Assembly (NCBI GenBank): GCA_027036005.1
Contig: JALVTJ010000077.1
Location: 10,064-60,902 of the forward strand
Direction: 5' to 3'
Origin: Nautiliaceae bacterium
Lineage (GTDB): Bacteria; Campylobacterota; Campylobacteria; Campylobacterales; Nautiliaceae
Length of the DNA: 50,839 nt
Shown piece by piece: positions 1-50,839 of this stretch (within the stretch, counting starts at the first letter, position 1; each line of letters opens with the position of its first letter). The notes beneath the pieces are model-generated. The model was not told the origin of the DNA and made no database searches. It worked only from the letters and a program-made list of their open reading frames with translations. A program made the translations under genes and the position numbers.

Positions 1-11
1 ATTTTTTTCAT
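1..11 (-). CDS. start of the next gene downstream of der (only the first codons visible)
   Basis: An ATG on the minus strand at base 11 follows the der stop codon by two bases and is preceded by GAAAGG about five bases upstream, formed by the last codons of der. This is the usual spacing for genes in this run. Only M-K-K is inside the window, so nothing can be said about the product. It may be a chance ATG. Confidence 0.4.
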
Positions 12-13
12 TT

Positions 14-1375
14 TTACCTTTCTCTTGGAATTAACACAATTGGACTTCCCGTAAAATCCTCTTTTTTCCTCAGAAAGTTTATCAAATATCTTTCATAAGA
101 AAAATGAAGTTTCGCTCTGTTCATAACAAGAGCGATTGTAGGAGGTTTAATACCAAATTGCGTGGCATAATATATTTTTGTTTCTCTCCCTTTTATATCG
201 GTAGGAAGATTATGCCTGATAGTGGCTTCTTTTATCCATTCGTTAAGTTTTGCGGTAGAAATTCTTTTTGTGTAATTATTATAAACATAAATAATTTTTT
301 CTTTTAATTTTTCTATGTTTCTTTTTGTTTTCGCACTTACGGCCATAAAAGGAGCGTAATAAAGATATTTAAATCTGAATCTCATCTCTTTTTCAAATTT
401 TTTATAATCCATTGCAGTTTCATCCCATTTATTTGCAACAATAATACATGCGTTTTTATGCTTTTGAATAAGCCCACCTATTTTTTCGTCAAGTTCGACT
501 ATACCTTCTTTTGCGTCAATAACCAAAATAGCAAGATCGGCTTCTTTCAATACTTTTTCCGTTCTTAAAAGTGCATATTTTTCAATATCTTTAATTTTAC
601 TTCTTCTTCTAATACCCGCAGTATCCACAAATGTTAAATGATAGCCGTCAAAATATACGCATTCGTCAATAGGATCTATCGTAGTTCCGTCAATATCGCT
701 TACTATCGCCCTTTCATCACCTACAAATGCGTTAAGCAAAGAGCTTTTTCCTACATTCACCCTTCCTACAATAGCGATTTTTATCTCTTTAAGCTCTTGT
801 AAATTTTCATCTCTCTCATCTCCAAATAGCTCTTCCAAAGGGATATCCTCTTCAATCACTGTTGCTTGAACAATTTTTTGTTTTTTGGGGACAAACCGCT
901 TAATTCTATCTATCAGCTTGCCTATTCCTCTATTATGGGCAACTGAAATAGGATAAATTTCTTTAACACCAAGCTCATAAAAATCGTATACTTTTTCCGT
1001 CATTTTGTCATTATCTACTTTATTCACAACCAAAATAATTTCTTTATTTAATTTTTGAAGTGTTCTGATATATTTTTTTTCTTCTTCATCCGGAATTGTT
1101 TTCGCATCAACCATATAAAGAATCAAATCGGCATCTTTTGCCGTATTTAAGGCTTTTTTCTTTACTTTTTCAAAAAGCTCGTCTTTATCTTCAAGTCCTC
1201 CGGTATCAAGTATTAAAATATCTTCAAGTTCGTCATCCAACGAAATTTCTCTTTTTTTGATATCTCTTGTGGTTCCGGCTTTTTCCGAAACAACGGCATC
1301 CCTTTGTCTTAAAATTCTATTAAAAAAACTGCTCTTACCGACATTCGGTTTGCCTAATATTGCTACTTTTAACAT
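14..1375 (-). CDS. der: GTPase Der (EngA), ribosome assembly
   Basis: Der is the double-GTPase that assists maturation of the 50S ribosomal subunit in the cytoplasm. The 453-residue product has two complete G domains: the first has GKPNVGKS at residues 8-15, DTGG near 58 and NKVD near 118; the second has GRVNVGKS near 205, DTAGIRRR near 254 and NKWDE near 317. A C-terminal KH-like domain follows from about residue 355. Length and layout match the family. The gene starts with ATG behind AAGGA and lies 8 bases after the BrnA-like antitoxin gene, so it is probably co-transcribed with the run that begins upstream of leuA. Confidence 0.97.
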   Translation of the reverse strand: MLKVAILGKPNVGKSSFFNRILRQRDAVVSEKAGTTRDIKKREISLDDELEDILILDTGGLEDKDELFEKVKKKALNTAKDADLILYMVDAKTIPDEEEKKYIRTLQKLNKEIILVVNKVDNDKMTEKVYDFYELGVKEIYPISVAHNRGIGKLIDRIKRFVPKKQKIVQATVIEEDIPLEELFGDERDENLQELKEIKIAIVGRVNVGKSSLLNAFVGDERAIVSDIDGTTIDPIDECVYFDGYHLTFVDTAGIRRRSKIKDIEKYALLRTEKVLKEADLAILVIDAKEGIVELDEKIGGLIQKHKNACIIVANKWDETAMDYKKFEKEMRFRFKYLYYAPFMAVSAKTKRNIEKLKEKIIYVYNNYTKRISTAKLNEWIKEATIRHNLPTDIKGRETKIYYATQFGIKPPTIALVMNRAKLHFSYERYLINFLRKKEDFTGSPIVLIPRER

Positions 1376-1383
1376 ATTTTTCC

Positions 1384-1611
1384 TTAAATTAACCCTACTT
1401 CTTTAGCTAAAATTGCTTTTATAGTATCTTCAAAACTCAAATTTAATTTTTTAGAAAATTTTAAAAGCCTATTTTTTAAATCTTCCGATAAAGTAATAGT
1501 AACGTTTTCGCTTACTAAATCATTTAATAAAATAGGATTTTCCAAATCTAAATATTCATCTATATCTTCGCCTCTGTCAAATTTTTCATCAAACTCTTTT
1601 GCCTCAATCAT
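1384..1611 (-). CDS. BrnA/CopG-like antitoxin
   Basis: This 75-residue protein is the likely antitoxin partner of the gene just upstream, which it overlaps by 8 bases. Its N-terminal half is acidic, as expected for a toxin-binding segment. The C-terminal half (about 35-75) contains a VTITLS strand followed by two helices (LKNRLLKFSKKLNL, SFEDTIKAILAKE), the pattern of a ribbon-helix-helix DNA-binding fold. Such antitoxins usually repress their own operon together with the toxin. Toxin-first gene order is typical of brnTA. The family call rests on fold pattern and context, since the sequence is short. Confidence 0.7.
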   Translation of the reverse strand: MIEAKEFDEKFDRGEDIDEYLDLENPILLNDLVSENVTITLSEDLKNRLLKFSKKLNLSFEDTIKAILAKEVGLI

Positions 1612-1870
1612 TTTTAATCCTTTTTTCTTCGTTTTTTCTGCATCTTCTTACGCTTATTATTCTAATTTTACCATTTCTTAAAGCAAAAATAGCACTGTAA
1701 CATTTATCGCCTATATAATTAGAAATTAAGTATCTTATTTCATTTTTAATTTCTTTGGCAAAATAAATTTTAACTTCTTTTTGAAAAAGTTTTTTTGCTT
1801 CTTCAAATGAAATTCCATGTTTTTGCTTATTTATTTTTGATTTATTTTCATCCCATTCAAATTCAAACAC
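1604..1870 (-). CDS. BrnT-family toxin (predicted ribonuclease)
   Basis: The 88-residue product starts FEFEWDENKSKINKQKHGISFEEAKKLF in pattern: a W-D-x-x-K-x-x-x-N-x-x-K-H-G-(I/V)-S-F-E-E-A motif diagnostic of BrnT toxins, followed by a beta-rich part ending in a basic R-I-I-S-V-R-R-C-R motif. BrnT toxins are RelE-like ribonucleases that inhibit translation; here this is inferred from the family. The start is a GTG overlapping the leuA stop (TAGTG), so translation may be coupled to leuA. Together with the next gene it forms a type II toxin-antitoxin pair inserted between leuA and der. Confidence 0.8.
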   Translation of the reverse strand: MFEFEWDENKSKINKQKHGISFEEAKKLFQKEVKIYFAKEIKNEIRYLISNYIGDKCYSAIFALRNGKIRIISVRRCRKNEEKRIKND

Positions 1871-3423
1871 TAAATTGAATCCTTGTAACTTATTTTTTTA
1901 CTTAACAAATCTTTCATATGCAAATAATTATTAAGTGCGTTTATATACGCTTTTGCACTTGCAAGCATCGTATCGATGCTAAGACCGTGCCCCATAACCG
2001 CAGGTTTGTTTTCATCAAATATAACCTTTACCATAACTTTTGCCAAAGCGTCTTTTCCTTCGCTTACCGCTTCGACTTTATAATCCATTAATTTTCCGCT
2101 GATAGAACTGATTCTGTCTATTACCTTAAATACTGCATCAATCGTTCCTTCTCCTATTGCAGCATCTATGAAAATTTTATCTTCGAATTTGATTTTTGCT
2201 GCGGCACTTGGCATTCCGTTACTACAATCGCTAAGTTGAAGAGAGATTAATTCATAAATTTTCGGCGTTTTATCCCCCGCATCATTTAAAAGAGCGAGTA
2301 TATCTTCATCGTAAATCTCTTTTTTCTTATCGGCTAATTTTTTAAATTTCATAAAAAGTTCATTCAATTCTTCATCTTTTATATCGCTAAACCCAAGAGA
2401 TTCAAGCTTTTTTTTGAACGCATGTCTTCCACTGTGTTTGCCCAAAACAATCGTATCTTTTATATCAAGACCGATATCCTCGGCTTTCATTATTTCATAT
2501 GTTTCTTTGTGTTTTAGCACGCCGTCTTGGTGAATTCCGCTCTCATGCGCAAATGCGTTTCTACCTACAATAGCTTTATTCGCCTGAGGTTCTATCCCCG
2601 TAACATTTGCAACAAGTCTGCTTGCGTTATATATCTCTTTTGTGTTTATTCTGGTATCAATTCCCTCAAACAAATCCCTTCTAACCTTAATAGCCATTAC
2701 AATTTCTTCAAGTGCGGCATTACCGGCTCTTTCTCCAAGGCCGTTGATAGTGCACTCAACCTGTCTCGCTCCGTTTAAAACGCTATATAATGAATTTGCC
2801 GTAGCAAGTCCCAAATCATTATGACAATGAACGGAAAAAATAATATGTTTAGGGAAATATTCGACAAGTTCTTTAATCATCGCACCCATTTCAGTAGGAA
2901 ATCTATATCCAACCGTATCAGGGATATTAATAGTCGTCGCCCCAGCTTCTATTACTGCGGAAATTATCTCTTTTAAAAATCCCATTTCGCTTCTTCCGGC
3001 ATCTTCGCAAGAAAATTCCACATCTTCAACAAAACTTTTGGCATATTCAACCGCTTGAATCGCTCTTTTAATTACTTCATCGGAACTCATTTTAAGTTTA
3101 TATTGCATATGAATAGGACTTGTTGCAATAAAAGTATGGATTCTTTTAAGAGAAGCCGGTTCTATTGCCTTAGCGGCCGCCTCAATATCTTTATCAAGCG
3201 CTCTTGCAAGAGAACATACGGTTGAATATTTTATCTCTTTTGCAATATTGTTAATTGCTTCAAAATCCCCGGGGGATGCAGCCGCAAAACCTGCTTCTAT
3301 AATATCGACTCTTAATTTTTCAAGCTGTTTTGCAACTTTTATTTTCTCTTCTATTGTCATACTCGCACCGGGACTTTGTTCACCGTCTCTTAAAGTGGTA
3401 TCAAATATTTTTACCGTTTCCAT
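1870..3423 (-). CDS. leuA: 2-isopropylmalate synthase
   Basis: LeuA condenses acetyl-CoA with 2-oxoisovalerate, the first committed step of leucine synthesis. The 517-residue product has the catalytic DTTLRDGEQ signature near residue 8, the HCHNDLG metal-binding motif near 199 and HESGIHQDG near 293. The remaining C-terminal part (from about 390) corresponds to the leucine-binding regulatory domain, so this is the full-length, feedback-inhibited type. It has its own promoter-like sequence 30 bases upstream, separated by 72 bases from pssA. Citramalate synthase is the closest paralogue, but length and motifs fit LeuA better. Confidence 0.95.
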
Positions 3424-3453
3424 AAAAATCCTTTATAAATATAAATTTTTCTA

Positions 3454-3483
3454 ATTATACTTAAAAATAAAATATTTATCAAG
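3454..3483 (-). promoter_or_regulatory. sigma-70-type promoter of leuA
   Basis: On the minus strand TTGATA (3483-3478) and TATAAT (3459-3454) are separated by 18 bases, 30 bases before the leuA start. This is a good match to a housekeeping promoter, and it sits in one of the few real gaps in this gene run. Confidence 0.6.
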
Positions 3484-3495
3484 CGAAAAAAATTA

Positions 3496-4206
3496 TTATT
3501 TACTAAACTTTCTTGCTTTAATTATTCCTCTTATACCTCTATAAACTCCATAAAAAGAATATATACTTAAAATAATTGCAATACCCTCAACAGGAAAAAG
3601 ATAAATAAAAGAAGCTATTATAATAATGGAAACAAGAATTTTTATTGCAACGTTTTTATTTAAATTTATTTTTTTAAAACTTGGATATCTGAAATTACTT
3701 ACCATTAAAAAAGCTAAAAACAAAGCGCCTATTAGTATCAGTATATCCAAATGTCCTTGATATTTTATATCAAGCATTATCCAGCTTCCAAGCACCACCG
3801 CAGCAGTAGGTATGGGAAGACCGATAAAATATTTAGGATCAAGCTCACCCGTGGTTACATTAAATCTTGCAAGTCTTATTGCACCAAAAACCACAAAAAG
3901 CCCACTTACAAGCGCTCCGAATCGTCCGTAATTTTCGCCTATTGCAAAAAAAAGCATCATAGAAGGGGCTACTCCAAATGCAACTGTATCTGCAAGAGAA
4001 TCAAATTCCACACCGAATTTGCTAGTTGTGTTTGTAAGTCTTGCCACCCTTCCATCAAGTCCGTCCGCCACAAGCGAAAAAAGAATATAAACAAACGCTT
4101 TTTCAAATTTACTCTGAGATGAGGCAATTATACTCATAACTCCCAAAAAAGCGCTCAAAGCAGTAAAAAAATTCGGAAGCAAAAAGGCTAAATTAATTTT
4201 TTTCAT
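3496..4206 (-). CDS. pssA: CDP-diacylglycerol-serine O-phosphatidyltransferase
   Basis: PssA makes phosphatidylserine from CDP-diacylglycerol and serine in the inner membrane. The 236-residue protein contains the CDP-alcohol phosphatidyltransferase signature D-G-x2-A-R-x8-G-x3-D-x3-D at about residues 48-73. Six or so hydrophobic segments surround it, and it starts with the N-terminal L-L-P-N-F-F-T-A-L-S-A-F-L-G typical of epsilon PssA. It overlaps the end of psd by 14 bases. The psd-pssA pair provides the two steps to phosphatidylethanolamine, so gene order matches pathway logic and the Campylobacter arrangement. Confidence 0.95.
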   Translation of the reverse strand: MKKINLAFLLPNFFTALSAFLGVMSIIASSQSKFEKAFVYILFSLVADGLDGRVARLTNTTSKFGVEFDSLADTVAFGVAPSMMLFFAIGENYGRFGALVSGLFVVFGAIRLARFNVTTGELDPKYFIGLPIPTAAVVLGSWIMLDIKYQGHLDILILIGALFLAFLMVSNFRYPSFKKINLNKNVAIKILVSIIIIASFIYLFPVEGIAIILSIYSFYGVYRGIRGIIKARKFSK

Positions 4207-4837
4207 TAATAAATCCTATAATACTTTCGCCAGCTTTAAGTTTTTGAAATTCGGTTAATTTAATAACGGTATTTTTAGGTAAATATATATCCACCTGAGA
4301 GCCAAACATTATCATTCCGTAACGCTCGGCAAGATTTATTTTTCCCAAATCTCTAAACATAATTATTCTTCTTGTTATAAAACCGGCAATTTGATTTACA
4401 ACAATATCGCATTTTTCATTTCTAAAAAGCACTCTGTTTTGTTCGTTAATTTCACTGGCTTTGAGGGCATTCAAAGACAAAAATTGTCCGTGAATATATT
4501 CTTTTGCCGCTATTTCGCCCTTTATGGGAGAGCGTTGTATATGCACATCAAAAAGAGACAATCTTATTGAAATTTTAATGGTTTCTTTTTTTGTAATGGG
4601 ACAAGTTCCCTCAGTTATTGACAGCACTTCCCCATCACTTGGGGAAATTATTGCATTTTCGCTGCAATCTTCCGGTATTCTCTCTGGGTTTCTGAAAAAA
4701 TAGACAAAAAACAAAAACAAAACAAAAAACCCCAATTGAAAAATAAGTGAAAACGAAAATAAAAGCGAAATCAAAAAAACAACAAAAGAAACCGCTATAT
4801 AAGGATAGCCTTCTTTAAGAATTATTTCCGTTTTCAT
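4193..4837 (-). CDS. psd: phosphatidylserine decarboxylase
   Basis: Psd decarboxylates phosphatidylserine to phosphatidylethanolamine using a pyruvoyl group made by self-cleavage. The cleavage site is the F-G-S motif about 35 residues from the C terminus ([11 protein letters not shown]). With 214 residues this is the short form with N-terminal hydrophobic segments. I chose the ATG at 4837 rather than 4867 because AAGGCGG lies at proper spacing before it, whereas the upstream ATG lacks a ribosome-binding site. The gene then overlaps the end of ftsH by 23 bases, pointing to translational coupling. Confidence 0.93.
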
Positions 4838-6749
4838 TTCCGCCTTCTTTTTCAAATTCCAACTCATCGTCTTTTACTTCGTATTTTTCAAAATTTCCTT
4901 CTTCATATGCTTCAATAAGCTCCCGGACAAATTTTCCTTCAATAACCTCTTTTTCATAAAGTTCTTTTACCATTCTTTTAATAACGGGGGTGTATTTTTT
5001 TAGTTTTTCTTTAACAATCATATAGCGTTTTTGCAAAAATTCTTTTATAAATTCATCAACAGCTTCTTGTGTTTTTTCGGAATAATCCTTCTCTCCCGGA
5101 AAAGCCCCTAAAAATCTGTTTGTCATTTTTTCAAGAACCATTAATCCGGATACATCGCTCATTCCGTATATCTTAACCATAGATTTTACAATATCGGTAG
5201 CTCTTTCAAGGTCATTGCTTGCACCGGTTGAAATTTCTCCGATAAAAACCTCTTCGCTTGCCCTACCGCCAAGCAATGTATCAATTTCGGCAATAAGTTC
5301 GCTTTTTTGCATCAAATATTTGTCTTCTTCTGGCAGATTAAGTGTATATCCCAAAGCGGCAAGTCCTCTTGGAACAATCGAAACTTTTTTTACTTTTCTG
5401 GCTTCCGGCGTTACTTCGGCAATTACGGCATGTCCGCTTTCATGAAAAGCGACTATTTTTTTGTCTTTTTCGTTAAGTCTTCTCGATTTTTTTTCAAGTC
5501 CCGCAATTTGTCTCTCGACTGCTTCTACAAATTCTTCTTGATTAACTTCTTTTTTGTTTTTTCTACCGGCTAAAAGCGCCGCTTCATTTACTATATTAGC
5601 CAAATCCGCACCTGCGAGCCCCGCTGTCATTCTTGCTATTTCTTCAAGATTTACATCTTTTCCGGCTTTGATTTTTTTAACATGAACCTTTAATATTTGA
5701 ACTCTTCCTTCAAAATCAGGTTTATCTACCAAAACCTGCCTATCAAACCTGCCCGGTCTAAGAAGAGCGGGATCAAGAATTTCCGGTCTATTTGTAGCAG
5801 CCAAAACAATCACGGGTTCATCCGAGCTAAACCCGTCCATTTCTGCTAATAACTGATTCAATGTCTGTTCTCTTTCGTCGTTTCCACCCATTTGTCCCGC
5901 TACTGCACGGGATTTTCCTATGGCATCAATCTCATCTATAAAAATAATGCTCGGAGCCTCTTTTTTAGCCTGAGTAAACAAATCTCTAACTCTTGCAGCA
6001 CCGACACCTACAAACATTTCTATAAAACTACTTCCGCTTACCGCAAAAAACGGAACACTTGCTTCTCCTGCAACAGCTTTTGCAAGCAATGTTTTTCCTG
6101 TCCCGGGAGGTCCCACCAATAAAACTCCTTTTGGGATTTTTGCCCCGAGTTCAAGATATCTATCCGGATTTTTTAAAAAATCGACTATTTCCTTCACTTC
6201 TTCTTTTGCTTCGTCGTTACCGGCGACATCATCAAACGTAACATCCGGTTTTTCAGATTTTATAAGCCCTTTTGCGCTGCCAAATCCCAATACTCCTCCC
6301 ATACCTTTTTGCATCCGGCTTGCCAAAAACATCCAAATTGCAAAAAAGATAAATATAGGAATAATCCACCCAAATATCAAATCGTTAAGCCAGCTTGTAT
6401 CGTTTATTGCACCGTAAGGGACATTATATTTATCTAGAATTTCAACCAATGTCGGATCGTTCGGAACTTTCTCGACTGTTACGATTCGACCGTCTTTTAA
6501 TTTGACTTTAACCGTATTTTTTCCTATTGCAACATAAGCTAATTTGCCCTCTTTTGCAAGTTTTTTTATATCCGAATATGTAAAAGACATCACTTGATTT
6601 TGAGAGGAAGTTAAATTATTAACTTCACTTACCGCACTCGGAGCGATACTTCTAAATATCAAAATAATCAAAACTGCAAAAATAATAAAAAGCAAAAGAG
6701 GATTTTGATTAAAAAAATTATTATTTTTATTCTTATTATCGTTAGCCAT
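4815..6749 (-). CDS. ftsH: ATP-dependent zinc metalloprotease FtsH
   Basis: FtsH is a membrane-anchored AAA+ protease that degrades misassembled membrane proteins and some regulators. The 644-residue protein has two transmembrane segments (near 15-35 and 125-145) flanking a short periplasmic domain, Walker A GPPGTGKT, Walker [12 protein letters not shown], the second region of homology, and the zinc-protease motif HESGH. The start at 6749 is preferred over a TTG at 6764 because AAAGGA lies 6 bases before the ATG. It overlaps the prmA stop by 8 bases. The acidic, Asn/Gly-rich tail is usual for the family. Confidence 0.97.
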
Positions 6750-7572
6750 TAATTTCCTTTCCAAATACTAATGTAACCCATTCGTTTTCTTTTATTTCAT
6801 CAATTAATGTTAAATCTTTATATTTTTCGATTACTTTTTGTTTATATTTGTCTATTATACCCGAAAGTATTAAAACATTATTAACCTTTTTTTTTAAATC
6901 GTTTGATATAAAAATCAAAACATCGGCAATTATATTCGCAACTACGATATCATATTTTTTATTGGTATTATTTACACTTCCTTCCCACAAATCATTATAT
7001 ATTGCATTATTTAAAGCATAATTTTCTTTTGCGCTTTTTATCGCCAAAGGATCCGTATCGCATGCATCCACCTTGGCTCCCAATTTATTCGCAACTATGC
7101 CTAAAATCCCGCTTCCGCATCCTACATCCAAAAAAGTATCTCCCGTTTTTATGTATTTTTTAATAGCCTCAACGCAACTTCTTGTCGTTTCGTGATGTCC
7201 GCTTCCAAACGCAAGGGCGGGATTTATCAAAATATTTATTTTGTTTTCCTTAGGAGCGAACCACTCCGGATGAATATAAAATTCGTCTATTTCGACCGGT
7301 TTTATCGATTTTTTGTAATTTTCCACCCAGTCTTTGTTCTCTTTTTCTTGCGTTTTTATCGTTAAATCTATTTTTTTATTGAAAATCTCTTCTAATGCCT
7401 TTACATAATCTTTAAGTTCATCGATTAAATTATCCAAAGGTTCATCGCTTCTTAAAATTAAAACATTATTTTTTTCTTCGATACCGTTATTAAATCTTTC
7501 TATCAAAAAATTACTTATTTCATCTTTAAAATCAGACGAATAAACACTCAGTTCAAAATATTTATTTTTCAT
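6742..7572 (-). CDS. prmA: ribosomal protein L11 methyltransferase
   Basis: PrmA trimethylates ribosomal protein L11 using S-adenosylmethionine. The 276-residue protein shows an N-terminal substrate-recognition part and a Rossmann methyltransferase domain with [11 protein letters not shown] near residue 147 and the VVANI motif near 212, the expected catalytic loop region. It is in the conserved epsilon run cheY-prmA-ftsH, overlapping cheY by 11 bases. Confidence 0.94.
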
Positions 7573-7939
7573 TAGTTCCGATTACCGCTTGAAGTTTTTC
7601 TTTTAATACCTGAGGGGTAAAAGGTTTTACTATATAATTGTTAACTCCTGCTTTTAAAGCGGTAATAACTTCTTTTTTACCACCTTCTGTCGTAACCATA
7701 ATAATAGGCGTTTTTTTATCAACGGATCTTACTTTTTTTACAAATTCCAATCCGTTCATATTGGGCATATTCCAATCGGTAATAATTACGCTTATATCGT
7801 TTTTATTATTTTTATAAGCTTCCCAAGCCTCCACACCGTCAGCAGCAGGAACGGTATCTTTAAACCCAAGTCTTGCCAATGTATTTATAATAATTCTTCT
7901 CATTGTGGAAGAATCGTCAACCACTAAAATTTTACTCAT
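7562..7939 (-). CDS. cheY: chemotaxis response regulator CheY
   Basis: CheY-P carries the signal from CheA to the flagellar switch. The 125-residue single receiver domain has the acidic pair VDD at 7-9, the phospho-acceptor Asp in IITDWNMPNMNG near residue 56, MVTTEGG near 84 and KPF near 108. There is no output domain. It lies between hisA and prmA with 4-base (ATGA) and 11-base overlaps, the same neighbourhood as Campylobacter cheY. Confidence 0.95.
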   Translation of the reverse strand: MSKILVVDDSSTMRRIIINTLARLGFKDTVPAADGVEAWEAYKNNKNDISVIITDWNMPNMNGLEFVKKVRSVDKKTPIIMVTTEGGKKEVITALKAGVNNYIVKPFTPQVLKEKLQAVIGTNEK

Positions 7940-8643
7940 TTATTCTCCTTTAAAACTTTTTCCAAATCTATTTTACCTTCATAAAAGGCTTTTCCGATAA
8001 TAACTCCATATATTCCGTTTTCTTTAACTTTTTTTATATCTTCTTCACTTGCAACGCCTCCGCTGGCTATTACCCTTTTTTTACTTACGTTTTGAATTTC
8101 CAATATAAAATCTATATTAAGTCCGCTTAGTGTTCCGTCCTTGGAAATATCAGTTGCAATTATACACTCTATTTTTGAATTTTCATAAATTCCGGCAAGC
8201 TCGCTTGCTTTAATGTCTGAGCTTTCTCCCCATCCGTTAACCGCTACATATCCGTCTTTCGCATCAATTCCAAGTGCTAATGGATATTTATCGGCAAGTT
8301 CTATTACTTTTTTAGGCTCTCTTGCAGCAATACTACCTAAAATTAACCTATTGATGCCTAAATCAAGATATTTTTTTATAGTTTTTTCATCTCTTATTCC
8401 ACCGCCAAGCTGAATTTTTAGTTTAGTGTTTTTTCTTATTTTTTCAATTTGGCTTATATTTTTAGGCTCTCCCGCAAAGGCACCGTTCAAATCTACTATG
8501 TGAATCCATTCGGCCCCCATATCTTCAAATCTTTTGGCAAACTCCCAAGGCTCAGAGCTATAAACTTTGGCACTTTGCATTAAACCTTTTGTAAGTCTTA
8601 CCGCTTTGCCGTCTTTTAAATCGATTGCAGGAAATATTATCAT
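7936..8643 (-). CDS. hisA: phosphoribosylformimino-AICAR phosphate isomerase HisA
   Basis: HisA isomerises ProFAR to PRFAR in histidine synthesis. The product (235 residues from the chosen start) is a TIM barrel beginning MIIFPAIDLKDGKAVRL, with the catalytic Asp in PAIDL and a second one in ALGIDAKDG near residue 125. LGGGIRDE and IASGGV are the phosphate-binding loops. I chose the ATG at 8643, one base after the hisH stop, rather than an in-frame ATG 21 bases earlier, because the family begins at this residue. Confidence 0.95.
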   Translation of the reverse strand: MIIFPAIDLKDGKAVRLTKGLMQSAKVYSSEPWEFAKRFEDMGAEWIHIVDLNGAFAGEPKNISQIEKIRKNTKLKIQLGGGIRDEKTIKKYLDLGINRLILGSIAAREPKKVIELADKYPLALGIDAKDGYVAVNGWGESSDIKASELAGIYENSKIECIIATDISKDGTLSGLNIDFILEIQNVSKKRVIASGGVASEEDIKKVKENGIYGVIIGKAFYEGKIDLEKVLKENK

Positions 8644-8644
8644 T

Positions 8645-9256
8645 TTACGCTCCCATTTCAACAAAATTTTTAAGTATTTTTAATCCTTCTTTATGACTTT
8701 TTTCGGGGTGGGGTTGAATACCGAAAACATTTTCCTTATTAACAGCGCTTACAAATTCATACCCGTAAATAGTTTTTCCGATTACATATTTTTCATCGCA
8801 AAGAGCGTGCAACGAATGAACAAAATACAAATAAGGATTGTTTAGTCCATTAAAAAGAGGAGAATGTTTGTTAAAAAGCTTATTCCATCCCATATGAGGA
8901 ATTTTATATCCTTTTGTCTTTTTTTTATCAAAATAAGCCACTCTGCCTTCTATCAATCCCAAACCTTTATTCTCTCCGAATTCTTCCGAAGTTTCAAACA
9001 AAAGCTGCATTCCAAGACAAACCCCTAACAAATATTTACCGGTTTTTATAAACTCTTTTATAGCTTTGTCAAGCCCCGTTTTGTTTAGATGCTCCATTGC
9101 ATCCGCAAACGCTCCGACTCCTGGAAGGATTAATTTATCATAATTTTTTAGTTTTTGAGCATCTTTCACTACCTCCGCATTTGCTCCTATTTTTTTAAAT
9201 GCGTTCTTAACACTCGCAAGATTTCCCATATTATAATCAACTATACCTATTTTCAT
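8645..9256 (-). CDS. hisH: imidazole glycerol phosphate synthase, glutaminase subunit
   Basis: HisH supplies ammonia to HisF in histidine synthesis. The 203-residue class I glutamine amidotransferase has the nucleophile Cys in GVCLGMQLLFE near residue 79 and the His-Glu pair in PHPEKSH near 184. It precedes hisA by one base. hisF is not in this window, so the histidine pathway is split. AAGGGAG lies before the ATG, and a 7-base-period repeat block occupies the leader. Confidence 0.95.
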   Translation of the reverse strand: MKIGIVDYNMGNLASVKNAFKKIGANAEVVKDAQKLKNYDKLILPGVGAFADAMEHLNKTGLDKAIKEFIKTGKYLLGVCLGMQLLFETSEEFGENKGLGLIEGRVAYFDKKKTKGYKIPHMGWNKLFNKHSPLFNGLNNPYLYFVHSLHALCDEKYVIGKTIYGYEFVSAVNKENVFGIQPHPEKSHKEGLKILKNFVEMGA

Positions 9257-9267
9257 TTACAGTTCTC

Positions 9268-9309
9268 CCTTATTTCTATACTATTCATTTTTTACTTTTC
9301 ACTTTTCAT
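9268..9309 (-). repeat. degenerate heptanucleotide repeat upstream of hisH
   Basis: Read on the minus strand the leader splits into six consecutive 7-base units: ATGAAAA, GTGAAAA, GTAAAAA, ATGAATA, GTATAGA, AATAAGG. The first four share an RTRAAWA pattern. Stop codons fall in all three frames because the period is 7. The block fills nearly the whole gap between the Cache-domain protein gene and hisH and runs into the hisH ribosome-binding site. Confidence 0.6.
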
Positions 9310-10206
9310 TTATTTAATATCTTTCCCCACAGATTTCATATAATAGGCCAATCCGACAAGCAAAATAGTTACGGAAGCAAGAAGCATTGACGCATATATA
9401 AGCATTTTAGGATTAATCATCGCAAATTTAAACACAAGCATTAACCCTTCAATAGCCAAAGCAATAACAATACTTCCCAAAAATTTAATCATTGTTTTGT
9501 GTATTGCAAATGGATGCTCTTCCTTTTCACCTATAACTTCTTCGAACATAAGCGTTTTAACCAGGTCAAACAAAGCCAAAGATAAAGTTATAAGAATTGT
9601 CGATTCAAACATTTTTTTTACGTCGATATTCGATAATGTATAAGTAAAAAACATTTTTATACCGTCAAAAAATAGCAAAGAACAAATTGCAAAAAGAGCT
9701 CCTGCAAAAATCCCGTAAATTACTCTATTGAAATTATGAAGGAATCTTTCTCCTTTTTCCGTATGAATAAATTTCAATATTTTTTCAAGAGGAATATCAA
9801 TTACCACTACATATAACAAATCTCCTTTGTTATTAAAAACGGGCATTGCCGCACTCACTACCATTTCACCGCCTATTAAACTTGGATAAGGATCCGTTAA
9901 TATACACTTTCTATCTTTAACGGCTTTATAAAAATATGTTCTGTTGGATTGATTAAATTCAATATTAAACTTTTCGAATTTATCTTTTAACGTAATCATT
10001 TTACTAATCTGTTTTCCTTCCGCATCAAGAATATACGCCACATTGGCATCCGGTAATTCGTTTATTATTCTTTCAAGTCCCTCATATACAACATCTATAC
10101 TAATATTCGGCAGTCTATTTGGAATATTCCTTTGTAAAAGATAACAAAAATATGCTCTTGCCTCTTTTCTTATTTTTTGAAAATCCTGAATTTCCCTAAT
10201 ATGCAT
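9310..10206 (-). CDS. Cache (PDC)-like sensor domain protein with C-terminal membrane domain
   Basis: The product has 298 residues. Residues about 1-150 resemble a PAS-like Cache/PDC sensor: Y-I-L-D-A-E-G-K-Q, R-T-Y-F-Y-K-A-V and V-V-S-A-A-M-P-V-F-N-N-K-G-D-L lie in the usual order. Four hydrophobic segments follow (near 163-183, 197-217, 233-253 and 262-285). No transmembrane helix precedes the sensor part, and no kinase, GGDEF or methyl-accepting output is present. The signalling route is therefore unknown, and the protein may act as a membrane sensor or transporter accessory. It overlaps maf by 11 bases and is likely co-transcribed with it. Confidence 0.75.
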   Translation of the reverse strand: MHIREIQDFQKIRKEARAYFCYLLQRNIPNRLPNISIDVVYEGLERIINELPDANVAYILDAEGKQISKMITLKDKFEKFNIEFNQSNRTYFYKAVKDRKCILTDPYPSLIGGEMVVSAAMPVFNNKGDLLYVVVIDIPLEKILKFIHTEKGERFLHNFNRVIYGIFAGALFAICSLLFFDGIKMFFTYTLSNIDVKKMFESTILITLSLALFDLVKTLMFEEVIGEKEEHPFAIHKTMIKFLGSIVIALAIEGLMLVFKFAMINPKMLIYASMLLASVTILLVGLAYYMKSVGKDIK

Positions 10207-10753
10207 GTTCGCTCCTGATTATGTTTTTTAACTCTTCCACGCAAAGTCCCATTGCCGTTGATTCATAACCTCTAACGGTTTTTATATATTTCTTGCAAAA
10301 CCCTTCAACCATACAAGCTCCGGCTTTGCCTATCCACTCTTCGCTTTGAATATATTTTTCTAAATCATCCTTATCAAATTCATAAAATTCATATATCGTC
10401 TCATCCAATCTTGAAAAAATCTTCCCGTTTAAACTCACCCACATTGAAGTAATGATTTTTATTTTTTCTCCGCTTTGGGCTAAAAGTATTTCTTTTGCTT
10501 CATCTTTATTTTTTGCTTTTCTTAAAATTTTTTTCCCATCACTTACCACCGTATCCGCTGCAATAATATTTTCGTTTTCAAAACATTTTTTGCATTCTCT
10601 AAATTTTCCGAAACTTGCCAGCGTTACAAATTCATAAGGATCTTTCGATTTTATTTTTTCTTCATCAAAATCACAATTTTTTTGAATATATTCAATACCG
10701 GCTTTTTTTAAAAGTTGTGCTCTTGTTTTCGAAGAAGAGCAAAGAATAAACAT
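10196..10753 (-). CDS. maf: Maf-family nucleoside triphosphate pyrophosphatase
   Basis: Maf proteins hydrolyse non-canonical or pyrimidine nucleoside triphosphates to monophosphates and were first linked to septum inhibition. The 185-residue product begins with the S-S-S-K-T-R-A-Q-L-L-K nucleotide-binding motif near residue 5, has AADTVVS near 65 and ends with the E-S-T-A-M-G-L motif. In Campylobacter maf lies next to alaS; here a two-component pair separates them. Confidence 0.9.
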   Translation of the reverse strand: MFILCSSSKTRAQLLKKAGIEYIQKNCDFDEEKIKSKDPYEFVTLASFGKFRECKKCFENENIIAADTVVSDGKKILRKAKNKDEAKEILLAQSGEKIKIITSMWVSLNGKIFSRLDETIYEFYEFDKDDLEKYIQSEEWIGKAGACMVEGFCKKYIKTVRGYESTAMGLCVEELKNIIRSEHAY

Positions 10754-10785
10754 TAAACGCCTTTATTTTTTGTAATTGTAACAAA

Positions 10786-12648
10786 TTAAATTTTAAATAC
10801 ATATTCAAAAACATTACAGCCACTCTCATAATAAACCTCATATTCAATGCCGTATTTTTCGCATATTTTTTTTACTATATTTAATCCCATTCCAAGCCCT
10901 CTTTTATGTGAATGTTCTCTGTAATTTTTTTCAAAAATCATATTAGGACTTTTTATTCTCTCACCTTTTGAAATAAACTTTAATACAATATTTTTTTCTT
11001 TTCTTAATTCAACGATAATTTTTTTACCATTCGAATATTCAATTGCATTTGAAACGTTATTATCTATAATCCTTTCTATTTCGACCTTGTTGATTGAAAA
11101 AATTACATCTTTTTCAATATTTGTAATTAGCAATTTATTTTTGGCTTTTGCAAGATTATGAAAAAATTTAATTCTTTGATCTATTAATTCCGAAATATTA
11201 ATATCAGAAGGTTTATACTCTATAATATGTTCGCTCGAAAGATAAGAAAGATCTTCATAAGAAATTTTCAACATAGAAATAGCAGCATCAATTTCATCCA
11301 AAGCTTCTTTTATTTCTTCATTATCCGTATTCAATTTCATTTTAATAAAATCGCTGTTTAATGTTATTATACTAAGCGGGGTTTTTATTTGATGAACCGT
11401 ATCGATAATAAATTTTCTGTTTTGCATTAAAATTTTTTTATTTTTTTCCACTTCTTCGTTAAGTCTTTGTCTGTAATGATTATAAGTGGATATCAAATCG
11501 TCGATTTCTTTTATGAAAGAATCATTTCTTTTAATTTCACGATTATTTTTCATATGTGTAACAAGTTCATTTAATTTATAACTAATATAATATATCATTA
11601 ATTTTACAAAAAAGACGATTAAGGTTATAAAAAATAAAATCAATAAATATCTGTTTTTCAAATCTTTCAAATCTTTTTCCAAGATTATCGTGTCAAAAAC
11701 ATTATCTATCATCAGTTTATTTGAAAAATTTTTAAAAAATCCGTTTATTATAGTATAAATTTCAAATGTTCCCTTTTTTAAATTTAACGTTGAAATAAAA
11801 CCTTTTTTTTGAAATATTTCAAATACCTTTTTCGCTGTATTTTTCTTCAAAAAAAATTTTGATGATTTTGTTTTAATTTTTGCTTTTTTTATAATTTCAT
11901 TAAAAATCTCTTCGGTTTGTTTCATTAAAATATTTAAAGGCGTTTTATTTAATTTTCTTTGATCAAAATATATAGGATAAATCAAATATTTTGATATAAA
12001 ATAAAGTTTTAATTTTTTTAAATCTTCACATTCGCTTTTTATATCGAAATATGTTTTTTTAAGAATTGGATATATATCGATAACATAAGCAATTTGTAAA
12101 AGATATTTTTTATCTGGTGAGAGTATTAAAAAATATCTTTTTAAATTCATAGAAGCGGGATCAATATAAATAGGAGAAATATCAATTTGTTTTTTCCCCT
12201 CAAAAACATCATTTAAAATTTTTCTAAATATCGGAAATTTGCCTAAATTATAATCAAGATCAGGTTTATAGGAAGTTTTTATTATCCTATAATTTTTGTC
12301 AATTACAAATACTTCATAACGACCTTTTGTTTCATTCTTATTTAGAATTAAAGCAACTTTATTTGGGTTAAAATCCTTAATATTATCATATAATAAATAA
12401 ATAGTATTTAATTTTTTTATATTTTCTTCTAGTTTGCTTTTAAAAGTAAGCTCTGCATTATCAAAAATATTTTTAATTTTGTTTTTAATTAGAAAAGTTT
12501 TTGTAAATTGTTGATTTTTAAATGTATTTATTATATTTTTTTTCGAATAATTATATTGCCCGTATAGAAACAAACATACTATAAAAAGGAATATGATTAA
12601 ATAAAAATTTTTGTTTAGTTTAATTTTTGCTCTCAAACCTATAACCAA
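10786..12648 (-). CDS. membrane sensor histidine kinase
   Basis: This 620-residue kinase is predicted to sense an external signal and phosphorylate the response regulator encoded directly upstream. An N-terminal helix (about 12-30) and a second one near 333-355 bracket an unrecognised extracytoplasmic domain of about 300 residues. The H-box is VHQIKTPLS near residue 417. An N-box (DNNVSNAIEYS) and a G-box (RGLGMGLNIVKKI) follow. The region is unusually AT-rich: one 60-base sample (11701-11760) has 9 G/C, against 23 in an alaS sample (14101-14160). This suggests later acquisition. It overlaps the regulator gene by 29 bases, and the exact start is uncertain. Confidence 0.9.
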   Translation of the reverse strand: MVIGLRAKIKLNKNFYLIIFLFIVCLFLYGQYNYSKKNIINTFKNQQFTKTFLIKNKIKNIFDNAELTFKSKLEENIKKLNTIYLLYDNIKDFNPNKVALILNKNETKGRYEVFVIDKNYRIIKTSYKPDLDYNLGKFPIFRKILNDVFEGKKQIDISPIYIDPASMNLKRYFLILSPDKKYLLQIAYVIDIYPILKKTYFDIKSECEDLKKLKLYFISKYLIYPIYFDQRKLNKTPLNILMKQTEEIFNEIIKKAKIKTKSSKFFLKKNTAKKVFEIFQKKGFISTLNLKKGTFEIYTIINGFFKNFSNKLMIDNVFDTIILEKDLKDLKNRYLLILFFITLIVFFVKLMIYYISYKLNELVTHMKNNREIKRNDSFIKEIDDLISTYNHYRQRLNEEVEKNKKILMQNRKFIIDTVHQIKTPLSIITLNSDFIKMKLNTDNEEIKEALDEIDAAISMLKISYEDLSYLSSEHIIEYKPSDINISELIDQRIKFFHNLAKAKNKLLITNIEKDVIFSINKVEIERIIDNNVSNAIEYSNGKKIIVELRKEKNIVLKFISKGERIKSPNMIFEKNYREHSHKRGLGMGLNIVKKICEKYGIEYEVYYESGCNVFEYVFKI

Positions 12649-13264
12649 TTCCCACTATTGTTTTTATATAATATTTATCAAATTTTTTTCTTATTTCATT
12701 TACCAACTGTCTGAGGGGATAATTATTTTTTTCCTGTTTTTCCCATACAAAATCTATTATTTCCCTACTTGAAACCGTTTTATTTATATTTTTCAAGAGC
12801 AAATATAAAAATTTTTTTTCTTTTTTTCTAAGTAAAATCCTTTGAGAATTTTTATAAAGTTCCATTTCATCGAAAAAAAATTCATAATCGTCAAATTTTA
12901 TCTTTTTTCGTTTATTTAACAGATGTTTGATTCTAACTTCCAATTCTGTTGCATGAAAGGGTTTTTTTATATAATCGTCGCACCCGTATTCATAAGCTTT
13001 TTGGAAATAATATTCATCAATACTTGCCGTAATCATAATAATTATCGAATCATCATAAAGTTCTCGTATGTATTTTACCAATTCCAATCCGTTTACACCG
13101 GGAATATTGATATCTATCAAATAAAGTTCGTATTGATTGTTTTTTATATTTTCAAGCGCAACATCTCCGTTATCAACAAAAGTAACTTTATATTGTTTAG
13201 ATTCCAAAATTTTTTTAACTATTTTTGCAAGCTGCAAATCATCTTCTATTAATAAAATGTTCAT
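12620..13264 (-). CDS. OmpR/PhoB-type response regulator
   Basis: The 214-residue protein has an N-terminal receiver domain (acidic pair E-D-D near 7-9, phospho-Asp in YLIDINIPGVNG near 51, T/S near 79, K-K-P near 101). A C-terminal winged-helix DNA-binding domain (about 125-212) ends in the family-typical I-V-G-I-G-Y-R-F. It is the partner of the following kinase. Targets are unknown. Together the two genes sit between alaS and maf, which are neighbours in Campylobacter. Confidence 0.92.
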   Translation of the reverse strand: MNILLIEDDLQLAKIVKKILESKQYKVTFVDNGDVALENIKNNQYELYLIDINIPGVNGLELVKYIRELYDDSIIIMITASIDEYYFQKAYEYGCDDYIKKPFHATELEVRIKHLLNKRKKIKFDDYEFFFDEMELYKNSQRILLRKKEKKFLYLLLKNINKTVSSREIIDFVWEKQEKNNYPLRQLVNEIRKKFDKYYIKTIVGIGYRFESKN

Positions 13265-15814
13265 TTATCCTCCCAAAAATTTTTCTTTTGCCCTTATTAT
13301 AAGTTCGTCTATTTTACTTACATTACTTCCGCCACCTTGGGCAAAATCTTCTCTTCCCCCGCCTTTTCCGTTTACGATAGGAGCAAATTCTTTTATCATT
13401 TCTCCTGCTTTAATTTCTTTTATATTGCTTGCGGCTACAATTTGAACTTTTCCTTTGTTTTTGCCCACCAAAAGCGCTACGAGATTATCGTATTTCCCTT
13501 TTAAATCAGTTGCAATTTCTCTAAGGTTTGCGTTTTCTATTCTTTCAATGACAAAATTTATTCCGTTTTTTTCAACAGGTTTAATTTCTTTAACGGCAGC
13601 TTTTTGCATCTCTTTTATTTCGTTTTTGAGAGATTTTATTTCCTCTTTTTGTTTTTCAATAAATGTCTTAATATCTTTTGCCTTGTTTTTGTCCTTAATC
13701 TCTTCAACCAAATCCCTATAATTTTTCGCATAATGATACGCAGCCATCCCTGCAACGGCTTCTATTCTTCTAACACCTGCGCTCACTCCGCTCTCTTTTA
13801 TTATATAAAAACTTCCTATCTCCGCCGTATTTTTGACGTGCGTCCCCCCGCAAAGTTCGACACTGAAATCCCCGAACTCAACAACTCGGACAATATTTCC
13901 GTATTTTTCGCCAAAAAGTGCCATTGCCCCTTTTTTCTTGGCTTTTTCAATATTCATTTCACTTACTTTGCCTTCAATACTTCTTGCAATAATACTATTT
14001 ACCATCTCTTCAATTTTGTCAAGTTCTTCTTTACTAAGGGCTTTTGGATGAGTAAAATCAAATCTTAATCTGTTTTCTTCCACAAGCGAACCGGCCTGAG
14101 TTACATGTTCTCCCAAAATTTTTCTAAGAGATGCATGAAGCAGATGCGTTGCTGAATGGTGTTTTGCAATTTCCCTTCTGCTCTCATCCACAACAGCTTT
14201 AACCTCATCATCTATTTTTAGCAAGGCGTTTTGAACTTTGCTTAAATTTTTACCTTCGAATTTTTTGGTATCCACCACCTCTGCCAACTTGGAACTTGGA
14301 ACTTGGATACTTAATAATTTTCCCCTATCTCCAACCTGCCCGCCGCTTTCGGCGTAAAAAGGCGTGCTTTCAAGCATTACCCAACCGCTTCCTTTTAATT
14401 CTTTAACTTCATTTAAATTCTCATCAAAAAGGGCTTTTATTTTTGTTTTTATTTCAGTTTTCTCATATCCCACAAACTCGTTTGATTCATATTTTTCCAA
14501 ATCTTTAAGATTAATTTTTTTATCACCGCTACCTTTCCAGTTCGCTCTGGCTCTTTTCTTTTGTTCTTGCATAAGTTCATCAAAAACTTTAATATCCACT
14601 TTTTTATTAACTTCTCTTAACATATCCTCTGTCAAATCAAGGGGAAACCCGTATGTGTCATAAAGTTTAAACGCTACTTCTCCACTAAATACATCCCCGC
14701 TGGTTTTATCGAGTTCTTCTTTAAAAAGAGTCATTCCCTTATCAATCGTTTCGAAAAATTTCTCTTCTTCAAGTTTTATGGAATCCTTAATAGCCTCTTT
14801 TTTTTCAATTAACTGGGGATAATGCCCTCCCATCTGATTAGCCAAGGTATCTACGATTTTATACATAAAAGGAACTCTTTGACCCAATAAATACCCGTGT
14901 CTTACGCCTCTTCTTAAAATTCTTCTAAGCACATATCCTCTGCCTTCCCTATCAAACCTTACTCCTTCGGCCAAAAGAAAACTTACAGCTCTTATATGAT
15001 CCGCTATAACCCTATGAGATGCCCCTCTTTTGTCTTTAAAATACTCCTTACCTGTAATTTCTACAATTCTTTCAAGCAGAGGTTTGAAAATAGAACTGTC
15101 ATAGTTGCTTGTAACTCCTTCTTTAATTGCAGTAATCCTTTCTAATCCCATACCGGTATCGATACTTGGCCTTGGAAGAGGCGATAGATTACCTTTTTCA
15201 TCTCTGTTATATTGCATAAAAACAAGATTCCAAATCTCTAAAAACCTGTCTCCCTCTCCTCCCAAATAATCTTCGGGGGAATTAAACTCTTCTCCTTGGT
15301 CATAATGAATTTCACTACAAGGCCCACAAGGACCCGTATCTCCCATTTGCCAAAAATTATCCTTATCTCCCATTTTGACTATTCTGTCTTTGCTAACATA
15401 TTTCTCCCAAATTTTACCCGCTTCATCATCGCTTTCGTGAATTGTTATCCAAAGCCTTTTCTTTGGCAATTTCAAAACTTCCGTGACAAATTCCCATGCG
15501 TAAGCAATGGCTTCTTTTTTGAAATAATCCCCAAACGAAAAATTCCCGAGCATTTCAAAAAGCGTATGATGTCGGTTTGTATAACCCACATTTTCAAGAT
15601 CATTGTGTTTTCCCCCGGCTCTCATACAAAGCTGGCTTGAAGTGGCTCTTGGGGGATTGGGCGCAGGTTTTTCGCCCGTAAAAATAGGCTTGAAAGGCAC
15701 CATACCCGCATTTGTAAACAAAAGTGTCGGATCATCCGGGACAAGCGGAGCGGAAGGATAAATTTTGTGCCCCTTTCTTTCAAAAAAATTTAAAAATTCC
15801 TTTCTAATATCCAT
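13265..15814 (-). CDS. alaS: alanyl-tRNA synthetase
   Basis: AlaRS charges tRNA-Ala and edits mischarged Ser/Gly. The 849-residue protein has the class II catalytic core at the N terminus (M-x-P-F-K and [19 protein letters not shown] motifs), and the editing domain with H-H-S-A-T-H near 567 and the zinc-binding C-G-G-T-H near 665. The DHHA1-like tail ends with G-K-G-G-G-R. I start at MDIRKEF (15814), not 30 bases upstream, as the family begins there. Three perfect copies of a 7-mer (21 bases) lie in the coding region near residue 505; they keep the frame and encode V-P-S-S-K-L. Confidence 0.97.
14286..14313 (-). repeat. AACTTGG heptamer repeat inside alaS
   Basis: On the plus strand three exact AACTTGG units (14286-14306) are followed by a diverged ATACTTA unit. 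On the coding strand this reads CCAAGTT repeats. The 21 bases keep the alaS reading frame. The segment sits between the conserved GGQVGDRGK and EVVDTKKF stretches, where AlaRS lengths vary. Confidence 0.75.
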
Positions 15815-15900
15815 AAAATACCTTTTTTGGTAAAATTTTAACATAAAATTAAAATATGAAAAATAAGATATAAAACATTGGCTAAATAAAAAGGAATTAA

Positions 15901-16959
15901 TTGTATAAAAAAGAATTAAATATCCTAAAAATAAAAAACCGGCTGAGAATCAGAAAAATTTATAATAACGTAATAGATTTGGCAAGCAACGATTATCTCT
16001 GCCTTGCAGAAAACAAAGAAATAAGAAAAAAAGCGTTTGAAAAAGCCCTTGATTTAACATCTCATTCTTCAAAAGCTTCAATGCTTGTTAACGGATATAC
16101 GAAAACGCATAAATTATTCGAAGATTATCTTTGCGAACTTAACAATTTTGAAAGTGGAATTGTTTTAGGCAGCGGATTTTTAGCTAATATGGCGCTTTTC
16201 GAGCTTGTAAGAAAAAAAGATTTAGCTTTAATTGACGAAGAATACCACGCAAGCGGCATAGTTGCAAGCAAATTAACACAAGGACAAATTAGATTTTTTA
16301 AACACAATAACATAAACGATTTAAAAGAAAAAAGTAAGGATTACAAACATTTTGAGAGGGTTTTTGTATTTAGCGAGGGAATTTTTTCGATGAGGGGAGA
16401 TAAAATAAAAAAAGAAATAGCTCTATATGCACAACAAATCGGGACACTAATCATAGACGAAGCTCACAGTGTCGGCACATGCGGAAAGAGGCTACTTGGA
16501 ATAAGCGAAGAATACAATCTCAACGCCGCTAAAACCGTCAAAATGGGAACTCTTGGCAAGGCACTTGGAAGCTATGGAGCATATATTCTCGCAAAAAAAG
16601 AGATAACCGAATTTTTACTAAACAAAGCAAAAAGCATCATTTATACAACCGCACTAAGTCCCGTCGATACGCTTTTAGCCTATTACGCCCTAAAATATAT
16701 TCAGGAAAATTTAAACTATTTTAAAAATATAATACAAGAGCGAAAATTAAAGTATAATTCAGATTCGCTTATTAAAATATTATCCGCAAACTCTTTGGAA
16801 GAGGTTTTAAAAAAACAAAAAGAGTTGCTAAATAAAAACATTTTAATAGGAGCAATCAGACCTCCAAGTGTTAAAGATCCGATTTTCAGGATAATTTTAA
16901 GAACTTGTGTTAATGAAAAAATTATAGATAAAACTATTAAATTTTTGGGAAAGAAATGA
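15901..16959 (+). CDS. bioF: 8-amino-7-oxononanoate synthase-like PLP enzyme
   Basis: BioF joins pimeloyl thioester and alanine to form the biotin intermediate KAPA. The 352-residue product has the alpha-oxoamine synthase features: L-A-S-N-D-Y-L near 27, S-G-F-L-A-N, D-E-E-Y-H-A-S, D-E-A-H-S-V-G near 182 and the PLP lysine in G-T-L-G-K-A-L-G near 219. The start is a TTG behind AAGGA. It is somewhat shorter than E. coli BioF (384). bioB is 8 kb away on the other strand. Other family members (KBL, ALAS) cannot be excluded, but biotin synthesis is the simplest fit. Confidence 0.87.
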
Positions 16960-18890
16960 TTAAAAAAATTTTGGGATTTATTTTAGCCCTTTTTGTTCTT
17001 TTTTTAGGAATCATTGCTTTATATTTATTCGATTTATACAACAGCATATATTTTGATGCAGATAAAATAATTCATTATAATCCCCCACTTTCCGCCGTAT
17101 TTTACGATAGAAATGGAAATTTACTCGATATAAGATATTCCAAACAAAACAGACTCTATGTTAAATACAAAAATATTCCCCCCAGAATCATTGAAACACT
17201 TATAGCAACAGAAGACACATCGTTTTTCACCGAACCTGGAATTAATATAAATGCAATTTTAAGAGCATTGGTTAAAGATATCAAAGCCGGTAAAAAAATT
17301 GAAGGAGCTTCTACAATTACTCAACAATTAGTAAGAAATTTATATTTAAACAGAAAAAAGACTATTTCAAGAAAATTAAAAGAAATAATAATCGCTTTAA
17401 AAGTTAATCGTCTTTTAACAAAAGAACAAATACTTGAAAGATATTTAAATCAAATTTATTTAGGACATGGATATTATGGAATAAAAACAGCAGCTCTTGG
17501 CTATTTTCATAAAAATTTAGATCAGTTAAGTTTAAAAGAAATAGCAATGCTTATTGCTTTGCCAAAGGGACCTAGTTTATACGATCCTACAAGACATTAT
17601 GAACTTAATATTCAAAGAGCCAATTCTATTTTAAAAAGAATGTTTCTTTTAGGTTGGATTAGCGAAAGCGAATTTAAACAAGCGCTTTTACAAAGACCAA
17701 AAGTTTATAATTATATGTTAAAACCCAAAGCCCAATGGGCAGTTGACACTGCCATTAATAGATTAGAAAAACATTATCCCAATTTGCTTTCAAAAGGATA
17801 TAAAATCACTCTTACGATAGATCTTCCAACCCAACAACTTGCTCAAAAAACAATTAAATGGAATTATGAAAGACTGCTAAAACTAAATCCGAAATTAAAC
17901 CCCAAAACTTTAAACGGAGCGCTTATTAGCATAAATCAGCAAACCGGGGAAGTGTTGGCTCTTGTAGGAGGTGTTAATTATAATATTAGCAAATTCAACC
18001 GTGCTACTCAATCAAAAAGAAGTATGGGAAGTGGAATTAAACCATTTATTTATCAAATAGCTCTTAATGAAGGTATGAATCCGGCTACATTAATTCCGGA
18101 TATAAGAGTAAAATTTAAATTAGAAACAAAAAATACAGAAAAAAAAAGATACTGGAAACCAAGAAATTATGAAAACAATACGCTCGGATTAATTACTCTT
18201 AGAAAAGCTTTAGTTCTTTCAAGAAATCTTGCAACAATTAATCTTGCAATGGAATTAGGTCTTAGGAATATTATAGATGAGCTTTATTATTTTGGTTTTG
18301 AAAAAATTCCAGAAAATTTATCAATTGTTTTGGGAAGCGTTGGAGAAAGCTTATGGAATGTTGCCGAACTTTATACAATTTTTAGCAATTACGGCACAAA
18401 AGAAAAAGTTCATATTGTAAAAAGCATATCTTTACCAAGAAAAAATTTAAATATTACTATCGAACAAAAATCATATCATATCGAACCTGATTATCAGGCA
18501 TACCTTATGATCAGTATTTTAAGAGATGTTGTTTTAAAAGGGACGGGGAGGTTTGCCAAAATGAAAAAAATAGAAATAGCCGGAAAAACAGGAACCACCA
18601 ATGATTTTAGGGATGCATGGTTTAACGGCTTTACTCCAAATACCGAAACTATAATTTGGTTTGGAAACGACAATTATACAACACTTGGAAAAAATATGAG
18701 CGGGGGAAGAGTGTGCGCTCCTGCTTTTAAATATTTTTATAAACAGCTGCTAAAAATCCATCCCGAACTTATAAGGGTGTTTCATAAACCTCCTCAGGTT
18801 AAAACATTTATAACGACAAACGGTAAAAAAGAACTTTTCACTCCTCTCTCACCCCCTCCGAAAAACCAAGATCACATTCCTATTTTTTAG
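16956..18890 (+). CDS. mrcA: class A penicillin-binding protein (PBP1A type)
   Basis: This bifunctional enzyme polymerises and crosslinks peptidoglycan at the outer face of the inner membrane. The 644-residue protein has one N-terminal membrane anchor (about 5-28). The glycosyltransferase domain has the EDTSFF motif near 85 and G-A-S-T-I-T-Q-Q-L near 118. The transpeptidase domain has the S-x-x-K motif as S-G-I-K, S-R-N, and K-T-G-T-T near 547. It overlaps bioF by 4 bases (ATGA). A penicillin-binding gene near alaS/maf is also seen in Campylobacter. It converges with the DMT transporter gene, and the two 3' ends overlap by 11 bases. Confidence 0.95.
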   Translation: MIKKILGFILALFVLFLGIIALYLFDLYNSIYFDADKIIHYNPPLSAVFYDRNGNLLDIRYSKQNRLYVKYKNIPPRIIETLIATEDTSFFTEPGININAILRALVKDIKAGKKIEGASTITQQLVRNLYLNRKKTISRKLKEIIIALKVNRLLTKEQILERYLNQIYLGHGYYGIKTAALGYFHKNLDQLSLKEIAMLIALPKGPSLYDPTRHYELNIQRANSILKRMFLLGWISESEFKQALLQRPKVYNYMLKPKAQWAVDTAINRLEKHYPNLLSKGYKITLTIDLPTQQLAQKTIKWNYERLLKLNPKLNPKTLNGALISINQQTGEVLALVGGVNYNISKFNRATQSKRSMGSGIKPFIYQIALNEGMNPATLIPDIRVKFKLETKNTEKKRYWKPRNYENNTLGLITLRKALVLSRNLATINLAMELGLRNIIDELYYFGFEKIPENLSIVLGSVGESLWNVAELYTIFSNYGTKEKVHIVKSISLPRKNLNITIEQKSYHIEPDYQAYLMISILRDVVLKGTGRFAKMKKIEIAGKTGTTNDFRDAWFNGFTPNTETIIWFGNDNYTTLGKNMSGGRVCAPAFKYFYKQLLKIHPELIRVFHKPPQVKTFITTNGKKELFTPLSPPPKNQDHIPIF

Positions 18891-19713
18891 TCCCTATAAT
18901 TCCTGCAATGGCAATTAAAAAACCTCCTGTTATTTGATGAAAATTCGGAACTTGTCCTAAAAAAAGCCCGAAAATCATTGCAAAAAAGATATCGAGATAT
19001 TGTAAAATAGAAGCAATGCTCACACTTATAAAATTAAGCGAATCATACCACAAAAAAAGTGCAAAAGCGGTATGAACAATACCTGCTATTAAAACTATAA
19101 CAAACGTTTTAAAATCAAATGAAAAATTATAAAAAAACAAAAACGGCAACGTTAAAAAAATGGAAATCAAAATCTGCCAAGCCGTAACGCTTACAGATCT
19201 ATGATACATTGTGGCTATTTTTGAAAAAAAACCCAAAAATCCATAAGAAACTCCGGCTAAAAGTGCGATAAAAGCACCGAACCCAAACGAAATACCTTTG
19301 TTAAAATTGCTAATAATTACTCCGCTCAATGCCAAAATAACAGCAATATAAAGATATTTGTGAAATTTCTCCCTCAAAAACAAAACCGCCAATATAATTG
19401 AAATAATAGGCCCCGTATAATACAAAACAACAACCGTTGAAATGGTTGCAATATTCAAAGCCCAAAAGAAAAATATCCAATTTATCGCCAAAAATATTCC
19501 GCTTAACAAAAGAGGCCAAAAGGGTTTTAATTTGAAAAACTCTTTAATTCCGGCTTTTTTAACGGCAAAATAAAATATAAAAGGAAAAGCGAAAATTACC
19601 CTAAAAAATACAAAAACCGCACTTGGCAGATTTGAGAGAATTCCGACAATTGGTGTGCTGCCCCAAATAAGCGTAGCACCAATCATTTCAATTAAACCTC
19701 TTTTTTTGTTCAC
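18880..19713 (-). CDS. DMT-superfamily (EamA) transporter
   Basis: The protein has 277 residues and about ten hydrophobic helices in two EamA repeats. It has the E-M-I-G-A-T-L-I-W-G-S opening typical of drug/metabolite exporters and a second copy beginning near residue 140. Substrate cannot be told from sequence; family members export amino acids, purines or other small metabolites. I start at the GTG at 19713, which has AAGGA eight bases upstream, rather than the GTG at 19737, which lacks one. Confidence 0.85.
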   Translation of the reverse strand: MNKKRGLIEMIGATLIWGSTPIVGILSNLPSAVFVFFRVIFAFPFIFYFAVKKAGIKEFFKLKPFWPLLLSGIFLAINWIFFFWALNIATISTVVVLYYTGPIISIILAVLFLREKFHKYLYIAVILALSGVIISNFNKGISFGFGAFIALLAGVSYGFLGFFSKIATMYHRSVSVTAWQILISIFLTLPFLFFYNFSFDFKTFVIVLIAGIVHTAFALFLWYDSLNFISVSIASILQYLDIFFAMIFGLFLGQVPNFHQITGGFLIAIAGIIGTKK

Positions 19714-19734
19714 TTTTTTTCCTTTTTTATATTT

Positions 19735-19769
19735 CACTCACAACTCAAAACTCCTCTTCCCTCATCTCT
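19735..19769 (-). repeat. degenerate heptanucleotide repeat upstream of the DMT transporter
   Basis: Minus-strand units AGAGATG, AGGGAAG, AGGAGTT, TTGAGTT, GTGAGTG share G at recurring positions with a 7-base period. TGA stops occur in all three frames. The block lies just before the ribosome-binding site of the transporter gene, as in the hisH and moaE leaders. Confidence 0.45.
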
Positions 19770-19786
19770 ATTTCCTTGAAATTACC

Positions 19787-19810
19787 GAACAATTATAATA
19801 TAATTCGTTC
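19787..19810 (+). promoter_or_regulatory. candidate operator/promoter of the XRE regulator gene
   Basis: GAACAATTATA (19787-19797) faces TATAATTCGTTC (19799-19810), an inverted repeat with a single-base bulge. It covers two overlapping TATAAT -10 sequences (19794-19799 and 19799-19804), 28 bases before the regulator ATG. Its position suits autoregulation by the adjacent XRE protein. This is inference from symmetry alone. Confidence 0.45.
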
Positions 19811-19832
19811 TAAATAACAAACAAGGAATAAA

Positions 19833-20837
19833 ATGAAACTTCAAAATCTCGCCAAAAGAATCAAAACTTTAAGAGAGCAAAAAAACTATTCTCTAAGTGC
19901 TTTGGCAAAAAAAGCAGGTATTTCAAAATCAAATCTTTCGGGCATAGAAGAAGGCAAAACAAATCCGACTATCAATACCCTCTGGACTATTGCAAATGCT
20001 TTGAATGTGCCTTTTGGCGAGCTTATCGAAGATAAAATCATTGAAAAAAATATTGAAATAAATTTAATAGAAAAGCAAGAAAACATAGAAGTTTATAAAA
20101 TGAAACTGAAAAATCATCATACCCAAAAGGCTTTTCCTCACCCAAAAAACACAAAAGAAGATATTTTTGTAATAGAAGGAAAAATATTAACGGGAACTTT
20201 TGAAAAACCGAAAATATTAAATCCAAATGAAATTTTTTCATTTAACGCCGATAGAACACATATTTACAAAGCAATAAGCAAAAATGCAACTTTAATAGTT
20301 ACAATTCATTATTTTGAAAACAGATTCAAATTCTATGAAGATGACATTTTCGATGACGATATAGAAATAGAGATAAATTCAGGTGTTCCGATAAAAAGAA
20401 CGGATAATTTAAATTTTAAACCAAAAGATAAAAATATAAAAACAATAGAATACGATGGATATATTTATTGCTTTAAGCCGAAACCTTATAAAAGAATTAA
20501 AAATGTAATCGATATAATCGCCCCTTTTTCCACAAGCAAAGAGAAAAAAATAAATATACTCAGTCATTTTTTACAATTAATTTTAGATAATGTAAAAAAT
20601 GAAATTTTTGATAAAAGAATTCTTTATGCAAAATACGCTATTGAAAACGGGGATTTTGAAGAAACTCTTGAAGTAATTAAAAACATTAAAATTACTGAAA
20701 ATGAAAAGTTTAAATCTCAAATTGAAGAATTCAAAAATTTATTAAATAATCTCAAAAATTCTACTTTAACTCATAAACAAAACTTAAAACCATATCATTT
20801 AACTAGCTTTAATTCAGGGCTTTATTATGAAACTTAA
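19833..20837 (+). CDS. XRE-family transcriptional regulator with cupin domain and extra C-terminal region
   Basis: The 334-residue protein begins with a clear helix-turn-helix (L-R-E-Q-K-N-Y-S-L-S-A-L-A-K-K-A-G-I-S-K-S near 13-33, then G-x-x-N-P-T-I-N-T-L). A cupin-like domain follows at about 85-165 (F-V-I-E-G-K-I, L-N-P-N-E-I-F-S-F). Usual XRE-cupin regulators are about 180-200 residues. This one carries about 150 more, of unrecognised fold, ending with a helical stretch. It overlaps the following permease gene by 11 bases, so it probably controls that transporter in response to a small molecule bound by the cupin or the extra domain. Confidence 0.85.
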   Translation: MKLQNLAKRIKTLREQKNYSLSALAKKAGISKSNLSGIEEGKTNPTINTLWTIANALNVPFGELIEDKIIEKNIEINLIEKQENIEVYKMKLKNHHTQKAFPHPKNTKEDIFVIEGKILTGTFEKPKILNPNEIFSFNADRTHIYKAISKNATLIVTIHYFENRFKFYEDDIFDDDIEIEINSGVPIKRTDNLNFKPKDKNIKTIEYDGYIYCFKPKPYKRIKNVIDIIAPFSTSKEKKINILSHFLQLILDNVKNEIFDKRILYAKYAIENGDFEETLEVIKNIKITENEKFKSQIEEFKNLLNNLKNSTLTHKQNLKPYHLTSFNSGLYYET

Positions 20838-21963
20838 TTTATATCAGGGAACAGCTACCATTATAGTAACTCTTCTTGGAAGCGGTATTTTTATTGTTCC
20901 GGCTCTGAGTGCCACATACAGCGGTTGGATGGCTTTATTGTTATGGCTTTTAATGGCTCTTTTAATTTTACCCGTTGCTTTTGTATTCGGTAAACTTGGC
21001 AAACTTTATCCAAGCGCAGGTGGAAGTGCCTATTTTGTAGAAAACGCATTTGGCAAAACTTTTGGAAAAATCACTTCACTTTTATATCTTTCAATCATTC
21101 CGATAGGACCTCCGGTTGTAATCATAACAGGTGCCGCATATTTAGCAGATGCTTTCAATACAACCAATTTAATTCCTTTTATTATTCTTATGAGTTTAAT
21201 TATTTTTGTTTTAAACTTAATCTCTTTTCACATTTCATCAAATATCAATATTTTTATAACCTCTATCATTGTTTTATTAGTTTCAGTTTTTTTCATAATG
21301 TCTCTGTTTCAAAAATTTCAAATCACACCTCATCAATTAAATTTAATAAAAACTATGGGAATTATTTTTTGGTGTTTTGTAGGAATTGAGGCAATTACCC
21401 ATCTCTCACACGAATTTAAAAAAGAAAACGATTTTTTCAAAGCAATAATTATTGCAATAATAATAGTAGCTTTAATGTATATGGCGGCAACTTTTTCGGT
21501 ATTGGTTTTTAATGCTTACGGAGATGAATCTAAAAATTTAAGTTCATTCTCTATTATTGCTTCAAAATTATTTCCTTTTGCAAAAACAATTACAGGAATA
21601 ATTGCTTTTTTAATCTGTCTTATGGCTGTTAATTTATATATTGCATCCCTCACACGACTTGCCACAACCTTTAAAATTTTATTTAAAAAAGCTTTAAGCA
21701 TAATTGTAATAACTGTTTTATCGATTAGTTTGCTAAAAGTGATTTTCGATTTCAATATTGATTTGCTGATAATTTATTCAAATGGAGTTTTCGTAACTGT
21801 TTATTTTTTAGTGAGTTTAAGTGCACTGAAACTTCTTAAAAACAAAAAAACAGCCCTTTTGGCTGTTTTTAGTATGGGAGTTATTATTTTTACAATCGGC
21901 TTTGATATGGTTTATGCGGTAATTGTATTTTTACTGCTTTTAGCATTTCAAAAAAGAGGTTAA
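20827..21963 (+). CDS. APC-family amino acid permease (YjeH-like)
   Basis: The 378-residue protein has about eleven transmembrane helices and the APC opening T-I-I-V-T-L-L-G-S-G-I-F-I-V-P near residues 11-25. The first helices and length resemble YjeH, an E. coli methionine/branched-chain amino acid exporter. Export of a hydrophobic amino acid is plausible but not proven. It is coupled by overlap to the XRE-cupin regulator. A terminator-like hairpin lies inside its last 120 bases, and the stop overlaps gltX (convergent). Confidence 0.85.
   Translation: MKLNLYQGTATIIVTLLGSGIFIVPALSATYSGWMALLLWLLMALLILPVAFVFGKLGKLYPSAGGSAYFVENAFGKTFGKITSLLYLSIIPIGPPVVIITGAAYLADAFNTTNLIPFIILMSLIIFVLNLISFHISSNINIFITSIIVLLVSVFFIMSLFQKFQITPHQLNLIKTMGIIFWCFVGIEAITHLSHEFKKENDFFKAIIIAIIIVALMYMAATFSVLVFNAYGDESKNLSSFSIIASKLFPFAKTITGIIAFLICLMAVNLYIASLTRLATTFKILFKKALSIIVITVLSISLLKVIFDFNIDLLIIYSNGVFVTVYFLVSLSALKLLKNKKTALLAVFSMGVIIFTIGFDMVYAVIVFLLLLAFQKRG
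21844..21870. terminator. bidirectional terminator-like hairpin inside the permease 3' end
   Basis: AAAAACAGCC (21846-21855) and GGCTGTTTTT (21861-21870) are perfectly complementary around a five-base loop, with two further A on the left. Read from the gltX side the A run becomes a U run, as needed for an intrinsic terminator, about 90 bases beyond the gltX stop. Read from the permease side the transcript would end inside the coding region. It most likely serves gltX. Confidence 0.65.
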
Positions 21964-23345
21964 AACACCTCAAATTTAGCAATTAAACTTGCTATTCTTT
22001 TTTTAACTTCTTCCACTCCAAGCACACTAAGAAGAGCTGCCAAATCAATTCCTTTTGTATCCCCAACCATTGCAATACGAAGTGGCGGCATAAGAAATTT
22101 CGGTTTAATTCCTTTGATTTCCAAAAATTCATGCATAACATCGTGCCATTCATTTGGGAGTTTTGGCTCTTTATTGTTCAAAAATATCAAAAATTCCCTT
22201 AAATTGCTTATTACTTCATCTTTTATAAATTTTTTAAGAGCTTTTTCATTATAACTGCTTGGTGGCGTTAAAATTTTTTCTATTTCCAAAGCCATTTCTT
22301 TTAGTGTTTTCACTCTTTCTTTCAATTCGTCTATTAAAATCTCTTTTTTATCATGATTTATAATATCTATCCCGAAATCATCCCTAAGCAGTTTTTCAAG
22401 TCTTTCATTAGAAGAATTTTTAATATAATGAGAATTTAACCAGTCAAGTTTTTCTTTATTGAATCTGCTTGGAGCTTTGTTTATATCCTCAGGATTAAAA
22501 AGCATAATCATTTCATCCATACTGAAAATCTCCTGATCCCCGTAGCTCCATCCAAGCCTAACCAAAAAATTAATAAGAGCTTCCGGGAGATACCCCTCTT
22601 TTTTATACTCCATTACATCCACAGCACCGTCTCTTTTACTCATTTTAGAGCCTTTTTCATTATGAATCATAGGCACATGATAAAATTTCGGCACATCCCA
22701 ACCAAACGCTTTATAAATCAAAATCTGCTTAAACGTATTTCTCAAATGATCATCCCCTCTTATAATATCAGTTATTCCCATGTCTTTATCATCTATCACC
22801 ACGACAAAATTATACGTAGGAGTTCCGTCGCTTCTTAAAATAACAAAATCTTCAAGCTCTCCCGCTTTTATTATCTGTTTGCCTTTAACCCCGTCTTCAA
22901 ATACAATATCCTCATTAAGCGGAGATTTAAATCTCACAACATAAGGTAAATCAAGCTCGCCATCAAAATCCCTGTATTTTCTGATATTTATAGAAGGGGT
23001 TTTGCCTTCTCTTATTTCGCTTCTGATTTTTTCAAGTTCCTCAGGGGTAAGATAACATTTATAAGCAAGCCCTTTTTCAAGAAGTTCATTTGCATATTTT
23101 TTATAAATATCAAATCTTTCGCTTTGAAAAACTATTTCTTTATCATAATTCAACCCTGTCCAACCGAATGCTTTTATTATCGCATCAACCGCTTCTTGTT
23201 TGTTTCTTTTTAAATCCGTATCTTCAATTCTAAGCCTGAATTCTCCACCGTTTTTTCTCGCCCAAAGCCAATTAAAAAGTGCGGTCCTAAGCCCTCCTAT
23301 ATGCAAATAACCAGTAGGTGAAGGTGCAAATCTGGTAATTACCAT
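21960..23345 (-). CDS. gltX: glutamyl-tRNA synthetase
   Basis: The 461-residue class I synthetase has the HIGH-like motif P-S-P-T-G-Y-L-H-I-G-G at 8-18 and the KMSKS-like S-K-M-S-K-R near 235. The anticodon-binding part follows. Campylobacterota often carry two GluRS copies, one of which charges tRNA-Gln with Glu for later amidation; which one this is cannot be told from one copy. It converges with the permease gene. Confidence 0.95.
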   Translation of the reverse strand: MVITRFAPSPTGYLHIGGLRTALFNWLWARKNGGEFRLRIEDTDLKRNKQEAVDAIIKAFGWTGLNYDKEIVFQSERFDIYKKYANELLEKGLAYKCYLTPEELEKIRSEIREGKTPSINIRKYRDFDGELDLPYVVRFKSPLNEDIVFEDGVKGKQIIKAGELEDFVILRSDGTPTYNFVVVIDDKDMGITDIIRGDDHLRNTFKQILIYKAFGWDVPKFYHVPMIHNEKGSKMSKRDGAVDVMEYKKEGYLPEALINFLVRLGWSYGDQEIFSMDEMIMLFNPEDINKAPSRFNKEKLDWLNSHYIKNSSNERLEKLLRDDFGIDIINHDKKEILIDELKERVKTLKEMALEIEKILTPPSSYNEKALKKFIKDEVISNLREFLIFLNNKEPKLPNEWHDVMHEFLEIKGIKPKFLMPPLRIAMVGDTKGIDLAALLSVLGVEEVKKRIASLIAKFEVF

Positions 23346-23370
23346 TAATATCCTTTTTTATGAAATTATA

Positions 23371-24519
23371 TCAAAGAGATTTTTTAGATATTTTATTGAT
23401 TATTTTAACACCAAGCATTGTTACTATAACCTCCAAAACCGCCGTTGTTACAAACACGCTAAACCAATAATCGCTAATTGAGTGATTTTGATGCGCAAGT
23501 GTTGCAATTGCAATTAAAAGAGTAAGAGGCATAGAGAGCGAAAGCCCGAAAAGAATAGTATTTTTGAATTTCAATTCTTTAAAAAATAAAAACGAGCTGA
23601 TTATTCTCAAACCGATCATCAAAAACGTCAAAATAATACTATCTTTAATTAAAGCAAACGAAATAAGCGAAAGTTTGAGCGAACTTCCCACATGAACAAA
23701 AAATATCGTAATCAAAAATCCGAACCCGAAAGGAGAGAGTTTATGTTCCAAATCTTTATTATGCTCAAAAAACGTCGTTAAAAACACTCCTACGATAAAA
23801 GCGCCCAAGACCATATCAAGATGCAAAATAAGCATAACAGATATCATAATAAAAAACAGACTTATTGCGATTCTTACATCTTGAAAATATTTATCAATTC
23901 CCGGCATCAGATAAATTTTAAGTTTCGGATACCACCAAAAAATTGTTCTTAATATCAAGAAAATCAATGTTAAAAACATCAAAAAGCCAAAAAGTATACC
24001 TATGTTTCTTATAAGCTCCTTATTAAAACCAAACTCGAAATATCCGCTTACAACCGTTAAAAGCAAAATCGAAACAAGCTCACCCAAAACTCCTATTTTT
24101 ATAGCCAGATCAAGCCAAGGCTGTTTACCGATTTCTTGCTGGATTGAGAGCATAAGACCTATCGAAATAAGAGGAAGTATAAGAATAAAAATAAAAGAAT
24201 ATTTAAATAAAAAAATACTTAAAATACTTAACATATACAAAACAATTAAAAACAAAAAACCTTTTATAAAAAGATTCTTGCCCATTTTTAAAAGTTCTTT
24301 TAAATTAACCTCCATCCCTGCTAATAACATTAAATATAAAAACCCGACTTCCGCAAGTATTTTAAACATTTCATTATTATGTAATAATCCGAAAGCATTC
24401 GCCAATGAACCGAGAACTATTTCAACTATTGAAACGGGCAGTTTTAAAATATTACTTACAAACGGAGATATAAGCAAAATTATGGCAAGTGTTAAAATTA
24501 AAACAATCTCAGCATTCAT
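23371..24519 (-). CDS. CPA2-type cation/proton antiporter
   Basis: The protein has 382 residues and about twelve hydrophobic helices. It has the Na+/H+ exchanger (KefB/GerN-like) opening and the G-E-L-V-S-I-L-L motif. No C-terminal TrkA-N domain is present, so it is the short form. Likely role is Na+ or K+/H+ exchange across the inner membrane for pH or salt balance. It overlaps bioB by 11 bases. Confidence 0.85.
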   Translation of the reverse strand: MNAEIVLILTLAIILLISPFVSNILKLPVSIVEIVLGSLANAFGLLHNNEMFKILAEVGFLYLMLLAGMEVNLKELLKMGKNLFIKGFLFLIVLYMLSILSIFLFKYSFIFILILPLISIGLMLSIQQEIGKQPWLDLAIKIGVLGELVSILLLTVVSGYFEFGFNKELIRNIGILFGFLMFLTLIFLILRTIFWWYPKLKIYLMPGIDKYFQDVRIAISLFFIMISVMLILHLDMVLGAFIVGVFLTTFFEHNKDLEHKLSPFGFGFLITIFFVHVGSSLKLSLISFALIKDSIILTFLMIGLRIISSFLFFKELKFKNTILFGLSLSMPLTLLIAIATLAHQNHSISDYWFSVFVTTAVLEVIVTMLGVKIINKISKKSL

Positions 24520-25333
24520 TTGCTATTTCAAATCCTTCTTTTTGTAAAATTTCAATGTCTTTATCAGGTCTTTCGCCTTTTGCGGTTAAATAATCCCCAA
24601 TTACGATACTATTGGCTCCGGCTTTTAAGCCTTGTGTAAAATCATCGCCGAAAACCAACTCCCTGCCCCCTGCAAGCATAATAACTGCATCGTTAAAATT
24701 TTCCCTAAACATTTTAATAATTTTAAGCGCCATTTTTTTATTATGCATAGCATTAAGGGGAAGTTTAGAATTCTCAATAAAAAAATTAATCGGAATACCA
24801 TCCGGATTTAACTGTTTTAGAGAATTTAGCAGGGAGTTTCTGTCTTTTTCGCTTTCGCCCATACCGAATATTCCCCCGCTGCAAAGCCTAAGTCCGACGG
24901 ATTTTACATTTTCACACGTTTCAAACCTTTCATCCCAACTATGAGTGGAGCAGATTTTCGGATAATATTCGCGACTTGTTTCAAGATTGTGGTTATAAAT
25001 ACTAACGCCCGCTTTTTTAAGCTCTCTCAATTCTTCCTTACCGGCTATTCCGTTGCAAGCGATTATTTTTATATCGACTTCTTTTAAAACTGCTCTTGCA
25101 CAGCGGCATACATATTCAAGCGTTTTTTCATCAAGCCCCCTTCCACTTGTTACGAGACAAAAACCGGCGGCTCTGTTTTTTTTGGCAAGTTTTGCCTCGT
25201 TTAGTATTGTTTCAATGCTTTTTTCCTTAAACCTTTTGATATCCGCTCCCCATCTGACACTTTGGGTGCAAAATTTGCAATCTTCCTTGCAAGCGCCCGA
25301 GCGAATATTGCTAATAGCACATAAATAAATCAA
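24509..25333 (-). CDS. bioB: biotin synthase
   Basis: BioB inserts sulfur into dethiobiotin using radical S-adenosylmethionine chemistry. The 274-residue protein has the C-x3-C-x2-C cluster as CKEDCKFC near residues 15-22 and the conserved S-G-G-I-F-G-M-G-E near 156 and A-G-G-R-E near 220. It is shorter at the N terminus than E. coli BioB (346), which is common in epsilon species. It overlaps the metallophosphoesterase stop by 4 bases. Proximity to topA matches Campylobacter. Confidence 0.95.
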   Translation of the reverse strand: MIYLCAISNIRSGACKEDCKFCTQSVRWGADIKRFKEKSIETILNEAKLAKKNRAAGFCLVTSGRGLDEKTLEYVCRCARAVLKEVDIKIIACNGIAGKEELRELKKAGVSIYNHNLETSREYYPKICSTHSWDERFETCENVKSVGLRLCSGGIFGMGESEKDRNSLLNSLKQLNPDGIPINFFIENSKLPLNAMHNKKMALKIIKMFRENFNDAVIMLAGGRELVFGDDFTQGLKAGANSIVIGDYLTAKGERPDKDIEILQKEGFEIANEC

Positions 25334-25857
25334 TTATTTACCTTTGGCAAGATAAATTCTTTAATTTTACTTTTCCATTCATCTGTTTTGATTTTCCTAT
25401 AATAAAGCGTTACAATATATTTATTTTCTTCAACATCAAGCGTCATACAGCTTGAAAAACCGCTATCCCTTGCACAAACTTCGCCGGGATTAAGAATAAG
25501 ATTTTTACCGTTAAAACTGATATCTACATCGTGCGTATGACCGTATATTATAATATCGACATCAAGCGGAAACATATATTTTGGATAATGCATAAGCTTA
25601 AACGTTTTTTCTGCCAATTTAAAATAATACGGTTCGCTTACAAGATTGTATTTATCGGCAAACTTATAAAGATGATAATCATTGTTTCCGAAAACCGCCA
25701 CATATTTTGTTTTTTCTTCAAGATATTTTAAAACTTCCTCTTCAACAATATCTCCGGCGTGAACAATAAACTTCGCTCCTTTCTCAATCAATAAATCTAT
25801 CGCCTTTTTTGCTCTTCCTATCTTTTTATGCGTATCGGACATAATTCCTATTTTCAT
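25330..25857 (-). CDS. YfcE/MJ0936-type metallophosphodiesterase
   Basis: The 175-residue protein carries the calcineurin-like metal ligands in order: S-D-T-H at 7-10, A-G-D-I near 39, G-N-N-D near 62, and G-H-T-H near 111, with N-P-G-E after it. This family consists of small phosphodiesterases acting on model substrates; the physiological substrate is unknown. It begins one base before the topA stop region and is co-directional with topA and bioB. Confidence 0.9.
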   Translation of the reverse strand: MKIGIMSDTHKKIGRAKKAIDLLIEKGAKFIVHAGDIVEEEVLKYLEEKTKYVAVFGNNDYHLYKFADKYNLVSEPYYFKLAEKTFKLMHYPKYMFPLDVDIIIYGHTHDVDISFNGKNLILNPGEVCARDSGFSSCMTLDVEENKYIVTLYYRKIKTDEWKSKIKEFILPKVNN

Positions 25858-28038
25858 CTAATTTTTCCTCTCTTCTTTATGTTTGCATTTTATACATTCA
25901 TACACTTCCTTGCCCCTAAAAGTCCTTTTTGCCATCAAATACCCGCATTCTGGACATTTTTTGTTTACAGGACGGTATTTGGATATAAATTTGCATTCGG
26001 GATAATTGCTGCATCCATAAAATTCACCCCGTCTTGAATTTCTTTTAATTATATCGCCTCCGCATTCCGGACATTTGACATCATCAAGCTTTTCCGGTTC
26101 TTTCAATGGCTTTGTGTTTTTACATTCGGGAAAATTGCTGCATGCTAAAAATTCACCTCTTTTGCCTCTTTTGATAACCATATCGGCCCCGCATTTATCA
26201 CATTTTATATCTGTTTTTTTCACCTCTTCTTCAATAGGCCTTGTATATTTGCATTTGGGATAATTGCTGCACGCAATAAACTCCCCGAACCTTCCTTTTC
26301 TTATTACAAGCTCGCTTCCACACTGAGGACAAAGCTCCCCTATTGGTTTTGCTATTTTTTGAGAAGGTATCTCTTTTTCTCCTTTTTGAATGAGTTCGAT
26401 AAAAGGTTTGTAAAATTCCCTTAAAACATCCTGCCAATCTTTTTTGGCGCTTGCGACATTATCGAGCATCTCTTCCATATTTGCAGTAAAATTCGCATCC
26501 ACAATATCGGGAAAATATTTTTCAAGCGTTTCAATCACCGTAAAAGCAATTTCGGTAGGATAAAGCTTTTTATCTTTTACCTCGACATAATGTCTGTTTT
26601 GCAAAAGTGTAATAGTCGGTGCATATGTAGAAGGCCTTCCAATTCCGAGGGATTCGAGTTTTTTTATTAAACTTGCTTCCGTATATCTTTCGGGCGGTTT
26701 GGTAAAATGCTGGGTTGCTTTTATCTCCTCTGCTTTTATCTCCTCTTCTTCTTTGAATTCCGGAAGCAAGGTATCGGCGCTCGGTTTGCCGTAAACCTTG
26801 TAAAATCCGTCAAAAACAAGTTTTCTGCCGCTTATTTTAAATTCCCCTTTTTCGCTTGTTAGATAAATATTTTGTGTTTCAAATACCGCATCTTTCATCT
26901 GACTTGCAAGAAAACGATTGTAAATCAGTCTGTAAAGCTTAAATTCATCCGGTTTTAAATAATTTTTAAGCTCATCCGGATTAAGCCTCACGTCAACGGG
27001 TCTTATAGCTTCATGGGCTTCTTGGGCGGAGCTTGATTTGGTCTTGTATGTTTTGGCTTCGGCATATTCTTTGCCTACGGTTTTTTCAATCACTTCAAGT
27101 GCCGATTCTTTTGCTTCATCGGCAATATTCAAACTGTCCGTTCTCATATATGTGATTATTCCCGTTTCACCTACCGGCGTTTTCACGCCTTCATACAGTT
27201 TTTGGGCTATTTGCATTGTTTTTTTAGGAGAAAACCCAAGCTCGCTGCTGGCTGTTTGTTGAAGGGTCGAAGTCATAAAAGGAGCCGGAGATTTTACTTT
27301 TGTTATCTTTTTTTCTATCTTCGAAACTTTATAATTTAAAGATTTTAATTCATTTACTATTTTTTGCGCTTCGTCTTTTGTTTTAATATCAAATTTATCA
27401 AGTTTTTTACCGTTATATTTAATCAAATTACCTTCAACACCTTTGAAAATTCCCTCGATACTCCAATATTCCCGAGGTTTAAATTCCCTTATTTCCCGCT
27501 CCCTATCAACCACAAGTTTTAAAGCGGAGCTTTGCACTCTTCCGGCACTTAATCCTTTTTGAATTTTTTTATTAAGCAAAGGAGAGAGTTTATAACCGAC
27601 AATCCTATCAAGCAGCCTTCTGGCTTGCTGGGCGTTTACTCTGTTCATATCCAAGCGTCTTGGATTTTCAAGTGCGTTTTTTATGGCTTTTTTGGTAATT
27701 TCATGAAAAACGATCCTCGGAAGCTCATCCGGATTTTTACCTATTACATTGGCAATATGATAGCCTATCGCCTCCCCTTCTCTGTCTTCATCCGTTGCTA
27801 TAAAAATTTCATCAGCTTTTTTTGCTTTTTCTTTGAGTTCTTTCGCAATTAATTGATGATCTTTTGTAACACGATACTGTGGAATAAATTTATTATTTTC
27901 TATTTTTATACCAAACGAAGTTTTAGGTAAATCCCTTATATGCCCTTTACTTGCAACGACTTCATAACCTTTTCCCAAAAAATTTTTAATGGTTTTCGCT
28001 TTTGCGGGCGATTCGACAATTATTAACTTTTTACTCAC
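25858..28038 (-). CDS. topA: DNA topoisomerase I
   Basis: TopA relaxes negative supercoils. The 726-residue protein has the N-terminal Toprim domain (V-E-S-P-A-K-A-K-T near 7, D-x-D-R-E-G-E near 83) and the active-site Tyr in Y-M-R-T-D-S-L near residue 294. Four C-terminal zinc-ribbon repeats follow (three of C-x2-C-x16-18-C-x5-C form, the last variant), between about 573 and 720. The fourth has C-x2-C spacing at its end. A TATAAT lies at 28065-28060 (minus). Confidence 0.96.
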   Translation of the reverse strand: MSKKLIIVESPAKAKTIKNFLGKGYEVVASKGHIRDLPKTSFGIKIENNKFIPQYRVTKDHQLIAKELKEKAKKADEIFIATDEDREGEAIGYHIANVIGKNPDELPRIVFHEITKKAIKNALENPRRLDMNRVNAQQARRLLDRIVGYKLSPLLNKKIQKGLSAGRVQSSALKLVVDREREIREFKPREYWSIEGIFKGVEGNLIKYNGKKLDKFDIKTKDEAQKIVNELKSLNYKVSKIEKKITKVKSPAPFMTSTLQQTASSELGFSPKKTMQIAQKLYEGVKTPVGETGIITYMRTDSLNIADEAKESALEVIEKTVGKEYAEAKTYKTKSSSAQEAHEAIRPVDVRLNPDELKNYLKPDEFKLYRLIYNRFLASQMKDAVFETQNIYLTSEKGEFKISGRKLVFDGFYKVYGKPSADTLLPEFKEEEEIKAEEIKATQHFTKPPERYTEASLIKKLESLGIGRPSTYAPTITLLQNRHYVEVKDKKLYPTEIAFTVIETLEKYFPDIVDANFTANMEEMLDNVASAKKDWQDVLREFYKPFIELIQKGEKEIPSQKIAKPIGELCPQCGSELVIRKGRFGEFIACSNYPKCKYTRPIEEEVKKTDIKCDKCGADMVIKRGKRGEFLACSNFPECKNTKPLKEPEKLDDVKCPECGGDIIKRNSRRGEFYGCSNYPECKFISKYRPVNKKCPECGYLMAKRTFRGKEVYECIKCKHKEERKN

Positions 28039-28112
28039 TTAAAACCTTTTTTTGGCGGTATTATATAATGTATATTTTTAAATGTAAAATATTAAATGTA
28101 TATTAAATCTGC

Positions 28113-28118
28113 TATAAT
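28113..28118 (+). promoter_or_regulatory. -10 element before the DUF996 protein gene
   Basis: TATAAT lies 20 bases before the ATG, followed by AAAAAAGGAG. No convincing -35 box is visible, as is common in Campylobacterota promoters. Confidence 0.35.
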
Positions 28119-28137
28119 TCCTAAAAAAGGAGAATGA

Positions 28138-28848
28138 ATGAAAGGGAGAATACTTGCAATTGAAGAAAACGGGGGCATTATTTTGGGTGATGATGAAAAA
28201 AGATATAAATTCGATTTAAACGAATGGAAAGAAAAAATCCCTCCCGCCAAAGGAGCGGAAGTGGATTTCGAAACAGATGAAAACATAGCTAAAAACATAT
28301 ATTTTATCGGTGCTGTAAATTATCCGAGATTAAATATCGAATCAAACACACCTATACTGGGAGGTCTTGGAACGATTTTTCTAATTCTCGGCTGGATACC
28401 TTATATAGGTTTTATTTTTTCTATCATAGGAATTATTATGCTAAGTATCGCTTTAAAAAGATTTTCGGATAAAGCAAAAGAAAAAGGTATATTTAAAAAA
28501 TGGATTATTTCGATTGTTTTGGGATTTGTTGCTATGTTTTTATTTGTTATAGCCTTTTTTATATTATTAAGTCTTTCAAATTATGACACATTCAATAACG
28601 ATATTTTATTCGGTTCTATACTCATAATAGGATATTTAATTTTTGTAACTTTACAGATTATCTTGGGAATTTTATACAAACAGATCTTTTACGGCGTTTA
28701 TGAAATAACAAACGAAAAACTTTTCAAAACAGCGGCGGATGTGTTTTTCTGGGGAGGAATATTGAGTATTATTTTCATCGGCGGAATTTTATTTTTTATC
28801 GGATGGATAATCATCGCCGTTGCATTCTTTTCTATCAAAACAGAATAG
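28138..28848 (+). CDS. DUF996-like membrane protein with a cold-shock-like N-terminal domain
   Basis: The 236-residue product has a soluble N-terminal part (1-58, M-K-G-R-I-L-A-I-E-E-N-G-G-I-I-L-G-D-D) that resembles the short OB/cold-shock-like domain found fused to some membrane proteins. Five to six hydrophobic helices follow, with the T-P-I-L-G-G-L-G-T-I-F-L-I-L-G-W start typical of DUF996. Function is unknown. It is a single gene, divergent from topA and convergent with nspC. Confidence 0.75.
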   Translation: MKGRILAIEENGGIILGDDEKRYKFDLNEWKEKIPPAKGAEVDFETDENIAKNIYFIGAVNYPRLNIESNTPILGGLGTIFLILGWIPYIGFIFSIIGIIMLSIALKRFSDKAKEKGIFKKWIISIVLGFVAMFLFVIAFFILLSLSNYDTFNNDILFGSILIIGYLIFVTLQIILGILYKQIFYGVYEITNEKLFKTAADVFFWGGILSIIFIGGILFFIGWIIIAVAFFSIKTE

Positions 28849-28899
28849 GAATAAAATTATTTTCCTTTATTTTTGAGCTATATTTTTTTATCTATTTTT

Positions 28900-30015
28900 T
28901 TAACTTAACCTGTCCCTAAAATCCTCATAATGAAATTCGCGCGAAATATAAAATTCGCCGCTTTTTCTTTTAATTACAATACTCGGAAGTTTTATTCCGT
29001 TAAACGCCGTGTTTTTCACCATCGTATAAATCGCCATATCTTCAAAAATTATTCTATCTCCCACCTTCAAAGGCTCATCGAAGCTATAATCTCCTATCAC
29101 ATCCCCGGCAAGGCAAGTAACCCCTCCAAATCTATAAGTGTATTTTTTCTCACCGGGCTTACCTGCTTCCCTTACAACAGGTCTATAAGGCATTGCTAAG
29201 ACATCTGGCATATGGGCTTCCGCTGAGGTATCAAGAATTGCTATTTTCATTCCGTTATCAATAATATCCAACACCTCAGCTTCTAAATATCCGGCGTTAA
29301 GCCCCACAGCTTCACCCGGTTCTAAATAAATATCTTTTAAATTTGGGTATCTGTTTTTAAATTCTTTAATTATTTTGATTAAATTTTCGACATTGTAATC
29401 ACTTCTTGTAATATGATGACCTCCGCCAAAATTTACCCATTCCATATCTTTTATAAATTCGCCAAAATTCTTCTCAAATCCTTCAAGAGTTTTTTCAAGT
29501 GCAGTGTCAAGCTGCTCGCAAAGTGCGTGAAAATGAAGTCCGCTTACGTTTTTTAGTTTATCGGCTTTGAAATTTTCTTTTGTAATCCCAAGTCGGCTAA
29601 ACGCAGCACAAGGGTCATAAAGCGCAACCGGAGCAGATGAAACTCCCGGATTTACCCTAAGCCCTATAAGCGCTTTATTTTTTACTCTTTCTTCAAACCT
29701 TTTTAATTGATTAAATGAATTAAAAACAACTGTATGAGAAATATCGGCAATTTCATCTATTTCATCATCTTTAAATGCCGGTGCATATGTATGGACTTCC
29801 CAAGGTTTCATAGCCCCAAGCTTTGCCTCCCAAAGCCCGCTTGCCGTTGCACCGCTTAGATATTTTTCAAGTAAATCAAATGTAGCCCAAGTAGCATAAC
29901 CTTTTAGAGCTACTAAAATTTTGCATTCTGCCTCTTTTTGAACCCTATCTAAAATTTTAAGATTATTTTCTAATTTATCCTCTTCAATCACATACATTGG
30001 TGTTTTTAATTTCAT
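28900..30015 (-). CDS. nspC: carboxynorspermidine decarboxylase
   Basis: NspC removes the carboxyl group from carboxynorspermidine or carboxyspermidine, the last step of the aspartate-semialdehyde route to polyamines. The 371-residue PLP fold-III protein has the lysine in V-A-L-K-G-Y near residue 35, G-L-H-F-H-A-L-C near 155, the G-G-G-H-H phosphate loop near 198 and the E-P-G-E-A motif near 237. The partner dehydrogenase is not in the window. It follows moeA after 94 bases and may have its own expression signals. Confidence 0.92.
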   Translation of the reverse strand: MKLKTPMYVIEEDKLENNLKILDRVQKEAECKILVALKGYATWATFDLLEKYLSGATASGLWEAKLGAMKPWEVHTYAPAFKDDEIDEIADISHTVVFNSFNQLKRFEERVKNKALIGLRVNPGVSSAPVALYDPCAAFSRLGITKENFKADKLKNVSGLHFHALCEQLDTALEKTLEGFEKNFGEFIKDMEWVNFGGGHHITRSDYNVENLIKIIKEFKNRYPNLKDIYLEPGEAVGLNAGYLEAEVLDIIDNGMKIAILDTSAEAHMPDVLAMPYRPVVREAGKPGEKKYTYRFGGVTCLAGDVIGDYSFDEPLKVGDRIIFEDMAIYTMVKNTAFNGIKLPSIVIKRKSGEFYISREFHYEDFRDRLS

Positions 30016-30037
30016 TTTTATCCTTTCGTCTATTATT

Positions 30038-30109
30038 TCAAGAACTATTTTTAATATTCAATCCTTCTTCAATATCTTTTATTCTCTTAATAATTTCTCC
30101 ATTCTCCAC
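30038..30109 (-). CDS. possible 23-residue micro-ORF between moeA and nspC
   Basis: A GTG immediately after the moeA stop opens a 23-codon frame ending in TGA, with amphipathic content (E-I-I-K-R-I-K-D-I-E-E-G-L). GAGAGG lies about nine bases upstream inside moeA. Its first two 7-mers (GTGGAGA, ATGGAGA) resemble the heptad repeats elsewhere, so it may be filler or a decayed gene rather than a real peptide. Confidence 0.18.
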   Translation of the reverse strand: MENGEIIKRIKDIEEGLNIKNSS

Positions 30110-31306
30110 TTACATAACCCTCTCATAAACCAAAACATCAACTACGATTCCCTCTTTTAACTCATAAAGTCCTTCTGGCAAACACATTAACGCTTTATTC
30201 CCTATTAAATTGGTAAGTATTCCGCTGCTTCCTTGTTTTTTACCAATAGTATCTACAAAAAATTCGCCGTTAAATTCAATATTCACAGCAACAAATTGAT
30301 ATTTTTTGAATTTTTTTACAAAATCGTGTTTTAATTTAGCTTTTATTTTTTTAATTACTTTTTTATTTTCAAGAGATTCTAAAATCGGAACGACATAAAG
30401 CAAAAATGTTACAAAAGAGCTGTAAGGAAATCCCGGCAGCGAAACAATGAATTTATCCCCTGCCTTTGCTATCATTATCCATTGTCCCGGTTTAATATTT
30501 ACCCCGTGAAAAAGAACATCAAACTCTCCCGTTATCTCTTTTACAAAATCAAAATCCCCCACACTCACTCCTCCGGTGGTTACCACTACATCACTGGTTT
30601 TTAGAGCGTCTAATATTTTCGATTTAATTTCTTTTTTCACATCTCCCGCAATTCCTAAATTAATAGCTTCAAACCCAAAAGATTTAGCAAGTGCTGTTAG
30701 GGTATAGTTATTTGAACTTCTAATTTGCCCTATTTTATATTCTTCTCCCAAATCCACAACCTCCTCTCCCGTTGCAAGAATTGATACAATAGGCTTTTTA
30801 ACAACATCAACAACAGGAATGCCAAGAGATGCTAAAACACCAATTTCACCGGCTGTAATTAAAGTGCCTTTTTTTATTAAAACTTCGCCTTTTTTAAAAT
30901 CTTCCCCAACAGGTCTAACAGAAAAGCCTCTGTTTACTTTCTCTTTTATAATTAATTTATCGCCTTTTACCTCAACATTTTCAATAGGAACAAGCGTATT
31001 GGCATTTTCAGGCATAAACGAACCGGTATATGTTTTTACACACTCACCCCTTTTAATTTCTTTTATATCAAAATGACCCGCCGGATTTTTGCCGATAATT
31101 TTAATTTCACTATTAATATCCTCATAATTTATCGCATACCCGTCCATTGAAGCGGTAGGCATATACGGATTGTCATATTTTGCGGCTATATCTACCGCCA
31201 AAACTCTTCCGAGAGATTCGCTTAAAAATACTTTTTCGCTCCCTTTAACGCCCGGTAAATTTTCATTTAAAATTTTTATTGATTCATTAAAACTTATATG
31301 TGCCAT
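30110..31306 (-). CDS. moeA: molybdopterin molybdenumtransferase MoeA
   Basis: MoeA inserts molybdate (or tungstate) into adenylylated molybdopterin. The 398-residue protein shows the domain I-II opening with S-M-D-G-Y-A near residue 50, the T-G-E-E-V/L region near 178, T-T-G-G-V-S-V-G-D near 245 and L-P-G-F-P near 290. It follows moaE after a 79-base leader containing a 7-base-period repeat, and AAAGG precedes the ATG. Its neighbours moaE and moaD support the role. Confidence 0.95.
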   Translation of the reverse strand: MAHISFNESIKILNENLPGVKGSEKVFLSESLGRVLAVDIAAKYDNPYMPTASMDGYAINYEDINSEIKIIGKNPAGHFDIKEIKRGECVKTYTGSFMPENANTLVPIENVEVKGDKLIIKEKVNRGFSVRPVGEDFKKGEVLIKKGTLITAGEIGVLASLGIPVVDVVKKPIVSILATGEEVVDLGEEYKIGQIRSSNNYTLTALAKSFGFEAINLGIAGDVKKEIKSKILDALKTSDVVVTTGGVSVGDFDFVKEITGEFDVLFHGVNIKPGQWIMIAKAGDKFIVSLPGFPYSSFVTFLLYVVPILESLENKKVIKKIKAKLKHDFVKKFKKYQFVAVNIEFNGEFFVDTIGKKQGSSGILTNLIGNKALMCLPEGLYELKEGIVVDVLVYERVM

Positions 31307-31321
31307 TTTAAACCTTTCGTT

Positions 31322-31384
31322 TATTTGTATATTTGTTATTAGTATATTGGTTATTTATTACTTCATATACCCATCTACTCATTT
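31322..31384 (-). repeat. degenerate heptanucleotide repeat upstream of moeA
   Basis: The minus-strand leader can be read as nine 7-base units, clearest in CAATATA, CTAATAA, CAAATAT, ACAAATA. Earlier units (TAGATGG, GTATATG) are more diverged. Stops occur in all frames. It fills the gap between moaE and the moeA ribosome-binding site. Confidence 0.4.
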
Positions 31385-31385
31385 A

Positions 31386-31826
31386 TTAACCTAAAATTCC
31401 CGCTTCTGGAAGTGGTTTTGCCCTATCTCCGGCAAAAATTCTTTTTCCGTTTTTTAAATCGTATTTCCAAATAGGAGCGTTTGCCTTGAAATCCTCGACA
31501 AATTCTTCTAAATATTTAAAACCTTCTCTTCTGTGCTTTGTCCATATTGCACACAAAAAGCTGGTTTCTCCCACCATCACATCACCGAAACTGTGTGCCA
31601 TTGTAATTTTGGCTTCTTTAAGAGCATTCCATTTTTTAAACCATTCGCTTAAAAGAGGCAAATACAAATCAAAACTGAGCCCCTCAATTCCGTTATCGGG
31701 TCTTACTATCCCTATGAAAGGAATCATCGCTCCGTATCCTTCGAGCTTTAAATCATTATACCATCTGTCTAAAACTTCTATTACGGGAATACCTCCCTTA
31801 TAAATTTCCAAAATCATATTATCCAT
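31386..31826 (-). CDS. moaE: molybdopterin synthase large subunit MoaE
   Basis: MoaE with MoaD adds two sulfurs to precursor Z to give molybdopterin. The 146-residue protein has the conserved G-I-V-R-P-D-N-G near 41, G-E-T near 93, the K-H-R-R pair near 102 and the lysine-containing A-P-I-W-K near 124. moaD lies directly upstream with a short repeat-filled leader in between. Confidence 0.93.
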   Translation of the reverse strand: MDNMILEIYKGGIPVIEVLDRWYNDLKLEGYGAMIPFIGIVRPDNGIEGLSFDLYLPLLSEWFKKWNALKEAKITMAHSFGDVMVGETSFLCAIWTKHRREGFKYLEEFVEDFKANAPIWKYDLKNGKRIFAGDRAKPLPEAGILG

Positions 31827-31832
31827 TTACCC

Positions 31833-31867
31833 CTCCATTTTTCACTTTTAATTTTTCACTTTTAACT
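31833..31867 (-). repeat. degenerate heptanucleotide repeat upstream of moaE
   Basis: Five minus-strand units AGTTAAA, AGTGAAA, AATTAAA, AGTGAAA, AATGGAG follow each other without a break between the moaD stop and the moaE ribosome-binding site GGAGGGG. Two of the units are identical, and the AGTGAAA type matches the GTGAAAA units before hisH 22 kb away. Confidence 0.6.
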
Positions 31868-31874
31868 TAAAAAA

Positions 31875-32096
31875 TCATCCTCCGCAAACAGGCGGCAAAA
31901 GCACAACTTTATCTCCGTCTTTTAAAGGAGTGTCAAGAGACGTTATTATTTTATCATTAACGGCAACAGCCAAGCTCTCCAACCAATCTTCAAGCTCGGG
32001 AATTTTATAAAGTTCGTCTTTAAGTTCCCTAACGCTTTGAACGTTAAATTCTTTTTTTTCCATTTGTATTGGTCCCAAAAATTCCACACTCACCAT
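31875..32096 (-). CDS. moaD: molybdopterin synthase sulfur carrier MoaD
   Basis: MoaD is the ubiquitin-like sulfur carrier of molybdopterin synthase; its C-terminal Gly-Gly is thiocarboxylated. The 73-residue product ends in V-L-L-P-P-V-C-G-G, as required. I start at the second ATG (32096), which has AAAGG at proper spacing; the first ATG, six bases earlier, directly follows the AAAGG. It is divergent from mqnA across a 38-base gap. Confidence 0.93.
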   Translation of the reverse strand: MVSVEFLGPIQMEKKEFNVQSVRELKDELYKIPELEDWLESLAVAVNDKIITSLDTPLKDGDKVVLLPPVCGG

Positions 32097-32134
32097 TTGC
32101 ATCCTTTTGTGTTAAAATTTCAAAAAAGGTTTTT

Positions 32135-32752
32135 ATGTTCGGTCATATTGATTATTTAAATCTTTTGCCATTTTATCAATTTTTGAAAAAAAAGAATATA
32201 AAAATAAAAAAAGGCGTTCCGAGCACAATAAATGCAATGTTTGAAAAAAGAGCTATCGACGCCGCTTTTATATCCTCCGTAAAATCCAAAAACAAAAAAT
32301 GTTTCGATATAGGAATTATTGCAAAAAAACACGTTAAAACCGTTCTTGTATGCTCCGGAGAAGGGGAGGATTTTGAATCGGCAACCTCGAATATTTTGGC
32401 AAAAGTTTTGAATATAAAAGGAAAAGTAATAATAGGAGATAAGGCCTTTAAGCAAAAAAACTGCATCGATTTGGCCAACGAATGGTATAAAAAATATTCT
32501 CTTCCGTTTGTATTTGCAAGATTTTGCGTAAATAAAGATTATAAAAAATATGAAAAATTAATAAACGAATTTCTAAAAACAAAACAAAAAATACCTTATG
32601 TAACACTTAAAAAATATGCAAAAAAATTAGGAATTGATTATAAAGAGGCAAAAGAATATTTAGATAAAATCATATATTACAAAATGGGATGGAGAGAAAA
32701 AAAATCACTGAAAATTTTTTTAAGGAAAAGCGATGAATTTATTAGAAATTGA
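32135..32752 (+). CDS. mqnA: chorismate dehydratase MqnA (futalosine pathway)
   Basis: MqnA converts chorismate to 3-enolpyruvylbenzoate at the start of the futalosine route to menaquinone, the route used by Campylobacterota. The 205-residue protein has the MqnA/DUF178 opening I-D-Y-L-N-L-L-P-F near residue 4, G-V-P-S near 29, and A-A-F-I-S-S-V. It is shorter than many MqnA proteins. I start at 32135 (AAGG upstream), because the in-frame extension to 32069 runs into moaD. aroC, which makes chorismate, is two genes away on the other strand. Confidence 0.88.
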   Translation: MFGHIDYLNLLPFYQFLKKKNIKIKKGVPSTINAMFEKRAIDAAFISSVKSKNKKCFDIGIIAKKHVKTVLVCSGEGEDFESATSNILAKVLNIKGKVIIGDKAFKQKNCIDLANEWYKKYSLPFVFARFCVNKDYKKYEKLINEFLKTKQKIPYVTLKKYAKKLGIDYKEAKEYLDKIIYYKMGWREKKSLKIFLRKSDEFIRN

Positions 32753-33032
32753 AAATTTGCCGGAATTAAACAGCGAAATTTTCAAAACCCTACTAAAACA
32801 CAAAAATATTGAAATTAAAAAGATTATCTCCAATACCCTAAAAACTCCGCAAAAATTCATTCAAAAAGAAGATGAGTTTGTAGTGCTGCTAAAAGGCTGT
32901 GCAAAAATAGAAATAAACGGAGAGATTAAAAAACTAAAAACCGGCGATTTTCTTTTTATACCGGCAAATACACCCCATACCTTGCTTAAAACAAAAAAAA
33001 CGGCTATCTGGCTGGCAATCCATATTTACTGA
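32733..33032 (+). CDS. small cupin protein
   Basis: The 99-residue product is a single cupin barrel: F-V-V-L-L-K-G-C-A-K-I-E-I near residue 48, then K-T-G-D-F-L-F-I-P-A-N-T-P-H-T near 70. The metal-binding His/Glu set of the first cupin motif is not obvious, while the His in T-P-H-T is present. It overlaps mqnA by 20 bases, so the two are probably translated together. Substrate is unknown. Confidence 0.8.
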   Translation: MNLLEIENLPELNSEIFKTLLKHKNIEIKKIISNTLKTPQKFIQKEDEFVVLLKGCAKIEINGEIKKLKTGDFLFIPANTPHTLLKTKKTAIWLAIHIY

Positions 33033-34099
33033 TAAATTTTTTTAAGTTTTTCAATTGTTCTTGTAGCGTTTAACATCAACATATCCGCCACAACACATGC
33101 TCCCATAGCTTCAACCACTACGCTTCCTCTTATTGCAACAATTGGATCGTGTCTGCCTTTGAGGTTTACCTCGACTTCATTTCCGTTAACATCAACAGAC
33201 TTTTGAGGTTTAAAAATCGAAGGAGTGGGTTTGAAATAAATTTCCGCTTCAACATCTTCACCGTTACTGATACCGCCCAAAACTCCGCCTGAATAATTGC
33301 TTAAAAAGCCTTCCTTGCTTATTTCGTCATTATTTTGAAGACCTGTAAGTTTATGAGCCTCGGTATTTCCGATATACACCCCTTTTACAGCATTTATACT
33401 TACCATCGCGGATGCCAAAACATTATCAAGTTTATAATAAATGGGCTCTCCAAGTCCGATAGGCAGATTTTTAATCCTAAGCTTAACCGCTCCTCCGAAC
33501 GAATTATGATCTTTTCTTGCATTATCTATCATTTCCATCCATTTTTTTTCTATTTCCCTATCAAGTGCAAAAATAGGAGAATTTTTGGCATATTCATAAT
33601 CTAAATTTTCAGTTCTAATTCCGCCTATTTCAATCACCCCGGCTTCTATTTCGATACCAAATTCTTTTAAAATCATCTTTGCAACCGCACCTGCGGCTAC
33701 TCTTGCAGCAGTCTCCCTCGCAGAGCTTCTGCCCCCTCCCCTGTAATCTCTGATGCCATATTTGTAAAAATATGTAAAATCGGCGTGTCCGGGACGGAAA
33801 ATATCTTTTATATTCGAATAATCATTGCTTTTTTGGTTTTTGTTAAAAATAACTATCGCAATGGGTGTTCCTGTCGTTTTGCCTTCAAAAACGCCGCTTA
33901 AAACTTCGGGGGTATCACTTTCGTTTCTTGAAGTTGCAAACCTGTTTTTCCCCGGTCTTCTTCTATCAAGCTCATTAATTAAAAATTCCTTATCAAATTC
34001 TATTCCAGCTGGAACCCCGTCAATTACGACACCAATTGCTTTACCGTGCGATTCTCCGAATGTTGTAAACCTGAAAATTTCTCCGAAACTGTTAAACAC
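33026..34099 (-). CDS. aroC: chorismate synthase
   Basis: AroC makes chorismate from EPSP with reduced flavin. The 357-residue product opens with F-N-S-F-G-E-I-F-R-F-T-T-F-G-E-S-H-G, the family signature, and has G-G-G-R-S-S-A-R-E-T-A-A-R near 120 and R-H-D-P near 318. The GTG at 34099 is the best start: GGAGG lies five bases before it, and upstream in-frame codons are not conserved in type. The 3' end overlaps the cupin gene by 7 bases. Confidence 0.95.
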   Translation of the reverse strand: MFNSFGEIFRFTTFGESHGKAIGVVIDGVPAGIEFDKEFLINELDRRRPGKNRFATSRNESDTPEVLSGVFEGKTTGTPIAIVIFNKNQKSNDYSNIKDIFRPGHADFTYFYKYGIRDYRGGGRSSARETAARVAAGAVAKMILKEFGIEIEAGVIEIGGIRTENLDYEYAKNSPIFALDREIEKKWMEMIDNARKDHNSFGGAVKLRIKNLPIGLGEPIYYKLDNVLASAMVSINAVKGVYIGNTEAHKLTGLQNNDEISKEGFLSNYSGGVLGGISNGEDVEAEIYFKPTPSIFKPQKSVDVNGNEVEVNLKGRHDPIVAIRGSVVVEAMGACVVADMLMLNATRTIEKLKKIYQ

Positions 34100-34238
34100 A
34101 TTTACCTCCGTTATATTCTTTTTATAAATGATTATAAAAATTTTCTCTTTTTGCAATTATCAAATAAAGCACTATATTTTGATCGATTATTTCAATTGAT
34201 TTCAAGTTTAATTACAGCCATTTATTTTCTCCCTTTTA

Positions 34239-34919
34239 TTATAAATTGAGCTCTTTTTTAAGTTTTTCAATAGTAATTCTCGCACCTTCTTGTTGTGCTG
34301 CTTTTTTACTTTTCCCAAGCGCTCTTGCATATTCCTTATTATTTATGAAAACTCCTATTTCAAACTCTTTTTTATGATCCGGACCTTTTGTATTGATAAG
34401 CCTATATTCCGGAACTTCTCCGAAATGCGCCTGGGTGATTTCTTGTAGAGTGGTTTTATAATCTTTTAAAAGATTTTCCGGTGTAATCTCGGGATATTCC
34501 TCTTTTAAAAGTTTCAATGCGATATCTTTTGCCTTCTCAAATCCGGCTTCAAGATATACCGCTCCTATTAACGCTTCAAAAGCACTTGAAAGAATAGAAG
34601 GTTTTTCCCTACCACCGTTGTTTTCTTCTGCCAAAGAGAGTAAAAGATATTTTCCGAGATTAATTCTTTTTGCCAATTTGTCAAATGATTCCTCATTAAC
34701 CAAAGCGGCTCTTAATTTCGAAAGCATCCCTTCTTCCGCTTCGGGAAAAAGTTTATACAAATACTCCCCCACAATCAAATCCAAAACGGCATCTCCGAGA
34801 TATTCGAGCCTTTCATTATTAAAATTTCTCGAATAGCTCCTGTGAGTAAGAGCCTCGGTTATCAATTTTTCATCTTTAAATTGATAACCTAAGCTCTTTT
34901 GTAATTGCTTAGCTATCAT
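34239..34919 (-). CDS. rnc: ribonuclease III
   Basis: RNase III cuts double-stranded RNA in rRNA and mRNA processing. The 226-residue protein has the catalytic E-R-L-E-Y-L-G-D-A-V-L-D-L motif near residues 37-49 and the second acidic site E-A-L-I-G-A-V-Y-L near 113. A C-terminal double-stranded RNA-binding domain follows from about 155. It overlaps the HDOD gene by 11 bases. The 139-base gap to aroC shows no clear gene. Confidence 0.96.
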   Translation of the reverse strand: MIAKQLQKSLGYQFKDEKLITEALTHRSYSRNFNNERLEYLGDAVLDLIVGEYLYKLFPEAEEGMLSKLRAALVNEESFDKLAKRINLGKYLLLSLAEENNGGREKPSILSSAFEALIGAVYLEAGFEKAKDIALKLLKEEYPEITPENLLKDYKTTLQEITQAHFGEVPEYRLINTKGPDHKKEFEIGVFINNKEYARALGKSKKAAQQEGARITIEKLKKELNL

Positions 34920-35685
34920 TTATCATCCTTTCGTATGTTTTTGGAATTAGTTCTATGCATTGCGGATTAAATTCTATTAAAGAATTAATATCCACAAATT
35001 CTTTTCGGCTTACCAATGCAAAAAAAACAAAATGGATCAATGCGGGCATTTTTTCAGAGCATTTTTTGCATTCGCTTTTTTTTAAAATTTCGATTTTTTC
35101 CTCATCAAGCCCCCAAAGAAAAGCGATTTTGCCAGCAAGCTCAAACAAAGAAAATCCGCTCATTCTTTTTATAAGAGTGGAATATTCCAAAGGAACAGAC
35201 GACATTACAATATTCACCTGCTCTTTTTTATCTCCGAGCAACGAATCGCAAACACACACGGCAGCGGGAACAATTGCTCCGATTTCGGCATATTTTTTAT
35301 ACGTTTTCTCATCATATTCCAAAACCATTGCTTCTTCATATTTTTTCATAAATGCACCTTGAAAATCAAAAAAATTTATTTTAAATATTTTCCAACTTTT
35401 CGGCTCCAACAATGAAACCAAATAAGAGTATATAAGACTTCTTGATTTTTCCATGCCCAGAAGTGTAAAAAGTTGTAACATATCATTTACTTCATTATTC
35501 AAGGAATAATATGCACTATTGACCACTTTTTCTATCTGTTTTTTTAAAATAAGATCTTTTTCGGCTTCAATCGCAGCGTTTTTTATATCTCCTTTATTCA
35601 AATATTCCAATGCTTTTTTAACATTTTCCGGCACGGGAGGAACATTTGAGAGATATTTTAAAATATCTTCCTTAGATATCAGCAC
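34909..35685 (-). CDS. HDOD-domain protein
   Basis: The 258-residue protein matches the HDOD pattern: [12 protein letters not shown] near 13, [10 protein letters not shown] near 43, V-N-S-A-Y-Y-S-L near 55, then [10 protein letters not shown] near 74. HDOD proteins are signalling scaffolds without the HD catalytic residues. Two Cys pairs (V-C-V-C near 144 and C-K-K-C near 203) are noticeable. It sits between rnhA and rnc with overlaps of 14 and 11 bases. Exact role is unknown. Confidence 0.82.
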
Positions 35686-36106
35686 TTTTTTTCCTTTTTA
35701 ACGCTTCATTCTTTGCAATTTTATCACAAATTTCGTTTTCTTTGTGTCCTGAATGCCCTTTGACCCAATTTATATTTATTTTATGATTTTTACTGAGAAG
35801 CAGAAATTCTTGCCACAAATCGATGTTTTTCACATTTTTAAAATTTTTCCTAACCCAGTTTTCCAACCATTCGTTTATACCCTTCAAAACATATTGCGAA
35901 TCTGCAAAAAGTTCGATATCACATGGCTCTTTGAGCGCTTTTAAAGCTTCTATTACCGCTTTTAGTTCCATTCTATTGTTTGTGGTGTTTTCTTCGCCTC
36001 CGCTAATTATTTTCTCATTATTTTTATATCGTAAAATAGCACACCATCCTCCTGCACCCGGATTTCCCAAAGAACTTCCGTCCGTAAAAATTTCGATTTT
36101 TTTCAT
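35672..36106 (-). CDS. rnhA: ribonuclease HI
   Basis: RNase HI removes RNA from RNA-DNA hybrids. The 144-residue protein has the catalytic acids in I-F-T-D-G-S near 6, the E in N-R-M-E-L-K-A near 46, D in F-A-D-S-Q-Y near 69 and the late D in E-N-E-I-C-D near 131. The start at 36106 was chosen because the family begins here; the in-frame extension of about 59 codons overlaps the superoxide reductase gene. Confidence 0.95.
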
Positions 36107-36112
36107 CTTTTT

Positions 36113-36133
36113 CCCTCTTTCCATTTCCCATAT
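36113..36133 (-). repeat. short heptad block upstream of rnhA
   Basis: Minus-strand ATATGGG, AAATGGA, AAGAGGG lie directly before rnhA and form its purine-rich ribosome-binding region. Only three units, so chance periodicity is possible. Confidence 0.3.
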
Positions 36134-36169
36134 TAAAAAAGATAAAATTTGTCTTATTCGTAATTTTGT

Positions 36170-36177
36170 GTTATAAT
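36170..36177 (+). promoter_or_regulatory. extended -10 promoter of the superoxide reductase gene
   Basis: TATAAT (36172-36177) is preceded by TG at 36169-36170, giving an extended -10. AAAGGAGG follows at proper distance before the ATG at 36209. No -35 box is evident. Confidence 0.5.
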
Positions 36178-36208
36178 ATTTTGAAAATTTTATCAAAAGG
36201 AGGCAAAA

Positions 36209-36589
36209 ATGCCAAAAATCAACAGATATGTAGATATTTCTCAAATCGACAGGGAAGCAAAAAAAGATTACATTGACAGACATTCACCTTTTATTATTTG
36301 CGAAGAAAGCGCAAAAGCAGGAGAAAAATTTAAAGTTAAAGTAAAAGTCGGAAACGAATACGCTCATCCTGATGATTTTGATCATTATATTGCATATGTG
36401 CAGCTTTGGGACGGAGAAAGATTGCTTGGTCAAGCCACTTTTACTCCCGGAACACTTGGAAACGAAAAAAGCCAAGTTGAAGTTGATTTTTACATTATTC
36501 CTAAAAAAAATCTAAAACTCACTGCAATGGCTTATTGCACAAAACACGGTTTATGGGAAAGCGACACAAAAGAAGTCAAAGTCGATTAA
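36209..36589 (+). CDS. class II superoxide reductase (neelaredoxin type)
   Basis: The enzyme reduces superoxide to hydrogen peroxide without making oxygen and is typical of anaerobes and microaerophiles. The 126-residue protein has all iron-site ligands in order: His in D-R-H-S-P near 25, His in Y-A-H-P near 52, His in F-D-H-Y near 58, then C-T-K-H-G near 109-113. No desulforedoxin-like N-terminal Cys motif is present, so it is the one-iron class. The usual E-K-H near the first ligand is D-R-H here. Confidence 0.9.
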
Positions 36590-36677
36590 TTTCCCTTTTT
36601 TCCTTTCAAAATGAATGATCATTTATAACTTTTTTCCCATTTTGTTAAAATAAAATTAAAAAATGACAAAATTTGTA

Positions 36678-36706
36678 TTGACTATAAATTCAAATTGATA
36701 TATAAT
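36678..36706 (+). promoter_or_regulatory. sigma-70 promoter of the cytochrome bd operon
   Basis: TTGACT (36678-36683), a 17-base spacer and TATAAT (36701-36706) form a nearly perfect housekeeping promoter. Transcription should begin near 36713, leaving a leader of about 20 bases before the DUF4492 ATG. The leader is predicted to fold (see next entry). Confidence 0.75.
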
Positions 36707-36712
36707 TTTTAC

Positions 36713-36729
36713 AGCCTCGAAGGAGGGCT
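36713..36729 (+). promoter_or_regulatory. leader hairpin covering the first ribosome-binding site of the cyd operon
   Basis: AGCCTC (36713-36718) can pair with GA-G-GGCT (36723-36729, one bulged G) around a GAAG loop. The Shine-Dalgarno AAGGAGG is inside this stem and loop. The predicted transcript would begin almost exactly at the hairpin base. Whether it folds in the cell is unknown. Confidence 0.4.
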
Positions 36730-36732
36730 ATT

Positions 36733-36963
36733 ATGTTTAAACGCATTTTGTTTTTTTACATAGACGGGTTTAAAAACCTGTCGGATCTGGGGCGGAAGCT
36801 TTGGGTTATTATTATTATCAAACTGGTTGTGATCTTTGTGGTTATAAGAGCTTTTTTAATGCCTACCTTAAAAAGGGAGGTTAAAAATCCTGAGATGAGG
36901 CAACAGCTCTTTTTACAACAACTCACAAAGATCAGAGCCGATAAACATAAAAAGGAGGAATAG
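36733..36963 (+). CDS. DUF4492 small membrane protein of the cyd operon
   Basis: The 76-residue product has one transmembrane helix (about 24-43, I-I-I-I-K-L-V-V-I-F-V-V) between a conserved N-terminal F-Y-I-D-G-F-K-N-L motif and a charged C terminus. This is the DUF4492 family, commonly encoded directly before cydA in Campylobacterota and Bacteroidota. A role in assembly or stability of the bd oxidase is plausible from context only. It is separated from cydA by two bases. Confidence 0.85.
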   Translation: MFKRILFFYIDGFKNLSDLGRKLWVIIIIKLVVIFVVIRAFLMPTLKREVKNPEMRQQLFLQQLTKIRADKHKKEE

Positions 36964-36965
36964 CT

Positions 36966-38591
36966 ATGCATGTAGATGTTAACATGCTAGAATGGGCAAG
37001 AGCCCAGTTCGCAATGACGGCACTGTTTCACTTTTTTTTCGTTCCATTCACACTTGGTATGTCGTTTATCGTAGCGTTTTACGAAACAATTTACGTAAAA
37101 ACAGGAAAAAAGGAGTGGAAAAACATTACACAATTTTGGCAGTTGCTTTTTGCAATTAACTTTGCATTAGGACTTTCAACCGGTATTATTCACGAATTTG
37201 AATTCGGAACAAACTGGTCGACTTATTCTTGGGTTGTTGGTGACTTATTCGGAGCACCTTTGGCAATTGAAGGTATTGTTGCATTTTTTATGGAAGCAAC
37301 ATTTGCGGCAATTTCATTTTTCGGATGGAAAAGAGTTAGTAAAGGTGTCCACCTTGCATCAACTTGGTTACTTGCAATAGGTTCAAACCTATCGGCTCTT
37401 TGGATTTTGATTGCAAACGGCTTTATGCAACATCCGAGCAATGAATTCGGTAATTTCAATATAGCCACTTCAAGACTTGAAATGGTTAACTTCTGGAAAC
37501 TTATTATGCAACCGGTTTCACAAGTTAAATTTTTACACGTTGTAAGTGCAAGTTATACTCTTGCATCGGTATTTGTGCTAGGAATTTCAGCATTTTATTT
37601 GCTTAGAAAAAAACATGTTGAATTTGCTAAAAAATCAGCTGCTGTAGCAGCAGCGTTCGGTTTAATAGCTTCAATTTTCGTTGCTATAATCGGAGACGAT
37701 CACGCTTATGAAGTAACAAATACCCAGCCTACTAAAATAGCAGCGATGGAAGGGCTTTATATAGGTGAAAAAGGAGCTCCTATTGTTGCAATAGGTATTC
37801 CAAAAGATGTTCCTGCATTAAGCGTAAATAGCAATGATCAAACATGGGCATTTAAAATCGAAATACCTCATATGCTTTCGATTCTCGGTAAACATAGTTT
37901 TAACGCATATGTTCCTGGGCTTAAAGATTTAATTCAAGGAAATCCAAAGTATGGAATTTGGTCTCTTAAAAAACTTGCAAAAATAGGTGCAGAGGCAAAA
38001 GCAGATTTACTTGCTTATCATGCAGCAAAAGAAAAAGGCGATATTGCTGCTATGCAAAAAGCAAAAAACGATTTTTATACGGTTGTATGGCCGGCAAATC
38101 TTAAAGGCAAAGTATTGGAAAATGCTGCAAATTCCAAAGAATTGGTTATACGAAAAGCTGATTTAATAGGATACGGATATTTCAAAAATGTTAGTAATCC
38201 TGATTTAATACATCCACCAGTAGCACCTGTGTTTTATGCATTTCATATAATGGTAGCTTTGGGATTCTGGTTTATTATCCTATTTATTTGGGCATGGTTT
38301 AGTATTGTTAAAGGCGCTTTTGCAAATTCTTCTTTACTTCAAAAACTTGCAGTTTTATCTGTACCATTGCCTTGGATAGCAACAAGTTTCGGATGGATGA
38401 GTGCAGAAATAGGAAGACAACCATGGACAGTATTCGGAGTTCTTCCGACAGCAGAATCGGTAACACCTATTGCATTGGCAAATGTTCAAGCTACATTTTT
38501 CTTATTTTTAGTAGCATTTGTCATATTGGGTATTGCTGAACTTAAAATCCTATTTACGGTCGTTAAACACGGACCAAAAGGAGCGCAATAA
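36966..38591 (+). CDS. cydA: cytochrome bd-type ubiquinol/menaquinol oxidase subunit I
   Basis: CydA carries the hemes and quinol site of the oxygen reductase. The 541-residue protein has the heme ligand His in L-F-H-F-F-F-V-P-F near 17-25, a second His in F-L-H-V-V near 182, and the K-x4-E quinol pair in T-K-I-A-A-M-E-G near 253. The G-R-Q-P-W motif is near 481. The short distance after the quinol pair indicates the short Q-loop (CIO-like) type. It abuts cydB (one-base overlap). Confidence 0.96.
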   Translation: MHVDVNMLEWARAQFAMTALFHFFFVPFTLGMSFIVAFYETIYVKTGKKEWKNITQFWQLLFAINFALGLSTGIIHEFEFGTNWSTYSWVVGDLFGAPLAIEGIVAFFMEATFAAISFFGWKRVSKGVHLASTWLLAIGSNLSALWILIANGFMQHPSNEFGNFNIATSRLEMVNFWKLIMQPVSQVKFLHVVSASYTLASVFVLGISAFYLLRKKHVEFAKKSAAVAAAFGLIASIFVAIIGDDHAYEVTNTQPTKIAAMEGLYIGEKGAPIVAIGIPKDVPALSVNSNDQTWAFKIEIPHMLSILGKHSFNAYVPGLKDLIQGNPKYGIWSLKKLAKIGAEAKADLLAYHAAKEKGDIAAMQKAKNDFYTVVWPANLKGKVLENAANSKELVIRKADLIGYGYFKNVSNPDLIHPPVAPVFYAFHIMVALGFWFIILFIWAWFSIVKGAFANSSLLQKLAVLSVPLPWIATSFGWMSAEIGRQPWTVFGVLPTAESVTPIALANVQATFFLFLVAFVILGIAELKILFTVVKHGPKGAQ

Positions 38592-39784
38592 TGACTTGGG
38601 CACCAAATACAGTGGACGCAACACATTTTTATCTACAAGTATATTTTTGGATAATTGTTGCGGTTTTAGCAGGATTATTTTTACTTATGACGTTCGTCCA
38701 AGGCGGACAGTCTTTATTTCATACGGCAAAAAATGAAATGGAAGAGAGAGCCATTACAAACTCTCTCGGTAGAAAATGGGAACTTACTTTTACAACATTG
38801 GTTCTTTTTGGAGGTGCTTTATATGCAGCATTTCCATTATTTTATTCTGTCAGTTTCGGTGGAGCTTATTGGGTATGGATGTTGATTTTATTTGGTTTCG
38901 TTCTTCAAGCGGTTTCATATGAATATATGAACAAAGAAGGAAATCTTATAGGAAAAGGTGCTTATAAATTTTTCCTATATTTTAATGGTATTGTTACAAT
39001 GCTTTTAATAGGTGCTGCAATAGGAACATTCTTTACCGGAAGCAACTTTACATATGATCCTATCACCAGAGTCTTGCATTGGGGAACAGCTTCAAACGGA
39101 TTTAATCTAAGAGGTTTGGAAGCTGCAATAGATTTCAGACACGGAGCATGGTTTAACCTCTCTTTCGGTGTTTTATTATTTGCAGCTGCAAGAATTCTTG
39201 GTGGTTTATGGTTAATTAACGATATAGACAATAATGAATTTCCTGAACTTATTGCAAGAATTAGAAGCACACTTAAAAAATGTTTTATTGTTTTATTAAT
39301 TGCTTTGTTAATAGTTCTATACGGCTTTATTACAATGAAAGGATATTCTTACGATATCCATACAGGTGTTGTTACAAGAGTTGCAGGTAAATATTTACAC
39401 AATTTATTGTCATTTGGAGCAATTCCTTTAATTGTATTATTAATAGGGCTTGTATTGTATGTATGGGGTGTATTTGTTTCAGCTTTCGGAACTTCAACAA
39501 AAGGCATTTGGTATAGTGGACTTGGTATTGTTTTAATCGGAATTATAGTAGTTATAATTGCAGGACTTTTCGGAACACCGTTCTATCCAAGTTATGCAGA
39601 TTTACAAAGTTCTTTGACAATTCAAAACGCATCCGGAAGCAAATATACGCTTGAAGTTATGGCCTGGGTAAGTGTTGCTGTTCCGTTTGTTTTGGCATAC
39701 ATTATTTGGGTATGGTATCAAATGAAAAAAAATGGTCCTATTACAAAAGAAGAAATAGCGGACCCAGAATCTCATGCATATTAA
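38591..39784 (+). CDS. cydB: cytochrome bd-type oxidase subunit II
   Basis: CydB is the second membrane subunit of the oxidase. The 397-residue protein has about nine hydrophobic helices and a conserved N-terminal W-I-I-V-A-V-L-A-G-L-F-L. It contains G-A-W-F-N-L-S-F-G near 183 and the C-terminal P-F-Y-P-S region near 333. Start overlaps the cydA stop (TAATG). It is followed within ten bases by a small membrane protein gene. Confidence 0.94.
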   Translation: MTWAPNTVDATHFYLQVYFWIIVAVLAGLFLLMTFVQGGQSLFHTAKNEMEERAITNSLGRKWELTFTTLVLFGGALYAAFPLFYSVSFGGAYWVWMLILFGFVLQAVSYEYMNKEGNLIGKGAYKFFLYFNGIVTMLLIGAAIGTFFTGSNFTYDPITRVLHWGTASNGFNLRGLEAAIDFRHGAWFNLSFGVLLFAAARILGGLWLINDIDNNEFPELIARIRSTLKKCFIVLLIALLIVLYGFITMKGYSYDIHTGVVTRVAGKYLHNLLSFGAIPLIVLLIGLVLYVWGVFVSAFGTSTKGIWYSGLGIVLIGIIVVIIAGLFGTPFYPSYADLQSSLTIQNASGSKYTLEVMAWVSVAVPFVLAYIIWVWYQMKKNGPITKEEIADPESHAY

Positions 39785-39793
39785 GGAGTGAGA

Positions 39794-40006
39794 ATGAGAA
39801 AATTAATAGCACTTTTAATGGTATTTTTCGGAAGTTTTCTTTTTGCAAATGAACAATTAATGCCAAACGGAATTAACCCGGATGTTCATAAAATTGATAC
39901 AACTTGGGGAGTGATTTTATTTTTCATATGGCCTATTTTAATTATAGTCGGCTATAAATTTGTAGAATTCACTCTAAAAAAATCAGGTCTTGAAAAAGAT
40001 CTTTGA
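39794..40006 (+). CDS. small membrane protein downstream of cydB
   Basis: The 70-residue protein has an N-terminal signal-like segment (2-18, ending F-A-N-E) and a second hydrophobic helix near 40-58 (T-W-G-V-I-L-F-F-I-W-P-I-L-I-I-V). The ATG at 39794 follows AAGGAG by six bases, while the GTG at 39788 overlaps that site. Its place right after cydB is that of CydX-type accessory subunits, but it is longer and has a different sequence from E. coli CydX (37 residues). Function is inferred only from position. Confidence 0.8.
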   Translation: MRKLIALLMVFFGSFLFANEQLMPNGINPDVHKIDTTWGVILFFIWPILIIVGYKFVEFTLKKSGLEKDL

Positions 40007-40054
40007 TTTTCTTCTTTTTTTTTAATTCTTCAATTTTATTAAAAATTCTTTTTT

Positions 40055-40063
40055 TGTTATAAT
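40055..40063 (+). promoter_or_regulatory. extended -10 promoter of pckA
   Basis: TG (40055-40056), one base, then TATAAT (40058-40063) lies 37 bases before the pckA ATG. This resembles the superoxide reductase promoter. Upstream is a T-rich stretch without a -35 box. Confidence 0.5.
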
Positions 40064-40099
40064 TTTAATCCAATCAAACCACATTTTTAGGAGAAATTT

Positions 40100-41677
40100 A
40101 TGATAAAAGAACTTCAAAATTTAGGAATTGATACTGCAAATGTTATACATAATCCGAATTATGACAAAATAATCGAAGATACATTAAAAAAAGGCGAAGT
40201 AGTAACAACATCAAGCGGAGCGACAGCTGTTGATACAGGAGAATTCACAGGCAGAAGCCCAAAAGACAAATTTTTCGTAAAACAACTGCCAAGCGAAAAA
40301 TATATAGCATGGGGGGAGATAAATCAGCCTATAAGTCTTGAAACTTTTAAAAATCTCGAAAATTTTACAAAAGAAGAATTAAGCAAATTCGGCGAATTAT
40401 ATGTAATTGATGTTTTTGTCGGTGCAAGCAAAGAAAGTAGAAGAGCGATAAGATTTATAACTCCAATTGCCTGGCAAGCGCATTTTGTAATGAATATGTT
40501 TATATTGCCAAGTATTGAAGAATTAAAAAATTTTAAACCCGATTTCACTTTCTTTGTAGCAGGTGAAGCAAGATATCCAAACTGGAAAAAAGAAGGATTA
40601 AACAGCGATGTTTTCGTAGCGTTTAATATAGAAGAAAACAAAGCTGTAATGAGCGGAACTTTATATGGAGGAGAGCTTAAAAAGGGTATTTTTACCATGA
40701 TGAATTACTGGCTACCGCTTGAAGGTAAGCTTTCTATGCACTGTTCTGCAAATGTCGGTGAAAAAGGAGATGTGGCACTCTTTTTCGGACTTAGCGGCAC
40801 CGGTAAAACAACACTTTCAACAGATCCGAATAGAAAGCTTATAGGTGATGACGAACACGGATGGGATGATAACGGGGTATTTAACTTCGAAGGCGGATGT
40901 TATGCAAAAGTAATCAACCTTGACAAAGAAAGCGAGCCTGAAATTTATAATGCCATTAAAAGAAGAGCCCTATTAGAAAACGTCGTTATCAAAGAAAACG
41001 GAGAAGTTGACTTTACAGATTCAAGCAAAACGGAAAACACAAGGGTTAGCTATCCGATAGAACATATCCAAAATCACGAATGCACCCTTCAAGGCGGACA
41101 TCCTAAAAACATAATTTTTCTAACTGCCGATGCTTTCGGAGTTTTGCCACCTGTATCCAAACTTACGAAAGAACAAGCAATGTATTATTTTCTAAGTGGC
41201 TATACTGCCAAAGTAGCCGGAACGGAAAGAGGAATTACCGAACCTGTTGCAACTTTTAGCGCATGTTTTGGTGAGCCGTTTTTACCTCTTCATCCAACTG
41301 TATATGCAAAACTTTTGGGAGAAAAAGTTGATAAACATAAAGTAAATGTATATCTTGTAAATACCGGATGGACTGGTGGAGCTTACGGTGTCGGAAAAAG
41401 AATGAGCATCAAAGACACAAGAGCTTGCATCAACGCAATACTTGATGGAAGTATTGAAAAAGCTGAATTTGAAATACTTCCGGTTTTTAATTTGGCAATG
41501 CCAAAAGAACTGCCGGGAGTAAATACAAAAGTTCTAAATCCGAGAAATACTTGGGAAAATAAAGAAGATTACGATAAAGAATTAGTTAAACTGGCCGAAA
41601 TGTTTATTCGAAACTTCAAAAGATACGAAGACGTCAAAGAAGGAAAAGAATACGAAAAAGCAGGTCCTCAGCTTTAA
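40100..41677 (+). CDS. pckA: phosphoenolpyruvate carboxykinase (ATP)
   Basis: PckA interconverts oxaloacetate and phosphoenolpyruvate with ATP, linking the reductive TCA cycle to sugar synthesis. The 525-residue protein has R-S-P-K-D-K near 53, the P-loop [10 protein letters not shown] near 231 and the metal site D-D-E-H-G-W-D-D near 252. R-x-x-Y and the G-G-A-Y-G motif near 425 are also present. A weak hairpin (AAAGC/GCTTT) overlaps its stop codon, followed by T runs. Confidence 0.96.
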
Positions 41678-41684
41678 TTTTTCC

Positions 41685-41713
41685 TTGCTTTTTTTCAAGT
41701 TTTTTTATATAAT
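41685..41713 (+). promoter_or_regulatory. promoter of the tRNA-Gly/Cys pair
   Basis: TTGCTT (41685-41690) and TATAAT (41708-41713) are 17 bases apart, placing a start near 41720, a few bases before tRNA-Gly. Confidence 0.6.
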
Positions 41714-41725
41714 TCTATTCCCGAT

Positions 41726-41802
41726 GCGGGCTTAGCTCAGTTGGCTAGAGCGCCACCTTGCCAAGGTGGAGGTCGCGGGTTCGAGTCCCGTAGCCCGCTC
41801 CA
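41726..41802 (+). tRNA. tRNA-Gly (anticodon GCC)
   Basis: A 77-base cloverleaf with acceptor stem GCGGGCT/AGCCCGC and D-arm AGCTCAGTTGG. The anticodon loop has GCC in CTTGCCAAG, the T-arm reads GGTTCGAGTCC, and CCA is encoded. It is the first of four tRNAs. Confidence 0.96.
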
Positions 41803-41804
41803 TC

Positions 41805-41879
41805 GGCGCCATAGCCAAGTGGCTAAGGCACGGGCCTGCAAAGCCCTGATCCCCGGTTCGAATCCGGGTGGCGCCTCCA
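41805..41879 (+). tRNA. tRNA-Cys (anticodon GCA)
   Basis: A 75-base cloverleaf two bases after tRNA-Gly. Acceptor GGCGCCA/TGGCGCC, anticodon GCA in CCTGCAAAG, T-arm GGTTCGAATCC, and CCA encoded. Confidence 0.96.
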
Positions 41880-41880
41880 T

Positions 41881-41909
41881 TTGACTTTTAAAATACTTTT
41901 GAATATAAT
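41881..41909 (+). promoter_or_regulatory. promoter of the tRNA-Leu/Ser pair
   Basis: TTGACT (41881-41886), a 17-base spacer and TATAAT (41904-41909) fit between tRNA-Cys and tRNA-Leu. The two hexamers and the spacing are identical to those of the cyd promoter. Confidence 0.7.
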
Positions 41910-41920
41910 TTTGCACATTT

Positions 41921-42008
41921 GCCCGGGTGGCGGAAATGGTAGACGCAAGGGACTTAAAATCCCTCGGGAGTTTTTCCCGTGCCGGTTCAAGTCCGGCCCC
42001 GGGCACCA
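41921..42008 (+). tRNA. tRNA-Leu (anticodon TAA)
   Basis: An 88-base class II tRNA with acceptor GCCCGGG/CCCGGGC. It has anticodon TAA in ACTTAAAAT, a long variable arm (CGGGAGTTTTTCCCG) and encoded CCA. Confidence 0.95.
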
Positions 42009-42015
42009 CTATTTT

Positions 42016-42105
42016 GGAGAGGTGGGTGAGTGGTTGAAACCGGCGGCCTTGAAAGCCGTTGAACGGGCAACCGTTCCGTGGGTTCGAATCCCACCCTCTC
42101 CGCCA
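42016..42105 (+). tRNA. tRNA-Ser (anticodon TGA)
   Basis: A 90-base class II tRNA with acceptor GGAGAGG/CCTCTCC. It has anticodon TGA in CTTGAAA, a long variable arm (AACGGGCAACCGTT) and encoded CCA. Confidence 0.95.
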
Positions 42106-42207
42106 TTACAAATCTTGATAAATCCCTAAATTTCGGCAATTTGCAAAATAGTTAAAAATATTTCCCCAATATTTACTCCAAAAATAATATTCATTTGTAA
42201 ATTTGTT

Positions 42208-42609
42208 CTATTTCAAATTTTTAAGGATTGCTCTTGCCTCATCCAAATCAGCTAATTTTTCAAGCTCTCCATTTTTAAATACATACCACTCTCTTTCATC
42301 GAATTTTTTGCCGGTTTTAAGTCTAACTTCCAAAACATCAAAATTTTTAACTTCCACATCCCAATCTTCTTTATATGTTTTTTTCTTTTTACACCACTCT
42401 TTACCATTAGAAGGAATAAAATCTCTTTCAATTTCATCTGCCAACAAATAAAGCTTTGCGACATAAGCTGGTCCAAATTTCGGAACAAAACATCCTTCCG
42501 TTTTAAAATGAAACCATTCCGAGCGTCTGAATGAAAGAATTTTTTTTGCTTTTTCGATTAAGTCGAAAAGTTCTTCATCGCTTAAATTATTCAAATCTTT
42601 AATATTCAT
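42208..42609 (-). CDS. uncharacterised 133-residue protein
   Basis: I do not recognise this protein. It has no signal or membrane segment. It starts with a helical acidic stretch (L-S-D-E-E-L-F-D-L-I-E-K-A-K-K) and is rich in Lys, Glu and aromatic residues. W-F-H-F-K and E-W-Y-V-F frame a mixed alpha/beta middle. It is the last gene of the run livK-...-thiG-hydrolase, overlapping the hydrolase gene by 11 bases, which supports it being a real, translated gene. It ends 102 bases from the tRNA cluster, in a gap without visible signals. Confidence 0.75.
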   Translation of the reverse strand: MNIKDLNNLSDEELFDLIEKAKKILSFRRSEWFHFKTEGCFVPKFGPAYVAKLYLLADEIERDFIPSNGKEWCKKKKTYKEDWDVEVKNFDVLEVRLKTGKKFDEREWYVFKNGELEKLADLDEARAILKNLK

Positions 42610-43372
42610 TTTTATTTAATTTTTCCAAAGAATTTCGAATAATTTTATAAATATCCGGATACGTGTAAATTTCACCATGTTTTACACCGTCAAGCCAAAT
42701 AATGTCTTTTAAATTTCGTATGTTTTTAAGTAAATTTTCAAGGCACACTTTCGGTATTATATCATCGTTTTTCAAAGCAATAACCACCGTAGGTATTCCA
42801 CTTTTTTTTATAAATTCCGCTTCTTTAAATTTATACTTCAAAAGCAAATCTATCGGAAAAAGCGGATATTTTATTTTTGCGATATGTTCTATACTATCAA
42901 ACGGGGTTATTAGCAAAAGTCCTTTGAATTTATATTTTGACGCCAAATACGCAGCTACGGCAGTTCCAAGACTTCTGCCTATAACAAAATCGGGTCTATA
43001 TTTTTTAAAAATTTCACTTGCATATTTCAAAATTTTCTTTTCGCTCGGCGTTCCTTCACTTCCGGCATATCCCGGATAATTAAATCCCAAAAAATTAAAT
43101 CCTTTTATTTTAGGAGCGATTTTATCCAAAAATTCTATTACATTATTTGCATTACCTCCGAAATACAAAACAAGAGGAAGAAATTCAGCGTTTTTTGTAT
43201 AAGCTCCTTCAAGTTTTACGCCGTCTGATGTTTTGAAATAAATTATTTTGGCTTTTTTAGGGGTGTAAGGTTTAGCCCATTTTCTATTAAATATTTTTTG
43301 ATTTTGAATAAAATAAAGATAAAAACAAGCTGCAATATAAATACCGAAAAGAAAAAAAGAAATGATTTTCAT
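42599..43372 (-). CDS. membrane-anchored alpha/beta hydrolase
   Basis: The 257-residue protein has an N-terminal hydrophobic anchor (about 3-22) and an alpha/beta-hydrolase fold. It has the oxyanion-loop region Y-F-G-G-N-A-N-N near 74, the nucleophile Ser in G-R-S-L-G-T near 140 and a late catalytic His in G-V-K-H-G-E near 236. It resembles the Bem46-like group of serine hydrolases. Substrate is unknown. It overlaps thiG by one base. Confidence 0.85.
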   Translation of the reverse strand: MKIISFFLFGIYIAACFYLYFIQNQKIFNRKWAKPYTPKKAKIIYFKTSDGVKLEGAYTKNAEFLPLVLYFGGNANNVIEFLDKIAPKIKGFNFLGFNYPGYAGSEGTPSEKKILKYASEIFKKYRPDFVIGRSLGTAVAAYLASKYKFKGLLLITPFDSIEHIAKIKYPLFPIDLLLKYKFKEAEFIKKSGIPTVVIALKNDDIIPKVCLENLLKNIRNLKDIIWLDGVKHGEIYTYPDIYKIIRNSLEKLNKNEY

Positions 43373-44151
43373 TAAAATTCTATAAGCCCTTCAAGCGGAG
43401 AAGAAGCACTTGCATAAGGTTTTTTAGGTATTCTTCCAGCTTTATATGCCGCTCTTCCGGCTAAAACGGCGTATTTCATAGCTTCTGCCATTGCAATAGG
43501 ATTTTTGGCCTGAGCTATTGCGGTGTTTGTAAGCACCCCGTCAGCCCCAAGCTCCATTGCCACTGCGGCATCGCTTGCGGTTCCAATTCCTGCATCCACA
43601 ATTACGGGCACATTTACGGCATCTTTTATGAATACTACATTATATCTGTTTTGAACTCCAAGACCGCTTCCAATAGGCGCAGCAAGAGGCATAACTGCGG
43701 AAGCTCCGGCATTTTCAAGCCTTTTTGCCATAATAGGATCGTCATTTGTATAAGCAAGAACCGTAAAATCTTCTTTTGCCAACACTTCACACGCTTTAAG
43801 CGTTTCCATTACATCCGGATAAAGAGTTTTCGCCGTGTCTCCTATTATTTCAAGTTTAATAATATCAATCCCCACAGCCTCCCTTACAAGTCTAAAAAGC
43901 GTAATAGCTTCATCGGCTTTTGTGCAGCCTGCGGAATTAGGTAGGATTTGAACATCGGTATCCTTAAAATAATCCATTAAATTTTCTTCATTCGGATCAG
44001 TTATATTTACTCTTCTTACAGCTACCGTAATCATTTCCGCACCGCTTGCCAAAGTAGCATCTCTTGTAATTTCGAAATCAGGATATTTCCCGCTACCTAC
44101 TATAAGTCTGCTTGTAAAGTCATATTTTCCTATTTTTAAAATATCACTCAT
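43372..44151 (-). CDS. thiG: thiazole synthase ThiG
   Basis: ThiG builds the thiazole phosphate of thiamine from deoxyxylulose phosphate, dehydroglycine and ThiS-thiocarboxylate. The 259-residue TIM barrel has the family opening [15 protein letters not shown] near 9 and the Lys in I-K-L-E-I near 105. P-N-S-A-G-C and D-A-G-I-G are also seen. The ATG at 44151 overlaps the livM stop (ATGA). Other thi genes are absent here. Confidence 0.93.
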
Positions 44152-45230
44152 TTTCCTCTCCTTATTTTCACATAATCCCAAATTTCTTTATTCCCGAAAA
44201 ATCCTCGTCTTGCAAAAAGCATAATCAAAAGCAAAAGCACGCTAAACACTACCATTCTAAGCCCAGGAATTCCGTGAATAAATCCTATATGCCATGTCGC
44301 ATCGTCAAGAGGTCTTAATAATTCCATTCCTCCCAAAAATAAAAACGCTCCGAGTATACTTCCACTCATACTTCCAAGACCTCCCAAAACTATAATTATC
44401 AAAAGCTGGAATGTTAACATAAAAGTAAACTGATCGGGACTGATTGAACCGATTGAACTTGCCAAAAGTCCGCCCCCGACACCTTCAAAAAACGCACTTG
44501 TCATAAAAGCCAAAGTTTTTGTTTTGAATGTATTGACACCCATCGCAAGAGCAGCGTCTTCATCATCACGAACGGCTTTCATAGCTCTTCCGAATTTTGA
44601 ATAAACAATATTATATACCAAAATAACAGTTACCAAACAAGTAACTCCTATCCAAAAATAACTTGCAAATCCCGGAATTGAATCAAGCCCCATAGAACCA
44701 TTTGAAATTTCAGGATTATTTATAAGAAAAATTCTAATAATAAACCCAAATCCAAGTGTTACAATTGCCAAATAATCACCTCTTACCCTGAACACCGGAA
44801 AAGCAAGCGTTAATGCAAGGAGTGAAGAGACTATTCCGCTAATTACCAAGACTAAAAAAGGATTAAAAGGCACGTTAGGATTTAAAAATACGTCTCTTAT
44901 AAGAGGCAAGGGAGGCGTAAGCATATATAATTCGCTTTTTATTTCCGGAGAAAGCAGCAAAATCGCCGTTACATAAGCCCCAATTGCTACAAATCCGTTG
45001 GGTTCAAGCGAAAATTGTCCCGCCACACCGTTTATTAAATTATAACTTATTGCCAAAATTATAAAAATATAAATATTGCCCAAAACCGTCAGAGTATATG
45101 AACCGAATATATGAGGAGAAAAAAATAAAAATACCAAAAAAGCAACTGTAACAGCCGCAATTAACATAAAATATCCAATGGCTTCATTTATAATTTTTAC
45201 ATTTTTAATTTTCAATTTTACTTTTTCCAT
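44148..45230 (-). CDS. livM: branched-chain amino acid ABC transporter permease LivM
   Basis: LivM is one of two membrane subunits for uptake of Leu/Ile/Val or related amides. The 360-residue protein has about nine to ten helices. The EAA loop region appears as [17 protein letters not shown] near residue 216. Two bases separate it from livH. Confidence 0.94.
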
Positions 45231-45232
45231 TA

Positions 45233-46174
45233 TTAAAACCTTTGTCTTTCAAAATCAATTCCCATAATACCAGTAGGTCTGAAAAGCAAAACGAAAATTA
45301 ATAAAATAAATGCAAAAGCATCTTTCCAACCCCCAAGTTCCGGGAAAAATCCAGGAATTGCAACTTCTGCAAATCCGAGAATAAATCCTCCTATCACAGC
45401 ACCCGTAACACTTCCGATACCTCCAACAACAGCAGCCGCAAACGCTTTAAGACCAACAAGCATTCCCATATAAGGATCTATGCTCGGATAAGCCATGGCA
45501 AAAGAAACACCACCTATTGCGGCAAGAGCTGAACCAAGCGCAAATACAAAACCAATAATAATATTTGAATTTGCACCCATAAGTTTAACGGTATAAATAT
45601 CAAAAGCCAAAGCTCTAATGGCAATTCCTATTTTTGTTCTGTATAAAATATATAAAAGTAAAAGTAATAACAATATGGTAAGAACGGGAACAATAATTGT
45701 CAAAACCGGAATCGTTAAACTTCCTATATGCAGAATTGTTGAAAACCATTTTGGAAAATAAAATGCCTGATATGTTCCTCCAAGATATTGATTTGCTATA
45801 ACATTAAATAGACTTTCGAGAAAAAACGAAATACCGATAGCCGTAATCAAAAGCGAAATTTTAGGAGCACCCTTATCAAGAAGTGGCTTATATGCGATTA
45901 CATGCGTTAATATTCCCACAATAGCGGTTAAAACAATAGAAATCGCAACGGCAGTAAAAAACATTCCCATGGAAATATCTTTAAAAGTCCAGTGCGTAAA
46001 AATACCTACAAAAATAAAAGCCAAAAAAGCTCCCACCATCATAATATCGCCGTGTGCAAAATTAATTAATCTAAGCACTCCATAAACCAGCGTATAACCT
46101 ATTGCAATAAGCGCATACATACTCCCAAGCGAAAAACCGTTAATGACTTGTTGCAAAACAAATCCGACATCCAT
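45233..46174 (-). CDS. livH: branched-chain amino acid ABC transporter permease LivH
   Basis: LivH is the partner permease. The 313-residue protein opens with V-I-N-G-F-S-L-G-S-M-Y-A-L-I-A-I-G-Y, diagnostic for the family. It has about eight helices and the A-I-R-A-L-A-F-D loop near 186. The ATPases LivG and LivF are not in this window, so the transporter depends on genes elsewhere. Confidence 0.94.
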   Translation of the reverse strand: MDVGFVLQQVINGFSLGSMYALIAIGYTLVYGVLRLINFAHGDIMMVGAFLAFIFVGIFTHWTFKDISMGMFFTAVAISIVLTAIVGILTHVIAYKPLLDKGAPKISLLITAIGISFFLESLFNVIANQYLGGTYQAFYFPKWFSTILHIGSLTIPVLTIIVPVLTILLLLLLLYILYRTKIGIAIRALAFDIYTVKLMGANSNIIIGFVFALGSALAAIGGVSFAMAYPSIDPYMGMLVGLKAFAAAVVGGIGSVTGAVIGGFILGFAEVAIPGFFPELGGWKDAFAFILLIFVLLFRPTGIMGIDFERQRF

Positions 46175-46216
46175 ATTTCACCTTTTTTCGAAATTATATC
46201 ATTATTAAAAAATAAT

Positions 46217-47863
46217 TTAACAAATTACTTTGTTTCTGCCGCTTTTTTTGGCAATATAGAGTTTTTTATCCGCATTTTCTAATAAATTTTTTAAATTATC
46301 TTTTTCATTTATTTCATAAACACCGCTACTGATTGTTATTTTTATATGCTTTTTTCTGCAAAAAATATAATTTTCAATCTCTTTTCTGAACTCCTCAATT
46401 CTTTTACATGCGTCTTTCAATTTGCTAAAAGGCAGAATAATTACAAATTCTTCACCTCCATATCTTATGGCGACATCGGAACCTCTGAAAAACTCTTTCA
46501 TTATTTTACCTATTTCTTTTAAAACACAATCCCCTATCAAATGCCCATTTTTATCGTTTACTTTCTTAAAAAAATCTATATCTATTAAAGCAATACTTAA
46601 CGGAAAATGATATCTTTTGGCTTCCAATATTTTTTTATTCAAATATTCTTCCATAAATTCTCTATTATAAAGTTCTGTTAAATTATCCGTAATAGCTCTT
46701 TTGTGAAAAAATTTATTTCTTTTTTTCAATACTATAAACATTATTTCTTTTTCTAATGAAACAGTTAAAGGAGATATAATATGTTTTAAAAGCAAATTTA
46801 GAAATTTTTCTTCTTCTTGCGTAAGTTTATCTCCCATATAAATATTAAGCTCTCCTGTTTTTTTGTTTTTTTCGTTATAAAGATATTTTGTAATTAAAAA
46901 AAACTCTTCTTCATTTTCATTTGTTTTAAAATCATCGTATTCGAAACATATTTTATTGTTTGTTAATAAGGATTTTCCGCATATTCTTATCTTTTTTAAT
47001 TTTTTAAGATTATGTTTTATGTGATAAAACAGATTTTCCAAAACAATTTCAAATTCAGAATGTGAAATAATATCATTTATAAAATGTTTACACACTTCTT
47101 CTGTAGTCATTAGAATTTTAATATCGCTTACTTTTTCATCCATAAGATAAAGTCCGCAATCCAAATCTTTTAATTTTTTAATCAAAGGATTTATAATTTC
47201 TTTTTTGATAATACTTCCATGCTGAGGGGCTATTATTTTGAGATTTTTCTTTTCTATATGTTTCAAAGCGTTTTGCAAAACCGTTTTGCAAGGAATATAG
47301 TGTTCATGGAAAAGTTTGGCATATTCGAAATACTCCTCCACGCTTTTTGCAAAAAGTTCAAATTCAGGCATAAAAGCACCAAACAAATCGCTAGAAAACA
47401 AAACGCCGCTTTTTTTATCATACGTGCAAAACGCTCCGGGAAAATGTGCATAAGGAGTAAAAACAAATTCAAGTTCCCGCTCACCCGCTTTTAATTTCCA
47501 ATCGTTTTTATCCACAAGATAAAAAGGTGTTTTCCATTGATTGTGTTTAAGAAGCGTTTCGCTTCTGTAATGTGTTACGATATATCTCTCGCCTTGTGGG
47601 AATAATTTTTCAAGAGTGGAATAACATCCGGTAATGTCGGGGTCTTGATGATGCATAATAATATATTTGATATCTTTCAAAGGCACAACCGAAGTGATTT
47701 TTTCATGCACAACCGGAAAAGTTATCATACTGCCCGGATCAATCAAAATAGATTCATCTCCGTTTTTTATCAAATAGACATGACACTGAAAAGGGTCATC
47801 TTCAATTACATAACCTACCCAAAAAACATCAGGTGCAATTTCAATAGCCTTCAAATAATCCAT
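46217..47863 (-). CDS. diguanylate cyclase with N-terminal oxygen-binding diiron-type (MBL/ODP) domain
   Basis: This 548-residue cytoplasmic protein should make c-di-GMP in response to oxygen or redox state. Residues about 1-240 form a metallo-beta-lactamase fold like the diiron part of flavodiiron proteins: H-H-Q-D-P-D near 70, A-H-F-P-G near 137, S-S-D near 156 and Q-H-G near 214 supply the usual ligands. The middle region (about 250-380) is unrecognised. The C-terminal GGDEF domain has an intact R-Y-G-G-E-E-F near 467 and an R-x-x-D inhibitory site five residues before it. The gene lies between livK and livH. Confidence 0.87.
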   Translation of the reverse strand: MDYLKAIEIAPDVFWVGYVIEDDPFQCHVYLIKNGDESILIDPGSMITFPVVHEKITSVVPLKDIKYIIMHHQDPDITGCYSTLEKLFPQGERYIVTHYRSETLLKHNQWKTPFYLVDKNDWKLKAGERELEFVFTPYAHFPGAFCTYDKKSGVLFSSDLFGAFMPEFELFAKSVEEYFEYAKLFHEHYIPCKTVLQNALKHIEKKNLKIIAPQHGSIIKKEIINPLIKKLKDLDCGLYLMDEKVSDIKILMTTEEVCKHFINDIISHSEFEIVLENLFYHIKHNLKKLKKIRICGKSLLTNNKICFEYDDFKTNENEEEFFLITKYLYNEKNKKTGELNIYMGDKLTQEEEKFLNLLLKHIISPLTVSLEKEIMFIVLKKRNKFFHKRAITDNLTELYNREFMEEYLNKKILEAKRYHFPLSIALIDIDFFKKVNDKNGHLIGDCVLKEIGKIMKEFFRGSDVAIRYGGEEFVIILPFSKLKDACKRIEEFRKEIENYIFCRKKHIKITISSGVYEINEKDNLKNLLENADKKLYIAKKSGRNKVIC

Positions 47864-47879
47864 AATTTACCTTTATATA

Positions 47880-47920
47880 AATGTTGAATTATGCATTACA
47901 AAAAAACATAATTCAACATT
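47880..47920 (-). repeat. long perfect inverted repeat between livK and the diguanylate cyclase gene
   Basis: AATGTTGAATTATG (47880-47893) pairs perfectly with CATAATTCAACATT (47907-47920), a 14-base stem with a 13-base loop. In the minus-strand transcript it lies between livK and the ribosome-binding site of the next gene. With the adjacent smaller hairpin it may stabilise livK mRNA or reduce read-through. Confidence 0.7.
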
Positions 47921-47923
47921 CAA

Positions 47924-47937
47924 TCCCCGAAAGGGGA
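47924..47937 (-). terminator. GC-rich hairpin just after livK
   Basis: TCCCC (47924-47928) and GGGGA (47933-47937) form a tight stem with a four-base loop, seven bases beyond the livK stop. No T run follows at once in the minus direction, so it is at best a partial terminator or a 3'-end stabiliser. Confidence 0.45.
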
Positions 47938-47944
47938 GAAAAAT

Positions 47945-49081
47945 TTACGGTTTTACAAGTTCGACAAACTCTGTTTTACCGTTTACGATTTTTTCTATAA
48001 CAGCCGGTTTGTCAATCGGAGTTCCAGTTTTAGGATCTATTGTAAGATATCCTGTAACAGCTTCAAGATGTTTTGTGTGTCTAATCGCATTTGCCATACA
48101 TTGTTTCAAACTACTCAAAGTTTTGTTTGCAGGAGTATCGCATTCTTTTGCTGCATTATAAATTACAAGATAAGCGTCTGCGCCTGTTGCTGCAAATGCA
48201 CTAGGTTCTCTATTGTATTTTGCTTTAAATTCTTTGATGAATTTTGCTGAAAGAGGTGTAGGCGCTTTTGCAGGATCGAAATGATCCGTATACATTACAC
48301 CATTTGCGGCACTTCCAGCAAGTTTTTTAAGCAGCCCCGGATCCGCGATTCCGTCTCCCCCCATTACAGGAGCTTTTACTCCAGCAGCCCTAAGTTGTCT
48401 TAAAAACAATCCTTCCTCAGGAGCATATATCGGAGTATATACAAATTTAGGATGCAATCTTTTAATTTGAGCAACTTGTGCATTAAAGTCTTTATCTCCC
48501 GTATTTATAAACAAAAGTTTCAAAATTTTTCCTCCGCCTTTTTTATATGCTTTTTCAAATGCTTTTGCAAGACCAACTGAATAATCCTGTTTCATATCAA
48601 AAACAACAACCGCGTTATTTAAACCGTGTTTAAGAGCATATGTTGCGGCGACTTTTCCTTGAAAAGGATCTGTAAAACAAGTTCTGCTTACATATTTCGT
48701 TCCCATTGTAACTCTCGGATTTGTTGCGATTTGGGTAACGGTAGGTGTTTTTGTGCTGTCTGCAAATCTTTTGATAGCAAGAGACATAGAACTTGCAAGC
48801 GGTCCTTCCACTGCTGCTACCTTGTTATCTGACACAAGTCTTTTATAACCGTTAACTGTTTGTATTTTATCAAACTGATTATCAACTACAACCAACTTGA
48901 TTTTATCTCCGTTTGGAAGTGTGGAATATTTTGAATGAATTAAATTAATTCCATCAAGAGTCTTTTGCCCGAATGATGCAATCGGACCTGTCAAAGGCTG
49001 AAGAACACCTATCTTTATCTCTTTCGCCATCAATGTTGAGGCTACCAAAGCACTTAATCCTAAAACCATCAACTTTTTCAT
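47945..49081 (-). CDS. livK: branched-chain amino acid ABC transporter substrate-binding protein
   Basis: This 378-residue periplasmic protein captures the amino acid for LivHM. A signal peptide (1-19, cut after M-A) precedes I-K-I-G-V-L-Q-P-L-T-G-P near 22. The type I periplasmic fold continues with G-P-L-A-S-S near 93 and G-D-G-I-A-D-P near 243. It is first in the run and has a strong promoter. Members of this family also bind urea, amides or aromatic compounds, so the substrate is open. Confidence 0.92.
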   Translation of the reverse strand: MKKLMVLGLSALVASTLMAKEIKIGVLQPLTGPIASFGQKTLDGINLIHSKYSTLPNGDKIKLVVVDNQFDKIQTVNGYKRLVSDNKVAAVEGPLASSMSLAIKRFADSTKTPTVTQIATNPRVTMGTKYVSRTCFTDPFQGKVAATYALKHGLNNAVVVFDMKQDYSVGLAKAFEKAYKKGGGKILKLLFINTGDKDFNAQVAQIKRLHPKFVYTPIYAPEEGLFLRQLRAAGVKAPVMGGDGIADPGLLKKLAGSAANGVMYTDHFDPAKAPTPLSAKFIKEFKAKYNREPSAFAATGADAYLVIYNAAKECDTPANKTLSSLKQCMANAIRHTKHLEAVTGYLTIDPKTGTPIDKPAVIEKIVNGKTEFVELVKP

Positions 49082-49116
49082 TTAATCTCCTTTTATGTTA
49101 AAATTGTAACATTCAT

Positions 49117-49144
49117 ATTATAGCAAAAAATAACAATTTGACAA
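49117..49144 (-). promoter_or_regulatory. sigma-70 promoter of livK
   Basis: On the minus strand TTGTCA (49144-49139) and TATAAT (49122-49117) are 16 bases apart, 35 bases before the livK ATG. The same 75-base gap must also hold the divergent serS promoter. Confidence 0.6.
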
Positions 49145-49156
49145 CAAAGGATTTAA

Positions 49157-50407
<1,251 letters not shown>

Positions 50408-50415
50408 GGTGAAAA

Positions 50416-50839
50416 TTGGCTGAGGAAAATGTAATAATAATCGAAGAAGACAACAATAACAAAAACAAAAAAACATATATAATAATCGCCCTTTTACTCG
50501 GAGTGATTATTATGCTTTTATTGCTTTTGTTAGTAGTCGTTATTAAAAAGAAAAAAGAAACGACGCAAATTCCTAATGTAAATCAAATTGTTAAAAAACT
50601 TGAAAAAAAACAAATTCCAAAAGATAAATTAAAAATTTTAATAAAAAAAGCGGATATTTTATATAAAAGCGGTAAAAAAATTCAAGCTTTGAATTTACTC
50701 GAAAAAATATCTAATTTTTCACAAGCTTTGTCTTTATATAATTTAGGTGTAATACAACTTGAAGAAAAACATTATAAAAAAGCTCTAAATTATTTTCAAA
50801 AAGCAATTAAAAATAATAATTCAAAAGCCATCAGTGCCA
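50416..50839 (+). CDS. pflB: PflB-like TPR membrane protein, partial
   Basis: The first 141 codons are visible and the frame is open to the window end. It starts with TTG behind AAGGTG, eight bases after serS. A short acidic cytoplasmic part is followed by one transmembrane helix (about 21-43) and a basic linker. TPR-like helices begin near 70 (I-L-Y-K-S-G-K-K-I-Q-A-L-N-L-L; Y-N-L-G-V-I-Q-L-E-E-K-H-Y-K-K-A). The same layout and position after serS are found for Campylobacter PflB, a scaffold needed for flagellar stator assembly. Confidence 0.75.
   Translation, partial: MAEENVIIIEEDNNNKNKKTYIIIALLLGVIIMLLLLLLVVVIKKKKETTQIPNVNQIVKKLEKKQIPKDKLKILIKKADILYKSGKKIQALNLLEKISNFSQALSLYNLGVIQLEEKHYKKALNYFQKAIKNNNSKAISA

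Follow-up and report, generated by a model that had tools for sequence, protein, structure and literature searches.

A predicted ODP-type diiron sensor fused to a GGDEF domain, encoded between livK and livHM in Nautiliaceae

The gene that lies between livK and livHM in a deep-branching, vent-type bacterium of the Nautiliaceae encodes a protein that probably combines a cytosolic diiron sensor of the ODP type with an active diguanylate cyclase subject to product inhibition, the two being connected by a GAF-like domain and a coiled signalling helix. The gene was found in a stretch of 50,839 nucleotides (GenBank assembly GCA_027036005.1, contig JALVTJ010000077.1, positions 10,064 to 60,902), the whole of which is referred to here as the window. 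The evidence comes from domain matches, conserved metal ligands, a structural model, and a comparison of relatives both within the family and in many other phyla.

Domain architecture

The features of the gene and its product, in window coordinates, are:

46217..47863, minus strand: ODP - GAF-like - helix - GGDEF protein, an open reading frame of 548 amino acids with an ATG start
47129..47863, minus strand: ODP domain (metallo-β-lactamase (MBL) fold, predicted diiron), residues 1-245; PF19583, E 2.2e-59; AF2 model compared with ODP crystal structures
47780..47785, minus strand: Cys27-His28, invariant in fused ODPs
47633..47650, minus strand: first metal motif HQDPDI, residues 72-77, with the same HQDPD as the solved ODPs
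47444..47446, minus strand: His140, predicted ligand from alignment conservation
47387..47389, minus strand: Asp159, predicted ligand from alignment conservation
47219..47221, minus strand: His215, predicted ligand from alignment conservation
46823..47128, minus strand: putative GAF-like middle domain, residues about 246-347, from the AF2 order (helix, helix, four strands) and structural matches
46691..46819, minus strand: long signalling helix, residues 349-391, from AF2
46217..46690, minus strand: GGDEF diguanylate cyclase domain, residues 392-548 and stop; PF00990, E 1.7e-42
46475..46486, minus strand: inhibitory site RGSD, residues 460-463
46445..46459, minus strand: active-site GGEEF, residues 469-473

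In a Pfam search of the 548-residue protein, the ODP family PF19583 spans residues 25-216 with a score of 201.1 bits against a curated cut-off of 27.2, and the parent lactamase family is matched as well. The GGDEF match covers residues 390-545. This domain has D428, D430, K433, N436 and D437 as well as GGEEF, and the RxxD sequence (R460-G-S-D463) is at the spacing of an I-site, five residues before GGEEF. The original prediction had described an MBL domain of the oxygen-binding type and an intact cyclase with an RxxD site, with no flavin domain present. The reading frame, the Pfam matches (which include no flavodoxin domain) and the motifs all bear this out; what it overlooked is a third domain of about 100 residues between the other two.

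The structure of the protein was predicted with AF2 from an alignment of 56 sequences, a single-sequence prediction having been discarded at a pLDDT of 36.9. The mean pLDDT is 93.1, and the pTM of 0.64 makes the relative placement of the domains uncertain. Structure prediction had been put forward with the original prediction as a check on it, and the sensor part of the model does match ODP crystal structures: Foldseek aligns the N-terminal part with 6qwo, 6qrq and 6r9n at TMt values of 0.76-0.84. The last of these entries is titled 'Peroxy diiron species of chemotaxis sensor ODP'. Residues 248-345 are modelled as two helices and four strands, and are followed by the long helix. Together, the middle and C-terminal parts match phytochrome- or GAF-linked (GAF/PHY-GGDEF) cyclases over approximately 340-410 columns, with a large overall rmsd; 4zmu is a GAF-GGDEF protein of this kind. 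We infer that the middle region forms a GAF-like domain, and the name is qualified because the Pfam family GAF_2 is found in just two of the 56 relatives and not in the window's protein itself.

Metal ligands

The first metal motif reads M-H-H-Q-D-P-D-I-T-G (residues 70-79). Across the 56 full-length homologues aligned, H72, D74, D76, H140, D159 and H215 are invariant, and the last three are the later ligands, which the original prediction had described as kept. Of the solved sequences, those of the ODPs (6qrq/6qwo and 6qnm/6r9n) are nearest to the sensor domain, and every flavodiiron protein (FDP) ranks below them. Alignment with 6qrq and 6qnm gives the ODP order of ligands, that is HQDPD without the second His of FDPs, followed by His, Asp and His. 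Both solved ODP sequences read HQDPDV, HQDPDI is nearly invariant among 80 relatives from many phyla, and the norm for ODPs is HQDPD with V, I or L as the next residue.

The FDP ligands are His, Glu, Asp, His, His, Asp and His, of which Glu85 and His88 (C. difficile numbering) correspond to Asp and Ile in the present protein (PMC6033852). The flavodiiron pattern H-x-E-x-D-H with a flavodoxin domain is therefore not what is found; the sequence is H-x-D-x-D-I. The letters given in the original prediction, and its reading of Asp and Ile relative to flavodiiron proteins, were right, but the ligands are not unusual, the substitutions being typical of the solved ODPs and of the 80 relatives. The flavodiiron ligand set is the wrong yardstick for this motif.

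The fused ODPs carry a further conserved pair of residues. Every one of the 56 aligned ODP-GGDEF proteins has Cys-His at positions 27-28, as do the ODP-histidine kinases examined. The pair is absent from the solved ODPs and from almost all single-domain ODPs examined, which mostly have Val-Asn or Thr-Asn (that of T. maritima included), while one single-domain ODP (L103) has Cys-Asn. Since Cys27-His28 is present in the fused ODPs, their metal site may differ from that of the solved ones.

This bears on the first alternative to an oxygen-responsive diiron sensor, namely that what the ODP domain detects is the supply of iron or the overall redox state, or that it holds another metal such as zinc, and that it steers the cyclase accordingly. 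Structure 6qwo, of the T. maritima ODP reconstituted with zinc, demonstrates that zinc can fill the site, and iron and zinc are indistinguishable from the sequence. The title of the T. denticola study, as cited in PMC7666581 and PMC9665402, calls ODP an Fe(II) and oxygen sensor, and the invariant Cys-His is an addition of the fused subfamily. Every diiron ligand position of the O2-binding ODPs is nevertheless kept, and we regard this alternative as possible, if rather doubtful.

Distribution of ODP fusions

GTDB genomes were searched with an alignment of the ODP domain, which gave 80 loci in many phyla. A GGDEF domain stands behind the ODP domain in at least 75 of the 80, most of these being full-length fusions; among the remainder three are cut off where their contig ends, and a fourth, L179, is a short open reading frame. 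GGEEF and RxxD are intact in most relatives, as in the window's protein, and fusions of ODP to histidine kinases exist in the same phylum.

The ODPs of T. denticola and T. maritima are known from Muok et al. 2019 (as cited in PMC7666581, PMC7319448 and PMC9665402), and according to the accessible text of PMC7319448, fusions of ODPs to signal-transduction domains were described in the 2019 ODP study. We found no paper that joins ODP, di-iron or flavodiiron with GGDEF, and no published purification or assay of any ODP-GGDEF protein. The gene is thus a further case of a known architecture, because ODP fusions to signalling domains have been reported and none with GGDEF biochemistry was found. The fusion of ODP to signalling domains is widespread and is already recognised in outline. 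A term search for 'ODP' in a 2022 review that presents its survey of c-di-GMP stimuli and receptors as comprehensive gave no mention, though ODP-GGDEF proteins occur in so many phyla.

Genomic context

The neighbouring features in the window are:

44148..45230, minus strand: livM permease (Pfam)
45233..46174, minus strand: livH permease (Pfam)
47878..47922, minus strand: second stem-loop after livK, long and A+T-rich, just upstream of the ODP-GGDEF start
47924..47937, minus strand: first stem-loop after livK, UCCCC-UUUC-GGGGA
47945..49081, minus strand: livK, branched-chain amino-acid binding protein (Peripla_BP_6, 2.8e-44)
49117..49144, minus strand: livK promoter-like site, TTGTCA-16-TATAAT with TG, 11 of 12 consensus matches

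The order on this one strand is livK, ODP-GGDEF, livH, livM and then thiG, so that the gene does split livK from livHM, as had been noted. The genes livG and livF lie outside this cluster, on another contig of the same genome, where the stop of livF and the start of the next gene, for a membrane diguanylate cyclase, overlap (L192:1-1496). Of 21 genomes of the family, three share this overlap: the present one and two others of its genus.

The position after livK, which we call the slot, was surveyed in the 19 Nautiliaceae genomes that have livH; a survey of operon context in relatives had accompanied the original prediction as a check. An intact ODP-GGDEF gene follows livK in five, belonging to two genera (the window, G006, G011, G014 and G016). 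Four have a full-length but degenerate homologue (G008, G012, G018 and G019) and one a remnant (G013); these are from two further genera. The slot is empty in eight, and in the last (G015) there is a PAS gene alone, beside a divergent liv set. The remnant (L080:4354-4980, 208 residues) consists of approximately residues 11-29, 235-307 and 432-548 of the window's protein, joined in one frame. Orthologues are found away from liv in G015, G018, G019, G032 and G042, the last adjoining a cluster that by eye resembles a chemotaxis cluster. Among the 80 loci, none outside the Nautiliaceae has liv neighbours, and a general association with liv is rejected. The liv placement is an association specific to the Nautiliaceae, with repeated loss, and there is no general functional tie to amino-acid uptake. 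The suggestion that c-di-GMP is made alongside amino-acid uptake survives as a local feature of the Nautiliaceae slot and fails as a general link, the slot itself varying within the family.

It is worth adding that single-PAS genes sit in the liv slot of some relatives (L034:8812-9243, L050:6569-7462 and L081:4673-5122), and the slot therefore recurrently carries sensory genes. Separately, at L032:6333-9079 (G019) an ODP-GGDEF gene directly follows the gene for a DctP-type solute-binding protein, a second pairing with a binding protein.

Two consecutive stem-loops lie between livK and the slot gene in all nine genomes with a full-length slot gene, with z values of -3.0 to -6.6 against dinucleotide shuffles of the 110 bases after the livK stop. 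Seven of the eight empty slots give no stem-loop signal, the exception being G009 (z -6.7), and the remnant in G013 likewise gives none by the shuffle z measure; the counts of nine and eight genomes are not independent, as the species are related. The stem sequences differ between species, and in each of two genus-level sets compensatory changes are seen, at one pair in the first set and at three in the second. An Rfam scan of the window found tRNAs alone. We rejected the idea that the ODP gene itself carries the stem-loop, which is absent upstream of ODP-GGDEF at six non-liv loci. The simplest reading is that the stem-loops provide insulation or processing that keeps the sensor low beside an abundant binding protein.

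It might still be proposed that the ODP-GGDEF protein serves branched-chain amino-acid uptake, its c-di-GMP regulating the Liv transporter or being regulated with it. The presence of the intact gene in the slot of five genomes from two genera, the degenerate homologue or remnant in two more genera, the cyclase gene overlapping livF and the DctP pairing in one relative would all fit such a role; they have to be set against the eight empty slots, the five genomes with orthologues elsewhere, the confinement of liv neighbours to one family, the stem-loops that separate the gene from livK, and the restriction of the livGF-cyclase pairing to three genomes. On balance we consider a role in uptake unlikely.

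Degenerate homologues

The four degenerate homologues (L051:5344-6846, L049:5989-7494, L077:2682-4160 and L050:5004-6521), here called twins, occupy the same slot between livK and livH and group as a single clade on a long stem (2.35 changes per column). In all four, H72 has become Asn, D74 Glu, and both H140 and H215 Tyr, and the Cys27-His28 pair is lacking. GGEEF is lost in all four, and of 29 near-invariant GGDEF columns only four are kept throughout. Their PF19583 scores are 114-120 bits. R460 and D463 of the RxxD site are retained in all four, a pattern noticed after the fact, and these two residues are not fully invariant even in the intact set.

The twins are full-length open reading frames of 492-505 amino acids in four genomes, and dN is 0.30-0.40 against a dS above 1.4, which suggests constraint although dS is saturated; for these reasons a pseudogene reading was rejected. 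Because the metal ligands and the cyclase motif are lost and RxxD is kept, the twins may be c-di-GMP receptors. A broader proposal combines two parts: that the fused ODPs are a chemically distinct sensor class in which Cys27-His28 modifies the diiron site, and that in one Nautiliaceae lineage the copy in the liv operon lost its metal and its catalytic activity and kept RxxD alone, which converted a maker of c-di-GMP into a receptor at a transporter locus. We offer this tentatively and consider it rather unlikely. The slot amounts to a natural experiment, in which a single locus is found with the sensor-cyclase intact, with a twin that is dead in both its parts, with a remnant, or empty.

Proposed mechanism

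We return to the preferred reading, a diiron sensor that controls a diguanylate cyclase. The steps that we infer for the window's protein, namely iron binding, a response to O2 or Fe(II), relay of the signal by the helix, an active cyclase and the sense in which it is controlled, would run as follows. The MBL-fold domain would bind two irons through H72, D74, D76, H140, D159 and H215. Iron occupancy or the O2/redox state would be the input, with a diferrous site oxidised as in the T. denticola ODP, for which a peroxo or diferric product is described. The input would alter the geometry of the dimer through the GAF-like domain and the helix of residues 349-391, and this geometry would decide whether the two GGDEF domains meet and produce c-di-GMP, with RxxD supplying feedback inhibition.

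The genome has a c-di-GMP toolkit of about ten GGDEF loci, eight EAL and one PilZ. N. profundicola, a related species from vents, is described as strictly anaerobic and as needing to detect oxygen (PMC2628731). If the ODP-GGDEF proteins are cyclases gated by O2 or iron, oxygen would be able to set c-di-GMP through them as well as through hemerythrins and haem sensors.

Comparison with known systems

Flavodiiron proteins resemble the ODP-GGDEF protein in the MBL fold (similarity of approximately 1e-12 to 1e-13) and in having a dimetal site like the one predicted here, but a catalytic O2/NO reductase core incidentally fused to GGDEF is highly improbable, and we reject identity with such an enzyme, given that two ligand positions differ, that no flavodoxin or other electron-donor domain is present, and that ODPs match far better.

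The closest known proteins are the ODPs of T. denticola (6qnm, 6r9n) and T. maritima (6qrq, 6qwo), which have the same Pfam family, HQDPD, the same later ligands and no flavin domain, and are the best structural match of the N-terminal part. These solved ODPs are stand-alone proteins, that of T. denticola being coupled to a chemoreceptor, whereas the ODP-GGDEF protein adds the GAF-like domain, the GGDEF domain and Cys27-His28. The fusions of the 2019 survey have the same kind of architecture; GGDEF is not named as a partner in the accessible text of PMC7319448, and the liv placement is particular to the Nautiliaceae. The twins resemble PelD (PMC2170427), a c-di-GMP receptor with a GGDEF-like fold that has lost the GGDEF motif and kept RxxD. 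They differ in having an ODP-derived N-terminus, and in being encoded in a transporter operon where PelD belongs to a polysaccharide operon, and their binding is putative.

A hemerythrin is a four-helix bundle, a fold unrelated to that of the MBL-fold ODP sensor. Diiron control of a cyclase nevertheless has a precedent in a protein with a hemerythrin sensor, VcBhr-DGC of Vibrio cholerae, which is O2-responsive and, like the arrangement proposed here, couples a non-heme diiron centre to a diguanylate cyclase (PMC8846402).
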